From contig NZ_SDVA01000001.1 of NCBI RefSeq assembly GCF_004153545.1, positions 62,001-126,000 on the forward strand: DNA of 64,000 bases, given 5' to 3'. Below the pieces are notes generated by a model. It did no database searches, was not told the origin of the DNA, and was given only the letters and a program-made list of their open reading frames with translations. Below are positions 1 to 64,000 of this stretch, in pieces. Positions within the stretch are counted from its first letter, which is position 1. Each line of letters begins with the position of its first letter. A program made the position numbers and the translations under genes. The DNA is from Serinicoccus sediminis. Lineage in GTDB: Bacteria; Actinomycetota; Actinomycetes; Actinomycetales; Dermatophilaceae.

Positions 1-787
1 GCTCGTTGCGCGGGTCGTGTCCGATGGCGATGAACAACCCGGTGGCGGGGACCTCACGTCGTTCACCGGTCACCGTGTCGGCGAGCTCGATCCCGGTGAG
101 CTTGGGCGAGCCGTGCAGCTCGGTGACGGCCGAGTTCCACGCGAACGAGATCTTGTCGTCGGCCTGGGCACGCTCGGCCATGATCCGACTGGCCCGCAGC
201 TCGCCCCGGCGGTGCACGACGGTGATGGATCGGGCGAAGCGGCTGAGGAAGGTCGCCTCCTCCATGGCCGAGTCCCCGCCACCGACGACCACGATGTCCT
301 GGTCGCGGAAGAAGGCACCGTCGCACGTCGCGCACCAGGAGACGCCGTGGCCGGACAGCTCCTGTTCCCGAGGGAGCCCCAGCTCGCGGTAGGCCGAGCC
401 CATGGCCAGGATGACGGCGCGCGCCTGGTGCACGGTGCCCTCCGCGTCCGTGACGCGCTTGACCGGGCCGGTCAGGTCGACCTCGGTGACGTCCTCACGG
501 ACGAGCTCGGCCCCGAACCGCTCGGCCTGCTCGCGCATGTCCATCATCAGCTGGGGACCCATGATCCCCTCCGGGAAGCCCGGGAAGTTCTCCACCTCGG
601 TGGTGTTCATCAGGGCTCCGCCAGCCGTGACGCTGCCCTCGAAGACCAGCGGTGCCAGGTTGGCGCGTGCGGCGTAGACGGCGGCGGTGTACCCCGCCGG
701 TCCCGAGCCGATGATGATGACCTCGCGCAGCGCGGTGGGGTCGCCACCGGCGGAGCCACTGGGCCGGGGCAGCAGGTCGATGGTCAT
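1..787 (-). CDS. trxB: Thioredoxin reductase (3' end cut by window edge)
   Basis: NADPH-dependent flavoenzyme that reduces thioredoxin in the cytosol. About 262 N-terminal residues are present and the C-terminus lies outside the window. The FAD-binding motif [10 protein letters not shown] is near the N-terminus, the redox pair is C152/C155 in WCATCD, and the NADPH-binding motif [11 protein letters not shown] follows. The ATG has a purine-rich AGGAAGG stretch just upstream. It lies downstream of the anti-sigma gene with a 128-nt gap holding its own promoter-like element. The sigM - anti-sigma - trxB order is that of M. tuberculosis Rv3911-Rv3913. Identity is secure; only the end is missing. 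Confidence 0.97.
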
Positions 788-841
788 GGAAGCCTTCCTC
801 GCAGGGGTGCACGACGGAGCGGTGGTCCGGACGTGGGGGTC

Positions 842-867
842 AACCGATCCTAGGACGACATTGTTCC
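842..867 (-). promoter_or_regulatory. SigR/SigH-type promoter of trxB
   Basis: On the minus strand the sequence reads GGAAC, 18 nt, GTT, ending about 55 nt before the trxB start. This fits the thiol-stress ECF consensus GGAAT-N18-GTT described for Streptomyces SigR and mycobacterial SigH, whose classic target is trxBA. Read by eye; the fifth base of the -35 differs from consensus. Confidence 0.6.
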
Positions 868-915
868 AGGGCGTGACGGCGACGGGGACCGGGTCCGAGC
901 GGGGGTGGCGCGGCG

Positions 916-1800
916 TCACGGTGCGCCGACGGGATCGCCCTCCGGCTCGATCGGCGAGACCTCCGTGCGCTGCGTGCACGACCGGGGCATCAGCCACGCG
1001 TGTCCGGTGCCGTCCGCGGCGCGGCCGAGCAGCACCACGACGTCCTGCTCGTCGTCCTCGAGCCGCAGTCGGGCGGGAGCGGCGAACCGCTCCTCCCACC
1101 GGGCGGCCTCCTGGGGCCCGACGCCCGCCCAGCACTGTGCGGCCTGGGTGGCCGTCAGCGAGGAGGCGGCGTCGGGAGCCACGTCGGACGTGGTGACCTG
1201 CACCATACGGGCGGTGTAGTCGGCGCTGACGACCATGCCCAGGTCGGGCACGACCGTGGGCGGAGCCACCTCGCTCAGGGCGCCGAGATCCCCGGACTCC
1301 TCGGACGCCGCGGAGTCGGGCGTGGCGTCGTCCCGCGCGCCGTCCGCACCGGCAGCGTCCTCCTGCGCCCCTCCCGCGCTGTCGTCTGCCCCCTCCAGGT
1401 CCTGCGCGGCTCCGGCGCCTGCCGTGTCCCCGGACTCGGCGCGCGAGGGGTACTGCGCCAGAGCGCCGCTGTCCCCGGTACCGGCCCCGCCGAGCAGCTG
1501 CGTGAGGGTCACCGTGGTGATGGCCAGACCGGCCGCGGCGGCCGTCAGCAGCCCGAGGGTCCGGCCGGGGCGGCGTCGACCCCGCTCGGCGGCGAGATCG
1601 ACGACCCGGTCCGCCGACCCGGTCAGAGGGTGGGTGGTGGCCCCGGAGAGGTGCTCGCGCTCGACCTCCAGACGGGTCTGGATGCGCTGCACGAGGTGCT
1701 CGGGCATCGGCCCGGGGTCGGGGAGGCCGGAGAGGAGGGATCGGACGCCGGTCGGGTCGTCGTCCGGGTCGTGGCCCTCGTGCGGGTCAACGGTGGGCAT
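916..1800 (-). CDS. Probable membrane-anchored anti-sigma factor for SigM
   Basis: 294-residue protein with an acidic cytoplasmic N-terminal part, one membrane segment near residues 80-103 (core [19 protein letters not shown]) and a long, low-complexity outer domain rich in Ala, Gly, Asp and Glu, then a more ordered C-terminal part with a single pair of cysteines. Topology and position just after sigM match the M. tuberculosis SigM anti-sigma factor Rv3912. The ATG was chosen over upstream in-frame starts because GAGGAGG lies just before it. There is no obvious zinc-binding HxxxCxxC motif, so this is not a ZAS-type anti-sigma. Function is inferred mainly from synteny and topology. Confidence 0.75.
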
Positions 1801-1886
1801 GAAGCGACGACCTCCTCTTCTCGTGCGTCGCGGCTGGTGCGGGCACGGACCCGGACCGGGGCCGGTCGTGCGGCCCACGGGGGTAC

Positions 1887-1912
1887 GACGAGCGGAGCCG
1901 GGGCGTGGTTCC
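1887..1912 (-). promoter_or_regulatory. SigM-type ECF promoter before the anti-sigma gene
   Basis: On the minus strand: GGAAC, 17 nt, CGTCG. This fits the mycobacterial SigM consensus GGAAC-N16-18-CGTCR. It lies between the sigM stop and the anti-sigma start, about 87 nt upstream of the latter. It would allow SigM to raise its own inhibitor, and perhaps trxB, independently of the upstream operon. Confidence 0.5.
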
Positions 1913-1926
1913 CTGCCGGCCCGCCG

Positions 1927-2502
1927 TCACCGCCCCTCCTCCGACTGGTCGAGGCGCAGCAGCCGCGCCATGGCCTCACGTCCGCGTGAGCACCGGGACT
2001 TCACCGTGCCCTCGGCGACCTCGAGCACGGCGGCGGCCTCTGCCACGCTCAGCCCGTGCATGTCGACCAGGACCAGGGCCAGGCGCTGCCCCTCGGGCAG
2101 CCGGGCCAGGGCCTCCTGCACGTCGAGACGCACCTCCACCGAGGTGTGGTGGTCCCGCGGCTCCACCGGCTCGTGACCCTCGAGCTCGACGGTGGGTCGG
2201 CTGCGGCGCAGCCGGTCGAGGCAGGCGTTGACCGTGATGCGGTGCAGCCAGGTGGTGACCTGGGCGTCTCCACGGAACGACCCCGCACGCCGGAACGCGT
2301 TGAGGAAGGCGTCCTGGACGGCGTCCGCGGCGACCTCGGGGTCACGGGTGGTGCGCAGCGCCACCGCCCACATCCGGTCCCGGTGGCGACGGAAGATCTC
2401 ACCGAAGGCCTCGTGGTCACCGTCCTGGTGGCGGCGGAGCAGGGTGAGGTCGTCCAGCCCGGCGAGCTCGGAGGCGGTGCCCACGGTGCCGGCCGGGGTC
2501 AC
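1927..2502 (-). CDS. sigM: ECF RNA polymerase sigma factor SigM
   Basis: 191-residue group 4 sigma factor. Region 2 spans roughly residues 25-95 (DAVQDAFLNAFRRAGSF, then TWLHRITVNACLDRLRR) and region 4 roughly 125-180 (ALARLPEGQRLALVLVD, then the helix-turn-helix around VAEGTVKSRCSRGRE). The GTG start shares a 4-nt GTGA overlap with the murJ stop, so the two are probably translationally coupled. Position after murJ and before an anti-sigma and trxB is the conserved sigM locus; known SigM regulons cover envelope and secretion functions. The 126-nt gap downstream carries a SigM-type promoter. Confidence 0.93.
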   Translation of the reverse strand: MTPAGTVGTASELAGLDDLTLLRRHQDGDHEAFGEIFRRHRDRMWAVALRTTRDPEVAADAVQDAFLNAFRRAGSFRGDAQVTTWLHRITVNACLDRLRRSRPTVELEGHEPVEPRDHHTSVEVRLDVQEALARLPEGQRLALVLVDMHGLSVAEAAAVLEVAEGTVKSRCSRGREAMARLLRLDQSEEGR

Positions 2503-5500
2503 CGGACGGTGATCTCGGCCACCCGGACGATCTCACCCTCGGCACCGGCGAAGGCCCGGGTGAACCACAGGATGACGTAGCGGCCGGTCACCGGCTCCTC
2601 CGGCGCGACCGTCCACGTGCCCTCGGCCGCGTCCTCGCTGCCCAGCTCGGTGGCGCCGTCCAGCGTCGGGCTGTCGGCGACGTACAGCGTCGCGCCCATG
2701 TCGCCCTCACCCAGCACGACCTCCACCTCCGACACCTCGGTGTCCTCGCCGAGGTCGACCACGAGGCCGGTGCCGCTCTTGAGCGAACCCCAGTTCTCCG
2801 ACAGGTAGGTGTGGGAGGTCCACTCCGTGCCCTCGTCACCGTCGACCGCCAGCGGCGCCAGGTCGTTGCGCTCGTCGCCGTCGCCCTCGGGGTCGAAGGA
2901 GGTGATCCCCGCGATGTCGACCGGTCCCGACGGTGCCGGGGCCGGCTCCGCCGTCTCCGTGTCCTCCGGCGGGGCCTCGCTGGTCGCGGCGTCGTCCCCC
3001 TCGTCGGCGGACCGGGTCGGCGAGCTGGCCGCCCCGGCCGTGCCGGGGTCCTCCTCGGAGCCGCCCAGGCCGCGCAGGGCGGCCCAGCCGAGGAAGATGG
3101 CGATGCCCAGCAGCGCGACGGTGATGACCAGCACCATGGCGGTCTGCGCGCCGGTGCCCCGCTCCTCGGGCAGGCCCGGCCCGGGGCTCGAGGCCGCGCG
3201 CGGTGCCGGGGTCGTCGTCGTGGCGCTGGCCTCCTCGGCGCGGGCCTGGCTCGCCTCACCGCCGCGCAGGAGACCGCCCATGGTGTCGTCGGTGCGGGCT
3301 GCGGCCGTCCCGCCGGCCGCAGCGGTCGCGGCCTCCGTGCGGTAGTAGGGCCGGGGTACCTCGTCGGTGGCGTCCGCGCCGGGACCGGCCTGGTCCCGGC
3401 GGTGGCCGGCAGCGCTGACCGCGGCGGAGGCACCGGCCGCGCCGCGCAGCGCCTCGTCCGCTCGTCCGGTGCCGGCCCGCGGGCCGGCAGGCGGGGCGAG
3501 CTCACCGGGAGGGGTGCCGCGCACCATCTCGGGGGACCACGGCGAGAGCTGACGGACCAGCTCGCCGGGGGTGTGGGGGGCGGCGTGCAGGTCAGCCTCC
3601 GAGCCGTGCGCCAGCCGGCAGAGGGCGTCGAGGTCGCCCGGCACACCGGAGACCAGCTCCGAGGGTGCGGGGAGCGTGCCGTCGGCCAGCCGGCGCGCCG
3701 GTCGCACGCCGGCCAGGTCCTCGCCCGGCCACCGGCCGGTCAGGGCGGTGTAGAGCAGGGAGACCAGGTCGGCCGAGTCGATGAGGGATGCCTCGTCGGG
3801 GGTGACGTCGTCGGTGCCCTCCAGGGCCGAGGCGACGCCGACGCCCGACACCTTGACGGCGCCGTCGTTCGTGCGCAGGACCGAGTGCGGGTTGAGGTAG
3901 AGATGGTGCAGACCACGGCGTCGGGCGGACTCGAGGGCGGCCGCGCTCTCGCCGACCAGGCGACGCGCCTCCTCCGCCGGCAGCGGGTGCTCCTCCACGA
4001 GCGAGGCGAGCGAGGCGGCCTCGGACAGTCCCTCCTCGATGATCCAGCACAGGCCGTCCTCGTCCCCGACGTCCAGCACGCGCACCAGGCGCGGGTCGTC
4101 GACCGAGGCGACACGACGGGCCCCGTCCAGGACGGCGGCCGCGACCTCGGCCGCCGGACCCTCGGAGGGCAGCACGGTCACCGCGACGAGGCGCCCCAGC
4201 GTGCTGTCCCGTGCCGACCAGTACTCCAGGCCCCCACCCTCGCGCTCCGCCAGCAGCTCGTCGAGGACGTAGCGGTCACCCAACCGGGTGCCGACCTCGA
4301 GCCGATCCATGCGGGTGTCCTCTCCTGGGTGGGTGCGGTGGTCGTCCCACCCTAGTGTGCCGCGACCGGCCGGCCCGGTCGTCGTCGCCGCGCCGTCCGG
4401 GGGAGGCGGATCCGGCGTGGTGCCCCCACCCAGGGGCTCGTCGAGGCCGGAGAGGGAGGAGGCGTCGTCCGCCGTCGACGTCGCGTCGACGTGCACCGGG
4501 TCGGTGGCCGCGATGGAGGCCGTGGCCCCGCGCGGTGCCAGCCGGCGCAGCCCGGGGACCCGCCGCAGGACCGGGGCCGCCACGTCGCCGACCTCGCGCA
4601 CGCCGAACCGGTGGGCGAGCACGGCATACACGACGAGGAAGACGCTCCCGGCGGCGGCCAGCGTGACCGTCGCACTGAGGAAGGCGTCGACGCCCTGCGG
4701 CTCGGTCGAGGTGGGGTCGACCGGTGCACCGCGGTCGAGCAGCCGCATGACCAGCCAGGCGGGGGCCAGCGCGACGAGGCCGGCGGCGGCCGCCCTCAGG
4801 TAGGTCGCCCCGGTGGACCGCAGACCGAGCGCGGGCAGCCGCCGGCGTGCGGCACGCAGCCCGAGGACCGCCGCCGTCGTCTGGCCCAGGGCCTGGCCGA
4901 GGCCGAGCAGGATCGCCACCCGTCCCGGAGCGGCGAAGGAGGCCACGAGACAGACCCCGAGGAGGACCGTGGTGATGCTGACCTGGAAGAGGAAGGGGGT
5001 CCGCGCGTCCTCGAAGGAGTAGAAGACGCGCGAGCACAGCAGGTAGACGCCGTAGGGCACCAGGCCGACGACCATGGCCACGACGATCGCCGCGATGGCG
5101 GCGTGCTCGGCGGGGGTGCTGCCGAAGTAGACGACCCGCACCAGGAGGGGGGCGAACAGGACCATGCCCAGGGCGATCGGCACCATGGCGGACCCCAGCA
5201 GGCGCAGGCCCCGGGAGGCGTGGTCGGCCATCGCCGTGAGGTCGTCCCGGGCGGCGTCCTTGGACAGGACGGGGTAGATCGCCGTCAGCAGGGACAGCGC
5301 GATCAGCGAGTGGGGCAGGACGAACAGGGAGAAGGCGTAGGTGTAGGTGATCTTGCCCGGAGCGTCTGGCACCTGGTCGATGACGTCGCTGAGCAGGTTG
5401 GTGACGACGAGCATCCCGCCCTGGGAGACCGCCATGTCCGCGAGCGCCCAGCCGGCCATGACCCCGGCGGTGCCGAGCCCGACCCCACGCAGCCCCCACC

Positions 5501-6212
5501 GCGGCCGCCAGCGGAAGCCGGTGGCCCGGACCGCGGGGAGGAGCACCAGCGCCTGGACGACGATCCCCAGCGTGGCCGACCCGGCCAGCACCCCGATCAT
5601 GCCGGGGGTCCAGTCCTCGAGCGGGATCGTGCCGGCGTCCGGGTAGCGGCGCATGAACACGGCGATGCCGACGATGGCGATGACGTTGGCCAGCGCCGGG
5701 CTCCACATGAAGGCCGCGAACCGGTGGTGGGCGGCGAGGATCTGGCCCATGAGGGTGTGCAGCCCGTAGAAGAGCATCTGGGGGATGCACAGGTAGGCGA
5801 AGACGACCGCGAGCTGCAGCTTGGGGTCGTCCCAGGCCCAGGACACGGCATACATCTTGGTGACGAGCGGCGCCGCGGCGGTGAAGGCGACCGTGCCCAC
5901 CACGAGGATGACCACCGAGACGGTGATGAGTCGGTCGCTGTACTCCTGGCCCTCCTGGCCGCGGGTCATCGCCCGGGTCAGCTGCGGCAGCAGCAGCACG
6001 TTGAAGACGCCTGCCGCCAGCAGGAGGTAGATGGTGTTGGGGATCGTGTTGGCGGTGTCCCACACGCTGCCCGCCGGGGTGAGCACACCGATGGCGATGC
6101 CGAGCAGGGCCATGCGCGCCATCCCCAGCAGCCGGGACGCCAGGGTGCCCCCGGCCATGATGACGCTGGACCGGGCCAGGGACGAGCTCGATCCGGTGCT
6201 GCTGCCGCTCAC
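2499..6212 (-). CDS. murJ: Lipid II flippase MurJ fused to a pseudokinase and discoidin-like outer domain
   Basis: 1237 residues. Residues 1-540 form a MurJ/MviN transporter with about 14 membrane segments, moving lipid II across the membrane for peptidoglycan synthesis. After a Pro/Thr-rich linker, residues 635-890 resemble a protein kinase but lack catalysis: the ATP-binding lysine is replaced (VAVTVLP), HRDLKP reads HLYLNP and DFG reads SGVG. One membrane helix lies near 1024-1046, followed by an extracytoplasmic F5/8 C-like beta domain of about 140 residues at the end. M. tuberculosis MviN (Rv3910) has the same architecture; there PknB phosphorylates the pseudokinase, which recruits FhaA. 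GTG start, overlapping the upstream stop by GTGA. Confidence 0.95.
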   Translation of the reverse strand: MSGSSTGSSSSLARSSVIMAGGTLASRLLGMARMALLGIAIGVLTPAGSVWDTANTIPNTIYLLLAAGVFNVLLLPQLTRAMTRGQEGQEYSDRLITVSVVILVVGTVAFTAAAPLVTKMYAVSWAWDDPKLQLAVVFAYLCIPQMLFYGLHTLMGQILAAHHRFAAFMWSPALANVIAIVGIAVFMRRYPDAGTIPLEDWTPGMIGVLAGSATLGIVVQALVLLPAVRATGFRWRPRWGLRGVGLGTAGVMAGWALADMAVSQGGMLVVTNLLSDVIDQVPDAPGKITYTYAFSLFVLPHSLIALSLLTAIYPVLSKDAARDDLTAMADHASRGLRLLGSAMVPIALGMVLFAPLLVRVVYFGSTPAEHAAIAAIVVAMVVGLVPYGVYLLCSRVFYSFEDARTPFLFQVSITTVLLGVCLVASFAAPGRVAILLGLGQALGQTTAAVLGLRAARRRLPALGLRSTGATYLRAAAAGLVALAPAWLVMRLLDRGAPVDPTSTEPQGVDAFLSATVTLAAAGSVFLVVYAVLAHRFGVREVGDVAAPVLRRVPGLRRLAPRGATASIAATDPVHVDATSTADDASSLSGLDEPLGGGTTPDPPPPDGAATTTGPAGRGTLGWDDHRTHPGEDTRMDRLEVGTRLGDRYVLDELLAEREGGGLEYWSARDSTLGRLVAVTVLPSEGPAAEVAAAVLDGARRVASVDDPRLVRVLDVGDEDGLCWIIEEGLSEAASLASLVEEHPLPAEEARRLVGESAAALESARRRGLHHLYLNPHSVLRTNDGAVKVSGVGVASALEGTDDVTPDEASLIDSADLVSLLYTALTGRWPGEDLAGVRPARRLADGTLPAPSELVSGVPGDLDALCRLAHGSEADLHAAPHTPGELVRQLSPWSPEMVRGTPPGELAPPAGPRAGTGRADEALRGAAGASAAVSAAGHRRDQAGPGADATDEVPRPYYRTEAATAAAGGTAAARTDDTMGGLLRGGEASQARAEEASATTTTPAPRAASSPGPGLPEERGTGAQTAMVLVITVALLGIAIFLGWAALRGLGGSEEDPGTAGAASSPTRSADEGDDAATSEAPPEDTETAEPAPAPSGPVDIAGITSFDPEGDGDERNDLAPLAVDGDEGTEWTSHTYLSENWGSLKSGTGLVVDLGEDTEVSEVEVVLGEGDMGATLYVADSPTLDGATELGSEDAAEGTWTVAPEEPVTGRYVILWFTRAFAGAEGEIVRVAEITVR

Positions 6213-8632
6213 GCTGCTCCTTCGTCGGCCGATGCCGGTCCGGTGGGGGTGGTCCGTGGGGGCGTGCTGCGCAGCGCCCGGGCGAGGCCCAGCACGAGGA
6301 CGAGCCCCGCCACGCCGCCCAGAACCCAGTAGACCCAGAGGCCGGTGGGCTGCACGCGCACCTCGATCTCGACCGGCTCGCCCAGGGTCGTGCCGTCGGG
6401 GGTGCTCAGCTGCGCGACCAGGGTGGTGTCACCACGGGTGATGGAGCGCGCCTCGAAGGACGCCGTCGCCCGGCTGTCGGCACCGATGTCGACCGGGTCG
6501 GGCTGCTGGATGACCTGCAGCCGACCGTTGGTCGCCACCAGCTCGAGGACGACGTCCTCGACCGCGACCCCGAGGTCGTTGACGACGGTGATGCCGATCT
6601 CGCCCTGGTTGGTGAGGAAGTTCACCGTGCTGGGCGTGACCCGGATCCCGTCCCGGGCGGACTGGATGTCGTCACGCACCACGGCGCGGGTCTGGATCCA
6701 GGCGTCCTCCTGGCCCCGCCACCGGGTGGACCACAGCGTGTCCAGGACCGGGCGCCAGGAGTCCAGCGCCGTCGTGTCGGCCAGCACCTCCGCCAGGGCG
6801 TCGAGGTGGTCCGCGCTGGCCGCGAGCACCGCCGCCCGCTCGGTGTCCACCGGGCTCTCGCCGGCCCTGAGGTGGCGGAGCAGGTCGCCGAGCACCGCCT
6901 CCTGGGGTCCCTCGCCGGTGAGGCGCAGCGGCTCCGTCCCCTCGGCGCGGTCCAGCAGGTCCTGCGCCGACACCGGGCGCAGCCAGGGAGCCTGCTGCCA
7001 CCCCTCGCTGAGCTGCCCGAGGACCTCCGCGTCCGCCGGGGTCCGCCGCGGGGGCGCGACGACCAGCTCGCGGACCTGGGTCGGGTCCTCGAGGTGGGTG
7101 CCGAGGGTGTGGGCGAGCAGGTGCTGCGCGGCGGCCCCGGCACCGTGCTCCTCGGCGTCCAGCGGGCTCTGCGCCACCAGCGCGCTGGTCCAGGAGTCGG
7201 CCCCGAGAGCGAGCAGCCCGTCGGGACGCTGCAGCGGCACCGCCCCACGTCGGGGCAGCGCGACGGAGTCGGCCGTCAGGCTCTCGCGCGGCAGGACGAC
7301 GACCCCGAGGTCACCACCGACGCCCCGGACCTGCGCGGTCGTCTGCGCCATCTCGCCGGCGTCGAGCGCCGCCTCGACCGGCCAGGCCACGTCGTGGCGG
7401 CCGGTGCTCAGCACGAAGGGGTCAGCCTCCGTGGCGGACGGTGCGAGGAGATCGGCGAGGACGTCGGCCGGGGGTTCCTGGCGCCGGAGCACGTCCAGGT
7501 CCGGGTCGTGGGCCGGCAGCCACCAGAGCTGGTCGTCGGGCAGCCCGGCCAACGTGGTGGCCAGTCCGGCCACGGCCGAGCGGACGTCCTCGGCGTCGAC
7601 CACGGTCGCCTCGGGCTCCGGCGTGGTCGGCTCCGGCGGGGCGGTCGTGGCACCGTCGTCGGGGACGGGCGCCGGGACGGTCTCGTCCGGGTCGGCCGTG
7701 GCGGCGTCCTCGCCCGAGGACGCGTCGTCGGTGGGGCTGGCGGTGGCCGGCGCCTGCGGGGTGGGCGTCTGCGGGGTGGGCGTCTCCTCGGGCGAGCCCT
7801 CCGTCGGGGTGGCGATCCCCGGAGCCGGCTGGTGGGCGACCACCGTCGCCGGGTCGACGACGTAGGTGGCCCCGGGCATCTCGAGGTCCTCGAGCCACCC
7901 GGTCACGGTCGACTCCGGACCCACGGCCGCGGCCCAGGCCCGGGCGTGCTCGTCGTCGACCGGGCTGAACAGCCCCGGGTCCGCGGGCAGCGTCAGCGGC
8001 ACGACCCAGGCGGTCTCCAGCGGGTGCTCGACGTCGTCGCGACCGGCGCTGGTGAGCGTGGAACGCACCAGGGCGCCGGCCGGCGCCTCGTCGGCCGCGG
8101 TGTCCTCCTCCACGCCGGCGCTCAGGACGAGGGGGAGCACCGCGGCGGCGTCCGGCAGGTCCTCGGTGACCGAGGCCGGGACCTCCACCCGGAAGGGCAC
8201 CGCGCCGCTGGCCGGCACGACCGGGCCCACCGTGTCGTCGCCGAGGACCAGCCCCGGTCCCGCGGGCAGGTCGCCGTCGAGCCACCGGGCCACCTGGTCG
8301 CGCGAGGTCAGCGACGTGCCCGCCAGCGTGGCCGTGAGGCTGGTGAGGCGACGGGGCACCGGGCCCCGGTTGAGCAGCCGTCCGGTGAGCGTGGCCGGCT
8401 CACCCGGGACGAGCACGACCGGCTCCACCTCGTCCAGCAGCACGGCCACCTCGGTGGCCTGCGCCGTCGCCACCGATGGCGGGCCACCGGGGACGGAGGG
8501 GGAGCCCGAGGCCGGGGCGGGGGCCGTCAAAGGGGTGATCGCCAGGGCCGCCCAGAGGGCCAGGGCGGCAGCCGCACCGGGCAGCGTCCGGGGACGCAGC
8601 GCCCACCGGGGGCGGGGGGAGGAGAAGAGCAA
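6209..8632 (-). CDS. Secreted, C-terminally anchored DUF6049-type protein
   Basis: 807 residues with a signal peptide (hydrophobic stretch near 17-37), a large extracytoplasmic region and a C-terminal membrane helix near 770-790 (VYWVLGGVAGLVLVLGLA) with an Arg-rich tail. Around residues 250-340 there is a Pro/Thr/Glu-rich insertion. Homologues (Rv3909 in M. tuberculosis) always sit next to murJ; their molecular role is not established, but context suggests cell-wall assembly. The TTG start has GAGGGG about eight nt upstream and begins 12 nt after the Nudix stop; its end overlaps murJ by GTGA, so the genes are coupled. Confidence 0.85.
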   Translation of the reverse strand: MLFSSPRPRWALRPRTLPGAAAALALWAALAITPLTAPAPASGSPSVPGGPPSVATAQATEVAVLLDEVEPVVLVPGEPATLTGRLLNRGPVPRRLTSLTATLAGTSLTSRDQVARWLDGDLPAGPGLVLGDDTVGPVVPASGAVPFRVEVPASVTEDLPDAAAVLPLVLSAGVEEDTAADEAPAGALVRSTLTSAGRDDVEHPLETAWVVPLTLPADPGLFSPVDDEHARAWAAAVGPESTVTGWLEDLEMPGATYVVDPATVVAHQPAPGIATPTEGSPEETPTPQTPTPQAPATASPTDDASSGEDAATADPDETVPAPVPDDGATTAPPEPTTPEPEATVVDAEDVRSAVAGLATTLAGLPDDQLWWLPAHDPDLDVLRRQEPPADVLADLLAPSATEADPFVLSTGRHDVAWPVEAALDAGEMAQTTAQVRGVGGDLGVVVLPRESLTADSVALPRRGAVPLQRPDGLLALGADSWTSALVAQSPLDAEEHGAGAAAQHLLAHTLGTHLEDPTQVRELVVAPPRRTPADAEVLGQLSEGWQQAPWLRPVSAQDLLDRAEGTEPLRLTGEGPQEAVLGDLLRHLRAGESPVDTERAAVLAASADHLDALAEVLADTTALDSWRPVLDTLWSTRWRGQEDAWIQTRAVVRDDIQSARDGIRVTPSTVNFLTNQGEIGITVVNDLGVAVEDVVLELVATNGRLQVIQQPDPVDIGADSRATASFEARSITRGDTTLVAQLSTPDGTTLGEPVEIEVRVQPTGLWVYWVLGGVAGLVLVLGLARALRSTPPRTTPTGPASADEGAA

Positions 8633-8644
8633 CGTCGTGGCCCC

Positions 8645-9130
8645 TCAGGCGCTCCGGGTGAGTCGGAGCCAGGCCTCCCGGGCGATCCGTCGTTCGTTGG
8701 GGAAGGTGAGCTTGCGGTGGACCTCGTCCAGCGGGACCCAGATGGCGTCGATGGCCTCCTGGTCCGGGTCGTTGTCGATGGTGAGCCGGCCCCCGGTCGC
8801 CTCGAGGAGGTAGTGGTGGACCATCTTGTGGATGCGGTGCGAGGGGGTGGTGAACCAGTACTCGATGGTGCCGAGGGTGATGAGCACCCGCCCCTCGATG
8901 CCGGTCTCCTCGGCCACCTCCCGCTCGGCCGTCTCCACCAGCGTCTCCCCGGGCTCCACGTGCCCCTTGGGCAGGCACCACTCCACCCGGCCGGAGCGGT
9001 TGCGCCGGGCGATGATGGCGATGCGGGCCTGGCCCTCGTAGACGTCGATGACCACGCCCCCCGCGGAGGTCTCGTTGACCGACGGCAGCCGTCGCGCGCC
9101 GTGGTGCTGGCGCGGAGGCGTGGTGGTCAT
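8645..9130 (-). CDS. Nudix hydrolase
   Basis: 161 residues. A complete Nudix box runs from GHVEPGET to REVAEETGI (GX5EX7REUXEEXGU pattern) near residues 56-78, so it hydrolyses a nucleoside diphosphate-X substrate with Mg2+. Position matches M. tuberculosis Rv3908 (MutT4), first gene of the murJ operon and divergent from the CCA-adding enzyme. Substrate cannot be read from sequence; oxidised nucleotides or dinucleoside polyphosphates are possible. Promoters for this operon and for the divergent gene must lie in the 80-nt gap, which carries a short inverted repeat CCCACT/AGTGGG. Confidence 0.93.
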   Translation of the reverse strand: MTTTPPRQHHGARRLPSVNETSAGGVVIDVYEGQARIAIIARRNRSGRVEWCLPKGHVEPGETLVETAEREVAEETGIEGRVLITLGTIEYWFTTPSHRIHKMVHHYLLEATGGRLTIDNDPDQEAIDAIWVPLDEVHRKLTFPNERRIAREAWLRLTRSA

Positions 9131-9210
9131 CCACCCACTGTAACGAGTGGGGGTGGGACCGGACCGGACGACGACCCGACCCGGCGCGGGGGCCGACTAC
9201 CCTAGATCCG

Positions 9211-10692
9211 ATGTCCGCCTCCGAGACCACCACCGACGGCGCGCTGCTGCTGCGCGCCCTGCGCCAGCTGACCCCCGCCATGCCGCTGCTCACCGAGATC
9301 GGGGAGCTCTTCGGCGCCGCGGGGCACGAGGTGGCGCTGGTGGGCGGACCGGTCCGGGACGCCTTCCTCGGCCGTGCGTCCAGCGACCTCGACCTCACCA
9401 CGTCGGCGGCCCCCGAGGAGATCGAGCAGGTGCTGACCGGCTGGGCGGACACCACGTGGGACATCGGCCGCGCGTTCGGCACGATCGGGGCCCGACGCGG
9501 CGGGCAGACCCTCGAGTTCACCACCTACCGGGCGGACGCCTACGACGGCGAGACCCGCAAGCCGGTGGTCGCCTTCGGCACGTCGCTGGAGGAGGACCTC
9601 GTCCGCCGCGACTTCGCGGTCAACGCCATGGCGCTGCGCCTGCCGGACCTGACCTTCGTCGACCCGCACGGCGGTCTGGGCGACCTCGCGGAGCGGCGGC
9701 TGCGCACGCCGCACGCCCCGGAGGTGTCCTTCGCCGACGACCCCCTCCGGATGCTGCGAGCGGCGAGGTTCGCCGCCCAGCTCGACTTCCGGCCGGCCCC
9801 GGGCGTCCTCGCCGCGATGGCCGACATGGCCGACCGGATCACCATCGTGTCCGCGGAGCGGATCCGCGACGAGCTGGTCAAGCTCGTGCTCGCGCCCGAC
9901 CCCCGGGCCGGCCTGGAGATCCTCGTGTCGACCGGTCTGGCCGACCACGTCCTGCCCGAGCTCCCCGCCCTGAAGCTGGAGGTCGACGAGCACCACCGGC
10001 ACAAGGACGTCTACGAGCACAGTCTCATCGTGCTGGAGCAGGCCATCGGCCTGGAGGACCCGCCGGGAGCGCAGGAGGAGGACCCGGACGGCGTCCCAGG
10101 GCCCGACCTCGTCCTGCGCCTGGCCGCGCTGCTGCACGACATCGGCAAGCCCCCCACCCGCCGCTTCGAGCCCGGCGGCGGCGTCAGCTTCCACCACCAC
10201 GAGGTCGTCGGGGCCAAGATGGCCCGCGCCCGGCTACGGGCGCTCCGGTTCGACAAGGACACCGTGCGCGCCGTGACCCGGCTCGTCGAGCTGCACCTGC
10301 GCTTCCACGGCTACGGGTCGGGTGAGTGGACCGACGCCGCGGTGCGCCGCTACGTCACCGACGCCGGGCCGCTCCTGGGGCGGCTGCACAAGCTCACCCG
10401 CTCGGACTGCACGACCCGCAACCGGCGCAAGGCCGCGCGCCTGGCGGCGAGCTACGACCACCTCGAGGAGCGGATCGACCGGCTCCGGGCCGAGGAGGAG
10501 CTCAACGCCGTCCGGCCCGAGCTCGACGGTCACCAGATCGGGGCCGTCCTCGGCATCCCACCGGGCCCCCAGCTGGGCCGCGCCTACCAGCACCTGCTCG
10601 CCGTGCGGCTGGACCAGGGGCCGCTGGGCGAGGAGGGCGCCCGAGCCGAGCTGCTGAGGTGGTGGGCGGAGCAGGAGACGCCCGGTGGGTAG
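9211..10692 (+). CDS. pcnA: CCA tRNA nucleotidyltransferase
   Basis: 493 residues; adds or repairs the 3' CCA of tRNAs. N-terminal nucleotidyltransferase head with LVGGPVRDAFLG and the metal-binding SDLDLTT near residues 45-62, then the RRDFAVNAMAL motif, and a C-terminal HD domain with LLHDIGKP near residue 310. The HD domain and the position next to the Nudix gene match M. tuberculosis PcnA (Rv3907c). It overlaps the following gene by eight nt, so a short plus-strand operon with the Wzz-like protein and acyltransferase is likely. Confidence 0.95.
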   Translation: MSASETTTDGALLLRALRQLTPAMPLLTEIGELFGAAGHEVALVGGPVRDAFLGRASSDLDLTTSAAPEEIEQVLTGWADTTWDIGRAFGTIGARRGGQTLEFTTYRADAYDGETRKPVVAFGTSLEEDLVRRDFAVNAMALRLPDLTFVDPHGGLGDLAERRLRTPHAPEVSFADDPLRMLRAARFAAQLDFRPAPGVLAAMADMADRITIVSAERIRDELVKLVLAPDPRAGLEILVSTGLADHVLPELPALKLEVDEHHRHKDVYEHSLIVLEQAIGLEDPPGAQEEDPDGVPGPDLVLRLAALLHDIGKPPTRRFEPGGGVSFHHHEVVGAKMARARLRALRFDKDTVRAVTRLVELHLRFHGYGSGEWTDAAVRRYVTDAGPLLGRLHKLTRSDCTTRNRRKAARLAASYDHLEERIDRLRAEEELNAVRPELDGHQIGAVLGIPPGPQLGRAYQHLLAVRLDQGPLGEEGARAELLRWWAEQETPGG

Positions 10693-11257
10693 GCACCGCC
10701 ACGCCCGCCACCCCCAGACCGCGCACCACCGCTGGACCCACCTGCTCGCCGGCGTCCCCTGGATCACCCTCGTGCTCCTGGCGGTGCTGGCGCTCGGCAC
10801 CGCGGAGCTGGTGCGGCCCCGGACCTACCTGGCCACGGCGACCCTGACCGCCCCGACCGTCGCCGCCGCCGACCGGCTCGCGACGCAGCTGGCCGACCCC
10901 GACCTGCGACCGCGGGTCGAGCGGGAGGTCGAGCTGGACCCCGAGCTGACCGGCAGCGTCCGGCTGGCCGTCCGCGACGGGGAGCGGGAGCGGGAGGTCT
11001 CGCTCGAGGCCACCGCGCCCGACCCGCGGCTCGCGGCGCTCGCCGCGGACACCGGCGCAGCCGTCGTGGCGCAGGACCGGGCGGACGGGACCTCGCTCAG
11101 CGAGGCGGCCGAGGTGCCCACCGAGCCGGTCGACCACCGTGGCCCCGCCTGGCTGGTCGTCGCGGCCGCGGCGCTCGCCGTGGCCGTCCGGGTCGAGGGC
11201 GTCCACCGGGTCTGGCTGCGCGACCACCCGGTGCCGGAGCCCCGGGGGGCCCGATGA
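10685..11257 (+). CDS. Small Wzz-like bitopic membrane protein
   Basis: 190 residues: a His/Arg-rich N-terminus, a membrane helix near 22-42, an extracytoplasmic domain and a second hydrophobic segment near 152-167. The segment after the first helix (YLATATLTAP, then AADRLATQLADPDLR) resembles the membrane-proximal part of Wzz/polysaccharide copolymerase chain-length regulators, but there is no kinase or Walker domain. GTG start overlaps the CCA enzyme and its stop overlaps the acyltransferase start by ATGA. Context suggests a partner in surface glycan modification. The Wzz assignment is a weak family resemblance, not proof. Confidence 0.6.
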   Translation: MGRHRHARHPQTAHHRWTHLLAGVPWITLVLLAVLALGTAELVRPRTYLATATLTAPTVAAADRLATQLADPDLRPRVEREVELDPELTGSVRLAVRDGEREREVSLEATAPDPRLAALAADTGAAVVAQDRADGTSLSEAAEVPTEPVDHRGPAWLVVAAAALAVAVRVEGVHRVWLRDHPVPEPRGAR

Positions 11258-13563
11258 GCACCGCCCCGGAGGTGCCGCTCACCCGGCGCCGGGCCCGGGC
11301 GCTGCACGCCGCCCGCCACGCCCTGTCCGTGCCACCGGTCCCGCGCGACTTCCGCGGCGACATCGAGGGCCTGCGCGCCGTCGCGGTCCTGGGTGTCATG
11401 CTCTGGCACGCGGGGGTCGGCCTGCTCCCGGGTGGGTTCGTCGGCGTCGACGTGTTTTTCGTCGTCAGCGGCTTCCTCATGACCTCCCTGCTGCTGGAGG
11501 AGGGGCACGCGCGGGGACGGATCGACCTCGGCCGCTTCTACGCCCGGCGCGCCCGGCGGCTGCTCCCCGCGGCGCTCGCCGCACTCGCCGGCACCGCGCT
11601 GCTGACCGTCCTCTTCCTCCCCCGGCCACGGTGGGCTGAGGTGGGTGGCGACCTCCTCGCGTCGGCGACCTACGTCGTCAACTGGCGCATGGCGTGGCGT
11701 TCGGTGGACTACCTCGACCTGGAGCGCGCCCCCAGCCCGCTGCAGCACTACTGGTCGCTGTCGGTGGAGGAGCAGTTCTACCTCGTGTGGCCCGTGGTCC
11801 TGCTCCTCGTCCTGGTGTATGCCGCCGGCCGCGCGCGCGTCTTCAGCGCGGTCACCTGGGCGGTCACGCTGACGGTGTTCGCCGCGTCGCTCGCGGTCTC
11901 CTGGCGCTGGACCCTGGAGGAGCCGTCCGCGTACTTCGTCACGCCCACCCGCGTGCACGAGCTGATGATCGGGGCGTTCGTCGCGCTGGGCGCACGGGCC
12001 TGGCCGCGGCTGCCGCGCGCCCTCGCCGCCGTCCTGGGCTGGGCGGGGCTGGCCATGGTCGGCCTCTCGCTCGTCGTCATCACCAAGGAGACCCTCTTCC
12101 CGGGGCTGTGGGCGCTGCTGCCGACGCTCGGCACCGCACTGGTCCTCCTCGCGGGCCCGGCCGCGGCGGGGCTCGGGCCGGTCGCGCTGCTGCGGGCCCG
12201 GCCCCTGCAGTGGGTCGGGCGGCTGTCCTACAGCCTCTACCTCTGGCACTGGCCGTTCGTCGCGGTCGCCGCGGAGATGGTGCACGTGGGGCGCGGCGGC
12301 CCGGACACCCTGCCGGTCCACTGGGGGCTGCTGGCCGTGGGGCTGTCGGTGGTCCCGGCGTGGCTGTCCTTCGTCCTCGTCGAGGACCCGGTGCGCCGGC
12401 ACGGCCGGGTGCTGTCGGCCCAGCTGTCCCCCGGCCTCGCGGTCCGGCGCACCCTCCGGCTCGGGGTGAACTGCACCCTCGCCGGGGCGGCGCTGGGCCT
12501 GGCGCTCATGCTGGCTGCCCCGTCGTCGGTGACCGAGCAGGCCGCGCGATGGCGGACCCCGGACGTCGTGGAGCAGCTCCGGTCCCCGGTGGGCGCCGAC
12601 ACCCTCGGCGGCGTCGACGACCCGGTGCCGGCGGTCGCGGGACCCGGTCGCGACTCCCCCCTCGTGGCCGCCTCGGCGGGCAGCGGGGCCTCAGGGGCCC
12701 TCGGCGAGCCCCCGCCCGTCGTCGAGATCCCCGAGCGGGTCGGTCAGCTGGCCGTGCCGCTGGAGCAGGTGCCGGACGACGTCCCCGTCCTGGAGCCCGA
12801 GGACTGCTTCGTCACGCTGACCGGCACCCGGGTCGGGGTCTGCGAGGGGGGCGACCCCGACGGAGAGCTGACGGTCGCGCTCATCGGGGACAGCCACGCC
12901 GGCATGTGGATGACGGCGATGGACGCCATCGGCCGCGACCGCGGGTGGCGCGTCATCGCCATGACCAAGTCGTCCTGCCCGCCGGCTCGGGGCCTCGTGG
13001 TGGAACGCTCGGGCCAGGCGGGCGACTACCGGCAGTGCACGCGGTGGCAGCGGCGGCTGGACGACGCGCTGGTGCGGGAGTCGCCCGACGTGGTGCTGCT
13101 CTCGAGCGCCTCGTACGGCACGACCGGCGACGAGAAGGTGGCGGCGGGCCTGGGGGCCCGCGTCGACATGCTGCAGGAGGAGGGTATGCGTCCCGCCCTC
13201 GTCCGCGACGTGCCCCGCGCACCCTTCGACGTGCCGGCCTGCCTGCTCGAGAACGAGGACGACGTCCCGCGCTGCGCCTTCGACCGGGAGCGGGGGCTGG
13301 CCACCTCGGGCACTGGTCACGACCTCCTCGCGCGTCAGCGACCCGGGCTGCCGGTCGTCGACCTCACCGACGCGGTCTGCCCCGGCCGCACCTGCAGCCC
13401 GATCGTGGGGGAGGTCGTGGTGTGGCGGGACAGCAACCACCTGTCCGCGACCTACGTCCGGTCCCTGCGGGACGTCGTGGAGGAGCAGGTCGGGCAGGTC
13501 GTGCTCGGTGGTCAGCTGGAGGAGTCCGTGCGGACGGGTGTGGAGGTCGGCGCCGGACGCTGA
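11254..13563 (+). CDS. OafA-type acyltransferase 3 with C-terminal SGNH domain
   Basis: 769 residues. Residues 30-400 are an integral-membrane acyltransferase 3 domain with about ten helices, starting with DIEGLRAVAVLGVMLWH and FFVVSGFLM. After a linker, an extracytoplasmic SGNH-fold domain has the GDSHA block near 544 and the DSNH block near 725. Proteins of this form O-acylate cell-surface polysaccharides, lipids or peptidoglycan. The ATG overlaps the previous stop by ATGA. Its last 52 nt overlap the convergent GT87-like gene on the other strand, which limits independent sequence change in both C-termini. The glycan acceptor is unknown. Confidence 0.93.
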   Translation: MSTAPEVPLTRRRARALHAARHALSVPPVPRDFRGDIEGLRAVAVLGVMLWHAGVGLLPGGFVGVDVFFVVSGFLMTSLLLEEGHARGRIDLGRFYARRARRLLPAALAALAGTALLTVLFLPRPRWAEVGGDLLASATYVVNWRMAWRSVDYLDLERAPSPLQHYWSLSVEEQFYLVWPVVLLLVLVYAAGRARVFSAVTWAVTLTVFAASLAVSWRWTLEEPSAYFVTPTRVHELMIGAFVALGARAWPRLPRALAAVLGWAGLAMVGLSLVVITKETLFPGLWALLPTLGTALVLLAGPAAAGLGPVALLRARPLQWVGRLSYSLYLWHWPFVAVAAEMVHVGRGGPDTLPVHWGLLAVGLSVVPAWLSFVLVEDPVRRHGRVLSAQLSPGLAVRRTLRLGVNCTLAGAALGLALMLAAPSSVTEQAARWRTPDVVEQLRSPVGADTLGGVDDPVPAVAGPGRDSPLVAASAGSGASGALGEPPPVVEIPERVGQLAVPLEQVPDDVPVLEPEDCFVTLTGTRVGVCEGGDPDGELTVALIGDSHAGMWMTAMDAIGRDRGWRVIAMTKSSCPPARGLVVERSGQAGDYRQCTRWQRRLDDALVRESPDVVLLSSASYGTTGDEKVAAGLGARVDMLQEEGMRPALVRDVPRAPFDVPACLLENEDDVPRCAFDRERGLATSGTGHDLLARQRPGLPVVDLTDAVCPGRTCSPIVGEVVVWRDSNHLSATYVRSLRDVVEEQVGQVVLGGQLEESVRTGVEVGAGR

Positions 13564-14873
13564 GCGACCGGGCGGTCCCCCCGCGCCACCTCCCACAGGA
13601 GCCACGACCAGGCCAGGGCGCGCAGGACGAGCGCGACGGCATACGCGTCGCCGGGCAGACCCCGTCCCGGGTCGCTGTCGTAGGCGAGGTGCAGCCACGT
13701 CGTGAGGAAGACCAGCGACTCGGCGAGCGCCCAGACCAGGTGCCGCGACCACCGCACCCCGGACAGCGCGAGGAGGGGCAGCACCCACAGCCCGGACTGC
13801 ACCGACAGCGAGGCCGACGTCAGGGCGACGACGAGCAGCATGAGGGCGGACAGCCCGACCACCCCGGGCGACCCTCCCGCCCGTCCCGGTGCGGACAGGC
13901 GCACCCCCAGGGTGAGGGCCAGCAGCCACCCGGCGACGGCCACCGCGGTCGTCGCGGCGGTCGGCACGGTGAGGCCCACGAGGCGGGGCACCATCTGCAG
14001 CGCACCGAAGCCTGCCGGCTGGCCCCACCACTGCCGCGCCGCGGACAGCGCCTCCGGCTGGACCGCCACCAGGGGGACCAGCACGACGAGGGCACCCAGC
14101 ACGGCACCGACCACGGTCTGGAGGGCGGGCAGCAGGCGACCTCGCCGCCACCCCACGAGGACGACGGCCGCGAGCACCAGCAGCGGGAAGGGCCGGACCA
14201 GCGCGGCGAGCCCGAGCAGCACGCCGGCGGCCCAGGGGCGGTCCCGGCGCCAGGCCCACAGCCCGAGCACCATGAGGGTGACCCCCAGCAGGTCGGTCGA
14301 GACGAGCGCGAGCAGGGCCAGGACCGGGCTCACCGCCAGGTGGGCCGCCTGCCACGGACGGGTCGGGGACAGGCTCACCAGCGCCAGGACGGCCAGGCCC
14401 AGCAGCACGACCGCCAGCAGTGCCCACAGGGAGAAGACCCACTGCTGCGCCGCCAGCCCGGTGCCCGCCCGCGGCGTGACCTGCGCCAGCAGCCACATGA
14501 CCGCCCCGGGCAGCGGGGCGGTGCCGGTGGCGGCGCCCTCCCCGACCCATGGCAGCTCCCGCCCGGCGAGGGGGGAGCTGACGTGCACCACCGGCAGGTC
14601 GGAGTAGCAGGCCCGCCAGAACTGGTCCGGGGTGCTCCACCCCTTCATGAGGCAGTGCCCCTTCTGCCAGACCCCCAGCCCGAGGGACAGTGCGCCGAGC
14701 AGGGTGAGTGCCGCGGCCACCCCCGCGAGGCCCCGGCCGCCGACCACGCCGTGCCGACCCAGCGGCCCGCCGATGATGCCGGTGGCCCGGGCGACGACCG
14801 GGTCCACCCAGGACGGCACCTCCCAGGGCCGGTCGTGCCCTCCGGTGGTGCGCCGGTCGGGCTCGGCCCTCAC
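13512..14873 (-). CDS. GT87-like polyprenol-dependent glycosyltransferase
   Basis: 453 residues, about ten to twelve membrane helices, with an outer loop after the first helix containing GHCLMKGW and CYSDL. This matches the DUF2029/GT87 family of polyprenyl-phosphate-mannose-dependent glycosyltransferases that act on the outer membrane face. The GTG start overlaps the upstream PBP stop by GTGA, reproducing the ponA1 - Rv0051 pair of mycobacteria. Coupling to a peptidoglycan synthase suggests a role in cell-wall glycan building, but the donor and acceptor are not shown. The 3' end overlaps the acyltransferase gene by 52 nt. Confidence 0.85.
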   Translation of the reverse strand: MRAEPDRRTTGGHDRPWEVPSWVDPVVARATGIIGGPLGRHGVVGGRGLAGVAAALTLLGALSLGLGVWQKGHCLMKGWSTPDQFWRACYSDLPVVHVSSPLAGRELPWVGEGAATGTAPLPGAVMWLLAQVTPRAGTGLAAQQWVFSLWALLAVVLLGLAVLALVSLSPTRPWQAAHLAVSPVLALLALVSTDLLGVTLMVLGLWAWRRDRPWAAGVLLGLAALVRPFPLLVLAAVVLVGWRRGRLLPALQTVVGAVLGALVVLVPLVAVQPEALSAARQWWGQPAGFGALQMVPRLVGLTVPTAATTAVAVAGWLLALTLGVRLSAPGRAGGSPGVVGLSALMLLVVALTSASLSVQSGLWVLPLLALSGVRWSRHLVWALAESLVFLTTWLHLAYDSDPGRGLPGDAYAVALVLRALAWSWLLWEVARGDRPVAQRPAPTSTPVRTDSSS

Positions 14874-17104
14874 CCCGTCGGCTCGGGCTGGGTGCCGTCA
14901 CCCGGCGGCGGCGCGGGCTGTGTCTGGGTCGGCGTGGGCGACGGCGACGGCGTCGGGGTCGGTGCCGGAGTCGTCGGTGCGGGTGTCGTCGGTGCGGGCG
15001 TGGTCGGTGCCGGCGGGGTCGGCTCGGCCGTGGTGGGTTCCTCGGTGGGCTGCGTCGTCGTCGGCTCCTCCGAGGTCTGCGTCGGCTCCTCACTGGTGGG
15101 GGAGGGCTCGGGCGTGGTCGGGGGTGCCTGCGTGGTCGGGGTGTCGTCGGTGGGGCCGCCGGTCCCCACCCGCGGCGAGAACTCGAGGACCTCCTCGCCG
15201 TCCAGGGCGAGCCGCATGAACTCCCCCCACACCTGCGCCGGGAAGGTGCCTCCGGTGATCTGCTCCAGACCGGCGACGTCCTGCATGGGGACCGTGCCGT
15301 CCCCCTTGTAGAGGACGACGCCGGCCGCGAGCTGCGGGGTGAAGCCGTCGAACCACGCCGAGACGTTGTTCTCGCTCGTCCCGGACTTGCCGGCGGCGGG
15401 GCGGCCGAGGTCACCGGCCGACATACCGGAGCCCTGGCTGATGACGTAGGTCATGGCGTCGGTCGTGTCCACGGCGGCGTCGCGCTCCACGCCCTCCTCG
15501 GTCTGCGGGTCGGCCTCGTAGGTGACCTCGCCGGACACCGTCTCCACCTGGTCGATGAGGTAGGGGGTGGCCCGCTCGCCCTCGGCGGCGATGGTGGCAT
15601 ACGCGTTGGTCATCTCCACCAGGGTCGGTGAGGCGGTCCCGAGGACGTTGGTCAGGTCGGTGTCGAGACCCGGCGTGTCCTCCGGCAGGCCGAGGTCGAC
15701 GGCCGCCTCACGGGTGCGGTCGGGGCCGATCTGCTCGTTGAGCTGGACGTAGATCGTGTTGACCGACTCGGCGAGGGCGGTCCGCAGGTCGATGAGGCCG
15801 TAGGACAGGTCCTGGAAGTTGTTGACCTCGGTCTGGTCCTCGCCGAAGGTCATGGGCGTCGGGCCCTCGTAGGTCTGCAGCGTGTCGACCCCGTCCTCCA
15901 CGGCGGCGAGCAGGGTGACCGGCTTGAAGAGCGAGCCCGCCTGCACCCGGGCGTCGGTGGCCGCGTTGAGCTGCGTCTCCTGGTAGTCGTCGCCGCCGTA
16001 CATCGCGGTGATCGCCCCGTCGCCGGGGCGGATGGCGGTGAGGGCGACGGTGATGTCGTCGGTCCCCTCCCCGGTCGGACGGTAGAGGTCGACCGCCTCC
16101 TCGGCGGCCTCTTGGTGCTGCTCGACGATGGTCGTGGTGATGCGCAGACCGCCACCGTCGATCTCCGCGTCGTCCACCCCCAGGATGTCCTTGAGCTCGG
16201 AGCGCGCCTGCTCGGCGATGTAGCCCTCGGTCCCCTGCGCCGCGGTGGAGGGGCTGGGCTCCTGGATCTCGGGCAGGCCCAGGCCCTCGCGCTCGGAGGG
16301 CTCCAGCCACCCCTCCTCGACCATGCCGTCGAGGACGTAGGCGACGCGGTCCTCGGCGCGCTGCTCGTTGCCCTCGGCGTAGTCGGGGTCGAACAGCGAC
16401 GGGGCGTTGGTGACCCCGGCGAGGAAGGCGCCCTCCTCGACCGAGAGCTCGGAGACGTCCTTGCCGAAGTAGGCCTGGCTCGCGGTCTGGATGCCGTAGG
16501 CGCCCCGGCCGAAGTAGATGGTGTTGAGGTAGTTCTCCAGGATCTGGTCCTTGGAGAGCTCGTTGTCGATCTTGATCGAGATGATGATCTCGGTGAACTT
16601 GCGCTGCAGCGTCTGGTCCGCGGTGAGGTAGTAGTTCTTGACGTACTGCTGGGTGATGGTGGACCCGCCCTGGAGCCCGTCCCCGGTGAGGGTGCGCCAG
16701 GCACCCCGGGCGGTGCCGGTGATCGAGACGCCCTCGTTCTCGTAGAACGAGCGGTCCTCGGCGGCGAGCATCGCCTCCCGCACGTGCTCGGGCACCTCCG
16801 ACAGCGGCACCGCCTCGCGGTCGTACCCACCGGTGAAGCGCGCCAGCTCGGTCTCCCCGTCGGCGTAGTAGAGGATCGAGCTCTGCGCCTCGGCGAAGTC
16901 GTTGGGTGCGGGGATGTCGGTCCGGTTGTAGGCCCAGGCGAAGACCCCGACGGCCAGCAGCACCGCGAGCAGGCCGAGGCCGAGGACCCACAGCAGGACC
17001 CGGCGCAGCAGACCGCCCCGGCGCCCCCGGGAGCGGGCTCGGCCGGAGGGGCGACGGGAGGGGGAGGCGGTGCTGGAGCGGCTCACGCCCCCTATTGTGC
17101 CCAT
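14870..17104 (-). CDS. ponA: Bifunctional class A penicillin-binding protein
   Basis: Peptidoglycan glycosyltransferase and transpeptidase. A cytoplasmic Arg-rich tail precedes one membrane helix. The GT51 domain has [12 protein letters not shown] and [12 protein letters not shown]; the transpeptidase domain has the catalytic serine in SLFK, the SVN motif and the KSGT motif. The final 110 residues are a Pro/Thr/Ser/Glu-rich tail with repeated PAPTT units, longer than usual. An in-frame GTG (17086) is an alternative start, and an earlier ATG is possible; no start has a clear ribosome site. Shares its upstream region with the divergent ino1 gene and overlaps the GT87-like gene. Confidence 0.95.
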
Positions 17105-17121
17105 CGCGCGGGTGAGCGCCC

Positions 17122-17147
17122 GGAATGCGTCCGGGTCCGGGGGCGTT
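17122..17147 (+). promoter_or_regulatory. SigR/SigH-type promoter of ino1
   Basis: GGAAT, 18 nt, GTT: an exact match to the actinobacterial thiol-stress ECF consensus, 60 nt upstream of the ino1 ATG. Inositol phosphate is a mycothiol precursor, so thiol-stress control of ino1 would make sense. Read by eye, no transcript evidence. Confidence 0.6.
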
Positions 17148-17161
17148 GCCCGTGCGAGAAG

Positions 17162-17182
17162 GGGCGGCCCGGTGGGCCGCCC
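17162..17182 (+). promoter_or_regulatory. 9-bp hairpin in the ino1 leader
   Basis: Perfect inverted repeat GGGCGGCCC-GGT-GGGCCGCCC, ending 24 nt before the ino1 start and 13 nt before its AAGGAG ribosome site. It would fold in the leader RNA of the predicted promoter. There is no T-run, so it may be a protein-binding operator, an RNA stabiliser or an attenuator. Confidence 0.5.
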
Positions 17183-17206
17183 GTCGTGTGTCAGCAAGGA
17201 GCATCG

Positions 17207-18274
17207 ATGTCATCGGTCAGGGTCGCGATCGTCGGCGTGGGCAACTGCGCCAGCTCGCTCGTGCAGGGTGTGGAGTACTACCGGGACGCGGATCCCTCAG
17301 GGTCCGTCCCGGGTCTCATGCACGTGACGTTCGGTGACTACCACGTCGGAGACCTGGAGTTCGTCGCGGCCTTCGACGTCGACGCCGCCAAGGTCGGCCA
17401 GGACCTCGCCAAGGCCATCCAGGCCGGCGAGAACAACACCATCTCGATCGCGGAGGTCCCGGACACCGGGGTGACGGTGCAGCGCGGGCCGACCCTGGAC
17501 GGGCTCGGGAAGTACTACGCCCTCACCGTGGAGGAGTCCCCGGTCGAGCCGGTCGACGTCGTCCAGGTGCTCCAGGACGCGCAGGTCGACGTGCTCGTGT
17601 CCTACCTGCCGGTCGGCAGCGAGGAGGCGGACAAGTTCTACGCGCAGTGCGCCCTCGACGCGGGCGTGGCCTTCGTCAACGCGCTGCCGGTCTTCATCGC
17701 CAGCGACCCCGAGTGGGCGGCGAAGTTCGAGGCCGCCGGGGTGCCGATCGTCGGCGACGACATCAAGAGCCAGGTGGGGGCGACCATCACCCACCGCGTC
17801 CTGGCCCGGCTGTTCGAGGAGCGTGGGGTCGCGCTGGACCGCACCTACCAGCTCAACGTCGGCGGCAACATGGACTTCAAGAACATGCTCGAGCGGGAGC
17901 GGCTGGAGAGCAAGAAGGTCTCCAAGACGCAGGCGGTGACCTCGAACATGTCCCGCACCATGGCCGAGCGGGACGTGCACATCGGGCCCTCGGACTACGT
18001 GCAGTGGCTGGACGACCGCAAGTGGGCCTACGTCCGTCTCGAGGGGCGGGCCTTCGGTGACGTCCCGCTCAACCTGGAATACAAGCTCGAGGTCTGGGAC
18101 AGCCCCAACTCGGCCGGCATCATCATCGACGCCATCCGAGCCGCCAAGATCGCCAAGGACCGCGGGCAGGGCGGCCCGGTCGTCTCCGCGAGCGCCTACC
18201 TCATGAAGAGCCCGCCGGTGCAGATGCCCGACGACCTGGGGCGCGCCGAGGTCGAGGCCTTCATCCGGGGCTGA
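17207..18274 (+). CDS. ino1: Inositol-3-phosphate synthase
   Basis: 355 residues; converts glucose-6-phosphate to inositol-3-phosphate with NAD+, feeding phosphatidylinositol and mycothiol synthesis. The N-terminal Rossmann motif is [13 protein letters not shown], and the conserved blocks [15 protein letters not shown] and [12 protein letters not shown] are present. The ATG has a clear AAGGAG six nt upstream; longer readings into the PBP gene are rejected. Divergent from ponA with a 102-nt gap holding a SigR-like promoter and a hairpin. Its mycobacterial counterpart is Rv0046c, also near ponA1. Confidence 0.97.
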
Positions 18275-18307
18275 TGGCGCGGGGTTCGCTCGCGTAGGGT
18301 CGGGGCC

Positions 18308-20401
18308 GTGCCCGACCGCCCTCACACCGCCACCCGGACCGGGGACCCGCTCGCCGGGCGGGGCAGGCGGCGGGTGGCCGCCGTCGCTCTCGACGCCCAG
18401 GACCTGGACGCGGTCGCCGCCCGGTTGCGCGCGCTCACCCAGCAGGGTCACCAGGTGGTGCTGCTGTGGTGCCGGGGCGAACCCGGTCGCGAGCTCCGGT
18501 CGTTCCGCGCGCGGGTCCCGGTGCGGACGAGGTGGGCGCGAAGTCCCCGGCAGCTGGCCGGCCGGCTGCGACGCCCGGCACCGGTCGCCTGGTACCTCGA
18601 GCGCGGCGCCCTCTCCCGAGGGCTGCGCGCGGATCCGCGGGCCCGACGCGCCCTCGACGGGGTGGACGCCGTGATCCCGGTCGGCGCGGCGGCGCAGCGG
18701 CTCTTCGACCGTCCCGGCGCCGCGCCCGCCCCGGTCCTGCGGCTCGACGACCTCCCCGGCCCGGCCGGCGACGCGCCGGTGTGGGCCACGCTGCGCCGTC
18801 GGGTCCGTGCCGGTGGCGCCCGGCTCGACGCCGAGCTGGCCGCCGAGGTGCTCGCCGAGCTCCCGCCGGACGGGGTCGGCATACACCCGAGGCGGCAGCG
18901 GCTCCTCGTGCCCCTGGTGGTGGCGCTGCACGGCGCCGGGGAGTATGCGCTCGCCGCCCGGCTCGCGCAGCGGCTCGACCCCGGTCGTGGGGAGGAGGCC
19001 CCCGTGCACCGGGCGCTCCGCACGCTGGTCGAGCTCTCCCGCACCGGCGCACCGTCCGCCGACCTGCACGAGACCGTGCGGGGTGTGCTCGCCCGCGCCG
19101 ACGCGGCCTTCGACGACGCCCCGGAGGAGGCGCACCGCGCCACGACGCTGGCCCTGCAGCTGCTCTTCCACCGCGAGCTGCACGCGGACGGCCTCGAGTC
19201 TGCGCTGGTCACGGACCCGGACGCCTTCCTCGCGGACTGGCGGGCCTCCCGGGTCGGCCGGATGCTCGCGGACCCCGTGCCGCAGCGCCCACCGCACCCC
19301 CGGGTCGTCCGCGACGCCCGGGGCGGCGCCGACGGACGGCCACGGGTCGTCGTAGCCCCCGGGTCCTACCCCCAGTTCGCCGCGCCGGTGGTCGAGGAGC
19401 TGACCGCTCGCGCGGACGTGCACGTCGCGGACCTGCGCGCCAGGGACCAGCTGCGGGGCCTGGGCACCCGCGGCGAGCTGGTGGCCGCCCGGCTGCGCCA
19501 GGCCGCCGGACACCCGTGGGTGCCGGACTACGCGCTGCTGGAGCAGCTGGAGGCGGCCGACGCGCTCTTCGTGGACTGGGCCGACCGCGGATCCGTCGCC
19601 GCGGTCATGAGCGCCCCCGCCGGGCTGCGGGTCACCCTGCGCATCCACAGCATGGATGCCCTGTCACCCTGGATCCACCTCCTCGACTGGACGCGGGTGG
19701 ACGTCCTGGTCGTCGTGAGCGAGCACCTCCGGCGGGTCGTGGCGGCGCTGCTGGGCGGCCGGCTCGCCGGCACGCAGGTCAGGGTCGTGGGCAACGTGCT
19801 CGACCCGGCCCGCATCCCGGTCGGGAAGGTGGACGGCCACCGCAGGACCCTGCTCATGGTCGGCTGGGCCCAACGGGTCAAGGACCCGGTGTGGGCGCTG
19901 GAGGTGCTGGCGCTGCTGCGGCGGCAGGACCCGGGCTGGAGGCTCGTCCTCGTCGGCCCCGACTTCCAGGACAGCACGGTCGCCTCCCAGCAGGAGTACG
20001 CCCGTTCCTTCCGGGCCCGGCTCGCCGCCGAGGACGTCCGCGGCGGGGTCACCTTCGTCGGCTGGACCCGGGACCTGGCGCCGCACCTGGCGTCCGCCGG
20101 TTTCGTCCTCTCCACCAGCCGTCGAGAATCCTTCGGCCTCGCGCTCGTCGAGGGCGCGGCCTCCGGTGCCGTCCCGGTGGTGCGGGACTGGCCGGTCTTC
20201 GCCCCGGTCGGCGGCGCGCGCAGCCTGTTCCCCGACGAGTGGGTGGTCGGGTCGGTCGAGGAGGCGGCGGGTCGGGTGGCGGCCCTCGCGGACGAGCCGG
20301 CCTGGTCGGACGCCTCGCAGCAGGCCCGGGCCGTGGTGGACGAGCGGTTCGCCGCGACCCAGGCGCGCGCGGAGCTGGCCCGCCTCGTCCTGGGGCAGTG
20401 A
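18308..20401 (+). CDS. GT-B fold glycosyltransferase with long N-terminal extension
   Basis: 697 residues, no membrane segment. The C-terminal 330 residues resemble family 4 glycosyltransferases: a VRVVGNVLDPARIP block, LLMVGWAQRVKDPVWALEVL, then FVLSTSRRESFGLALVEGAASG, the donor-binding region. The first 350 residues are Arg/Ala-rich with helical repeats and no family I recognise. GTG start, 33 nt after ino1, so cotranscription is likely. The product probably adds a sugar to an envelope glycan or glycolipid; donor and acceptor cannot be read. Confidence 0.8.
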   Translation: MPDRPHTATRTGDPLAGRGRRRVAAVALDAQDLDAVAARLRALTQQGHQVVLLWCRGEPGRELRSFRARVPVRTRWARSPRQLAGRLRRPAPVAWYLERGALSRGLRADPRARRALDGVDAVIPVGAAAQRLFDRPGAAPAPVLRLDDLPGPAGDAPVWATLRRRVRAGGARLDAELAAEVLAELPPDGVGIHPRRQRLLVPLVVALHGAGEYALAARLAQRLDPGRGEEAPVHRALRTLVELSRTGAPSADLHETVRGVLARADAAFDDAPEEAHRATTLALQLLFHRELHADGLESALVTDPDAFLADWRASRVGRMLADPVPQRPPHPRVVRDARGGADGRPRVVVAPGSYPQFAAPVVEELTARADVHVADLRARDQLRGLGTRGELVAARLRQAAGHPWVPDYALLEQLEAADALFVDWADRGSVAAVMSAPAGLRVTLRIHSMDALSPWIHLLDWTRVDVLVVVSEHLRRVVAALLGGRLAGTQVRVVGNVLDPARIPVGKVDGHRRTLLMVGWAQRVKDPVWALEVLALLRRQDPGWRLVLVGPDFQDSTVASQQEYARSFRARLAAEDVRGGVTFVGWTRDLAPHLASAGFVLSTSRRESFGLALVEGAASGAVPVVRDWPVFAPVGGARSLFPDEWVVGSVEEAAGRVAALADEPAWSDASQQARAVVDERFAATQARAELARLVLGQ

Positions 20402-20468
20402 TCCGGGGCGGCGTCCGCGGGGCACGGCGGCCAGGTCGGTCGACGTCGGGCGCCCGCGAGGCCGCGCC

Positions 20469-23400
20469 TCAGCCCAGCAACCCTCGGTCGCGGGCGACGG
20501 CGGCCGCCTCGGTCCGGCTGCCGACGCCCAGCTTGCCGAGGATGTTGGACACGTGGACGCTCACCGTCTTGGTCGCGATGAACAGCTGCCGGCCGATCTC
20601 GCCGTTGCTGCGCCCGGCGGCCACGAGCGTCAGCACCTCCCGCTCCCGGGGCGTCAGCCCGACCTCGACCCGCCCGCGCGAGGCGGGTCCGTCGTCAGGC
20701 GGCGCCGTGCGGCCGCCCAGCGCGCCGATCTCGGCCATCAGGGGCAGGGCGCCGAGCCGCTCGGCCTCCTCGCGAGCCTCGTCCAGCAGCGCACGGGCCC
20801 GCGGCGCACGCTCCGGTCCCGCGTGGAGCAGTACTGAGGCCAGCCGCGCGGCCGTCCGGGCGCGCTCGAAGCGGTGCCCCAGCCGGTCGAAGGCGTCGTA
20901 GGCCGCCTGCCAGGCGTCGACGAGCTCCTCGAGGGCGGGCGGTGCGGTGCCGGCGCGCCACCGGAGTCGCAGGTGCTCGGCCTGCAGGCGCAGGGCCCAG
21001 GCGGCCCCCTCGGGGCCGTCGGCGCGGTCGAGCTCCTCGCGCCTGCGGGCCACGGCTCGCGCGTCCTCCAGCAGGCGCTCACCCACGCCGACCAGCTCGG
21101 CCCGCTCCGGTCCCACCGCCACGACCGCCCGCCCGACCAGGTGCCCGAGCAGCAGGGCCGCGAACCTGACCTGCGCCGCGAAGCTCGACACGTGCCACAG
21201 CTCCTTGACCGTGGCGGCGGCCCCGTCGTAGGCCGCGACGGCGCGGGTCAGCTCACCGCTGTCGCCCAGGATGTCGATGGCCGGGCCGGTCGCCAGCACC
21301 ACGGCCCAGCCGTCCCGCATCGTCGGCAGCTGCAGGGCCTCGAGCCTCTGCATCGCCGACGGGTCACCTCGACCTGCGAGGGTGTGCAGCGCCAACGCCT
21401 CCAGGAGCGGTGCCAGAGCCGCGGGGGGCGACTCCTCCCGGACATCGGTCAGCCGGTCCACCTCCGGCCAGTCGCCGACCAGGTAGGCGGCGATGGCGGC
21501 GAGCAGCCGGGCGTCGAAGCCGAACGGCGCCCAGGGCCGCCCGTGCTGGCGCGTCAGGTCGGCGGCCTCCCGGTAGTAGCCGCGGGCCTCGCCGAAGCGG
21601 CCCTGCTCGAGCAGGATGCCGCCCATCTGGTGCAGGGCGCGGACCAGCCCGGTCACATCGCCCGTGGGGCGCAACCGGTCGATGACCTCGGCCATCGCCT
21701 CGACCGCGGCCTCCGGCTCACCCACGAAGGACTTGAGCCGCCCGAGAGTGGTGGCGGCCTCGCTCTGCAGCTGCTCCAGGCCCAGCTCCCCGGCGAGGTC
21801 GTGGGCTGCGGTCGCCGCCCGGGTCGCCACCTCGAAGCGCCCCCGGTCGGCCAGCGCCCGCGCGTGCACGGCCAGCGCCCGCACCCGACGGATGGTGCGG
21901 TCGTCCCCCAGCAGGTCCAGCGCCTCCTCGGTCGCGGCGAGGACACTCACCCCGGCCTCGTCGAGCAGCAACAAGGCGTGAGCCAGCGCCATGAGCAGGT
22001 CGGCACGGGCCGTCACCGCCGAGGCGTCGACCGCCACCACCTCCTGGCGCAGCAGCGCGACCGCCTTCGGGGCTTCACCGGCGGTCACCAGCGCCTCCGC
22101 CGCCTGCAGCACGACCGCCGTGCGGTCGACCTCCGCCTGGGCGGCGACCTCGGGGAGGTCGAGGAGCTCCAGGGCACCGAGCAGGTGCACCGCCGCCTCC
22201 GCCGGACCACCCACGCCCAGGGCGTCCTGGCCGGCCCGCACCGAGGCGCTGACCGCGGTGACCGGGTCGTGCCCGGCCCGGGCATGGCGGGCCAGCTCGG
22301 CCGCGGTGCCCGCCACCCGGCCCTCCCGCAGCGCGCGGGCGCACGCGGCGTGCACCCTGGCCCGTTCGCCGGGCAGCAGGTCGTCGTAGACCGCCTCGCC
22401 GAGCAGCGCGTGCCGGAAGGCGTAGCCGGCGTCGGGCACCGGCACCAGGATGTTGGCCTCGACAGCCGCCCTCAGCGCCTCGTCGAGGCTGCCGTCGGAG
22501 AGCTCGACCACGTCCGCGAGCATCACGTGCGGGACCCGGCGCCCGACGCAGGCCGCCGCCCGCACCACCGTCTGCGCGTCGTCGGGCAGCCGGTCCAGCC
22601 GGACCAGCAGCAGGTCCGCCAGGTCCGTGGGCAGCGTGTCGTCACCGAGCTCGCGGGCCACGACCAGCTCCTCGGCGAAGAACGCGTTGCCCTCCGCGCG
22701 CCGCACGATCTCCTCGACCGCCTGCTGGTCGGTCAGTCCCGGTCGGACCGCGTGGACCAGTGCGCGGACGTCGGCGTCGCGCAACGGGGACAGGTGCATC
22801 CGGTGCACGGAGGGCATACGGCCCCACTCCGCCAGCGCGCGGCGCAGCGGATGGCGGCGGTGCAGGTCGTCGGCGCGGTAGGAGACGACCACCGAGACCG
22901 GCGACGTGAAACCGCGCGCGAGAAGGACGGAGAGCAGGTCTCGGGTCGACCGGTCCGCCCAGTGGACGTCCTCCACGAGGAGCAGCAGCGGCCGGTCTGC
23001 GCCCAGCACCTCCAGCACCGCGTGCACCGCCTCGAAGAGGTCGGCCCGCACCGCGACGTCCTCGTGCCCGGGTGGCTGGACCGACGGGGAGGGGGAACCC
23101 ATCGGCCTGCCCGGCCCGGCCGTGGGGTGCTGCGCGGTCATGACCCGGACCGCAGGCAGCAGGCGCGCCAGGCCGGGGTGGTGCGCCACGACCTGACCGA
23201 CGGTCTCGCGGGCCTCGTCGTCGACCCGCCCGAGGATCTCGGTGAACGGCAGCAGAGCGAGTGCGCTGTCGCCGAGGTCGAGGCAGTGCCCGACGAGCAC
23301 GCGCCAGCCCTGCTCGGACGCCAGACGACCGAGCTCTCCCAGCAGGCGGGTCTTGCCCACGCCGGCGTCCCCACCGAGCACGACCGCGGCCGGTCGGGGC

Positions 23401-23564
23401 CGCTCACCGAGACCGACTCTGGCCTCCAGCTCCGACAGCTCCCGCTGACGCCCCAGCAACGGGGTGGCGGCGCGTTCCTCCGGTGTCACGCCACCCATCA
23501 TCGCGGTCGGCGCGGACAGGTGCAGCCCGGTGCCGGCGGCGGGGGGCAGGAGTCGCCCCGTCAC
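20469..23564 (-). CDS. Large ATP-binding LuxR-family regulator (LAL)
   Basis: 1031 residues from the chosen GTG. An N-terminal AAA/STAND ATPase has Walker [10 protein letters not shown] and Walker [13 protein letters not shown], a middle section of about 550 residues is made of TPR-like helical repeats, and the C-terminus is a LuxR helix-turn-helix ([18 protein letters not shown], then [15 protein letters not shown]). Such proteins act as signal-responsive transcription activators. The GTG is preferred because it overlaps the stop of the 61-residue ORF by GTGA, as in many genes here; an ATG at 23501 is the alternative. The inducing signal is unknown. Confidence 0.9.
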
Positions 23565-23746
23565 CGGGCGCCGACCACGGCCTCGGTGGACCGGGTCGAC
23601 GCTGCACCGACGGCTGCGGGCAGTGGCCGCCTCGCAGCGGCCGGTCGGGGCCGGCGCAGGCGCGGCAGGACCGGGTCGCCCCAGGCGCGGCGCAGCTGCG
23701 CGCGGCGGTAGGCGTCCTCGCTCGCCAGGAAGGTGGTGGTGAACAT
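23561..23746 (-). CDS. Short Arg-rich ORF coupled to the LAL regulator
   Basis: 61 codons: [20 protein letters not shown] at the start, then an Arg/Pro/Ala-rich tail. No membrane helix or known domain. A good ribosome site (GAGAGGAAG) lies about eight nt upstream of the ATG and its stop overlaps the regulator GTG by GTGA. It may be a real small protein or a leader whose translation drives the regulator. Support is from the ribosome site and coupling only. Confidence 0.55.
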
Positions 23747-23803
23747 GGGTCTTCCTCTCTCGACGGACGGACCCGGGCGGGTCCGACACGTCCAGACTCA
23801 CCC

Positions 23804-23884
23804 TCTGAGGTAGGCGGGGACATGAGGCGATCTCCCTGACCTGCGTCCGTCGACTACCTCAGACACCACCGCCCCACCTCAGGA
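23804..23884 (-). promoter_or_regulatory. Cluster of CTACCTCAGA half-sites upstream of the LAL operon
   Basis: TCTGAGGTAG (23804-23813) and CTACCTCAGA (23854-23863) form a perfect 10-bp inverted repeat with 40 nt between arms. A third, near-identical half-site CCACCTCAGGA starts at 23875, 21 bp from the second, two helical turns. All lie 57-140 nt upstream of the short ORF. This looks like an operator, perhaps for the LAL protein itself; no binding evidence. Confidence 0.5.
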
Positions 23885-23936
23885 CTCGCGTCCGAGACGA
23901 CCCGTGAGGGTCGGACGGACCGGTGCCGACGCGCTC

Positions 23937-25154
23937 CTAGGAGCGGGCGACCGCGGCCAGCACCTGCACGGCGGCCGAGACGTGGTCCACCGGGGACCGG
24001 TGGTCCAGCGGCTGGGCGTCGAGCACCGACCCGGGTTCGACCATGCCCCAGACCGGGGTGCCGCTGCCGCGGTAGTCGCTCCACTTGCTCGGCAGGAACG
24101 GGTTCGTGGCGAGCAGGCCCTGGGTGACGGCGTCGCTCACGAGCAGGACGTCCATCCGTCGGCACATCGCGAGGAACTCCAGGTAGCCCAGGAACGGGCC
24201 GGTGCGCACGCAGTCCCCGAGGCCGCGCCGGGCGACCTCCTGCTCGACCTCGTCCGGCCGCCCCGCGAAGACGTGCAGGCACACCTCGGCACGCAGCCGC
24301 TGCGGCAGCGCCTCGAGAGCCGCGAGCACGCTGCCCATGCCCCGCGTGGCGTAGAAGTTGCCGAAGTAGCCGATGTTGCGCCGGTCACCGGGGAGCGGGT
24401 ACTCAGGGTCGGCCAGGGAGTAGAACTCCTCGGGCAGGGTCGGGTGGGGTGACACCCGGCTGTGCTCGCGGACCCGGTCGACCAGCTCGGCGTCGGCGAC
24501 CCGCTCGAGCATGAGCTCGCGCTGGTGCTCGTTGGTGAAGACGATGGTCTCGGCCATGGCGAAGGCCAGCTGCTCGGCCCACTCGAAGGAGTTGCCGCTG
24601 GTCGGCGGGGCGAAGCCGGCGCGCCTCATCCCCTCGCCCAGGGTCTCCAGCAGGGAGTCCTCCCGGGCCGGGGCGTGCCGGACCGCGCCGGTGACGTCGC
24701 GCGAGAGGGGGTCGGAGAACTCCGCCGTCCACTCCATCCCGGGGCGTAGCAGGGCGAGCCGGGCCGCCAGCACGTGGCTCGCGGTGAAGTGGGCACGGCT
24801 GTACATCCGCAGGTAGCCCTCGCCCTCGCGGTCCCACTCCAGTGCCCGTTGCACGCCGCGCTGGGTGAAGCCGGTGATGCCGCGCCAGGAGGAGAAGAGG
24901 GTGGGGCTGGGCAGCTGCTGGCGGCGCACGACGAGGTGGTCGGCGATCCGGGCCAGGCCCCGGTCGGTGGCGCGCTCGGCAGACATGCGGTTCTGCAGGA
25001 CGTCGACGGGACGACCCGTCTCACGCACCCGTTTGGCGGCGACGACGGCCGAGGTGTCGACGTACGGGGGGAAGCAGTAGGAGACGACGAGGTCGCGCGC
25101 CCCAGCCCGGCCCTGGTCGTCGCCGGCACCGGGCACCGCGGTCGTGTCAGCCAT
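23937..25154 (-). CDS. Glycosyltransferase, GT4-like
   Basis: 405 residues, soluble. The N-terminus has [20 protein letters not shown], typical of GT-B enzymes; the C-terminal half has [21 protein letters not shown] and [19 protein letters not shown], matching the donor-binding half of family 4 enzymes. No clear ribosome site; ATG chosen by domain extent. Lies downstream of the asparagine-synthase-like ORF on the same strand, separated by a 22-bp tandem repeat. Together they may act on a surface glycan. Donor and acceptor unknown. Confidence 0.8.
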
Positions 25155-25180
25155 CGGCGCCCACTCTAGTGCTGCCCTCT

Positions 25181-25290
25181 CGCACAGGACGCCCGTCGGG
25201 GCCGCACAGGACGCGTCGTCGGACCGCACAGGACGCGTGGTCAGACCGCACAGGACGCGTGGTCGGGCCGCACCGGACGCGTCGTCAGGA
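25181..25290. repeat. Five tandem 22-bp repeats
   Basis: Five adjacent units of exactly 22 bp starting at 25181, 25203, 25225, 25247 and 25269. The unit begins CGCACAGGACGCGT and ends with GTC plus a variable purine-rich tail. Units 2-4 differ at few positions; the outer two are more diverged. The block fills the gap between the glycosyltransferase start and the upstream stop codon, which lies inside unit 5. No spacers, so it is not a CRISPR array. The period equals about two DNA turns. Confidence 0.9.
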
Positions 25291-27624
25291 GGTATGCGGC
25301 TCAGTACAGCGGTCCGGCCCCCCTCCCCCCTGCAGCAGGGCCAGGACGCGGTCGCTCCACGGCAGGGCCACGGGTCGGACGGGCCGGACCGCGCCCAGCA
25401 CGGACCGGGCGGACTCCCTGCGGCCCGGCGCGAGGCCGAGCCAGACGACGTCGTCGGGACCCAGCGCGGCATCCAGGGCTGCGCCCGGGTCGACCGGCCC
25501 ACCGCGTCCGGGCAGGACGAGCCGCTGGTCGACCCCCGCGTCGAAGGCGCGCCGGCCGCCCCGGATCATCGCCCGGGTGCTGTCGGCGCTGGACGGGTCC
25601 CACCACGTCACCGCGCCGACCCGGCCGCCACCCGTCCCTGGCCCGGCAGCGGGACCGGTGAGCAGGGGCAGCACCTCGAGCAGGCTCCCACCGGCCCCCA
25701 GGCCCAGGACGGGCCGACCCCGGGCGGTCAGCAGGAGGACGTGCGCGGCCAGCCGGCGCACGGCGTCGGCGCCCGGCGCGACGGCGCCGGCGAGGTCGGG
25801 CAGCTCGTCGACCTGCCACCGCGGCACGGGGTCCGGCGGGCCCGCGCGCAGCAGGTGGTCACCACCCAGTGGGTGACCCTCCCCGCCGCCGAGGTCCGCC
25901 GCCGGGCCGGGGTCACCCATCAGCGTCCGCCCGTCGGGGCCGAGCCGGAGGTCCCAGCTGGGCAGCGGGTCGGTCAGCACCCGACCACCCTCGGGGCCGG
26001 CCATGACCACGACCCACGACCCGCACAGCCCGGCGGCCCGGACGGTGGCGGCGACGAGGCCCGGCCCGCGGATGAGCAGCCGGTGCAGCAGCCGGGCCAC
26101 CGGACGTGCCCCGTCGAGCCCGTCCGGGACGTCGAGGGGCTCGCCCAGCACGAGGACCCAGGCGCCGGCGTCACCGACGACCGCGTGCGGAAGGGCCGGG
26201 TGGGCCCTCAGGCTCAGCCCCTCGACCGGCAGCGGGCGAGTCCGCAGAGCCCCGGGAAAGTCCTCGGCCGCCCCGGTCGGCACCACGGCGAAGGCACGCA
26301 TCACCCCGTCGCGGACCGTCCCGTCGCGGCCCGCCCGATGACCCCCCGCTCTGTCCTGCTCACCGCCCGCGGGCCCGTCGGCCCGACCCACGGGCACCCC
26401 AGCCCGCCGCCTCAGCGCCCCCCGCAGCCGACGCATACCGCTGCGCACCCTGCCCGGGTGCGGCGTCGGCGCGGCCGGGGCGACCGGGGCGGCCGACCCC
26501 GGCACCTGCAGCCCCGCCTCGGCGACGAGACGCGCGGGGAGGACCCGGTCGCGGCGCATCGGGTAGGGCAGCGACAGCATGGTCTCGAGCAGGACCCGGT
26601 CGTTGAACGGCAGCAGGATGCGGTGCCCGAAGTCCCCGTCGACGAACTTCTGCCAGCCCCAGCGCCCCATCCGCTGCTCCCAGTAGAGGACGTCGTAGTC
26701 GTCGAAGCCCAGGAGCGTCGCCGGGTCCATCGGCACCCGGTCGAGGTAGCCGCCGTAGAGCTCCCGCGCGAGGCCGTCGTCGACGGGGGCCCCGCTGCCG
26801 AGGTAGAGCTCGGTCAGCCGGCGTGGGGTGAGGACGTGGTCGGGCCGGTGGCGGAGGAAGGTCGTCCCGGTCTCGCCGCCGTTGCTCTGCAGCTGCACGA
26901 CGTCGCCGGGCAGGTCGGCCCACATGGCGTGGGCCGCGCCCCGGGAGGGCGTCTCCGGCGCGTAGGTGCGCCGGTGGAGGACGTCGAAGGTGCCCCCGGC
27001 CGGGGGCTGCCGCCAGCGCAGGACGCGGTGCGGCACCCCCAGCAGGCGGGCCACGTCGCGCGCCCCGACGACGTCCGCCACCGCCGCCTCGCCCCGGGCG
27101 GCGTCCCGCGGGTTGAGGTAGGTGAAGGCGAACCCGCCGGCCGCCCGCACCGAGGGTGCGGCGGCCACCGCGGTGGCCGCGCTGTCCAGGCCACCGGTCA
27201 GGCTGACGGCGGGTCGCCCCAGCCCGGCCAGCAGCGTGGCGTGCGCGACGAACCGATCGCGGAACTCGGCATACACCTCGTCGACGTCGGTGCGGGCCAC
27301 CCGCGGGCGGAACGGCCAGAAGCGTCGCTGCTCGACCCGGGTCCCGCCGGTGCCGACGGTCACGCGCAGCAGCGAGTTGGGGACCAGCGCCTCCACCCCG
27401 AGGTATGCCGTGCGCAGCCCCGGCAGGTAGGTGACCCGGCCGGCCCTCCTCTCGCGCAGGTCGGCGAGCAGCTCCACCGCGCGCTCGTCCACCCCGAGGC
27501 CCAGGGCGGCCGCGACCAGGGACGGCGCGCTCGCCACGGCAGCACCTCGGGCCGCGCGCCCGACGTGGACCGGCTGGCTCGCGTGCGTGTCCGGGACGAC
27601 CAGCAGCTCCACCGGACCCGGCAC
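25285..27624 (-). pseudogene. Asparagine-synthase-like protein, two tandem modules, 5' end lost
   Basis: One open frame with two homologous halves. The first (about 27624-26400) has a PP-loop SLTGGLDS and a C-terminal asparagine-synthase-type region ([20 protein letters not shown]). The second begins at an ATG (26301) after a GGGGTG site; it aligns with the first ([11 protein letters not shown] against [11 protein letters not shown]) but its loop reads GLGAGGSL, so it lacks a working ATP-binding motif. About 105 residues that precede this point in module two are absent from module one, where the frame instead enters the antisense of the SDR gene. GTG at 27624 is a fallback start. It may be two genes joined by loss of a stop. 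Substrate unknown. Confidence 0.6.
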
Positions 27625-27660
27625 GGGAGACGGGCCGCTGGCACCGGCACCCCCCGGCCC

Positions 27661-28332
27661 GGCGGCCGCGCCGAGGAGCTCCCCGCGGCGCTCGCCGGCG
27701 AGCACGGCGAGGGCCGGGTCGCCTTCGCCGCCGCCGACGTGCGCGACGCCGACCAGGTCGCCGCCGCCGTGCAGGCCGCCACCGACCTCGGCGAGCTGCG
27801 CGTGGTGGTCAACTGCGCGGGCGTCGCCACGCCCGGTCGCATCCTGTCGCGCCGCGGCGTGCTGGACCTCGAGGCATACCGCACCGTCGTCGAGATCAAC
27901 CTCATCGGCACCTTCAACGTGCTCCGGCTCGCGGCCGAGGCGATGGCCGGCAACGACCCCGACCTGCCCGAGCACGGCGACCGCGGTGTCGTCATCATGA
28001 CCGCCAGCGTCGCGGCGTTCGACGGGCAGGTCGGCCAGGCCGCATACGCCAGCTCCAAGGCCGGAGTCGTCGGCCTCACCCTGACCGCCGCCCGCGACCT
28101 CGCCGACAAGGGCATCCGGGTCATGACCATCGCGCCGGGGGTCTTCGAGACGCCGATGATGGCCGGGCTCGGCGACGAGGTGAAAGACTCGCTCGAGGCG
28201 CTGGTGCCGCACCCGTCGAGGCTCGGCCGGCCGGAGGAGTACGCCTCGCTCGTCGCCCACATCGTCGACAACCCCATGCTCAACGGCGAGGTCATCCGGC
28301 TCGACGGCGCCCTGCGGATGCCGCCCCGCTGA
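27661..28332 (+). pseudogene. Short-chain dehydrogenase/reductase lacking its N-terminus
   Basis: About 224 residues of an SDR similar to 3-hydroxyacyl-CoA dehydrogenase type II. Present are NCAGVA, the catalytic Ser region [11 protein letters not shown] and YASSK, and the C-terminal APGVFETPM block. The usual first 35-45 residues with the TGxxxGxG cofactor motif are missing: upstream in frame lies the antisense of the asparagine-synthase-like gene. GTG codons at 27583 or 27739 could start translation, but the product would lack its NAD(P)-binding loop. Most likely a deletion remnant or an assembly collapse. Confidence 0.65.
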
Positions 28333-28387
28333 CCCGACCCTGCCCGGCTGCCGCGCGCCCCGCGGACCGGCCCCCTATCGTCGGTCC

Positions 28388-28735
28388 ATGAGCTACCCCC
28401 TGACCAGGACGATGGCCGCGCTCACCGCCGGGTATGCCGTGTTCGCCGCGGCCCGACCGCGTCACCTCTCCTCGGCGCTCGACGAGAGCGGCGACGCGGC
28501 GCGCGCCACCGACCGGCTGGCCCGGACCTACGCCGTGCGCGACCTCAGCACGTCGGCGCTGGCCTTCGTGCCCGGGCTGGCGCCGGTCGCGGCCGCCCTG
28601 CGCATCACCGGCGACCTCGGGGACGCGGCGATCCTGGGCACCACCGGGCCCACCTCCGAGCGCGCGAAGCTCGTCGGCGTGCCCCTCACCTGGGCCGCGC
28701 TCAACGCCGCGGCGCTGGTGCTCGACCGCCGCTGA
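28388..28735 (+). CDS. Small hydrophobic protein of unknown function
   Basis: 115 residues with three or four weakly hydrophobic segments, including ALTAGYAVFAAARP near the start, ALAFVPGLAPVAAALRITG in the middle and GVPLTWAALNAAALVL at the end. It resembles small actinobacterial membrane proteins, but I recognise no family with confidence. Starts 55 nt after the SDR remnant; its last 35 nt overlap the convergent DoxX gene. Codon use and frame are normal for the genome, so it is probably a real gene. Confidence 0.65.
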   Translation: MSYPLTRTMAALTAGYAVFAAARPRHLSSALDESGDAARATDRLARTYAVRDLSTSALAFVPGLAPVAAALRITGDLGDAAILGTTGPTSERAKLVGVPLTWAALNAAALVLDRR

Positions 28736-29147
28736 CCCGCGCCAGCTGGTGTCGGTCCCGCCAGGCACCGGTCGACCACAGGGTCCACAGCACGAGGACG
28801 GGCTGGAAGAAGAGCCGCACCAGGCGGGCGGTGTCGGAGTCCAGCCCGAAGGCGTCCCGGCCCTCGAGGTACTGCGCGACGTTGCCGGGGAACACCGCCA
28901 CGAAGAACGCTGCGGTCACCCAGCCGACGAGCACCCGCCACCGCGGCAGGAAGACCAGCGCCAGGCCCAGCAGCACCTCGACGACGCCCGACAGGACGAC
29001 GACCAGGTCGGCGTCCAGGGGCACCCAGGACGGCACCTGCGCCTGGAAGTCGGCCCGGGCGAAGGTCAGGTGACCGGTGCCCGAGAACGTGAGGAAGGCA
29101 CCGAGCAGCACCCGGCCGACGACGCGGGCGAGGTGGTCGAGGTCCAT
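28701..29147 (-). CDS. DoxX-family membrane protein
   Basis: 148 residues, four membrane helices: VVGRVLLGAFLTFSGTGHL, LVVVLSGVVEVLLGLALVFL, GWVTAAFFVAVFPGNVAQYL and FFQPVLVLWTLW. The first-helix GTGHL and the FPGNVAQY motif are typical of the DoxX-like family. Some DoxX members act in thiol or redox homeostasis in actinobacteria; others are uncharacterised. The neighbours do not point to a specific substrate. Its 3' end overlaps the small hydrophobic gene by 35 nt. Confidence 0.85.
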   Translation of the reverse strand: MDLDHLARVVGRVLLGAFLTFSGTGHLTFARADFQAQVPSWVPLDADLVVVLSGVVEVLLGLALVFLPRWRVLVGWVTAAFFVAVFPGNVAQYLEGRDAFGLDSDTARLVRLFFQPVLVLWTLWSTGAWRDRHQLARVSGGRAPAPRR

Positions 29148-29187
29148 GCGGCCAGCCTAGGCCGACAGACCGACCGTGCCCCGCTGC

Positions 29188-30903
29188 TCAGGGCAGGAAG
29201 ATCCCGTTGCCCGGCCCGAGCGGCAGGTCGAAGAAGTACCAGATGCCGACGAGCGCCGCCCAGGACACCCAGAACGGCACGACGAAGACGACGAGCCGGG
29301 CGATGACGGTCCCCAGCCCGGCGTCCGGCTCGTAGCGCCGCAGCAGCCCGAGGATGACGATCATGTAGGGGTTGAGCGGGGTGACGATCTGCGTGGCCGA
29401 GTCGCCGACCCGGAACGCGGCCTGGGTGAAAGCCGGCTCCAGCCCGATGAGCGCGAACATCGGCACGAAGACCGCCGCCATGATCGTCCACATCGAGGAC
29501 CCGGAGACGATGAAGAGGTTGAGGCACGAGGCGAGCAGGATGAAGCCCAGCACCGCCGGGAAGCCGGTGAGGCCGCTGGCCTCCAGCCCGGCCGCGCCGT
29601 TCACCGCGATCCACGCCCCGATGCCGGTCCAGTTGAAGAGCGCGATGAACTGACCGAGGACGAAGGCCAGGATGAGGAAGCTCATCATGTCCTTGACCGC
29701 CGAGCTCATCATCCGGACGATGTCGCCCATCCCCGACACCGTGCCCACGACCCGGCCGTAGACGACGCCCATGGTCATGAAGTAGGCGAAGACGAGGAAG
29801 ACGATCGAGTCCAGCAGCGGGGAGCTCGGCAGGAAGCCGCCCTCCTCGTTGCGCCACGGCGAGGCCGGCACGAGCAGGGCGCCCAGCACGACCACGGTCA
29901 GCAGCCCGGCCGCCGCGAGGGACCACCACAGCCCCCTCGCCTCGATCGCCGACAGCTCCGGGTCGACGGTGTCGCCCTGGGTCCCGGCGTCGTTCGGCGC
30001 CTCGACGTCGACCGCCTGGTCGCCGCTGGCGGCGTGCCCGCGCCCGACCTCGCGCCGCCCGTCCGGCCGGCCCTCGCCCTCGCCCTCGCCCTCGCCCTCG
30101 CCCTCGCCCGTCGACGGTCCCGCCCCGTCGTCGTCGCCGGTGTCGACCTGCGCGGTCGGCACGTCCTGCTTCACCATCCGCGGCTCCAGGACCCGGTCGA
30201 TGATGAACCCGCACACCATGCCCAGCAGCAGGGCGGCGACGACGTTGAAGTAGTAGTTGGAGATGGGGTTGACCGGCGTGGTCTCGATCCCCGGGAGCGA
30301 CTCCATGACTCCGGTCGTGATGCCGGCGAAGAGCGCGTCCAACGACGTCGGCACCAGCGCGGTCGAGTAGCCGGCACCCACCGCCGCGAAGCCACCCAGC
30401 AGGCCGGCGACCGGGTGCCGCCCGGCCGCCCTGAAGACCAGGGCCGCCAGCGGCGGGATGATGATGAACGCCGAGTCCGCCATGACCGAGCCGGTCACCC
30501 CGACGATGCCGACGACATACGGCAGCATCCACCGCGGCGCCGAGCCGAAGGACTTGCGCACCACCGCCGCGAGCATCCCCGTCTTCTCGGCGACGCCGAC
30601 GGCCAGCAGGATGGTGAGCACCGTCTGCAGCGGCGGGAAGCCGATGAAGTTGGGGCCCAGGTTGCTGGTGAACCACGCCAGCCCCTCGCCGGTGAACAGC
30701 CCCCGGATCTCGATCGGGCCGTCCTCGGTGCCGGGCACGGTCACCGCGACGTCGGCGAGCGCCATCGCCGTCGAGACGACCCCGGTGATCAGGAGCAGGA
30801 CGAGGAAGAGGGTGAACGGCTCGGGCAGCTTGTTGCCCCAGCGCTCGATGGTGGTGAGGAGCCGGTCGCCGACCCCTCGGCGCTCCCGCGTGGCTGTGGT
30901 CAT
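29188..30903 (-). CDS. abgT: AbgT-family transporter
   Basis: 571 residues with about 12 membrane helices; family members import p-aminobenzoyl-glutamate or export sulfonamides. Family blocks seen: NKLPEPFTLFLVLLL near the N-terminus, the VTGSVMADSAFIIIPPLAAL region and NYYFNVVAALLLGM. A cytoplasmic loop near residues 255-310 is unusually long and contains a run of Gly-Glu dipeptides from a hexanucleotide repeat. GGAGGG lies before the ATG. It follows the M20 peptidase gene on the same strand, giving an import-and-cleave pair like E. coli abgT-abgAB. Confidence 0.9.
   Translation of the reverse strand: MTTATRERRGVGDRLLTTIERWGNKLPEPFTLFLVLLLITGVVSTAMALADVAVTVPGTEDGPIEIRGLFTGEGLAWFTSNLGPNFIGFPPLQTVLTILLAVGVAEKTGMLAAVVRKSFGSAPRWMLPYVVGIVGVTGSVMADSAFIIIPPLAALVFRAAGRHPVAGLLGGFAAVGAGYSTALVPTSLDALFAGITTGVMESLPGIETTPVNPISNYYFNVVAALLLGMVCGFIIDRVLEPRMVKQDVPTAQVDTGDDDGAGPSTGEGEGEGEGEGEGRPDGRREVGRGHAASGDQAVDVEAPNDAGTQGDTVDPELSAIEARGLWWSLAAAGLLTVVVLGALLVPASPWRNEEGGFLPSSPLLDSIVFLVFAYFMTMGVVYGRVVGTVSGMGDIVRMMSSAVKDMMSFLILAFVLGQFIALFNWTGIGAWIAVNGAAGLEASGLTGFPAVLGFILLASCLNLFIVSGSSMWTIMAAVFVPMFALIGLEPAFTQAAFRVGDSATQIVTPLNPYMIVILGLLRRYEPDAGLGTVIARLVVFVVPFWVSWAALVGIWYFFDLPLGPGNGIFLP
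30071..30106. repeat. Six perfect copies of a hexanucleotide in abgT
   Basis: CCCTCG repeated six times, encoding Glu-Gly dipeptides in a cytoplasmic loop of the AbgT transporter. The unit is a multiple of three, so slippage would change loop length without breaking the frame. Confidence 0.9.
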
Positions 30904-30978
30904 GGCGTCCCTCCGGTATGTCGTGGGGCCGGGCGGCGGACGCCGCTCAGTCGGGGGTGGTGCCCGGGCGGGCGCCGC

Positions 30979-32328
30979 TCAGTCGAAGTAGGTCGCCGGG
31001 TCCAGCGGGCCGCCGGCCTCCTCGAACTCCTCCCGGGCGGCCCTGGCGAGCTCGTCGTCGGCGAGGAAGTCCCATGCGGTGTGGGCCAGCCCGACCGCGC
31101 CGTCCACCGCCGCACGCTCGGCCGCCTCCGTGGCCGCGGCCGCCGCGAACTCCTCGGTGTGCAGCGCGGCGTCGGGCCCGGCGATGGCGATCATCGGGTG
31201 GATGCCGGGGACGCGGACGCTGACGTTGCCGAAGTCGGTGGACCCGGCGAGCACGTCCGGGACGGTGCCGGCGGGCAGCACCTCCCGACCCCGCTCCCCC
31301 AGGCTGCGCACCCAGCTGCCGCCGAGGGCGGCGTTGCCGCGGATGGGCAGCGAGGGCGGGTAGTGGTCCCACTCAAGCTCGACCGCGGTGTCGGTCATCA
31401 GCGCGGCGCCCTGCATGACCCGCTCGACCCGGCCGGACAGGTCGACGAGCGTCGCGGGATAGGCGGAGCGGACGTAGAGCTGCATCGTGGCCGTGCCGGT
31501 GATGATCGACGGGCGGGTGCCGCCCTCGGTGATGACGGCGTGGACCCGGTCCGAGGGCGGCATCTGCTGCCGCAGCAGCCCGATGCCCTGGTAGGCCAGC
31601 GCGGCCGCGTCGAGCGCGTTGCGGCCCTGGAACGGCTGGGCGGAGGCGTGCGCGGGGTGACCGGTGAAGGTGGCCCGCAGCAGCCGGCGGCCCAGGAAGA
31701 GGGTGTCCACGACGTCGTAGCCGAACGGGTGCGTCATACACGCGGCGTCCAGACCCTCCCAGGCGCCGCCGCGTGCCATGACCTCCTTGCCGGTGTGCCC
31801 CTCCTCGGCGGGGGTGCCGAGGAAGACGACCCGCCCCTGCACCTCGCTGCCGGCCTCGGCGACCAGGCGGGCCAGCGCGATGAACGCCCCGACCCCCGTG
31901 GCGGCGATGACGTTGTGGCCGCAGGCGTGGCCGATGCCCGGAAGCGCGTCGTACTCGCTCAGCACGGCCACCGTCCGGTGACGCCCGGGGTCGAAACCGG
32001 CCGTGGCGACCTCGGCCCGCAGCGCGGTCTCGACACCGTGGGCGCCGACCTCGACGGGTATGCCGGTGCGCCGGGTGACGAGGTCGGCGAGCAGGGCCGC
32101 GGAGCGGTGCTCCTCGTAGGCCAGCTCGGGGTCGGCGTGCAGCTGCCGCACGACCCCCACCAGGTCCTCGGTGGACTCCTCGACGAGGACGGTCAGCCGG
32201 TCCCGGTCCTCCTGCGGCGCCCCGGAGAAGGGGCTGTCGGGTGGGTCGGCCGCGGCGACGGTCGCCCGGGTCTGCCGCTCGAGCTCGTCCAGGAAGGCCG
32301 TCGAGATGGGGGGTGTGTCGGGCTGCAT
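30979..32328 (-). CDS. M20 peptidase, AbgB-like amidohydrolase
   Basis: 449 residues. Metal-binding motifs of the M20D family are present: SEYDALPGIGHACGHN near residues 130-145 and the GTPAEEGHTGKE block with the general-base glutamate. It likely hydrolyses an aminoacyl-aromatic amide such as p-aminobenzoyl-glutamate, consistent with the downstream AbgT transporter 75 nt away. Only the B-like subunit is seen; there is no AbgA partner, so it may act as a homodimer. Divergent from the DUF421 gene across a 135-nt gap. Confidence 0.9.
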   Translation of the reverse strand: MQPDTPPISTAFLDELERQTRATVAAADPPDSPFSGAPQEDRDRLTVLVEESTEDLVGVVRQLHADPELAYEEHRSAALLADLVTRRTGIPVEVGAHGVETALRAEVATAGFDPGRHRTVAVLSEYDALPGIGHACGHNVIAATGVGAFIALARLVAEAGSEVQGRVVFLGTPAEEGHTGKEVMARGGAWEGLDAACMTHPFGYDVVDTLFLGRRLLRATFTGHPAHASAQPFQGRNALDAAALAYQGIGLLRQQMPPSDRVHAVITEGGTRPSIITGTATMQLYVRSAYPATLVDLSGRVERVMQGAALMTDTAVELEWDHYPPSLPIRGNAALGGSWVRSLGERGREVLPAGTVPDVLAGSTDFGNVSVRVPGIHPMIAIAGPDAALHTEEFAAAAATEAAERAAVDGAVGLAHTAWDFLADDELARAAREEFEEAGGPLDPATYFD

Positions 32329-32463
32329 CTGCAGCAGACTACTCAGGTTGTAAGCGCTGTCGAGGCGAGACGCCGGTCAGCGGGGCGGCGGCTGCGCCTG
32401 CTGCACCGGCCGCCGGCACGCAGACTGGGGACCGTACCCGTCGCCGAGGAGAGGTCATCGACC

Positions 32464-33000
32464 GTGTGGTTCGACTCGTGGTCCGCCGTCCTGAGGATCG
32501 TGCTCGTGGGGGCCGCCTCCTACGTCGCGCTGGTGGTGCTGCTGCGGCTGGGGGGCAAGCGCATCCTGGCCAAGCTCAGCGCCTTCGACCTCGTGGTCAC
32601 CGTGGCCCTGGGGTCGATGCTGGCGAGCGCGGTGCTGAGCAAGGACGTGCGCTACGTCGACGCGCTGACCGGGATGGCGCTGCTCATCCTGGCGCAGCTG
32701 CTCGTCACCCTCGTGAGCAGCCGGCTGCCGGGCGGGCGGTCCTTCGTCAACGCCGAGCCGAGCCTGGTGGTCGCGCACGGCCGCCTGCTGGAGGACCAGC
32801 TGTCCCGGGTGCGGCTCACCCACGACGAGGTGATGCAGGCGGTGCGCTCTTCCGGTCATGGCGGCCTGGACGCGGTGGGTGCGGTGGTGTTGGAGCCGGA
32901 CGGCACCCTCAGCGTCGTCGGGCGTTCCTCGCTCGGTGACGGCCGGGCGCTGGCGGTCGTGCCCCGTTGGAGCGCTCTGACCAGCGACGACGCCGAATAA
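32464..33000 (+). CDS. DUF421 membrane protein
   Basis: 178 residues. Two or three N-terminal helices (VLRIVLVGAASYVALVVLLR, then DALTGMALLILAQLLVTLV) are followed by a soluble beta-rich domain. Family markers are RLGGKRILAKLSAFDLVVTVALGS split across the first loop and the NAEPSLVVAHGRLLE segment. Members are linked to spore or membrane integrity in Bacillus (YetF/YdfS-like); the role here is unknown. GTG start with GGAGAGG upstream. Confidence 0.9.
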   Translation: MWFDSWSAVLRIVLVGAASYVALVVLLRLGGKRILAKLSAFDLVVTVALGSMLASAVLSKDVRYVDALTGMALLILAQLLVTLVSSRLPGGRSFVNAEPSLVVAHGRLLEDQLSRVRLTHDEVMQAVRSSGHGGLDAVGAVVLEPDGTLSVVGRSSLGDGRALAVVPRWSALTSDDAE

Positions 33001-33004
33001 CAGC

Positions 33005-33020
33005 AGTGACGCACATCACA
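33005..33020. promoter_or_regulatory. CRP/GlxR-like palindrome
   Basis: AGTGA-CGCACA-TCACA: perfect GTGA-N6-TCAC core, matching nine of ten positions of the TGTGA-N6-TCACA consensus of actinobacterial cAMP receptor proteins. It lies 124 nt upstream of the secreted sortase-substrate gene, just after the DUF421 stop. A very similar word occurs before the ECF sigma gene at 46641. Confidence 0.45.
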
Positions 33021-33143
33021 GGTCGTTTCTTCGCCGCGCTATATCCAGATTCCTTCCAGGTGACTTAGCATTCCCGCGACGGGGCGCCGCTCCGACCGGC
33101 CACGATCGGCCGCGGTTGCAGGTCTTCACCCCCGGAGAAGCAC

Positions 33144-34136
33144 ATGTCCCTACCCCTCCCCACCCTGCGCCCGTTGGCGGCCCTGCTGGCCGGCATCGCG
33201 CTCGTGCTGATGTCCCTGCTCGTCGTCCCGGCCGCCTCGGCCCTGGAGGACGACGCCACCCAGACCGCCGAGCCGGCCCCGGTCGAGGACGAGGGCACCG
33301 ACGCCCCGACCGAGACCGAGGCCCCGGAGGACGCGGTGGTCCAGGCGCTGCCTGCCGAGGACTTCGCCGTCGAGGTCGTCGGCCCCGAGTGCTGGGACAG
33401 CTCCTACAACGTCTACGTCGAGTACGCCGGCGACGACACCGACCTGCGCCTCGTGCTGCAGCAGCAGGAGACCGACGGCACCTGGGTGACGTTGCGGACC
33501 GAGCGCTTCATGGACGGCTGGGCGGGTGTCTGGGGCGACTGGCTGGAGGAGGGCGAGTCCGCGACCTACCAGGTGCTCGTGTACGACCGCACCGCCCCGG
33601 CGGAGCAGACCCTGCTGGACGGCCCGGTGACGGTCACCGGCGTGTCCACCGAGGGCTGCGACGGCGGCTTCATGGATGAGCTCCCGGAGGAGGAGTGGAC
33701 CGTGGCCGAGGTGGCCTGCGGGTCGGTGACCTTCACCAGCCGCACCGACGAGGAGGTCGTCGTGGTCTACGGCGACCCGTCCGCCGACGACTTCGAGGGC
33801 TACTTCTTCCTCGCCCCCGGTGAGTCGTCCACCGTCGAGACCTCCGCCGAGCTCATCTACTGGGTGAGCGCGACCGGGTTCGACGAGGACCTCCAGCCCG
33901 TCGGCGACGAGGTGCTCCTCGCCGGCGAGGGTGAGGTGGAGGTCGAGCAGGACTGCGCCCCCGCGCCCGGTGAGCCGGCGCCGCCCGCACAGCCGGCGCC
34001 CGGTCAGCCCGGGGGCGGAGGCCACCAGATCCCCGGCACGGTCCAGACCGACGGTGGCGCCGACCCCGTCGTCGTGAGCCTGGGCCTGGCGCTGCTGTCC
34101 CTGGCCGGCGTCGCCCTGGTGCGCCGCGCCGCCTGA
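33144..34136 (+). CDS. Secreted acidic surface protein with sortase-like C-terminal signal
   Basis: 330 residues. Signal peptide 1-33 (hydrophobic LAALLAGIALVLMSLLVV, cleavage near ASA). The mature region is acidic with two similar beta-rich segments each holding paired cysteines (GPECWDSS to STEGCDGG, and VACGSV to QDCAP). A Pro/Gly linker leads to QIPGTVQTDGG, a hydrophobic helix and an RRAA tail: the layout of a cell-wall sorting signal, with IPGTV in place of LPXTG. The next gene is a class F sortase, so this is its likely substrate. GGAG lies before the ATG. Function of the displayed domains unknown. Confidence 0.8.
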   Translation: MSLPLPTLRPLAALLAGIALVLMSLLVVPAASALEDDATQTAEPAPVEDEGTDAPTETEAPEDAVVQALPAEDFAVEVVGPECWDSSYNVYVEYAGDDTDLRLVLQQQETDGTWVTLRTERFMDGWAGVWGDWLEEGESATYQVLVYDRTAPAEQTLLDGPVTVTGVSTEGCDGGFMDELPEEEWTVAEVACGSVTFTSRTDEEVVVVYGDPSADDFEGYFFLAPGESSTVETSAELIYWVSATGFDEDLQPVGDEVLLAGEGEVEVEQDCAPAPGEPAPPAQPAPGQPGGGGHQIPGTVQTDGGADPVVVSLGLALLSLAGVALVRRAA

Positions 34137-34150
34137 CCCGCACCACCGAC

Positions 34151-34181
34151 GCCCCCGGCCGGCCACCCGCCGGCCGGGGGC
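34151..34181 (+). terminator. 13-bp hairpin between substrate and sortase genes
   Basis: Perfect 13-bp stem (GCCCCCGGCCGGC with its complement) and a CACCC loop, 14 nt after the substrate stop and 31 nt before the sortase start. There is no T-run, as is common in GC-rich genomes. It probably ends or attenuates the transcript so that the substrate is made in excess over the enzyme. Confidence 0.7.
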
Positions 34182-34212
34182 CGTGCCGGTCCCCCACCTG
34201 AGGAGCCCCACC

Positions 34213-35016
34213 GTGGACACCAGCCCCGGCGCCCGCCGCCGGTCCGTCCGTCGCGGCGTCACCCTGATGCTGCTGACGCTGGCGCTCGTCGGTGCCCTGG
34301 TGACGATCTGGGGGTGGCGGGGCGCCCCGACGGTCGCCGGGCCGGACACCACCGCCCCGACCACCGCCCCGTCGGCCGCGGTGACCGCAGCCCCGCCGGA
34401 GCCGGTGGAGCAGACCCCCACGATGCGGCATACCCCGACACCGCGCGCCGCGTCCTCGAGCGCCCCACCCTCCCCGACACCCTCCCCCACGCCCGGCGCG
34501 ACGGAGCCCGCCCCCATGGCCGACACCCAGCAGGGCCCGGTCCACGTCACCGTCTCCCGGGGCGACGACGTGCTCGTGGACGCTCCGGTGGCGCTCACCC
34601 AGCTCAACGACCGGGACGAGCTGAACCCCCCGCCGGGCGTGGTGGGGTGGTACGGCCCGCCCGAGTGGTCGACCGTGCCGGGCGACCTGTCGAGCTACCC
34701 GGGGGTCCTGGCCGGGCACACCAGCTATGACGGTGCCCGCGACGTGTTCCAGCGGCTCGGCGAGGTCCGGGCCGGCGACGTCGTGGTCGTCCGCTACGCC
34801 GACGGCGGTGAGGCGACCTTCAGCGCCGACGCCGACGCGCTCTCGGTGCCCAAGAACGACGTGACCGACAAGGCGGGCTCCGACTACGCCTGGGTGTGGA
34901 GCCTCGTCGAGCCGGGCCGCAAGGTCTCGCTCTTCTCCTGCGACCCGAGCCAGGGCATCGACCTCACCGGCCACAGCCACAACAACTGGGTCGTCCAGGC
35001 CACCCGGACGGCCTGA
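34213..35016 (+). CDS. Class F sortase
   Basis: 267 residues: N-terminal membrane helix near 18-36, a Pro/Thr-rich stalk of about 60 residues, then a sortase beta-barrel. Catalytic residues visible: H169 in LAGHTS, C243 in LFSCDP and R265 in QATRTA, three residues from the end. PPPGVVGWYGPP is typical of class F. The Cys motif reads SLFSC instead of the usual TLxTC. The GTG start is supported by AGGAG eight nt upstream. It follows its likely substrate. Confidence 0.88.
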   Translation: MDTSPGARRRSVRRGVTLMLLTLALVGALVTIWGWRGAPTVAGPDTTAPTTAPSAAVTAAPPEPVEQTPTMRHTPTPRAASSSAPPSPTPSPTPGATEPAPMADTQQGPVHVTVSRGDDVLVDAPVALTQLNDRDELNPPPGVVGWYGPPEWSTVPGDLSSYPGVLAGHTSYDGARDVFQRLGEVRAGDVVVVRYADGGEATFSADADALSVPKNDVTDKAGSDYAWVWSLVEPGRKVSLFSCDPSQGIDLTGHSHNNWVVQATRTA

Positions 35017-35047
35017 CCAGGCGCCGGCGGCCCGACCAGGCGCCGGC

Positions 35048-35788
35048 TCAGGCCGGCGCGGGGGCCAGCAACGTCTCGCGCAGGTCCTCCGGCGCACCGC
35101 TCCCGAGCCGGCGGCAGGCGTCCACGACGGCGCTGATGGTGACCTTGCCCTCGCCCATCAGGATCGCGTCCGCCTCCGGCCCCATGTCCTGCGACTCGAT
35201 GACGTCGAAGAGCACCTGCGGCTCGGGCGCGGACACCGACAGCGGGGTGAACCTGACGTAGGGCGCGAGCACCCGCCCCCAGACCACGGCCCGGTCGGTC
35301 GCTCCCCCGTCCCGGTCGGGACCGTCCTCCAACGGGTAGGCCTCCACGCCGTCCATGTCGGCGAAGGCGGCGTGCAGCACCTGCCGCTGCGTGCCGAAGA
35401 GGACGTAGGTCCAGGGGCCGGCCGGATCGTCTGGATCGTCCATGAACTGCGCACGGCACCGCAGGTCCAGCGCCGGGGAGAGCGGCCGCGCCGAGGGCAG
35501 GGCCATCACCCCGTGCGCCACGTCGATGAACTCGGCCGCCTGGGCGATCAGGCTGTCCCGGTGCCTGGCGCTGAGCGGCAGGTCGGCGCGGGTGACCTGG
35601 CCGTGGGAGAGCCGGCCGTAGACGTCGTCCGGGTCACCGGTGGCCAGCACCTCGTGGCACACGGCCGCCAGCGTCGAGATCACCTCACCCCGCCACAGCG
35701 GCCACCCGAGCAGCTCGAGCCGCCTCGTCACGTGGGGCAGCGAGACGCTGCTGTGCAGCCGGTAGCCGCGGGGTTGGCTGTAGGGCAT
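35048..35788 (-). CDS. Uncharacterised protein, last gene of the exopolysaccharide operon
   Basis: 246 residues, soluble, no signal peptide or membrane helix. The middle has a beta-rich part (PWTYVLFGTQRQVLHAAF) and the C-terminus a predicted helix. I recognise no family. It starts within the stop of the preceding glycosidase-like gene (TGATG, one shared nt), so it is cotranslated with the operon. It may be a regulatory or accessory cytoplasmic protein. Function unknown. Confidence 0.7.
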   Translation of the reverse strand: MPYSQPRGYRLHSSVSLPHVTRRLELLGWPLWRGEVISTLAAVCHEVLATGDPDDVYGRLSHGQVTRADLPLSARHRDSLIAQAAEFIDVAHGVMALPSARPLSPALDLRCRAQFMDDPDDPAGPWTYVLFGTQRQVLHAAFADMDGVEAYPLEDGPDRDGGATDRAVVWGRVLAPYVRFTPLSVSAPEPQVLFDVIESQDMGPEADAILMGEGKVTISAVVDACRRLGSGAPEDLRETLLAPAPA

Positions 35789-37599
35789 CAGTCGTTCGGT
35801 CCTGTCGGTGCGGAGGTGTCCCAGATGCTCGGTCGGCCGGCGAGCGCCTGCTCGGTCAGGAGCACCCAGGTGACGCCGGCCACGGCAGGTGCCGTGGTCA
35901 TGGACACGGCCGGATCGTCTCGCGAGGCCCCGGGCCGGGAACCGTCGGGGCCAGCGGGGCCGAGGCCGTCGAGGGTCGCCCGGGCCCCGGCGGCGTCACC
36001 CGCCCGCTGCTGAGCCAGGGCGACCCCGGCCGTCCCCTCGGTCCACACCAGGGGCTGCTGCACGAGGTGCGGTGCGTAGCCGGTCCGCCCGCCGTGCGCC
36101 CAGGCCAGGTCCGCCGCGCGCGCGAGCGCGGCCGACGCCAGCTCGGACCGCCCGGTGGCCTGCCACCAGATCGCACCCCAGGAGTCGACGTCGAGGGCTC
36201 GGGTGGGGTCCGGGCCCGACGGACTGCGGCCCTGCAGGAAGCCACCGGCCACCGGGTCCCACAGCAGATCGGCGATCGCCGCCTCCAACCGGTCCGCCGC
36301 CTGCCCGGCGGACACCCCGGAGTCGCCGGACAGGGTCGTCGCGGCCAGGTCGAGGGTGTGCCAGGCGTCGAGGTTGTGCTCGGTGGACGCCCACGGCAGA
36401 GCCACCGCGGCGTCGAAGCCGCCCGGCCCGTCCTGACCGTGGCCCGCGGTCACCAGGCCCGCCATCGGTCCCTCGGTGACCTGCTGGTGCATCAGCCACG
36501 CCACCGCCCAGGTCGTGGCCGCCTCGACCTCGGGCCGCAGCGGGTCCTCCTCGTCCAGCTCCCCCCACCAGCGCAGCAGCGCGTAGGTGGCGACGCTGTG
36601 GATGCCCGTGCGCAGCTCGGGGCGGGCGTATCCCGGCGCCAGGGCCGCCGACGACGACACCAGCGCGCCCTGCTGGGCACCCGCTCCGACCTGGAGCGCG
36701 AGCAGCCCCTGGCCCAACCGGCGCGCGGTCGCCTCGTCACCCACCGAGAGGGCCGCGAGCAGCGCCAGCGCCTGGTCGTAGGTGTAGGTCCGCCCCTGCA
36801 TCGGGTGGCCCTGCGGCACCGCGAAAGAGCGCACCAGCCCGGTGTCCGGCGCGGCCTCGGCCAGCACGGCACCGGTGCGGGTGTCGACCAGCCGCAGCAC
36901 CTTCGCTCCCGGGCGGCTGTCGACGAGGGCGAACGTCCCGTCGCTCAGGGCGGGGGCGGTGCCCACGTGGTACGCGGCGTCGGTGACCACCCAGAGCTGC
37001 ACCTCGAGGTGCGCCAGGACGGCGGGGCTGGGCCAGGTCGCGCCGTGCTGGGCATACCCGGCGTTCGCGTCCAGGACCCGCAGCCCCCACTCGCCGGTCC
37101 CGTCGGCCGCGGCGGCGAGGTCGAGGCTGAAGGTCCCGTCCGGGCCCACCAGCGTCTGCAGCTGGGCGGAGACCTCGCCGCCGGGGGTCTGGCGGATCAC
37201 GTCGATGATCCACCGCCCGGGCGTGGGCGGGAGGCTCACCCGGCCGTGGAGCGGGCCGCGGTAGTCCGGCGCCGGAACCTCGTCGATCTCGACCGGGGTC
37301 CGCGGCAGCTGCTCCGGAGTCTCCACCCCGGAGAGCTCGAAGGTGCCCGAGACCGGCCCGGTCCAGGCGTCGGGGTAGGCCTCGTCGGCCTCGAGGCGGG
37401 AGGGGGTGGTGACCTCGGTCCCGGACCCGAGCTGGCCGCGGACCCACTCCCAGGCAACCGGGTCGGGGCCGGTTGCCTCGGTGGTGGACTCGTCCTGCTG
37501 CGCCCGCGCCAGGTCCGCGGTCGGGAGCGTCATGAGGGCGCTGAGCCCGACGACGAGGATCAGGCGTGCCCACGGGAGCGGCGCGCACCAGAACCTCAC
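35788..37599 (-). CDS. Secreted six-hairpin glycosidase-like protein
   Basis: 603 residues with an N-terminal signal peptide or anchor (LPWARLILVVGLSALMTL). Residues 60-290 form beta-rich domains; the C-terminal 330 residues are Trp- and Ala-rich helices typical of (alpha/alpha)6 toroid glycosidases, with WASTEHNLDAWHTLDL as the most distinctive motif. It probably binds, trims or helps export the polymer made by the neighbouring GT2 synthase, like glycosidases in other exopolysaccharide operons. The GTG start overlaps the 46-codon gene stop by GTGA. Catalytic residues are not assigned. Confidence 0.65.
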   Translation of the reverse strand: MRFWCAPLPWARLILVVGLSALMTLPTADLARAQQDESTTEATGPDPVAWEWVRGQLGSGTEVTTPSRLEADEAYPDAWTGPVSGTFELSGVETPEQLPRTPVEIDEVPAPDYRGPLHGRVSLPPTPGRWIIDVIRQTPGGEVSAQLQTLVGPDGTFSLDLAAAADGTGEWGLRVLDANAGYAQHGATWPSPAVLAHLEVQLWVVTDAAYHVGTAPALSDGTFALVDSRPGAKVLRLVDTRTGAVLAEAAPDTGLVRSFAVPQGHPMQGRTYTYDQALALLAALSVGDEATARRLGQGLLALQVGAGAQQGALVSSSAALAPGYARPELRTGIHSVATYALLRWWGELDEEDPLRPEVEAATTWAVAWLMHQQVTEGPMAGLVTAGHGQDGPGGFDAAVALPWASTEHNLDAWHTLDLAATTLSGDSGVSAGQAADRLEAAIADLLWDPVAGGFLQGRSPSGPDPTRALDVDSWGAIWWQATGRSELASAALARAADLAWAHGGRTGYAPHLVQQPLVWTEGTAGVALAQQRAGDAAGARATLDGLGPAGPDGSRPGASRDDPAVSMTTAPAVAGVTWVLLTEQALAGRPSIWDTSAPTGPND

Positions 37600-37736
37600 A
37601 GCCACCACACCTGACGCACGTAGGCCAGGAGCAGGACGAGGCAGAGCGCGAGCAGACCCTTCCACAGCACTCCCCTCTCGAAGCGCACGTCCGTGCGCAG
37701 CAGCTCTGCGGGTGGGCGGCGTGCCAGGTTCCTCAT
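37596..37736 (-). CDS. 46-residue membrane protein after the GT2 synthase
   Basis: Starts MRNLARRPPAELLRTDVRF, then a single helix LLALCLVLLLAYVRQVWWL at the very C-terminus. The start overlaps the synthase stop by ATGA and its own stop overlaps the glycosidase-like start by GTGA, so it is embedded in the operon. Its place after a processive GT2 synthase is that of PgaD/IcaD, small membrane partners of poly-GlcNAc synthases, though it is shorter and not clearly homologous. Confidence 0.75.
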   Translation of the reverse strand: MRNLARRPPAELLRTDVRFERGVLWKGLLALCLVLLLAYVRQVWWL

Positions 37737-39232
37737 GCGACCTTCACCTTTCCCGTCTTCTCGGTCTTGTCCCAGGTCGTCGCCGCCCCGCGGGCCTGCG
37801 CGACGTAGGCGGCGAAGGTGATGGAGCACAGCAGCGGCCCGTAGCCCACGAGCACGAGCAGCGGCGTGACGAGTCGGTGCCCGGGGCTCGCGACGTCGAG
37901 CCGGCGGACGGCCCAGGCCGCGAGCATGCACAACGACGTCCAGAGGTAGACGAAGAGCTCGAACCACCGTCGTGCCCCCGGCCCCGGGTCCAGGCCGAAC
38001 CCGCCGAGCAGCTGCGACGCCGCGAGCTCCACCGGGGCCGGGGCCAGCACCCAGCACAGGATCGCGACGTTGACCAGGCCTGGGAACGTCAGGGCCTGCG
38101 CCCAGCTGCGGCGCGCGATGCGACCGTCCAGCAGCAGCGTGAAGGTCGTGCTGTAGACGAAGGCCAGCGCGCTGATGCCCCAGTACGCCTGGAAGGCCAG
38201 CCAGGCGCTCGCGGAGTCGAGCAGCCACATCGTGGCGAGGGCTGCAGAGGCGAGGATCATGAAGGCGGGCAGGAGCATGGTGCAGTACCACTGCAGCCCG
38301 AACCACACGTTGCCCAGGTGGTGCTCGCGGTGCGGGCGGAAGAACACCTGGTGGAAGCGGCGGGTGACCTGCAGGTTGCCGCGCGACCAGCGCAGCCGCT
38401 GCTTCCACAGCGCGGACACCGAGGCCGGCTCCTCGGCCAGGCACTCGGCGTGGGGGTCGAAGACGACCCGACGCCCGGCCACCTGTGTCTTCAGGGTCGT
38501 CACGGTGTCCTCGGCGAGGGTGGTGACGTCGATGCGCCCGCCCAGGTCCTGCAGGTTCTCCCGGCTCAGCAGCTGGGCCCCTCCGGCGAGACACGCCTGG
38601 GCGCCGACGACGTTCTGGGCCCGGCGGGCGGCGAGCTGGGCGCCCGCATACTCGTACCCGATGTAGCGGTTCAGCCAGCTCGACGGCTCGCTGGCCTCCC
38701 GGATGAAGGCGGTCACGGCACCGACCTGCGGGTCGGCCAGGTGCCGGGTCATCCGGGAGACGGCGTCGGGGCGGAAGATGACGTCGGCGTCCGTGATGAG
38801 CACGGCCTGCGCCCAGTCGTCGGCGAGGAGCACGTCGAGGCCGTGGTTGAGGGTGTGCGCCTTGCCCTGCCCACCCTGCTCACGGCGCAGCGCGACCACC
38901 CGGCCCGGGTGACGCCGGGCGGCGTCGGCGAGGAGCTCGGGGGTGTGGTCGGTGCTGGCGTCGTCGACGACGACGAGCCGCAGCCGGTCCGGGGGGTAGT
39001 CGAGCTCCATCATCCGGTCGACCGAGTGCTCGAGGACGAGCGCCTCGTTCCACGCCGGCACCAGCACGGCCACCCTGGGCTGCTGCCCCGGGTCGACGGT
39101 GTCGTAGTGGGTGCGCCACCGGTGCCCGGTGACCAGGAGGAAACCGACGGTGGAGACGACCATGGGCAGCGCCCCGAGCAGCACCAGCCCGGTGAGCGCG
39201 AGGACGAGCACGTCGATCGGCGACCCGGTCAC
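37733..39232 (-). CDS. Processive family 2 glycosyltransferase (exopolysaccharide synthase)
   Basis: 499 residues. Two N-terminal helices, a GT-A domain and four or five C-terminal helices, as in hyaluronan, cellulose and poly-GlcNAc synthases. Catalytic markers: VPAWNE, VVDDASTD, ITDADV, LAEDT and QRLRW (Q/RxxRW), the last typical of processive enzymes. It would polymerise a sugar nucleotide on the inner face and push the chain through the membrane. The GTG start overlaps the PHP stop by GTGA. Sequence alone does not fix the sugar; GlcNAc or glucose are candidates. Confidence 0.88.
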   Translation of the reverse strand: MTGSPIDVLVLALTGLVLLGALPMVVSTVGFLLVTGHRWRTHYDTVDPGQQPRVAVLVPAWNEALVLEHSVDRMMELDYPPDRLRLVVVDDASTDHTPELLADAARRHPGRVVALRREQGGQGKAHTLNHGLDVLLADDWAQAVLITDADVIFRPDAVSRMTRHLADPQVGAVTAFIREASEPSSWLNRYIGYEYAGAQLAARRAQNVVGAQACLAGGAQLLSRENLQDLGGRIDVTTLAEDTVTTLKTQVAGRRVVFDPHAECLAEEPASVSALWKQRLRWSRGNLQVTRRFHQVFFRPHREHHLGNVWFGLQWYCTMLLPAFMILASAALATMWLLDSASAWLAFQAYWGISALAFVYSTTFTLLLDGRIARRSWAQALTFPGLVNVAILCWVLAPAPVELAASQLLGGFGLDPGPGARRWFELFVYLWTSLCMLAAWAVRRLDVASPGHRLVTPLLVLVGYGPLLCSITFAAYVAQARGAATTWDKTEKTGKVKVA

Positions 39233-39933
39233 GAGAACTCCCGCTCGGCCACCGGCACGTAGTCCCACCGACCCACGTCGACGGCCCGGTGGGCGTCGCT
39301 GCCGGCGCTCACGACGACGCCGCGGCGCGCCAGGTGCGTCAGCGCAGGTATGCCGGGGCAGCGCCACTTCTCGTTGACCTCGACCCACCCACCGGTCGCC
39401 AGGCAGGCGTCGGCCAGCGCGTCCAGGTGCTCCCCCGTGACCTGCTGCTCGTCCAGGCCGCACTTGGGCAGCAGGCTGAACAGGTGGGCCAGGATCGGCG
39501 GGACGGGGCTGGCGGCGAGCGCCCGGGCGGTGGCCGTCACCAGCAGGTCGAGGGCCGACCCAGCGTCCCAGGCGCCCTGCTCGAGCCGGCGGCGCACCTC
39601 CTCCGGGTGGACCGGCCCGTCCGGCCCCGGGAACTGGTGGTCGGCCACCAGCAGGTAGTCCAGCGGGGGCAGCTCGACGGGGAGGTCCAAGCGCCCGGTC
39701 TCGTCGAGGATCTTCACCTCGACACCGCAGCGCACCGCCAGCGGTGCCGACGCCGCCAGCCCCCGGACCTCGCGCACGTAGTCCGGCAACCAGCTGGTGC
39801 TGGCGCGGACGTGGTCGGAGAGCCCGATGGTGTGCAGACCTGCGGCGGCGCCGGCGGCGACCATGTCCGCCAGGGGGTCCTGCCCGTCCGTGGTGGTGGA
39901 GTGCGTGTGCCAGTCGGCCCCCGTGTCGATCAC
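39229..39933 (-). CDS. PHP-domain phosphoesterase-like protein
   Basis: 234 residues. Metal-binding motifs of the PHP superfamily are visible: DWHTHS at the start, LSDHVR, GVEVKIL, a central LAHLFSLLP and the C-terminal GSDAHR. Related proteins include histidinol phosphatase and tyrosine phosphatases CpsB/YwqE that control capsule synthesis. A regulatory or precursor-phosphatase role in polymer synthesis is plausible. GTG start overlapping the ATP-grasp stop by GTGA. Confidence 0.85.
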   Translation of the reverse strand: MIDTGADWHTHSTTTDGQDPLADMVAAGAAAGLHTIGLSDHVRASTSWLPDYVREVRGLAASAPLAVRCGVEVKILDETGRLDLPVELPPLDYLLVADHQFPGPDGPVHPEEVRRRLEQGAWDAGSALDLLVTATARALAASPVPPILAHLFSLLPKCGLDEQQVTGEHLDALADACLATGGWVEVNEKWRCPGIPALTHLARRGVVVSAGSDAHRAVDVGRWDYVPVAEREFS

Positions 39934-40940
39934 GACGACCGGCCCGGGGCGAAGGGGTAGTCGGCCACCGGCACCACCACGTCGGCCCAGTGACGGACCA
40001 CCGCGACCTCGGCGAAGTCGAGGCGCGGCGGCAGGGTCTCGCCCAGGGCGGCGCGGGCGGCCAGTCGTGGCATGTCGATACCGGCCGCCCGGGTCAGCGA
40101 CATGGTGCCGGGGAAGCGTGGATTCACCTCCAGCAGCGCCGGTGTCCCGTCGGCGGCCCGGCGCAGCTGGACGTTGACGACGCCGACGACCCCGATGCGT
40201 TCGGCCACCGCACGGCCCGCCGCGACCAGCTCCGGGTCGGCCACGGTCCGGCCGGCGACGGCGATGCCCGAGTCGACCTTGTCCCGGCGACGAGGGACGG
40301 CGGCGACCGGCGCCCCGCCCTCGGGGCGACCGAGCACGTCGACCGAGAACTCCTCCCCCGGCAGGTGCTCCTGGAGGATGTTGGTGCCGTCGCGGGGGAC
40401 CGCGTCCAGCTCCGAGATGCTGTGCAGCACGGCGAAGCCGCGACCGCCGGCACCCTGGCGTGGCTTGATGATGAACGGCAGCCCGAGGTCCTCGACCTGC
40501 TCGGGGGTGGCCTGCTCGTCCCACAGCACCGTGCGGGGCACCCGGACGACCGCGGCGCAGTGCCGCATGAGCAGGTGCTTGTCCAGGCACAGCCGCAGGG
40601 TCTCCGGCTGCTCGACGAGGACGGTCATGCCGTGCTCGGCGAACCGGCCCCGGGCCTGCGCCACGGCCGCCAGCTCCACGTCCACCGTCGGGATGACGAG
40701 GGTCGCCCCCACCCGGCGGGCCAGGGCGATGAGCTCGTCGACGAAGGCGGGGTCGGCGCCACGGGGCAGCAGACCGCGCCGCTCGCCGGGCACGAGATAG
40801 AGGCCCACCGCCAGCGGGTCGAGGTCGGCCGCCGCGACGGCGTAGTCGTCGGCCAGTGCCTCGATCAGGGTGACGGCAGCCGCTCCGCCTGCCCCGGTCA
40901 CCAGGACGACCGGTCGATCGGCCTCCGCTGCCGGCATCAT
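39930..40940 (-). CDS. ATP-grasp ligase, CarB-like
   Basis: 336 residues. Pre-ATP-grasp Rossmann part with VLVTGAGGAAAVTLIEAL, then an ATP-grasp domain with PFIIKPRQGAGGRGF, the acceptor-side ILQEHLPGEEFSVDVLG and metal-binding LLEVNPRFPGTMSL. Such enzymes form amide or ester bonds between a carboxylate and an amine with ATP. In this operon it may attach an amino acid to a sugar precursor. Substrates cannot be read. It overlaps the deacetylase stop by ATGA. Confidence 0.85.
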   Translation of the reverse strand: MMPAAEADRPVVLVTGAGGAAAVTLIEALADDYAVAAADLDPLAVGLYLVPGERRGLLPRGADPAFVDELIALARRVGATLVIPTVDVELAAVAQARGRFAEHGMTVLVEQPETLRLCLDKHLLMRHCAAVVRVPRTVLWDEQATPEQVEDLGLPFIIKPRQGAGGRGFAVLHSISELDAVPRDGTNILQEHLPGEEFSVDVLGRPEGGAPVAAVPRRRDKVDSGIAVAGRTVADPELVAAGRAVAERIGVVGVVNVQLRRAADGTPALLEVNPRFPGTMSLTRAAGIDMPRLAARAALGETLPPRLDFAEVAVVRHWADVVVPVADYPFAPGRSS

Positions 40941-42100
40941 CCTCGGGCCCCGGTGGGCAGCTGGAAGAGCGACGCGGTCGCGTCCTTCCGGTCCTGCCCC
41001 GGCCCCTCGGTCCGGTCGGGGGTGAAGCTGCGGATGACCTCGAACGGCTCGGCATACCTGGCCCGGGGGGCGAGGCTGCGGGCCCAGTAGCGGGCGGACG
41101 CGACCACTGACTCCGGCTCCAGGTAGGTGCGGTCGCGCTGCGACTCGAACAGCGCCAGGACGTCCACCTTCTGGGCGATCACGGCGTCGACGGGGACGTA
41201 GCGGGTGGGTGAGAAGTCGTTGGACGACGACGGCGACTGGTACGCGTACACCCGGGGGACCTGCCGCACGGCGCTGAGCACGGCGGTGTTCACCGCCCGG
41301 TGGTCCTGGTGGTTGTCGTGCTTGGTGTGGACGTAGACCACGGTCGGGTCGACGGTCTTCACCACCGCCTCGATCAGCCGGATGGTGTCGATGCCCGGGT
41401 CGATGCAGGTGTCCGGGAGGTCGGCGATGAGCAGCCGCGCGCCGATACGAGCCGCAGCAGCCTCGGCCTCACCCAGGCGGTCCTGCTGGTCGCCTCCCAC
41501 GGCCCCGCGGCTCAGGGTGAGGATGACGACGTCGTCGCCCCGGCGACGGTGGTCCAGCAGCGTGCCCGCGCAGCCGATCTCGACGTCGTCCGGGTGGGCA
41601 CCGACGGCCAGCACCCGCTCGGCCGTGTCGCGGACCCGCTCGAGGACGCGTTCGGTGCAGGCGGTCATGGTGACGACGTCGTCGGGGTCCACGACGTCCG
41701 TGACCCCCGCGCGCAGGGCGCGGACGAGCATGGCCGGGTCGAGCTGGTCGGTGGCGGCGAGCAGCACCACGTGCAGCCCCGGCACCACCGAGCGAAGGTC
41801 GCCGACCATCCCCTCTCCCTCCCCGTGGGCCATGACCTCGGCGGACACCACGGCGAGCCGCACCGAGCGGTCGGACGCCGCACGCTCGACCGCTGCCCAC
41901 GGCTCGACCGGCTGGACGGCACACCCCGCACGGCGCAGGCACGTGGAGATCTGCTCGGCGGGGGCCTCACCGATGACGAGCACGGTGTAGGGCGGGGGCG
42001 GGGTGGAGTGCACGACCCCGGGGAGTCCTGACCCTCCCGGGTGCCAGGTGGAGGCACCCATCGACAGCAGGACCGACTGGTCCTCCGTGGGCTTCTCCAC
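40937..42100 (-). CDS. Receiver-like domain fused to PIG-L deacetylase
   Basis: 387 residues from a GTG with AGGAGGG about ten nt upstream. Residues 35-160 resemble a response-regulator receiver of the degenerate type, with no phospho-acceptor Asp at the usual place (LAVVSAEVM). Residues 165-370 are a PIG-L/LmbE zinc deacetylase: GAHPDDVEIGC and KHDNHQDHRAV carry the metal ligands. PIG-L enzymes remove acetyl groups from GlcNAc-containing small molecules in the cytosol. First gene of the seven-gene operon. The fusion is unusual. Confidence 0.85.
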   Translation of the reverse strand: MEKPTEDQSVLLSMGASTWHPGGSGLPGVVHSTPPPPYTVLVIGEAPAEQISTCLRRAGCAVQPVEPWAAVERAASDRSVRLAVVSAEVMAHGEGEGMVGDLRSVVPGLHVVLLAATDQLDPAMLVRALRAGVTDVVDPDDVVTMTACTERVLERVRDTAERVLAVGAHPDDVEIGCAGTLLDHRRRGDDVVILTLSRGAVGGDQQDRLGEAEAAAARIGARLLIADLPDTCIDPGIDTIRLIEAVVKTVDPTVVYVHTKHDNHQDHRAVNTAVLSAVRQVPRVYAYQSPSSSNDFSPTRYVPVDAVIAQKVDVLALFESQRDRTYLEPESVVASARYWARSLAPRARYAEPFEVIRSFTPDRTEGPGQDRKDATASLFQLPTGARG

Positions 42101-42154
42101 CCGCGCGGCTCCCTCCTGGCGATCTGTCCGTGCGCCAGTCCAGCCTAGGGTCCG

Positions 42155-42178
42155 GACGCCGCTCGACCGCACGGTTCC
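42155..42178 (-). promoter_or_regulatory. ECF-type promoter of the exopolysaccharide operon
   Basis: Minus strand GGAAC, 15 nt, CGTC, ending 55 nt upstream of the first gene. It resembles SigM/SigE-class promoters, though the spacer is one or two nt shorter than typical. By eye only. Confidence 0.4.
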
Positions 42179-42185
42179 GACGATT

Positions 42186-42205
42186 CTTTACCCATCCCAT
42201 ACCTG
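42186..42205. promoter_or_regulatory. AT-richer motif shared with the GH16 upstream region
   Basis: Word CTTTACCCATCCCATACCTG, with 15 of 20 positions shared by the word at 50325. It lies just upstream of the ECF-like promoter of the exopolysaccharide operon. It may be an operator of a common regulator. No known consensus recognised. Confidence 0.35.
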
Positions 42206-42240
42206 CAGGTCGGTTGGTCGTCGGTCGCACGCGTGCCCGC

Positions 42241-42675
42241 TCAGCGACCCCCGACCGGGCCGCCGACGTGCCACCGCCGCAGCCGGTCCAGCTCCGAGGG
42301 CGGCACGCCCAGCAGCGTGACGAGCCGCCCGTCCCGGCGCACCGCCTGCAGCCGCCACGCATGCTGCCCCGGCTGGTCGGTGCGCAGGTCGAGGATGTCG
42401 GCCCGGGTGAGGCGGGTCGTCTGCCGGCCGGAGGTCACGACGACGGCGTCGTCCTCGAGCCGGGTGCCGCTGCGCTCGCGACGGCTGGCCCAGACGAGGA
42501 ATGCGCCATACCCTGCCCAGACGGCGACCATGACGACCTCGAGCACCCGCCAGGGGTGGGCGAGCACGAGCGCCACGACGGCGCTGACGAGGACGGCGAC
42601 GCCGATCCCGGCACGCAGCGTCGGCAGCCAGCGCGGCTGCATCAGCCACTCGTCGGCCGGGTCCGGTGCGCTCAC
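42241..42675 (-). CDS. PH-like domain membrane protein
   Basis: 144 residues: two helices in the first 60 residues (AGIGVAVLVSAVVALVLAHP, VVMVAVWAGYGAFLVWA) and a small soluble domain with ADDAV-like, TTRLTRADILDLRTD and LLGVPPSELDRLRRW blocks, typical of bacterial PH-like (bPH) proteins. Two relatives lie at 43317 and 49806. Role unknown. Separated from the exopolysaccharide operon by 140 nt. Confidence 0.75.
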   Translation of the reverse strand: MSAPDPADEWLMQPRWLPTLRAGIGVAVLVSAVVALVLAHPWRVLEVVMVAVWAGYGAFLVWASRRERSGTRLEDDAVVVTSGRQTTRLTRADILDLRTDQPGQHAWRLQAVRRDGRLVTLLGVPPSELDRLRRWHVGGPVGGR

Positions 42676-42721
42676 GTCCTCAGACTAGGAACCTGCCGGC
42701 GATGCGTCGCCCCGATCGCGC

Positions 42722-42934
42722 TCAGGCGCGCTCCACCTCGCTGCTCAGCTTGAGCACGGTGGTCCCGTCCTCCTGCTCGATGACGTAGGCGGGGTCGTCG
42801 TCGCTGCCCTTGCGCTTGATGGTGTTGCCCTTGCTCTGGCGCTCGACCGTGTCGTGGTGGACCTCGGTGACCTTGCCCTCGGCGTAGTCGTCGCCCCACT
42901 TCCAGCGGACCTTCGTCCCGGTGCGGATGGCCAT
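42722..42934 (-). CDS. DUF2945/HVA1-type small protein
   Basis: 70 residues, no membrane segment. GTKVRWKWGDDYAEGKVTEV and the YVIEQEDGTTVLKLSSEVE end match the hypervirulence-associated HVA1 fold (DUF2945), a small beta-barrel of unknown function found in stress-related clusters. The ATG is supported by AGGAGGAG eight nt upstream. Lies in a set of short stress genes on this strand. Confidence 0.85.
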   Translation of the reverse strand: MAIRTGTKVRWKWGDDYAEGKVTEVHHDTVERQSKGNTIKRKGSDDDPAYVIEQEDGTTVLKLSSEVERA

Positions 42935-43005
42935 GATCTCTCCTCCTGGTGGTGATAGTGATGACCGCCGCCCCGGTGGGGCAGCGGTCAGCACGGCGGG
43001 TGTCC

Positions 43006-43230
43006 TCAGAGGACGGTGGTCGACTCCTCGAGCTTGAGGGCGACGCCGAGCGCGAAGAAGGTCGGCGCCCACTCGCCGACGAACAGGCCCCAGCGGTCCG
43101 CCTGAGCCTTGCTGTCGCCCTTCTTGCCACGCGAGAGGAAGTGGCTCACGAAGGACAGGCCGATCGAGGCGAACCCGGCCGTGTAGAGGTGGTCGGACCG
43201 GAGCCCTGCGGACGAGAGTGTGGTGATCAT
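43006..43230 (-). CDS. Small conserved protein of unknown function
   Basis: 74 residues starting MITTLSSAGLRSDHLYTAGF. A central amphipathic to weakly hydrophobic stretch (ASIGLSFVSHFLSRGKKGD) is followed by a second hydrophobic part (GLFVGEWAPTFFALGVALK). Similar small proteins with GEWAPTFFALG accompany DUF2945 and CsbD-type genes in actinobacteria. A strong GAGGAG precedes the ATG, which makes the shorter start preferable. Function unknown. Confidence 0.7.
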   Translation of the reverse strand: MITTLSSAGLRSDHLYTAGFASIGLSFVSHFLSRGKKGDSKAQADRWGLFVGEWAPTFFALGVALKLEESTTVL

Positions 43231-43316
43231 GGATCTCCTCGGTGTTGTGGGGCTGGGTCTTCCATCGTGGGTCACCGTGGCGAGGTGCGCAGGATGAACG
43301 ACCACGGGGTATGCCG

Positions 43317-43709
43317 TCAGCGTCCCTTGAGCGCGCGCCGCACCTGGCGCACGTCGGTGATCGGCACCCCCGGGAGCTCGACGCCCTGCCCGGTCGTGAG
43401 GAGGGCGACGACCCCGCCGCGGCGCGGGTCCTCCTGGACGGTGCGGATCGCCTCGGTGGGGACCTGGGTGGCGCGGATCCCGTTGTGGACGACGAGGCCC
43501 TCCCGGGAGGCCGAGGTGCTCCCACCGGTCCGCAGGTAGGCCAGGACGATGAGGGCGAGCACGGCCAGCCGCACGGCCAGGCCCAGGAGGTCGTCACCGA
43601 GGGCCACTCCTCCCCCGGCGTACCGGGCGATGGTGAAGCCGACGACGAGGACGAACGCGAGCAGCAGCGCCCAGGACAGCGCCTTGGGGCGGTGGCGGGT
43701 CCAGGTCAT
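43317..43709 (-). CDS. PH-like domain membrane protein (second copy)
   Basis: 130 residues: two helices (LSWALLLAFVLVVGFTIARY, LAVRLAVLALIVLAYLRT) and a small soluble domain ending LPGVPITDVRQVRRALKGR. Layout and the VVHNGIRATQVPTEAIRTV strand match the proteins at 42241 and 49806. Function unknown; possibly envelope stress related, given its neighbours. Confidence 0.75.
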   Translation of the reverse strand: MTWTRHRPKALSWALLLAFVLVVGFTIARYAGGGVALGDDLLGLAVRLAVLALIVLAYLRTGGSTSASREGLVVHNGIRATQVPTEAIRTVQEDPRRGGVVALLTTGQGVELPGVPITDVRQVRRALKGR

Positions 43710-43805
43710 GCGGCACGTCCCATGCCGCCCAGACTAGGCGCTGGGCGCCTCCCGGGTGCAGGACCGGCCCGTGCCCGTCGGCGGGCTCGGAGTGGTCCGG
43801 ACACG

Positions 43806-43837
43806 CCGACACCCCTGGTCTGCGCCAGGGGTGTCGG
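43806..43837 (-). terminator. 13-bp hairpin terminator after the CsbD gene
   Basis: Perfect 13-bp stem CCGACACCCCTGG with its complement and loop TCTGCG, 12 nt after the CsbD stop. No T-run. Good candidate for the end of the Asp23/CsbD transcript. Confidence 0.75.
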
Positions 43838-43849
43838 CGGTCGCCGGGC

Positions 43850-44023
43850 TCAGTTGCGGAACGTGTCCTTGGCCTTCTCCACGGCCTGCTTGGCGTCGGC
43901 CGCCGTCTGGTCCTGACGGCCCTCGGCCTCGAGCCGCTCGTCGTCGGTCGCCTTGCCGGCGGCCTCCTTGGCCTTCCCGGCCAGGTCCTGCGTGGCGTTC
44001 TTGGCCTTGTCGGCGAGTGACAT
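43850..44023 (-). CDS. CsbD-family stress protein
   Basis: 57 residues, highly charged and helical: MSLADKAKNATQDLAGKAKE at the start, with KATDD and AEGRQDQ further on, all typical of the CsbD family of general stress proteins. The ATG is six nt after AAGGAG; an ATG two codons upstream would leave no spacing. Ends just before a strong hairpin. Molecular role is not established in the family. Confidence 0.9.
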   Translation of the reverse strand: MSLADKAKNATQDLAGKAKEAAGKATDDERLEAEGRQDQTAADAKQAVEKAKDTFRN

Positions 44024-44065
44024 GTGCATCTCCTTCTCGATGGGTTCCTTCATGGCGCGGGCGCC

Positions 44066-44650
44066 TTACTGCACCCGCGTCGCCGTGGTGCGCCGCAGCG
44101 GACGGCGCCGGGGTGCGTCCACCAGCAGCTGGAGGCGCACGTCGGTGTCGGGTAGAGCGCGGCGCAGGTCGGCAGCGCTCTGGGCGGCCGCGTCCCTGAT
44201 GTCGGTGCCGCGCGCCCCCGGCGCCAGGTCGGCCCGCAGCTGGAGGACGGGGTGGTCCTGGGTGCCGACCGCCCTGGCCCGGACGTGGTCCAGGGGAGCA
44301 GCGGCGCCCAGCTGGTGGGCGACGACGTCGCCCAGGCTGGAGAGGTCGACCCGCAGCCGGCCGTCGGCACGGCTCTGCGGCAGCCCCAGGTCCGGCACCG
44401 ACCGGCGCGCGAGATGGCTCACCAGCCACACCAGGCCGAGGACGCCGAGCAGGAGACCAGCCGCGGCGACCGCCCACGGCCACCAGGCGGCCTCGGCCAC
44501 CCGGCCCAGCCCGGGCACGTCGATCTCGTCGGGGTAGTCCTGCGAGACCAGCCGTAGTCGCCACTCCAGGGCCAGCAGGCCGACGGCGAGCAGGACGACG
44601 GCGAGCAGCAGCACGAGGGCTCGGTCGAGGGCGGCCAGTCGTCGGCTCAT
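44066..44650 (-). CDS. amaP: Alkaline shock response membrane anchor protein
   Basis: 194 residues: two helices (ALVLLLAVVLLAVGLLALEW, AVAAAGLLLGVLGLVWLVSHL) flank a short outer loop, and a soluble C-terminal part follows (VDLSSLGDVVAHQLG). This is the AmaP-like layout, which tethers Asp23-family proteins to the membrane. Start overlaps the DUF6286 stop by ATGA, within the Asp23 gene group. Confidence 0.85.
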   Translation of the reverse strand: MSRRLAALDRALVLLLAVVLLAVGLLALEWRLRLVSQDYPDEIDVPGLGRVAEAAWWPWAVAAAGLLLGVLGLVWLVSHLARRSVPDLGLPQSRADGRLRVDLSSLGDVVAHQLGAAAPLDHVRARAVGTQDHPVLQLRADLAPGARGTDIRDAAAQSAADLRRALPDTDVRLQLLVDAPRRRPLRRTTATRVQ

Positions 44651-45171
44651 CGGGCGGGCTCCTTCACGGTGACGGTGACCTTCGGGGAGGCGACGCCGTC
44701 CAGGCGCTGGCCTATCGACTCGGTCACCGAGGTGGTCAGATGGTCGCGGGCGTCCTCCATGGGCGTCCGCACGGTCAGCCGCACGCCGGACCGGGAGGGC
44801 CAGGCGCGTTCCACGGCGGACACGCCGTCGGTGCGCTCGGCCGCCTCACGGGCCAGGTGGGTGATGGCCTCCGGGGAGGCCCAGACCTCCACCTCACCCG
44901 GTGCCCGACGGTGGGTGCGGGTACCCGGACGGACTCCGAGCACCAGCAGGACCAGACCGAGCACCACGGCGGCGACTCCCACGGCGAGCGTGAGCGCGTC
45001 AGGGGTGAGGGTGAACGAGGCGGACAGGGCGGGGGTCAGCCAGGGTGACCCGACGAGCCATCCCTGCGTGACCAGCAGGTCGCGCACGGAGGCGACGCCC
45101 AGGGCCACGAGACCCAGGGCCAGCAGCAGGGCGGGCCAGATCGCGACAGGGCGGCGACGCGGCGTCCTCAC
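44647..45171 (-). CDS. DUF6286 membrane protein of the Asp23 cluster
   Basis: 174 residues: two helices (IWPALLLALGLVALGVASV, LTLAVGVAAVVLGLVLLVLG) and a soluble C-terminal domain with beta strands (SGVRLTVRTPMED, KVTVTVKEPAR) similar to the Asp23 fold. This matches DUF6286 proteins, regular members of actinobacterial Asp23 clusters. GTG start overlapping the previous stop by GTGA. Function unknown; probably envelope stress. Confidence 0.8.
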   Translation of the reverse strand: MRTPRRRPVAIWPALLLALGLVALGVASVRDLLVTQGWLVGSPWLTPALSASFTLTPDALTLAVGVAAVVLGLVLLVLGVRPGTRTHRRAPGEVEVWASPEAITHLAREAAERTDGVSAVERAWPSRSGVRLTVRTPMEDARDHLTTSVTESIGQRLDGVASPKVTVTVKEPAR

Positions 45172-45548
45172 GACACTCTCCTCTCTCGGGCACCCGGGGC
45201 GGGTGCGACGGCTCGGGCCTCCACGTCGACGGTGTGGACGTCGATGCCCGTGAGGCGCGAGGTCTCCACGCGGACGGTGTCACGCACCCGCGCGGCGACC
45301 TCGGCGAGGGCGCACGGCCAGGTCACGTCGACCGTCAGGTGGACGTGCGCGCTCAGTCCGGTCATCCGGACGTCGGCGTGCGGGCTGCCCACGCCGCGCA
45401 GGGAGTCGAGGGCGCCGGCGCGCGTCGTGACTCCCGGGACGTGGCGGGCGGTCTCCTCGCACACCTTGCGGACCACCCGGTGGGCGACCGTCAGGGTGCC
45501 GGCGACCCGGTCCTGCTCGGTGCGGGTCGCGGCAGTGCCGTCAGCCAC
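45168..45548 (-). CDS. Asp23/Gls24-family protein
   Basis: 126 residues. The Asp23 fold is visible as VAHRVVRKVCEETARHVPGV followed by HVHLTVDVTWPCALAEVAA, RDTVRVETSRLTGIDVHTVD and a VEARAV strand. Members coat the membrane and respond to envelope or alkaline stress. It overlaps the DUF2273-like gene by eight nt and DUF6286 by GTGA. One of three Asp23-like proteins here. Confidence 0.88.
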   Translation of the reverse strand: MADGTAATRTEQDRVAGTLTVAHRVVRKVCEETARHVPGVTTRAGALDSLRGVGSPHADVRMTGLSAHVHLTVDVTWPCALAEVAARVRDTVRVETSRLTGIDVHTVDVEARAVAPAPGARERRVS

Positions 45549-45717
45549 GGCGACCGCGCAGCAGGGCGGTCAGGTCGATCTCCCCCGACGCCTGGCCGGC
45601 GACGGCATACCCGACCCCGCCCAGCACGAGGGCCAGCAGGAACCCGCCGAGTCCGCCCAGGATGCCGGTCAGGGCGAGCAGCAGGCCGGCCATCAGGCCG
45701 ATGGTGGAAGCGTTCAT
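45541..45717 (-). CDS. DUF2273-like small membrane protein
   Basis: 58 residues: MNASTIGLMAGLLLALTGIL, then GGFLLALVLGGVGYAVAGQ, and an IDLTALLRG end. Two close hydrophobic segments fit the DUF2273 family that accompanies Asp23 genes. AAGGAG lies six to eight nt before the ATG. Too short for many gene finders but well supported by ribosome site, overlap and context. Confidence 0.85.
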   Translation of the reverse strand: MNASTIGLMAGLLLALTGILGGLGGFLLALVLGGVGYAVAGQASGEIDLTALLRGRRG

Positions 45718-45735
45718 GGCACATCTCCTTCGTCA

Positions 45736-45760
45736 CCGGCTCCCGTGCGTCGGGAGCCGG
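45736..45760 (-). terminator. 10-bp hairpin inside the Asp23 cluster
   Basis: Perfect CCGGCTCCCG-TGCGT-CGGGAGCCGG, between the second Asp23-like gene and the ribosome site of the DUF2273-like gene. It could end the upstream transcript or lower expression of the downstream genes. Confidence 0.6.
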
Positions 45761-45828
45761 ACAGGTGGGTGGATGGGGCGCGGAGGTGCCTCGGGCACGG
45801 ACCGGACCTCCGCGACCGGCCGGGTGTC

Positions 45829-46116
45829 TCAGGGGGCGGCGACGTCCTCGACGACGACGTCCACGGGGCCCTCGACGAGGGGGCGCACCGCAGCGCGCAC
45901 GGCGTCGGTGGTGCCCGCGACCGGGGCCGCCCAGTCCAGGACCACGTGCACCTCGCAGGTGTCCTGGGTGAGCCGGACCCCGGCGACCCGCCGGCCGGGC
46001 AGGTAGGTGGCGATCTCGCCCATGACCCCGGGGTGCAGGTCGTGCACCCCGGGCACGGTCAGGACGCGCTCGCCCACCAGCTCGGCCAGGGCCGGGTCCG
46101 GCGTGTCACTCGACAC
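45829..46116 (-). CDS. Asp23-related short protein
   Basis: 95 residues. LAELVGERVLTVPGVHDLHPGV aligns with the first helix and PGV turn of Asp23 proteins, and AGVRLTQDTCEVHVVLDW and PVDVVVEDV give the strands. It is shorter than the full family. GTG start inside the previous gene (11-nt overlap). Probably a partner of the other Asp23 proteins. Confidence 0.75.
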   Translation of the reverse strand: MSSDTPDPALAELVGERVLTVPGVHDLHPGVMGEIATYLPGRRVAGVRLTQDTCEVHVVLDWAAPVAGTTDAVRAAVRPLVEGPVDVVVEDVAAP

Positions 46117-46564
46117 GGCTCTCCCGCGGCTCGGCGTCGTCGGCGTCGTCGCCGGGCAGGTAGACGTCGTGCACGCTGATGTTGACCTCGGTGACCTCGA
46201 GCCCGGTCATCCGCTCCACGGAGGACGTCACGTTGCTGCGGACACCGGCAGCCAGGTCGGCGATGGACACGCCGTACTCCGTGACCAGGTCGATGTCGAT
46301 CGCCGTCTGGCGCTCGCCCACCTCGACCGCGACACCCTGGCTCATGTTGGTGCTCGAGCCGGGGATGCGCTCGCGTACCGCGCCGACCACGCGGGCGGCG
46401 CCGCCGCCGAGGTCGTGCACCCCGCTCACCTCGCGGGTGGCGATGCCGGCGATCTTGGCGACCACGGTGTCCGCGATGGACGTGCGTCCGTGGTCGGTCA
46501 CCAGGGGACCGTCGGAGCGGGTGGTGCTGAGCTCGTTGCCGGTGGACTGCTTCTGCTCGGTCAT
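46106..46564 (-). CDS. Asp23/Gls24-family envelope stress protein
   Basis: 152 residues. Canonical family core: IADTVVAKIAGIATREVSGV, then AVEVGERQTAIDIDLVTEYG, SSVERMTGLEVTEVNISVHD. The N-terminus is polar and the C-terminus acidic. First gene of the minus-strand Asp23 group, divergent from an ECF sigma gene; a CRP-like site lies between them. Expected to sit at the membrane through AmaP. Confidence 0.93.
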   Translation of the reverse strand: MTEQKQSTGNELSTTRSDGPLVTDHGRTSIADTVVAKIAGIATREVSGVHDLGGGAARVVGAVRERIPGSSTNMSQGVAVEVGERQTAIDIDLVTEYGVSIADLAAGVRSNVTSSVERMTGLEVTEVNISVHDVYLPGDDADDAEPRESRVE

Positions 46565-46640
46565 TCGTGTGACCCTTTCGTCTCGGGGACTGACACTGCT
46601 TGGTCGGGTCCAGACCGCGAGATGTCACGGCTGGGAGACT

Positions 46641-46656
46641 GTGACGTGCATCACCC
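46641..46656. promoter_or_regulatory. CRP/GlxR-like palindrome before the ECF sigma gene
   Basis: TGTGA-CGTGCA-TCACC: nine of ten consensus positions. It lies 45 nt before the sigma start and 77 nt before the divergent asp23 start, so one site could serve both. Twelve of its 14 core bases equal those of the site at 33006. Confidence 0.45.
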
Positions 46657-46700
46657 TGTCTCGACGCGCCGCCGGCGGCCCGGCAGCGCATGATGATCGC

Positions 46701-47288
46701 GTGAGCAGCTCCGCGGACCTCCTCGAGGACGCGCCGGCACCGGACGGCCCCGTGACTGACGGCACCCTGCTGCGCGCCGCCCGTCTGGGTGACCAGGGGG
46801 CTTTTGCGCAGATCGTGGACCGCTACGGCCCGGGGATGTTCCGGTATGCCCGCAGCCTGGTCGGGCAGGAGCAGGACGCCGGGGACGTGCTGCAGGAGGC
46901 CTTCGTGTCGGCCTGGAAGAACCTGCCGTCCTTCCGCGGCGACTCCTCCCTCAAGACGTGGCTCTACCGGCTGGTCCACCGCCGGGCGATGGACCACCAC
47001 CGGGTCAGACGTCCGGTGCCCGTCGTCGACGAGGTCTTCGCCGAGGTGGTCGCGGACGTCTCGGGTGACCCGGTCCGCCAGGCGGAGAGCCGCGAGCTGC
47101 TGGCCGACCTGCGTCGTGCCCTCGCCGGGCTCCCCGAGACGCAGCGGGCCTGCTGGCTGCTGCGCGAGGTGGAGGGTATGTCGTACCAGGACATCGGTGA
47201 GACGCTCGGGCTGCCTGTGGGTAGCGTGAGGGGTCAGCTGCACCGAGGACGGACCACGCTTGCGGAGAGGATGTCGCGATGGCGCTAG
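46701..47288 (+). CDS. ECF RNA polymerase sigma factor
   Basis: 195 residues. Region 2: AFAQIVDRYGPGMFRYARSL, DVLQEAFVSAWKNLPSF and TWLYRLVHRRAMDHHR. Region 4: LAGLPETQRACWLLREVEGM and YQDIGETLGLPVGSVRGQL. GTG chosen because the longer frame upstream runs antisense to the Asp23 gene. It overlaps the next gene by ten nt and is divergent from the Asp23 genes, which makes them probable targets. No classical zinc anti-sigma gene is adjacent. Confidence 0.92.
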   Translation: MSSSADLLEDAPAPDGPVTDGTLLRAARLGDQGAFAQIVDRYGPGMFRYARSLVGQEQDAGDVLQEAFVSAWKNLPSFRGDSSLKTWLYRLVHRRAMDHHRVRRPVPVVDEVFAEVVADVSGDPVRQAESRELLADLRRALAGLPETQRACWLLREVEGMSYQDIGETLGLPVGSVRGQLHRGRTTLAERMSRWR

Positions 47289-47767
47289 AACCCTCCGACC
47301 CGCTGGAGCGGGCCGCGAGAGCGCTGCGTCAGGAGGAGGCGCAGGAGCCCCGGTGGCTCGAGCTCTCGGAGTCGATCATGACGCGGGTGCGGGGCATCTC
47401 GTGGCCGGCGGCGCGGGTGCTGGCGACGGACGCCGAGGGCCGACCCGACCGGGACGGCCTGGGATCGCGCACCTACGTGTCGAGCCGGGTGGTGCGTGAT
47501 GCGCTGCGCCGGGCCCTCACGACCGGGCAGGTCGAGCCCAAGGACATCGACCTGCGCGTCGTGGACGACCACCTCGAGCGCCTCGACCTGCAGCTGGTCG
47601 CGACCTACGCCCAGGACCTGCAGGAGGTCGGCTCCTGGGCGCGCAGCGAGACGCTGAGGGTGCTGGACGAGCAGCTCGGCCCGCTGCCCGACCTGGACCC
47701 GGACACCGACGTGTCCATCACCATCACCGACCTCCACGACGACGACGCGAGGCTGGGCGCCGACTGA
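47279..47767 (+). CDS. Partner protein of the ECF sigma factor, Asp23-like
   Basis: 162 residues, soluble, acidic end. The middle (TYVSSRVVRDALRRALTTG, DIDLRVVDDHLERLDLQLV, DTDVSITITDLHDDD) has the helix and strand order of Asp23-type domains, though the similarity is weak. It starts within the sigma gene (10-nt overlap), the usual place for an anti-sigma or regulator. An anti-sigma role is an inference from position; there is no membrane helix or zinc motif. Confidence 0.65.
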   Translation: MALEPSDPLERAARALRQEEAQEPRWLELSESIMTRVRGISWPAARVLATDAEGRPDRDGLGSRTYVSSRVVRDALRRALTTGQVEPKDIDLRVVDDHLERLDLQLVATYAQDLQEVGSWARSETLRVLDEQLGPLPDLDPDTDVSITITDLHDDDARLGAD

Positions 47768-47798
47768 TCCCGCCGCGTCCCGACGCACGAGGGTGCCG

Positions 47799-48644
47799 TC
47801 AGACCGCCTCCGCCAGCCGCACCACGGCGTCCACGAGCGGAGCCCCGGTCATCTCCGGGTCGTTGTGGCCGACCCCGCGGAGCACGACCTCCTCGACGAG
47901 GGTGGGGGCGGCAGCGGCCACGCGGGCACTCAGCTCGCTGGGCACGATGAAGTCCTGCTCGGCGCGGACGACGGTGACGGGCACCGTCGCGTCCGCCACC
48001 CGGGCGAGCACCTCGTAGCGGTCCCGCAGCAGCACCCCGACCGGCAGGATCGGGTACTGCGCGCGGCCCACGTCCACCAGGTTCGTGAAGGGCGAGCGCA
48101 GGAGCATCGCGCGCGGTGGGCGCTCCTCCGCCAGGCGCGCGACCACCCCGGTGCCCAGCGACTCGCCGACGTAGACCACCCGGTCCGGCGGGTACCCCTC
48201 CTGGGTCAGCAGGTCCGACATGGCGAGCGCGTCGAGCGCCAGGCCCTCCTCGGAGGGGCGGCCAGGGTTGCCGCCGTAGCCGCGGTAGTCCATGAGCAGC
48301 ACGGTGAAGCCCTGCTCGCGCAGGCCCCGGGCCACGTCGGCGCGCCCCTCCCTGTTGCCCCCGTTGCCGTGGGCGAAGAGCACCGCCAGGTCACGGTCCG
48401 CCGACGGGTCCGCCGGCACGAGCCACGCACCGAGCTCGAGGCCGTCTGCGGTCGTCGCCGTGACGTCGCGTGCCCCGGGCAGCACCTCGGACGCCGGCGG
48501 CACCGGTGAGCGGTCGGGGAAGTAGATGAGGAAGCGCTGCAGACCCCATACCGACACGAGCACCACCGCCACGACCGCGAGGAGGGCGACCCCGACCCGC
48601 ACGAGCCGACGCACCCATCTCTGGCGGCGTCGCGTCGAGGGCAT
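47799..48644 (-). CDS. Membrane-anchored alpha/beta hydrolase
   Basis: 281 residues: one N-terminal helix near 17-35, then a hydrolase fold with LAVLFAHGNGGNREG (oxyanion region), nucleophile serine in VGESLG, the acid in AEQDFIVP and the histidine in GVGHNDPE. Similar to BEM46/YfhR-like serine hydrolases that face the periplasm. Substrate unknown. Next to DUF389 and the sigma partner, but no operon sign. Confidence 0.85.
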   Translation of the reverse strand: MPSTRRRQRWVRRLVRVGVALLAVVAVVLVSVWGLQRFLIYFPDRSPVPPASEVLPGARDVTATTADGLELGAWLVPADPSADRDLAVLFAHGNGGNREGRADVARGLREQGFTVLLMDYRGYGGNPGRPSEEGLALDALAMSDLLTQEGYPPDRVVYVGESLGTGVVARLAEERPPRAMLLRSPFTNLVDVGRAQYPILPVGVLLRDRYEVLARVADATVPVTVVRAEQDFIVPSELSARVAAAAPTLVEEVVLRGVGHNDPEMTGAPLVDAVVRLAEAV

Positions 48645-48695
48645 GAGGCCATGATGACCGGCGAGACGCCGCCGGTCGCGTCGAGGGGTGGCGTC

Positions 48696-49688
48696 TCACT
48701 CCCCGTCGAGGCGCTGGGAGCCCCCGACCACGAGCGTCAGCTCGACGTCGACACCGGCGAGCCGAGCCTCGTCCAGCGCCTCCCGCAGCTGCTCGGCACC
48801 CGGCCGCGGTGGGTCCCCGATGACGACGATCCGCAGCGTCGACCCCTGCAGGGAGATCTGCGAGACCCGCCACCCGGACTCCTGCGCCCAGGCGTCGGCC
48901 ACCGGCTGCGCCGCGGAGATGAGGCGCTGCTCCTGGATGACGGCGTAGGAGCCGAGGCCCAGGGGTATGGCCACGAGCAGCAGCGAGACCGCCACGGCGG
49001 TCAGCGACCGGCTCCCCAGCCGAGCGACGGCCACCCCTGCCTCCATGGCCGCTTGGCGCACCCCGGCCAGGAGCATCACCAGCGTGCCCGTCGCGATGAT
49101 CGCGGCGACGTTGGTGCCGAAGAGGAGCAGCGCCCCGGCGGCCTCCCCGGGCGCCCCCGACTCCAGGGTCAGCCCGACGACGGCCAGCGGCGGGACGAGC
49201 GAGATGGCGATGGCCACGCCGGGCAGCGTGTCCGAGACGTCGGACCGGACGAGTGCGAACGCGCCGACCATCCCCGTGGCGATCGCTGCGAGGAGGTCGA
49301 TGAGGCGGGGGCTCACCCGTCCGGAGACCTGGCTGTTGGTCGCCGCGACCACGTCGGTCAGGACGACCAGGCCCACCAGATAACCGATGACCACGACGGC
49401 GAGGGAGGCCCCGAGGACCGTGAGGATGTTGACCACGAGCTGCCGGCGGTCGGCCAGCACGACCGCCACCGCCGTGCCCAGGATCGGGGTCATGAGCGGC
49501 GCGACGATCATGGCGCCGATGACGGTCGCGGTGGAGTCGGCCACCACGCCGGCCGAGGCGATGACGCCGGCGAGCACGAGCAGCACCCAGAAGGCCGTGA
49601 GGTTGCGGAACCGGTCCCCCAGGGTCAGGAAGAGCCGTCCGGTGATGCGGTCGATGTCCTCGGCCGTGACGGCCAGCGCCTGCCTCAT
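48696..49688 (-). CDS. DUF389 membrane protein
   Basis: 330 residues with six to eight helices, including NLTAFWVLLVLAGVIASAGV, STATVIGAMIVAPLMTPILG and LPGVAIAISLVPPLAVVGL, the signature of the DUF389 (TIGR00341-like) family. A soluble C-terminal domain follows (VSQISLQGSTLRIVVIG). ATG chosen; a GTG 12 codons upstream is possible and neither has a clear ribosome site. Function is not established. Confidence 0.85.
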   Translation of the reverse strand: MRQALAVTAEDIDRITGRLFLTLGDRFRNLTAFWVLLVLAGVIASAGVVADSTATVIGAMIVAPLMTPILGTAVAVVLADRRQLVVNILTVLGASLAVVVIGYLVGLVVLTDVVAATNSQVSGRVSPRLIDLLAAIATGMVGAFALVRSDVSDTLPGVAIAISLVPPLAVVGLTLESGAPGEAAGALLLFGTNVAAIIATGTLVMLLAGVRQAAMEAGVAVARLGSRSLTAVAVSLLLVAIPLGLGSYAVIQEQRLISAAQPVADAWAQESGWRVSQISLQGSTLRIVVIGDPPRPGAEQLREALDEARLAGVDVELTLVVGGSQRLDGE

Positions 49689-49805
49689 GCCCGAAGTCTG
49701 GACCGGTCCGGCGCACCCGTCCACCCCTCGGGGTGAGGTGTACCGACTCGTCGGGAACGCGAGGCGGCGCTCACCCGGCTGACGTGTGATGGGTGCGTGG
49801 CCGGG

Positions 49806-50210
49806 TCAAGGCCCGTCGCGACGGATCTCCCCGAGCCGGTCGAGGTCCTTGCCCCGCACCCCCGGAAGACCGACCACACCACCGTCCCGCAGCCTGACCC
49901 GGGCCGTGCCCAGGACCCGGTCACCGGCGGCCTGGGTCGCCGCGACCTCGCTCCACGGGATGCGCCGCTCGCGCAGCTGTCGGACGACGATCCCCTCGCC
50001 GTCGACGACCGTGCGACTCCGCGCCACGATCAACCAGCAGGAGGCCACCACGATGTTGCAGACGGTGGAGACCCGCGTGCCCCAGTGGACCTCCGTCGCG
50101 AGGGCGACGACGAAGAACACCACCGCGACCACGAGCAACCCCCACAGGAGACGCGTCCACCCGCGGCCCAGCTGACGCCATACCTGCGCGCCGTCACCCA
50201 CGTCGCTCAC
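49806..50210 (-). CDS. PH-like domain membrane protein (third copy)
   Basis: 134 residues: two helices (LLWGLLVVAVVFFVVALA, VCNIVVASCWLIVARSRT) and a soluble domain with VDGEGIVVRQLRERRIPWSE and GLPGVRGKDLDRLGEI. It shares layout and the LPGV..DLDRL end with the proteins at 42241 and 43317. Its upstream region is shared with the divergent GH16-like gene. Confidence 0.75.
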   Translation of the reverse strand: MSDVGDGAQVWRQLGRGWTRLLWGLLVVAVVFFVVALATEVHWGTRVSTVCNIVVASCWLIVARSRTVVDGEGIVVRQLRERRIPWSEVAATQAAGDRVLGTARVRLRDGGVVGLPGVRGKDLDRLGEIRRDGP

Positions 50211-50324
50211 CGTCCACCTCCCCTCCTCCAGTCCACCGACGGGCCCGACAACCTGGTCGGCGGTGGCACATCGACCAGACGCTACCGTCCGGCTGTCATG
50301 AATAGACGCATTTCTTGGACAAAC

Positions 50325-50344
50325 CTTTACCCGTCAACTACTTG
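50325..50344 (+). promoter_or_regulatory. AT-richer motif upstream of the GH16-like gene
   Basis: CTTTACCCGTCAACTACTTG, the partner of the word at 42186. It lies in the 263-nt gap between the third PH-like gene and the GH16-like start, in the AT-richest part of that gap. A weak TTGGAC-17-CTACTT promoter shape overlaps it. Confidence 0.35.
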
Positions 50345-50473
50345 TCGTGCCGAGCGGTGGCAGAAACACTTCTCTGGTCGTGCTGCTGCCTCCGAGACCG
50401 CCCTCAGGTCGAGCAGCTGCGCCGCCACCCCGTCGTCGGGGGTCCACCGCCCCAGGGCAGAGATGAGGACGAG

Positions 50474-51277
50474 ATGGCCCCCTCCCGCCGAACCCTGCTG
50501 CAGGCTGCCGGCCTGGCGCCGATGGTCCTGCCCGCCCATCACCGCAACGGGCACGGCGGCGTGAAGGAGAGCCCCACCCCGACCCCGTCGCCCACCGACC
50601 CGGGGCCTGCGGGCGACCTCTCCTTCAGCGGCTACAACTGGCTGCGCCGCACCTGGCCGGGTGCACCGCACTACAACGGCCAGTGGTCCGGCGACAACGT
50701 CGTGCTCAACGGCGACGGCACGGTGACGCTGCGGCTGACCAACCCGGGTGGGTCACCGGTGGCGGCCGAGCTGCTGTCGACGCGAACCGGCTGGGGCTAC
50801 GGCAGCTACTCGCTCGACTTCCGGGCCGACTTCGACGTGGTGTCGCAGTCGGTGGTGTGGGGCAACCTCTTCACCTACGACTCGACCCAGCCGTGGGACG
50901 CGAGCCACAACGAGATCGACGCCGGCGAGATCTCGGCCTGGGGCGTCCCGGGCATCGCCCCGCGGCTGACGGCCGGCTACTGGCTGCCGGGACCGACCAA
51001 CGTGCTCAGCCACAACGAGTCCCTGCCCACGGGCCTGCGGGTCTTGCGGTCGACGATGACGTGGGGGCCGGGCTCGGTGTCCTTCGCGACGTATGCCGGT
51101 GCCACCGCCGCGACCACGCTCATCGCCTCCTCCCGCGTGGACAGCTCGGCCCTGCCGGTCCCGGCTGCCGAGCGCGTGCACGTCAACCTGTGGGTGACCT
51201 CGGCCAACGAGGACGACGAGACCGCGACCGCGCCCTTCGAGGTCACCGTCACCGGCTTCGGGTTCACCCCGGCCTGA
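50474..51277 (+). CDS. Secreted GH16-like endoglycosidase or lectin
   Basis: 267 residues. Starts APSRRTLLQAAGLAPMVL, a Tat-type signal with the twin arginine, then a Pro/Thr linker. The beta-sandwich has HNEIDAGEIS, which fits the GH16 catalytic ExDxxE pattern (laminarinase or agarase type), with the upstream GYGSYSLDFRADFDVVSQSV strand. It likely cuts or binds a beta-glucan outside the cell, possibly one related to the exopolysaccharide operon. The ATG has only a weak GAGGAC site. Confidence 0.8.
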   Translation: MAPSRRTLLQAAGLAPMVLPAHHRNGHGGVKESPTPTPSPTDPGPAGDLSFSGYNWLRRTWPGAPHYNGQWSGDNVVLNGDGTVTLRLTNPGGSPVAAELLSTRTGWGYGSYSLDFRADFDVVSQSVVWGNLFTYDSTQPWDASHNEIDAGEISAWGVPGIAPRLTAGYWLPGPTNVLSHNESLPTGLRVLRSTMTWGPGSVSFATYAGATAATTLIASSRVDSSALPVPAAERVHVNLWVTSANEDDETATAPFEVTVTGFGFTPA

Positions 51278-51336
51278 CCGCTGGCCGGCCCGTCCGGGCG
51301 CGGAGGCGCCCGGTAGGTGCTCGAAGGGCTGGGTCC

Positions 51337-51375
51337 GTGTGCGGTGGTGGCCCTTGAGGGGCCACGACCGCACAC
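51337..51375. terminator. Long imperfect hairpin, copy 1 of a dispersed palindrome
   Basis: Stem of nine plus seven bp with one mismatch and loop TTGAG, between two convergent genes. GTGTGCGGT pairs with ACCGCACAC. It can serve as a bidirectional terminator. A close relative lies at 52951, so it is also a repeat family member. Confidence 0.7.
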
Positions 51376-51471
51376 AGGCCGAGGACGACGACGTCCGAGG
51401 TGGGTGAAACCATCTCGACCGGGCGAACCATGGGCGGGCCGGACCGGATCACGACCGGTGGCGGCCGTCAC

Positions 51472-52002
51472 TTAGCCTGCGGCCGGGCTGTCTGCCCCGA
51501 ACGCCTCGCGGGTGAGCCGGCGGTGGGCGGCGACGACGTCGTCCAGCTGCCGGTAGGCCCGCTCCTCCAGACTCCTGAACTCCTCGGCGTCCAGACCCAG
51601 GCTGTCGGCATGGACGGTCAGCGAGCGCCACAACCCGGATTTGCCGCTGATGCCCGACTGGACCAGCTCGAGCTCCAGGAGGGGCGTCAGCGGTGAGCGC
51701 CGCCGGAGGCGGCCGTTCGTCTTGAGCCGCCCGGCCAGCTCCCCGGTGCGGGCCAGCAGCAGCTTGGCGCCGCTGCGCTGCAGGCCCAGCGACCTGATGA
51801 CCTCCGAGAGTCGGCTGCGGTCCTCGCTCACCTCCTGCAGCAGCTGGGCGATCTCCCCGGCGACCGGCAGGTCGCCGTAGTTCTGGTGCATCATCGTGAG
51901 CCGCTGCACCATCCCCGTGGCACCCGTCAGGTGGTCCTCCAGGTAGATCTGCAGCAGCTCCCGCTCGGGCAGGTCCTCCGCCCGCTGTCCTGACGACGTC
52001 AT
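51472..52002 (-). CDS. Helical protein of unknown function
   Basis: 176 residues, all-helical and charged: LLQIYLEDHLTGATGMVQRL, VAGEIAQLLQEVSEDRSRLS, LLARTGELAGRLKTNGRL and FRSLEERAYRQLDDVVAAHR. The pattern is ferritin-like or four-helix, but metal ligands are not convincing. AGGAGGGG lies before the ATG; longer starts are rejected. Convergent with the GH16-like gene. Confidence 0.75.
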   Translation of the reverse strand: MTSSGQRAEDLPERELLQIYLEDHLTGATGMVQRLTMMHQNYGDLPVAGEIAQLLQEVSEDRSRLSEVIRSLGLQRSGAKLLLARTGELAGRLKTNGRLRRRSPLTPLLELELVQSGISGKSGLWRSLTVHADSLGLDAEEFRSLEERAYRQLDDVVAAHRRLTREAFGADSPAAG

Positions 52003-52226
52003 GATCGCCCCTCCTGTCGCGCTGGGTCCCGCGGGCTGAGCCCACGCGCACGGCCGGACCGACTTTCTCCCCGCTGTGTCCTCACCCCTCGACCCTAGGC
52101 AGCCGGCCGGGCCTGGCAACCCGAGTCGCCACCGTCCACGTGTATGCCGCGCCGTCCCGGAGGGTGCGTCCGGGAGCGGGTGGGCAGAATGGACCGGATG
52201 CGACGAGGACGACAGGGACGGCGGGC

Positions 52227-52913
52227 GTGACGGCGACGGCTGAGGTCGGCCTCGGCACCAGGCACCCGCGGACGGCCATGGTCACCGTCGCGGTGACCCT
52301 CATCGCGCTCGGCTGCGGCCTCGGGTGGTGGACGTCCGTGCAGGCCGGTCCGCTGCCCGTGGACCTGTGGTGGGACAGCGTGGTCTCCGGCGATCGGGTC
52401 CCCGCGCTGCTCACGACGTCGCTGGTCCTCGACTGGCTGGGCGCGGGCGTCGTCGGCGTGTACGTCATACCTCTCGGGGCGGCCCTGGCCCTGATCGTCT
52501 CCGGACGGCGCTGGTCCGCGGCATACCTGCTCGTCGCACTGGTCGTGAGCGCCGTCCTGGTGCAGGTCCTCAAGCACGTCTTCGGCAGGGCGCGTCCCGA
52601 CGGCCTCCTCGTCGTCGTGGACGAGGGGTCCTTCCCCTCGGGCCACGCCGCCAACGCGGCCACCCTCGCCGTCGTGGCGGCGCTGCTGTTCGCCGCGCTC
52701 TGGGTGCGCGTGGTGGGCGCCGTCGCGGTCGTGCTCATGGCCCTGAGCCGCACCTACCTGCACGCGCACTGGCTGTCCGACACGGTGGGCGGGGTCCTGA
52801 TCGGGAGCGCCGTGGCGCTCCTGCTCGCGGCCCCCTTCTGGAGGCCGATCGCGCGGGATCGCATCGTCCCGGACGCCGGCTCCCCTGAACCCGAGCGACA
52901 GCACTCTCGCTGA
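52227..52913 (+). CDS. PAP2-family membrane phosphatase
   Basis: 228 residues with six helices. All three PAP2 motifs are present: KHVFGRARP, FPSGHAAN and SRTYLHAHWLSD. Such enzymes dephosphorylate lipid substrates such as undecaprenyl diphosphate or phosphatidate at the outer face. GTG chosen with AGGGAC ten nt upstream. No operon partner visible. Confidence 0.9.
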   Translation: MTATAEVGLGTRHPRTAMVTVAVTLIALGCGLGWWTSVQAGPLPVDLWWDSVVSGDRVPALLTTSLVLDWLGAGVVGVYVIPLGAALALIVSGRRWSAAYLLVALVVSAVLVQVLKHVFGRARPDGLLVVVDEGSFPSGHAANAATLAVVAALLFAALWVRVVGAVAVVLMALSRTYLHAHWLSDTVGGVLIGSAVALLLAAPFWRPIARDRIVPDAGSPEPERQHSR

Positions 52914-52950
52914 GTGCGAACGGGAGATGTTTCGAAGGCCAGCATTGTCC

Positions 52951-52989
52951 GTGTGCGGCTGTGGCCCCTGGAGGGCCACCAGTGCGCAC
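52951..52989. repeat. Dispersed palindrome, copy 2
   Basis: Arms share GTGTGCGG and GTGGCCC with the hairpin at 51337; stem of seven plus seven bp with a small internal loop and loop CTGGA. It follows the PAP2 gene. Two copies 1.6 kb apart indicate a repeat family, REP-like or terminator-like. Confidence 0.7.
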
Positions 52990-53085
52990 GACCAGGCGAC
53001 CACCACACGGGCCGACTGGCATCCTCCGTCCAGGACAGACCCTCACACTGGTGCGGATCAGCTGGACGTCGAGGAGGTGGCGACG

Positions 53086-53514
53086 TTGCAGTCGGTGAGC
53101 CCAGGTGACATCGTCACCCGCATGGAAGACCTCCTGGCCGCGGAGCGCCGTCTCCAGGCCGCCCAGCGCGCCGGCGACGTCGCGGCCCTGGACCAGCTGC
53201 TGCATACCGACGTCGTCGCGATGGGGCCGGACGGGTCGACCTTCACCAAAGAGGACGACCTCGAGACCCACCGGTCGGGGGCCCTGCGCATCGTGTCCCT
53301 CGTCGAGCGCTCGGTGGACGTCCAGCAGGACGGAACCACCGGGGTGACGCGCACCGTCGCCGACATCGAGGCGGTGCAGGACGGCATACCGGCGGCCGTG
53401 CGGTTCCGCTACACCCGCCTGTGGGTGTGGGCGGACGGCCGCTGGCAGGTGCTCGCCGCTGCCTTCGGGCCTGCCGACGACGATGCCGCCGACCCGGCCG
53501 ACCAGAGGCCGTAG
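53086..53514 (+). CDS. NTF2-like (DUF4440/SnoaL-type) protein
   Basis: 142 residues. MEDLLAAERRLQAAQRAGDV followed by LDQLLHTDVVAMGPDGSTF is the typical helix-strand start of NTF2-fold proteins, and the end has VRFRYTRLWVWADGRWQVL. These bind or turn over small molecules; this one has no assigned substrate. The TTG start is supported by GAGGAGG eight nt upstream; an ATG 12 codons later is the alternative. Confidence 0.8.
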   Translation: MQSVSPGDIVTRMEDLLAAERRLQAAQRAGDVAALDQLLHTDVVAMGPDGSTFTKEDDLETHRSGALRIVSLVERSVDVQQDGTTGVTRTVADIEAVQDGIPAAVRFRYTRLWVWADGRWQVLAAAFGPADDDAADPADQRP

Positions 53515-53524
53515 ACGACGGGGC

Positions 53525-54241
53525 TCACGGCTCGAACCGGTAGCCCGCACCCGGGTGGGTCAGCAGGTGCCTCGGGTGTGAGGGGTCGTCCTCGAGCTTG
53601 CGCCGCAGGTGGGCGGTGTAGACGCGCAGGTAGTGGGTCTCCGTGGAGTAGGCGGGACCCCAGACCTCCCGGAGCAGGGTCTGCCGCCCCACCAGGCGGC
53701 CCCGGTGCCGGACCAGGACATCCAGCAACGCCCACTCGGTGGGGCTCAGCCGGACCTCCTCCCCCCGCTTGGTCACCACCCGCCGCGCGAGGTCGATGCG
53801 GATGTCCCCTGCCTCGACGACCGGTTCGTCGACGTCGCCAGGCGTCGCCCTGCGCACCGCCGCGCGCAGACGAGCCAGCAGCTCGTTCATCGCGAAGGGT
53901 TTGGTCACGTAGTCGTCGGCGCCCGCGTCCAGCGCGTCCACCTTGTCATCCCCGAGATGCCGCGCCGACAGCACGACGATGGGCACCGTGCTCCAGCCCC
54001 GGATGCCCGCGATGACGTCGAGCCCCGACATGTCCGGCAGGCCCAGGTCGAGGACGACCACGTCGGGGTGCTCCCCCGCCGCGGCCTCCAAGGCCGCCCG
54101 ACCGGACGAGGCGGTGCTCACCCGCCACCCCTGGACCCTGAGGTTGATGGCGAGGGCGCGTGCCAGCCCGGCGTCGTCATCGACGACCAGCACCGTGTTG
54201 CCGGTGCCGGCCGGTTCGGGCCGCTCGCTCACGGAGCTCAT
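53525..54241 (-). CDS. kdpE: Response regulator KdpE
   Basis: 238 residues. Receiver with VLVVDDD, phospho-acceptor D in VVLDLGLPDMSG and K in YVTKPF; winged-helix OmpR-type DNA-binding domain at the C-terminus (LSPTEWALLDVLVRHRGRL, LRVYTAHLRRKLEDD). It controls kdpFABC with KdpD. ATG overlaps the kdpD stop by ATGA. Very likely binds the tandem site at 61518. Confidence 0.95.
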   Translation of the reverse strand: MSSVSERPEPAGTGNTVLVVDDDAGLARALAINLRVQGWRVSTASSGRAALEAAAGEHPDVVVLDLGLPDMSGLDVIAGIRGWSTVPIVVLSARHLGDDKVDALDAGADDYVTKPFAMNELLARLRAAVRRATPGDVDEPVVEAGDIRIDLARRVVTKRGEEVRLSPTEWALLDVLVRHRGRLVGRQTLLREVWGPAYSTETHYLRVYTAHLRRKLEDDPSHPRHLLTHPGAGYRFEP

Positions 54242-56739
54242 GCGTCCCCCTGGTGGGGTAGGGAGCGTGGCAGGGTCACCGTCATGGTGAGGCCCCCGCC
54301 CGGGGTGTCCTCGGGCTCGACGCGAGCACCGATGGCGGTGGCCAGACCGTCGACCACGGCCAGCCCCAGCCCCAGCCCGCCCTCGGTGCCGAGACGCTGG
54401 AACGGCTCGAACATGACGGCCCGTCGGTCCTCCGGCACCCCCGGCCCGCGGTCGACCACCCGGACCTCGACCTCCCTCGCGGTGGCCGAGGCGGTGACCA
54501 GCACCGGCTCGTCCGCTGTCCCGTGACGGACGGCGTTGGACACGACGTTGGCCACCACCCGTTCGAGCAGACCGGGGTCCGTGCGGACGAGGGGCAGGTC
54601 CTCGGCCACCTCGAACCGCAGGTCGGCGAGCCACGGCTCGACCGCGACCGGCAGCACCTCCTCCAGCGACACGTCCGTCAGGACGGGCCTGACGGCGCCG
54701 GTCTGCAGCCTCGAGAGGTCGAGCAGGTCCCCGATCAGACGCTCGAGACGGCTCGTCGACTCCGAGATCGTCGCCACCAGGGAGTCCCGGTCCTCCGCGC
54801 GCAGCGCCGGGCCGGCGGCGAGGCCGTCCACCGCCGCCCGGGTCACCGACAGGGGGGTGCGCAGGTCGTGCGACACGGCCGCCAGGAGCGCGGTGCGGGT
54901 CGACTCGGCCCGCTCCAGAGCGCGCGCCGTGGCGTCCCGCTCCTGCAGCTGACGGCGCTCCAGGACGATGGCCGCCTGGGCGGCGAAGGCCTCCAGCGCC
55001 TGCCGGTCACTGGCCGGCAGCGCACGGCCGGTCAGCAGCAACCGGTGGTCGTCGTCGATGGAGACCTCGGTCTCGACGTCGCCCGGACCCGACCGGACCG
55101 AGCTCGCGACCCCCTCCCAGCCCGGCGACCCGGCCGCCCGGGACTGCAGGTGGACCTCGCGCACCGCGAAGGTCTCGCCGATCCGGTCCACGATGGCGGC
55201 CGCCGTGTCCTCCCCCGACAGCACCGAGCGGGCGAGCGCGGAGAGCGACGACGCCTCCGCCCGGGCCTGGTAGGCCTGCCCCGCGCGTCGCGCTGCCAGG
55301 TCGACGACCGAGGCCACCGCCACCGCGACCACGGCGAAGACCACGAGGGCGAGGAGGTCCGCCGGCTGGTCGATGGTCAGCCGTCCGGTCGGCTCGGTGA
55401 AGAACCAGTTGAGGATGCCGAAGGAGAGCACCGCCGCGGCGAGCGCCGGCCACATACCCCCGACGAGGGCGACGGCGACCACCCCGGTCAGGTAGACCAT
55501 GAGGTGGCTGGCGAGGTTCTCCTCGTCCTGGCCCACGAGCAGGAAGAAGGCGGTGACGACGGACGGCAGCACGACGCCGCAGACCCATCCGAGCACACGG
55601 CGGCGCGAGCTGAGCGGTGAGGACCGCGGCCCGAGGGCCCGGCCGGTCCCGGCCTCGTCGTGGGTGACCATGTGCACGTCGATGGCCTCGGAGAGCCGGG
55701 CGATGTCGGAGCTGGCCGACCCCAGGAGCGCCTGGCGCCACAGGCTGTGCCGGGAGACCCCCACCACGATCATCGTGGCGTTCACCCCCCGGGCGAAGTC
55801 CACGACCGCCGTGGCGACGTCCTGGCCCACCACCGTGTGGAAGGTGCCGTCGAGCGAGGCGGTCAGGGCGCGCAGCTCGGCCACGGTGGCCGAGGACGTG
55901 GTGGGCAGGTCGTCCGTGGGCAGCACGTGCACGGCGAGCAGCTCCGATCCCGAGGCCCGTTGGGCGATCCGCGCGGCGCGACGCAGCAGGGTCTCCGACT
56001 CCCGGCCACCGGTGATGGCCACGACGACCCGTTCCCGGGCCGGCCAGGTGCCGGAGATCTCGTGGTCGGCGCGGTAGCGCGTCAGGGCGTCGTCCACCCG
56101 GTCCGCGAGCCAGAGCAGGGCCAGCTCGCGCAGGGCGGTGAGGTTGCCCACCCGGAAGTAGGACGAGAGCGAGGCGTCGATCTGCTCCGCACGGTAGACG
56201 TTGCCGTGGGCCAGTCTGCGCCGCAGCTGCTCCGGGGACAGGTCGACGAGCTGAATCTGGTGGGCCTCCCTCACGACGTGGTCGGGGACGGTCTCCCGCT
56301 GGCGCACGCCGGTGATGGCCTCGACGTCAGCGGTCAGCGACTGCAGGTGCTGCACGTTGACCGTGGTGACCACGTCGATCCCCGCCTCGAGCAGGTCGTG
56401 CACGTCGCCCCACCGCTGCGCGTGCCGGGACCCCGGTGCGTTGGTGTGCGCCAGCTCGTCGACGAGGGCCACCTCGGGCGCGCGGCGCAGCACCGCTTCG
56501 ACGTCGAGCTCGGTCAGGGTGGCGCCCCGGTGCTGCACGGTGCGGCGGGGCACGACCTCGAGGTCGGCGAGCTTGGCCGCCGTCCCTGCCCGGCCGTGGG
56601 TCTCCACCAGCCCGACGACGACGTCCTTGCCCCGGGCGCGGCGGCGGGCCGCCTCGTCGAGCATGGCGTACGTCTTGCCCACCCCGGGCGCGGCCCCGAG
56701 GTAGACGGTCAGACGGCCACGTCGTGGCGGGCGGTGCAT
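54238..56739 (-). CDS. kdpD: Sensor kinase KdpD
   Basis: 833 residues from the ATG. N-terminal KdpD domain with Walker A GAAPGVGKT, a universal-stress-like domain (ALLGSASSDIARLSEAIDV), four membrane helices (DUF4118), a GAF domain and a kinase end with the His box AVSHDLRTPLSVT, N box NVVSNAVRHG and G boxes DRGPGVPED and GLGLGLAVVDGL. It senses low potassium and phosphorylates KdpE. An in-frame TTG 12 codons upstream is possible. Confidence 0.94.
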   Translation of the reverse strand: MHRPPRRGRLTVYLGAAPGVGKTYAMLDEAARRRARGKDVVVGLVETHGRAGTAAKLADLEVVPRRTVQHRGATLTELDVEAVLRRAPEVALVDELAHTNAPGSRHAQRWGDVHDLLEAGIDVVTTVNVQHLQSLTADVEAITGVRQRETVPDHVVREAHQIQLVDLSPEQLRRRLAHGNVYRAEQIDASLSSYFRVGNLTALRELALLWLADRVDDALTRYRADHEISGTWPARERVVVAITGGRESETLLRRAARIAQRASGSELLAVHVLPTDDLPTTSSATVAELRALTASLDGTFHTVVGQDVATAVVDFARGVNATMIVVGVSRHSLWRQALLGSASSDIARLSEAIDVHMVTHDEAGTGRALGPRSSPLSSRRRVLGWVCGVVLPSVVTAFFLLVGQDEENLASHLMVYLTGVVAVALVGGMWPALAAAVLSFGILNWFFTEPTGRLTIDQPADLLALVVFAVVAVAVASVVDLAARRAGQAYQARAEASSLSALARSVLSGEDTAAAIVDRIGETFAVREVHLQSRAAGSPGWEGVASSVRSGPGDVETEVSIDDDHRLLLTGRALPASDRQALEAFAAQAAIVLERRQLQERDATARALERAESTRTALLAAVSHDLRTPLSVTRAAVDGLAAGPALRAEDRDSLVATISESTSRLERLIGDLLDLSRLQTGAVRPVLTDVSLEEVLPVAVEPWLADLRFEVAEDLPLVRTDPGLLERVVANVVSNAVRHGTADEPVLVTASATAREVEVRVVDRGPGVPEDRRAVMFEPFQRLGTEGGLGLGLAVVDGLATAIGARVEPEDTPGGGLTMTVTLPRSLPHQGDA

Positions 56740-56790
56740 GCGGGCATTCTCGCTTCCGGGGTGCTGGCGGGCCAAGCCGGCCGCGGCGGC

Positions 56791-57420
56791 TCAGCCGAGG
56801 GCGTCGAGCTCGAGGTTGAGGGACAGGACGTGGACGCGCGGGTCGCCCAGGACGCCCAGGGCCCGGGCCGCGCTGTGCTCCCGCACGAGGGCCTCGACCT
56901 GCTCGACCGGCAGCCCGCGGGCCGAGGCGACGCGCTCCACCTGGAGGCGGGCGTAGGCGGGGCTGATGTGCGGGTCCAGCCCGGAGGACGAGGCGGTGAC
57001 GGCGTCCGCGGGGACCGCGCTGACCGGGACGCCGTTGTCGGCGGCGACGCTCGCCCGCCGCTCCTCGATGGCCGCCACCAGCTCCGGACTCTCCGGCCCG
57101 AGGTTGCTGCCGCCCGAGGCGAGGGTGTCGTAGTCCGCCGCGGACGGGCGGGGGTGGAACCACTCCGGTCCCTCGAAGCCCTGGGCCATCAGGAGCGACC
57201 CCACCACCTCGCCGTCCTCACGCCCCTCCGCCCGGGAGCCGTCGGCCCGCACCAGGGAGCCGTTCGCCTGCCACGGCATCGCCAGCTGGCCGACGGCCGT
57301 CACCGCCACCGGGTAGAGGAGACCGAGGACCACGGTGAACGCGATGAGCATCTGGAGGCCGGACAGGGTATGGCGTGCGAAAGCCACGGCGCCACGTGCG
57401 GTCGTGGTGGTGGAGGGCAT
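56791..57420 (-). CDS. kdpC: Potassium-transporting ATPase subunit C
   Basis: 209 residues. N-terminal helix MLIAFTVVLGLLYPVAVTAV and the KdpC blocks QGFEGPEWFHPRPSAADYD, SSGLDPHISPAYARLQVERV and LVREHSAARALGVLGDPRV. It stabilises the KdpFABC complex and aids ATP binding. Follows kdpB by 26 nt and precedes kdpD by 51 nt. Confidence 0.97.
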   Translation of the reverse strand: MPSTTTTARGAVAFARHTLSGLQMLIAFTVVLGLLYPVAVTAVGQLAMPWQANGSLVRADGSRAEGREDGEVVGSLLMAQGFEGPEWFHPRPSAADYDTLASGGSNLGPESPELVAAIEERRASVAADNGVPVSAVPADAVTASSSGLDPHISPAYARLQVERVASARGLPVEQVEALVREHSAARALGVLGDPRVHVLSLNLELDALG

Positions 57421-57446
57421 GGTGTGGGGACCTTTCGGGAGGGGGC

Positions 57447-59603
57447 TCAGAAGCCCGGGAGGAGGGAGACGAGCAGGTCGATGAGCTTGACCCCGACGAA
57501 CGGGGTCACCAGACCGCCGACGCCGTAGACGAGCAGGTTGCGGCTCAGCAGGGACTGGGCAGACTCGGCCCGGTAGCGGACACCGCGCAGGGCGAGCGGG
57601 ACGAGGGCGAGGATGACCACGGCGTTGAAGATGACCGCCGAGACGACGGCCGACTCAGGACTCGACAGCCGCATGATGTTGAGAGCATCCATCTGCGGCG
57701 CCACCACCACGAACATGGCCGGGAGGATGGCGAAGTACTTCGCGACGTCGTTGGCGACCGAGAAGGTGGTCAGCGCCCCGCGGGTGATGAGGAGCTGCTT
57801 GCCGATGCGGACGATGTCGAGCAGCTTGGTGGGGTCGGAGTCGAGGTCGACCATGTTGCCCGCCTCCTTCGCGGCGGCCGTGCCGCTGCCCATCGCCACC
57901 CCGACGTCGGCCTGCGCCAGCGCCGGTGCGTCGTTCGTCCCGTCACCAGCCATCGCGACCAGCCGCCCGCCCTCCTGCTCACGGCGGATGAAGGCGAGCT
58001 TGTCCTGGGGGGTCGCCTCCGCGAGGACGTCGTCCACACCGGCCTCCGTGGCGATCGCGCGGGCGGTCACCTCGTTGTCGCCGGTGACCATGACGGTCCG
58101 GATGCCCATGGCCCGCATCTCCGCGAACCGTTCGCGCACACCGGGTTTGACCACGTCCTTGAGGTGGATGACGCCGAGGACCCTCGCCGGACCATCCCCC
58201 GTCTGCTCGGCCACGACCAGGGGCGTGCCACCGGCCCGGGACACCGTGTCCACCTTCCTGGTCACGGCGGGGTCGGTGTCCGTGCCGGGTCGGGAGCCGG
58301 TGTCCTGGACCCACCGCAGGACCGCGCTGGCCGCACCCTTGCGCACCCGGCAGGGCACCCCGTCGCGGAGGACGTCGACGCCGGACATCCGGGTCACGGC
58401 CGAGAACTCGACGAGCTGCGCGCCGTCGGGGAGCACGGCTCGGTCACCGAGCTGGCTGTCGACCAGGTCGACGATGCTGCGACCCTCGGGTGTCTGGTCA
58501 CCGAGCGAGGACAGTCGCGCGGCGTGGGCGAGCTCCTCGTCGTCGGTCCCGGGGAGGGACAGCAGCTCGGTGGCCTGGCGGTTGCCCAGGGTGATCGTGC
58601 CGGTCTTGTCGAGCAGCAGGACGTCGACGTCGCCCGCGGCCTCCACGGCCCGACCGGACATGGCCAGCACGTTGTGCTGCACCAGCCGGTCCATGCCGGC
58701 GATGCCGATCGCGGACAGCAGGGCCCCGATGGTCGTGGGGATGAGGCAGACCAGGAGCGCGACCAGCACGACCAAGGACTGCCGAGAGCCGGAGTAGACC
58801 GCGAACGGCTGCAGCGTCGCCACGGCCAGCAGGAAGACGAGCGTCAGGCTGGTGAGGAGGACGTTGAGGGCGATCTCGTTGGGGGTGCGCTGCCGCTCGC
58901 TGCCCTCCACGAGGGCGATCATCCGGTCGACGAAGGTGGAACCGGGCGGGGCGGTGATGCGCACGGCGATCTGGTCGGAGAGCACGGTCGTGCCTCCGGT
59001 GACCGCGCTGCGGTCGCCACCCGACTCGCGCAGGACCGGCGCCGACTCCCCGGTGATCGCCGACTCGTCCACCGTCGCGACGCCGTCCACGACGTCCCCG
59101 TCGCCGGGGATCACCTCACCGGCGACGACGACCACGACGTCCCCGACGACGAGCTGCGAGGAGGGCACGGTCACCGTGTCCAGGCTCTCGGCGGTCCACC
59201 CGCCGGGGAGCGTGCCGGTCGGTGCCACGAGCCGCCGCGCCTCGGTCTCCTGCTGGGTCCTGCGCAGGCTGGAGGCCTGGGCCTTGCCCCGCGACTCGGC
59301 GACGGACTCGGCGAGGGTGGCGAAGAGGACCGTGGCCCACAGCCACACCGTGACCCACCAGGAGAACGCGCTCGGGCGGAGCACCGAGAGCACCGTGGTG
59401 AGGACCGCGCCGACCTCGACGAGGAAGATGACCGGCGAGGCGGTGAGCTGCCGAGGGTCCAGCTTGCGGACGGCGCCCGGCAGCGCGGCGCGCAGCTGGG
59501 CGAGGCTGATGCCCCGCGGGGTCGTGGCGTGCGTATGGGTCCGGTCCGGGTGCGGCTGCCCCGTCCCAGGGGTGCGGGTGGGGGGTGTCCGGAGCAGGGT
59601 CAT
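57447..59603 (-). CDS. kdpB: Potassium-transporting ATPase ATP-binding subunit
   Basis: 718 residues, P-type ATPase. Phosphorylated aspartate D332 in [16 protein letters not shown] in ITGESAPVL; hinge [20 protein letters not shown]-terminus is about 25 residues longer than usual and rich in Thr, His and Pro. ATG overlaps the kdpA stop by ATGA. Acts with KdpA in the membrane to import potassium at low outside levels. Confidence 0.97.
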
Positions 59604-61282
59604 GAGAGGGCCTCCGCGATGGGTCCGAGGGAGAGGGCGGGGATGAAGGTGAGGCCGGCCACCACGAGCACGGTCGAGCCCAGCAGGGCGACGAAGGTCG
59701 GCCGGTGGGTCGGGAGGGTGCCGGCGGAGGCCGGGAGGCTGGGCTGCGCGGCCAGCCTCCCGGCGAGCGCCAGGACCAGCGCGATGGGCACGAAGCGGCC
59801 CAGCAGCATGGCCAGGCCGAGCAGGATGTTGTAGTACGGGGTGCCGGTGCTGAGGCCGGCGAACGCTGAGCCGTTGTTGTTCGCCGCGGAGGCGAAGGCA
59901 TACATCACCTCGCTCAGACCGTGCGGCCCCGGCTCCTGTATGCCGTCGAGCCCGGGCGCGAGGACGACCGACAGCGCGGTCCCGACGAGGACCAGTGAGG
60001 GGGTCACCAGCACGTAGAGGGCGACCAGGGTGATCTCGCGCTGACCGATCTTCTTGCCGAGGTACTCCGGGGTGCGGCCGACCATGAGGCCGGCGAGGAA
60101 GACCGCCACCACGGCGAGCATGAGCATCCCGTAGAGGCCGGCCCCGACGCCGCCCGGCACGACCTCGCCGAGCAGCATCGCGAAGAGCACCGTCCCTCCC
60201 CCGGCACCGGTGAACGAGTCGTGCATGGAGTTCACCGCGCCCGTGGAGGTGGCCGTCGTCGACGCGGCGAACAGGGCGCTGGTCGCGAGGCCGAAACGGA
60301 CCTCCTTGCCCTCCATCGCGGCCCCCGCGGCCTGCGGCGCGCTGCCGGCGCCGGCCAGCTCGGCCCAGGTGGTGGCCAGGACGAGCGCCGCCCACAGGCC
60401 GCCCATGACGCCGAGGATGGCCCAGCCCTGCCGGCGGTCATCGACCATCAGCCCGAAGGTGCGCGGCAACGCCGAGGGGATGAGCAGCAGCAGGAAGATC
60501 TCCAGCAGGTTGGTCACCGCGTTGGGGTTCTCGAACGGGTGCGAGGAGTTGGCGTTGAAGAAGCCGCCACCGTTGGTCCCGAGCTCCTTGATGGCCTCCT
60601 GGGACGCCACGGGGCCGCCGAGCAGGTGCTGGGTGCCGCCGGTCAGGGTCGTGGTGGCGGTGTGCGGGTCGAAGGTCTGGATGACACCGCCGGCCATGAG
60701 CACGAGGGCGGCGAGGAAGGAGATGGGCAGCAGGATCCGGGTGACCCCCCGGGTCAGGTCGACCCAGAAGTTGCCGATGCGCCCGTCACCGCGAGAGCGC
60801 GCGAAACCGCGCACCAGGGCGACGGCCACGGCCAAACCGACGGCTGCGGAGACGAAGTTCTGGACGGTGAAGCCGGCCATCTGCAGCAGGTGCCCTGCCG
60901 TCGACTCCCCGGAGTACCACTGCCAGTTGGTGTTCGTGGTGAAGCTCACGGCGAAGTTCCAGGCGCCTGCCGGGTCGGCGCCCGGCAGGCCCAGGCTGAG
61001 GGGCAGCGCGCCCTGCAGGCGACCGAGCGCGTACAGCCCCAGGACCGAGACGCAGGAGAAGCCCAGCAGGCTGACGAGGTAGCTGCTCCACCGCTGGTCG
61101 ACGTCCGGGTCGACCCCGGTCGCGCGGTACCACGCCGACTCGACGCGTCCGCGGCGGGTCGTCGTGTAGACGGCGGCCATGTAGGCCCCGAAGGGTCGGT
61201 GGGCCAGGGCGAGCAGCGCGACGAGCAGCCCGACCTGAGCCAGGGCGGGAAGCACGGTGTCCACGAGTCCCATACCGCTCAC
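59600..61282 (-). CDS. kdpA: Potassium-transporting ATPase subunit A
   Basis: 560 residues with ten helices. Selectivity-filter type loops are visible: [30 protein letters not shown] and [12 protein letters not shown]. It forms the ion path of KdpFABC. The GTG start overlaps the kdpF stop by GTGA; an ATG three codons later is the alternative. Confidence 0.96.
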
Positions 61283-61371
61283 CGGACCCGGTCGCTGCGC
61301 ACGAGCGCCACGACCAGGTAGACGACGGCCGCTAGGGCGAGCACGAGGCCGACGGCGTCCTCGGCGTTCAC
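61279..61371 (-). CDS. kdpF: Potassium-transporting ATPase subunit F
   Basis: 30 residues: [20 protein letters not shown] followed by [10 protein letters not shown]. Single helix with the [12 protein letters not shown] pattern of KdpF, a small stabilising subunit. GTG start overlapping the preceding 38-codon gene by GTGA. Too short for usual gene calling but clear. Confidence 0.92.
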
Positions 61372-61484
61372 CGGCGAGCCCCCCGTCCGACGGACTGGGC
61401 AGACGGAGCGCCCGTCGCGAGCGCGACCAGGGAGGTGATGAGGAAGAACGCCACGGTGAGGGCGATGTAGGCCAGATCGGTCAT
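61368..61484 (-). CDS. 38-residue membrane protein heading the kdp operon
   Basis: Begins [20 protein letters not shown], one hydrophobic helix, with a short Arg-rich end. It is coupled to kdpF by a GTGA overlap and is the first gene after the presumed promoter. I recall similar short ORFs starting MTDL before kdpF in other actinobacteria, but no function is established. Possibly an extra Kdp subunit or regulatory leader. Confidence 0.75.
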
Positions 61485-61517
61485 GAGGACCGGTCTACGC
61501 CCCGCTCCGACCTCGCG

Positions 61518-61539
61518 TGAGGGTCGTTGACGGTTCGTT
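61518..61539 (-). promoter_or_regulatory. Tandem 11-bp direct repeat, putative KdpE site
   Basis: Minus strand reads AACGAACCGTC then AACGACCCTCA, two adjacent 11-bp repeats with 7 of 11 identical. OmpR/KdpE-type regulators bind such repeats. It lies 34-55 nt upstream of the first kdp gene, so it may overlap the promoter. Confidence 0.5.
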
Positions 61540-61617
61540 AGCGATCTGGGTCCCGCCCGTGACGGGATCTTTGCGGGCGTCGTCCGGAACAGGCCCTGCT
61601 CGTCGGTCGGGCGAGAC

Positions 61618-62985
61618 TCAGCGGGCCTCGCTCGCCCGGCGTACTGCGTCGACGCTCAGCTCGACGTCGTCCTCCGTGGTCGACCAGTTGCTGACCGAGA
61701 TCCGCAGCACCCGATGCCCGTGCCACGTGGAGCCGGTCATCCAGGTGGTGCCGTCCGCGAGGAGCCGCCGGACCACCTCGTCGGTGCGCTCGTCCGAGCC
61801 GAACGTCGCGCAGACCTGGGTGAACACCACGTCGTTGAGCACGGTGACGCCGGGCATGGCGCGGAGAGCCTCGGCGAAGGTGGCCGCGTGGCGGCACAGC
61901 CGCTCGACCAGCTCGGCAACCCCGTCGCGACCGAGGCACCGGAGCACCGCCCACACGGGGACCGCGCGGCCACGCCGGGACAGCTCGGGCACCTTGTCCA
62001 GCGGCTGGCACACCTCGTCGCGCAGCAGGTAGGCACCCTGGACCCCCATGGCCGCCTGGAGCGCCGCGGGGTCGCGCACGATGCACAGGCCGCTGTCGTA
62101 GGGCACGTTGAGCGTCTTGTGGGCGTCGGTCGCCCACGAGTCGGCGCTCGCGTGGCCGCGCACGAGGTGCCGGTATGCCGGTGACCCGGCAGCCCACAGC
62201 CCGAAGGCGCCGTCGACGTGCACCCAGGCGTCGTGCCGGTGCGCGGCGGCGACGGTCTCCTCGAAGGGGTCGCTGGCGCCGGAGTGGATGTTGCCGGCCT
62301 GCAGGGACACCAGGGCCGGTCCTGGCGCTCCCTCGGCCAGGGCCTCCTCGAGCGCGTCGGGCCTCATCCGTCCCTGGTCGTCGACGGCCACCGTCTCGGG
62401 GGCCCCGAGGCCGAGGTAGCGCAGCGCGACGTCGACGGTGTCGTGCCGCTCGGCGCCGACGAGCACCCGGACGCGCGGGCCCCCGGCCAGCCCGTGCCGC
62501 GCGACGTCCCACCCCGCGCGGCGGAGCACGGCGTCACGCCCGGCGGCGAGCGCGGTGAAGTTGGCCATGGTGGCGCCGGTCGTGAAGCCGACGGCGCTCT
62601 GCGCGGGGAGCCCCAGCAGGTCGAGCAGCCAGTCACTGGCGATGTCCTCGACCGCGCTGTGGGCCGGCGTGACCGTGCGCAACCCGGTGTTCTGGTCCCA
62701 GGCGCTGACCAGCCAGTCGGCGGCCAGCGCGGCCGGGTGCGTGCCACCGATGACGAACCCGAAGAACCGCCCCGAGGCCATGGCGGTCAGCCCGGCGTCG
62801 CTGGCCTCCGCGAGCAGCGCGACGGCCTCCTCCGGGGGGCAGCCTCGCTGCGGCAGCTCGGGCCCGAGCGCGGTGATGAGCTCCTCGATGGACGCCTGCG
62901 GGGGCACCGGCCGCTCCCGCAGCGAGCCCAGCCAGTGGAGGGCTCGCTCGTGCGCCACCTCCAGCGCCCGGGAGTAAGAGCTCAT
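61618..62985 (-). CDS. PLP-dependent group II decarboxylase-like enzyme
   Basis: 455 residues. Fold type I PLP enzyme: VGFTTGATMANFTALAA, AERHDTVDVALRYLGLG, substrate-side HVDGAFGLW and the PLP lysine in DAHKTLNVPYDSG. Related to aromatic amino acid and tyrosine decarboxylases, although aspartate or cysteine sulfinate cannot be excluded. ATG chosen; a TTG 12 codons upstream with GGAGGA nearby is possible. Convergence of kdp promoter region lies just downstream. Confidence 0.88.
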   Translation of the reverse strand: MSSYSRALEVAHERALHWLGSLRERPVPPQASIEELITALGPELPQRGCPPEEAVALLAEASDAGLTAMASGRFFGFVIGGTHPAALAADWLVSAWDQNTGLRTVTPAHSAVEDIASDWLLDLLGLPAQSAVGFTTGATMANFTALAAGRDAVLRRAGWDVARHGLAGGPRVRVLVGAERHDTVDVALRYLGLGAPETVAVDDQGRMRPDALEEALAEGAPGPALVSLQAGNIHSGASDPFEETVAAAHRHDAWVHVDGAFGLWAAGSPAYRHLVRGHASADSWATDAHKTLNVPYDSGLCIVRDPAALQAAMGVQGAYLLRDEVCQPLDKVPELSRRGRAVPVWAVLRCLGRDGVAELVERLCRHAATFAEALRAMPGVTVLNDVVFTQVCATFGSDERTDEVVRRLLADGTTWMTGSTWHGHRVLRISVSNWSTTEDDVELSVDAVRRASEAR

Positions 62986-63029
62986 CTCCGGAGTGTGCTC
63001 CTGCCGCGCTCCTCCCGACAAGCAGGTGC

Positions 63030-63827
63030 TCAGGCCTGAACGTGCTGGTCCAGCAGCTGTCGGATCGCCCGGGTGATGGCCGGGTCGGTGGCGTGGTGGG
63101 TCGTCAGCCAGCCCAGGACGGCTCGCGCGGCGTCCGCGTTGCGCTCGTAGCCCGGGACCATCCGGGGCAGGGGGAGGTCCGTCGGCAGGTCGGCCTGCTC
63201 GATGCGGCGGGTCGACTCGAATCGGTCGGGGTGGTCGAGCCGCGAGGCGGGGTCGAGGCGCACGAGCGCGAGGACGCGGTCCACGGCATACACCTGGATG
63301 AAGCGCATCGCGGTCAGGCGCTCCCCGCGCAGCTCGCGGTGGAGCCCGACGTAGAGGTTGGTGAGTGCCTCGTCGAGGTGGACGTCGACGGTGTCGAGGA
63401 CGGTCGGGCTCGGCGGCGGCGCGCCCGTCAGGAGGTCGCGGCCGTCACGGGACCAGACCACCCGGGCGCCGACGACGGGCAGGTCGGCGAGCTCGTCGGG
63501 GGTGAAGACGGCGTACTCGACGAAGAGCCCGTCCTCGAACAGCGCCTTGCGGCCGTTCGGGTCGTTGGCGAAGCTGTAGGCGACTCGGCCGCCGAAGCCG
63601 GCGAGCCAGCCCGGGTCCTGCTGGTAGCGCTGCTTGGTCGAGGCGCTGTCGACGACGACGAAGACGTCGATGTCGGAGTGCTCGTCGAAGCGGTGGGTCT
63701 CCTCCCCCGCCGACCCCAGGCCCAGGACGGCCAGGACGTGGTCGTCGTGGCCCAGGTGGGCGGCCAGGTCGTCCAGCCGCAGCAGGGTGGGGTGCAGGGG
63801 TCGAGCGAGAGGTTCCGGTCGCGACAT
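63030..63827 (-). CDS. Nucleotidyltransferase-fold protein
   Basis: 265 residues. GLGSAGEETHRFDEHSDIDV carries the GS and DxD motifs of pol-beta-type nucleotidyltransferases (minimal NTase or aminoglycoside-like group). The C-terminal half is helical (LYVGLHRELRGERLTAMRFI). Substrate may be an antibiotic or a small metabolite; no resistance context is visible. 44 nt before the PLP gene. Confidence 0.8.
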   Translation of the reverse strand: MSRPEPLARPLHPTLLRLDDLAAHLGHDDHVLAVLGLGSAGEETHRFDEHSDIDVFVVVDSASTKQRYQQDPGWLAGFGGRVAYSFANDPNGRKALFEDGLFVEYAVFTPDELADLPVVGARVVWSRDGRDLLTGAPPPSPTVLDTVDVHLDEALTNLYVGLHRELRGERLTAMRFIQVYAVDRVLALVRLDPASRLDHPDRFESTRRIEQADLPTDLPLPRMVPGYERNADAARAVLGWLTTHHATDPAITRAIRQLLDQHVQA

Positions 63828-63934
63828 GTCGTCGTCCTTTCGGTGAAGGTCGACGTGTCAGCCCGTATGGGGTGCTCCCACCGGGGTCGCGACATGGTCA
63901 GCGTAGTCCTGCGCCACCGACCAGCCGTTCCGCC

Positions 63935-64000
63935 TCAGCGGTCAGACGCCACCTGGGTCTCGACGCGGTCACGAATGCCCCGCAGCATCCGCTCGGTCAT
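63935..64000 (-). CDS. C-terminal fragment of an unknown gene
   Basis: Open frame from the window edge to a TGA; 21 codons ending VETQVASDR. It begins with ATG at the edge, but the true start may lie outside. Too short to assign a family. Confidence 0.4.
   Translation of the reverse strand: MTERMLRGIRDRVETQVASDR

What the first reader, a model, noticed from the sequence alone, without database searches (positions are those of the whole stretch)
35048..42178. Seven-gene overlapping operon: a candidate undescribed exopolysaccharide system
One minus-strand operon combines a receiver-like/PIG-L deacetylase, an ATP-grasp ligase, a PHP protein, a processive GT2 synthase (QRLRW), a 46-residue membrane protein, a secreted six-hairpin-like glycosidase and an unknown protein. 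Every junction overlaps by 1-4 nt, so the proteins are probably made in fixed ratio. GT2 plus a small partner plus a secreted glycosidase suggests a synthase-dependent polymer. The deacetylase, ligase and PHP genes are not part of the textbook Pga, Ica, Bcs or hyaluronan systems and could make or edit an amino-sugar precursor.
Basis: partly seen in the sequence, partly recalled or inferred. Interest (0 to 1): 0.78.

Follow-up and report, generated by a model that had tools for sequence, protein, structure and literature searches.

The report
Conserved, undescribed surface-polymer gene cassette
Seven tightly overlapping genes form a kinase-free branch of a bacterial gene cassette that probably builds and chemically edits an amino-sugar surface polymer, and that elsewhere carries its own sensor-kinase switch.

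Summary
In detail: seven minus-strand genes at 35048-42100, junctions overlapping by 4,4,4,4,4 and 1 nt. The operon is not strain-specific. PIG-L deacetylase / ATP-grasp / PHP / GT2 are contiguous in this order in 30 of 39 loci examined. The 46-aa protein is a conserved one-TM family (33 of 39 loci). In most relatives the deacetylase carries an intact receiver domain: 22 of 24 such loci have a histidine kinase gene within 10 kb, against 0 of 8 with a degenerate or absent receiver. The window belongs to one supported clade of six loci without that kinase, with a decayed receiver, intact deacetylase residues, a secreted protein and (5 of 6) a soluble unknown. Best reading: a synthase-dependent, chemically tailored amino-sugar exopolysaccharide. 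Support: PgaC/IcaA is the nearest NCBIfam model (below cut-off); a signal-peptide TPR protein with a possible barrel follows GT2 in two proteobacterial carriers; three phosphatase folds occur in these loci. The chemistry is inferred and no product is known; a mycothiol-like glycoconjugate is the main rival. Nine searches of open papers gave no description.

The parts
40937..42100 (-). Gene 1: degenerate receiver-like domain fused to PIG-L/LmbE-type deacetylase (387 aa)
   Evidence: PF02585 2.2e-22; HPDD and HxxH metal motifs intact, receiver acid pair/Thr/Lys lost
41621..41989 (-). Decayed receiver domain within gene 1 (approximate bounds, residues ~38-160)
   Evidence: Alignment with intact receivers of relatives; 28% identity to L017 here against 74% in the PIG-L domain
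39930..40940 (-). Gene 2: ATP-grasp ligase, carbamoyl-phosphate-synthase-like / PRK12767 type (336 aa)
   Evidence: PF15632 3.9e-29; PRK12767.1-4 159 bits, cut-off 390
39229..39933 (-). Gene 3: PHP-fold protein, inferred phosphatase (234 aa)
   Evidence: PF02811 6.6e-08; in some PHP-less related loci another phosphatase fold is present
37733..39232 (-). Gene 4: membrane GT2 synthase (499 aa), D-x-D and QRLRW motifs
   Evidence: Pfam GT2 7.1e-33; motifs invariant in the 8 GT2s aligned; hydropathy 1 N-terminal + 4 C-terminal segments
37596..37736 (-). Gene 5: 46-aa single-TM partner protein
   Evidence: Found by leave-one-out HMM next to GT2 in 33 of 39 loci, and in the split Leifsonia clusters L124-L126; TM residues 22-40
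35788..37599 (-). Gene 6: secreted 603-aa protein; N-terminal modules + EHNxD/WxEG domain
   Evidence: Hydrophobic signal-like stretch 13-31; homologues; no Pfam
35048..35788 (-). Gene 7: 246-aa soluble protein of unknown family
   Evidence: Present in 5 of the 6 clade loci, each time after gene 6; no Pfam or PDB match

Best explanation
A synthase-dependent exopolysaccharide system that makes a chemically tailored amino-sugar polymer. SHOWN by sequence: a conserved PIG-L/ATP-grasp/PHP/GT2/small-TM unit; in most relatives the deacetylase is fused to an intact receiver and a histidine kinase gene lies nearby; the window's clade lacks that kinase, its receiver is degenerate, and it carries a secreted EHNxD-family protein plus (5 of 6) an unknown protein. 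INFERRED: GT2 with its one-TM partner polymerises an N-acetylhexosamine at the membrane; the PHP phosphatase and cytosolic PIG-L enzyme dephosphorylate and deacetylate a precursor or the cytosolic chain end; the ATP-grasp enzyme amide-links a carboxylate (for example an amino acid) to or near the freed amine; in relatives the kinase switches the deacetylase by phosphorylation; in the window's lineage the deacetylase runs without that switch and the secreted protein processes the polymer outside.
For: Core order in 30 of 39 loci. All 8 genomes with the GT2 (E 1e-60) among 394 sampled also have the PIG-L (15 of 394) and the ATP-grasp (16 of 394). In five genomes whose GT2 locus lacks the ATP-grasp (L021,L027,L043,L044,L102) it lies elsewhere in 5 of 5: with receiver-PIG-L and PHP in four (three of these, Leifsonia, also with small, solo-receiver and kinase genes), with PHP and a kinase-like gene in the fifth. 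PIG-L, ATP-grasp and GT2 lie close together again around distant GT2s (30-34% identical): L175-L177 (opposite strands) and L180/L181. Nearest NCBIfam model is PgaC/IcaA for the window GT2, for two orthologues (L031,L042) and for four distant GT2s (L175,L176,L180,L181). In L042 and L031 a signal-peptide TPR protein with a beta-amphipathic C-terminal part follows GT2+small, as PgaA or BcsC would. Phosphatases: PHP, His_Phos_1 (L042 by Pfam, L031 by BLAST to it) or HAD (L180,L181). UDP-GlcNAc 2-epimerase in L180 (Pfam) and L181 (over NCBIfam cut-off) points to N-acetylhexosamine. Kinase within 10 kb: 22 of 24 intact-receiver loci, 0 of 8 others. Clade split 100/100. An EHNxD-family gene also follows GT2 in Myxococcota-labelled L041, E 1.5e-19 with a model that did not contain it.
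Against: No polymer, substrate or activity is known. GT2 scores far below every curated equivalog cut-off. Its best PDB match is 6yv7, recalled as non-processive. QxxRW also occurs in non-processive GT21-type enzymes (recalled). The barrel of the TPR protein rests on a weak amphipathicity test (shuffle fractions 0.040 and 0.027; TPR parts as control 0.85 and 0.45), its PgaA/BcsC matches lie in generic TPRs, and a PDB search with the C-terminal part gave only one chance-level hit. L041 has neither PHP nor a phosphatase identified, and no small gene found. Two intact-receiver loci lack a kinase (L039, L101; both near a contig end). The 8 degenerate/absent-receiver loci are about 3 lineages. Receiver-PIG-L with kinase also occurs without this GT2 or ATP-grasp at the cut-offs used (G426, G257). 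L031 and L041 are MAG records, so their taxon labels may be wrong.
Confidence: 0.55

Rival explanations
1. A mycothiol/bacillithiol-like pathway: GT2 makes a single N-acetylhexosaminyl conjugate (lipid or small molecule), a phosphatase removes a phosphate, PIG-L deacetylates, and the ATP-grasp enzyme ligates an amino acid; the product is a glycoconjugate, not a polymer.
For: The enzyme classes match the four steps of mycothiol synthesis (glycosyltransferase, phosphatase, PIG-L deacetylase, ATP-dependent ligase; pathway recalled). The PIG-L protein's best NCBIfam model is BshB1 (83.6 bits), and LmbE-like enzymes are described as acting on GlcNAc-containing substrates decorated with carbohydrate, lipid or amino acid (PMC4101496, passages read). 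Best PDB match of GT2 is 6yv7.
Against: Thiol-pathway profiles are below cut-off (BshB1 83.6 against 182.5; Mca 16.3 against 277). The own genome has 5 further PIG-L matches that could serve such pathways. A dedicated one-TM GT2 partner, an exported TPR protein in two proteobacterial carriers and secreted EHNxD proteins fit a polymer better.
Confidence: 0.25
2. A divergent poly-N-acetylglucosamine (Pga/Ica) operon.
For: Best NCBIfam model for GT2 is PgaC_IcaA, aligned over residues 24-396 (134 bits).
Against: Cut-off 422 bits not reached; no PgaD/IcaD-type partner or NodB-type polysaccharide deacetylase among the seven proteins; the deacetylase is a PIG-L enzyme without a hydrophobic TM or signal stretch.
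Confidence: 0.08
3. The genes share only regulation; the PIG-L enzyme and ligase serve an unrelated pathway and the GT2 is a neighbour.
For: Receiver-PIG-L with kinase occurs without this GT2/ATP-grasp in G426 and G257 at the cut-offs used.
Against: 8 of 8 genome co-occurrence, retention when unlinked, conserved overlaps, proximity to distant GT2s.
Confidence: 0.05

Closest known systems
Pga/Ica poly-beta-1,6-GlcNAc systems
   Same: PgaC/IcaA is the nearest NCBIfam model for the GT2; a small membrane partner beside the synthase; a deacetylase in the operon; in two proteobacterial carriers a TPR protein with a possible barrel part, as in PgaA
   Different: GT2 far below the PgaC cut-off; deacetylase is PIG-L without signal stretch, not an exported NodB-type enzyme; ATP-grasp and phosphatase genes; partner is one-TM and matches no family
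Mycothiol/bacillithiol biosynthesis
   Same: Same series of enzyme classes: glycosyltransferase, phosphatase, PIG-L deacetylase, ATP-dependent ligase (pathway recalled)
   Different: Membrane GT2 rather than a GT4-type enzyme, ATP-grasp rather than MshC/BshC (recalled), profile cut-offs not met
Response regulators with enzymatic outputs (CheB, PleD, RpfG; recalled)
   Same: In relatives an intact receiver is fused to an enzyme and a kinase gene lies nearby
   Different: The output enzyme is a PIG-L deacetylase; no mention found in the papers searched (the LmbE review PMC4101496 holds no 'receiver')
Exosortase-linked GT2 loci (XrtG/XrtP/XrtS type)
   Same: The L180/L181 variant puts an XrtS-like protein beside PIG-L, GT2 and ATP-grasp
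   Different: No exosortase among the window's seven proteins; XrtS match of the variant below cut-off (37 against 145)

Membership tests
PNAG (Pga/Ica) | Synthase reaches the PgaC_IcaA equivalog cut-off | tested here: not met
   134.1 bits against 422.3
PNAG (Pga/Ica) | NodB-type polysaccharide deacetylase and PgaD/IcaD in the operon | tested here: not met
   No such Pfam family among the 7 proteins
Bacterial cellulose (Bcs) | BcsA at CelA cut-off, with BcsB/PilZ | tested here: not met
   CelA 67.6 against 699.1 bits; no such domains
Mycothiol/bacillithiol | Deacetylase at BshB1 or Mca cut-off | tested here: not met
   BshB1 83.6 against 182.5; Mca 16.3 against 277.15
PIG-L/LmbE-like deacetylases | HxDD + distal His metal/catalytic site | tested here: met
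   HPDD and HxxH residues present in the window and in the other 32 full-length copies of 34 aligned (L030 truncated); motif described in PMC4101496
Response regulator with enzymatic output | Receiver acid pair, phospho-Asp, Thr/Ser, Lys | tested here: not met
   Window G/E/E/A/D at these aligned positions; intact in 24 non-redundant relatives
Response regulator with enzymatic output | Kinase within 10 kb | tested here: not met
   None for the window (only kinase-like gene found in it is 54238-56682); 22 of 24 intact-receiver relatives have one
Synthase-dependent EPS (as a mode of action) | Membrane GT2 with D..DxD and QxxRW plus co-encoded membrane partner | tested here: met
Synthase-dependent EPS (as a mode of action) | Outer-membrane TPR exporter in Gram-negative carriers | tested here: inconclusive
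   Signal-peptide TPR protein with beta-amphipathic C-terminal part in L031 and L042; none noted beside GT2 in L041
Synthase-dependent EPS (as a mode of action) | Processive polymer product | not testable with these tools
   Needs biochemistry

The most novel reading that the evidence does not exclude
A previously undescribed, multi-phylum class of exopolysaccharide machine in which a two-component phosphorelay acts directly on sugar chemistry: a kinase phosphorylates a receiver-PIG-L deacetylase, and the freed amine is re-acylated by an ATP-grasp ligase, giving an N-aminoacyl-hexosamine polymer; the window shows an evolutionary escape from kinase control, exchanging the sensor for a secreted polymer-processing protein.
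Probability: 0.25. Interest if true: 0.85.

Novelty: new variant of a known kind. Interest (0 to 1): 0.62.

Why it matters
Surface polymers of environmental actinobacteria are poorly known. Here one compact cassette, found in records of Microbacterium, Leifsonia, Leucobacter, Cellulomonas, Blastococcus, Occultella and Pseudactinotalea and in assemblies labelled Pseudomonadota and Myxococcota, links a synthase to dedicated sugar-editing enzymes. If a kinase controls the deacetylase directly, polymer chemistry and not only gene expression would be under fast signal control. The window's clade supplies a natural experiment: no kinase, decayed receiver, enzyme retained.

Tried and rejected
Profiles of the secreted and last proteins against PDB gave nothing at E 1 and E 10; a wider profile (A4) gave squalene-hopene cyclases at E 0.0075-0.013 and one hit at 0.9. 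Pfam and NCBIfam for the members gave only weak single-member hits, such as GH127 and GH76 at E 0.04, FG-GAP at 0.1, LanKC at 0.003 and a fructose-bisphosphatase at 0.003. The GT2 had no match in the plasmid collection at E 1e-30. The secreted-protein profile found 1 of 396 phylum genomes, the own one; the single protein found 5 of 59 family genomes, the own one and a weak hit at 5e-4 among them. A sigma-70/terminator scan found nothing, which is uninformative at this G+C. Pga/Ica, Bcs and mycothiol membership were rejected on cut-offs. Paper searches gave no description; I saw listings, and passages only of PMC7112194, PMC12419801 and PMC4101496. The library holds only open-licence papers, so this does not prove absence in print. 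sought a paper on 6yv7; nothing was opened.

Limits: gene calls in relatives come from my own codon-model script. 51 of its 80 loci (L046-L096, at most 39% identical) were not treated as members; three were tried as outgroups and two entered the tree. L030 (truncated) was set aside in the receiver count. L107 had no hit and was not analysed.
Full report
OBSERVATION. Seven minus-strand genes, 42100 down to 35048, are open, in order, and overlap by 4,4,4,4,4 and 1 nt. Pfam and NCBIfam name PIG-L, ATP-grasp, PHP and GT2; genes 5-7 match nothing. The start of gene 1 is more likely 42100 than 42178.

CONSERVATION. A GT2 search of 394 class genomes found 8 with a match at E 1e-60, the own one included; the other seven are 50-55% identical. 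A genome-contig scan returned 80 loci, of which 29 form a distinct top group (46-64%, L017-L045) separated from the rest (at most 39%). With the window and loci fetched around genome-search hits I examined 39 loci with the GT2 (L100 dropped as a duplicate of L022, L107 without hits). PIG-L, ATP-grasp, PHP and GT2 are contiguous, on one strand and in the same order in 30 of 39. The nine misses: L021, L027, L043 and L044 (GT2 without the others), L036 (contig starts in the ATP-grasp), L031, L041 and L042 (labelled Burkholderiales, Myxococcales, Rhodospirillales; rearranged), L102 (PIG-L and GT2 only). For L021, L027, L043, L044 and L102 the ATP-grasp was found elsewhere in the genome in 5 of 5: together with receiver-PIG-L and PHP in four, three of them (Leifsonia) with the small gene, a solo receiver and a kinase too, and with PHP and a kinase-like gene in the fifth. 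In the same 394 genomes, PIG-L was found in 15 (E 1e-35) and ATP-grasp in 16 (E 1e-30), and all 8 GT2 genomes have both.

THE SMALL PROTEIN. It is a conserved one-TM family (consensus around RRERRL...VVVVLVR). Leave-one-out models find it next to GT2 in 33 of 39 loci (not L023, L027, L039, L041, L043, L044), with an in-frame start exactly at a 4-nt overlap in 30 of 33. In Leifsonia it is in the split cluster instead (L124-L126).

THE MISSING SWITCH. In most relatives gene 1 is an intact receiver fused to PIG-L (L034: PF00072 2.6e-33, PF02585 1.4e-23). A solo receiver lies within four genes downstream of GT2 in 13 of 39 loci, and a HisKA-HATPase kinase, with PAS folds and five hydrophobic segments in L034, lies in many loci. 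Tabulating receiver residues against a kinase in the up to 10 kb flanks: intact 24 loci, kinase in 22 (not L039, L101, both near a contig end); degenerate or absent 8 loci (window, L017, L018, L097, L098, L099, L042, L106), kinase in 0 (Fisher p 4e-6, but these 8 are about three lineages). PIG-L catalytic residues are intact in all 33 full-length copies. Within the window's clade the receiver diverges much faster than the enzyme (window-L017 28% against 74%; intact L034-L103 52% against 69%). A GT2 tree sets the six loci with the secreted gene apart by one branch (100/100; midpoint root): window, same-genus L097, same-family L098 and L099, Occultella aeris and Pseudactinotalea suaedae. Degenerate L042 groups with L031, which keeps receiver and kinase. 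So absence of the kinase, receiver decay and gene 6 go together, probably from one event in this clade.

THE SECRETED AND LAST GENES. Gene 6 occurs in all six clade loci, gene 7 in five (not L099). Gene 6 shares YDxA, EHNxD, D..(S/T)W and WxEG motifs with exported proteins of other actinobacteria (11 of 296 genomes, the query's own genome among them, by a search with the L022 relative; alignment). No Pfam or NCBIfam model names the family. A family HMM that did not contain it finds the gene after GT2 in L041 (E 1.5e-19), and the L022 relative lies upstream of the cassette in that locus. The repeated linkage to the GT2 suggests work on its product. 'Glycosidase' and 'six-hairpin' remain unproven.

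WHAT IT MAKES. Pointers to a polymer: PgaC/IcaA is the nearest NCBIfam model for the window's GT2, two orthologues (L031,L042) and four distant GT2s; topology and motifs; a signal-peptide TPR protein with a beta-amphipathic C-terminal part after GT2+small in L031 and L042, matching PgaA (1.3e-8 in L042) and BcsC (2.3e-8) only by TPRs and below cut-offs. Pointers to amino-sugar editing: LmbE-like enzymes act on GlcNAc-containing substrates (PMC4101496, passages); a distant variant (L180,L181) links PIG-L without receiver, GT2, an exosortase-like protein, ATP-grasp, UDP-GlcNAc 2-epimerase (L181 250.7 bits over its 210 cut-off) and a HAD phosphatase. Some PHP-less loci hold another phosphatase fold (His_Phos_1 in L042, its BLAST relative in L031; HAD in L180 and L181), so PHP is probably a phosphatase; L041 has none identified. 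The ligase step is inferred from the family only. Against: profile scores are below curated equivalog cut-offs, and the best PDB match 6yv7 may be non-processive (recalled).

NOVELTY. It may work like a synthase-dependent EPS system but fails membership of Pga/Ica, Bcs and the thiol pathways by tested cut-offs. The receiver-PIG-L switch and the cassette were not found in nine paper searches of an open-licence library. I rate it a new variant of a known kind; the product is unknown.

Noticed in passing
window 53525-56682 (-): A receiver and histidine-kinase-like gene pair, about 11-12 kb from the operon; probably a separate two-component system.
   Followed up: no
L180 7404-13464 (oriented) and L181 8409-14501: Compact operon PIG-L / GT2 / exosortase-like (XrtS-like) / ATP-grasp / UDP-GlcNAc 2-epimerase / HAD phosphatase; 4-nt overlaps at 4 of 5 junctions in L180 and 3 of 5 in L181: a sister system with an exosortase-family protein where the small TM gene would be.
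   Followed up: partly
L175, L176, L177: Receiver-PIG-L plus kinase facing a convergent pair of a distant GT2 (31-34% identity) and a distant ATP-grasp in three genomes of one family.
   Followed up: partly
L178, L179: Receiver-PIG-L with kinase and receiver genes but without this GT2 or ATP-grasp at the cut-offs used; the receiver-deacetylase may have other uses.
   Followed up: no
L129-L138: Exported (several Tat-like, twin-Arg) EHNxD/WxEG family proteins without a Pfam or NCBIfam name: a family worth naming.
   Followed up: partly
L027, L043: Leifsonia GT2 lies next to DUF2252, luciferase-like and FMN-reductase genes, while the small TM gene is with PIG-L/ATP-grasp/PHP/kinase elsewhere (L124, L126).
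   Followed up: partly
L102 and L127: One genome keeps receiver-PIG-L and GT2 together and ATP-grasp plus PHP on another contig: another split of the cassette.
   Followed up: partly
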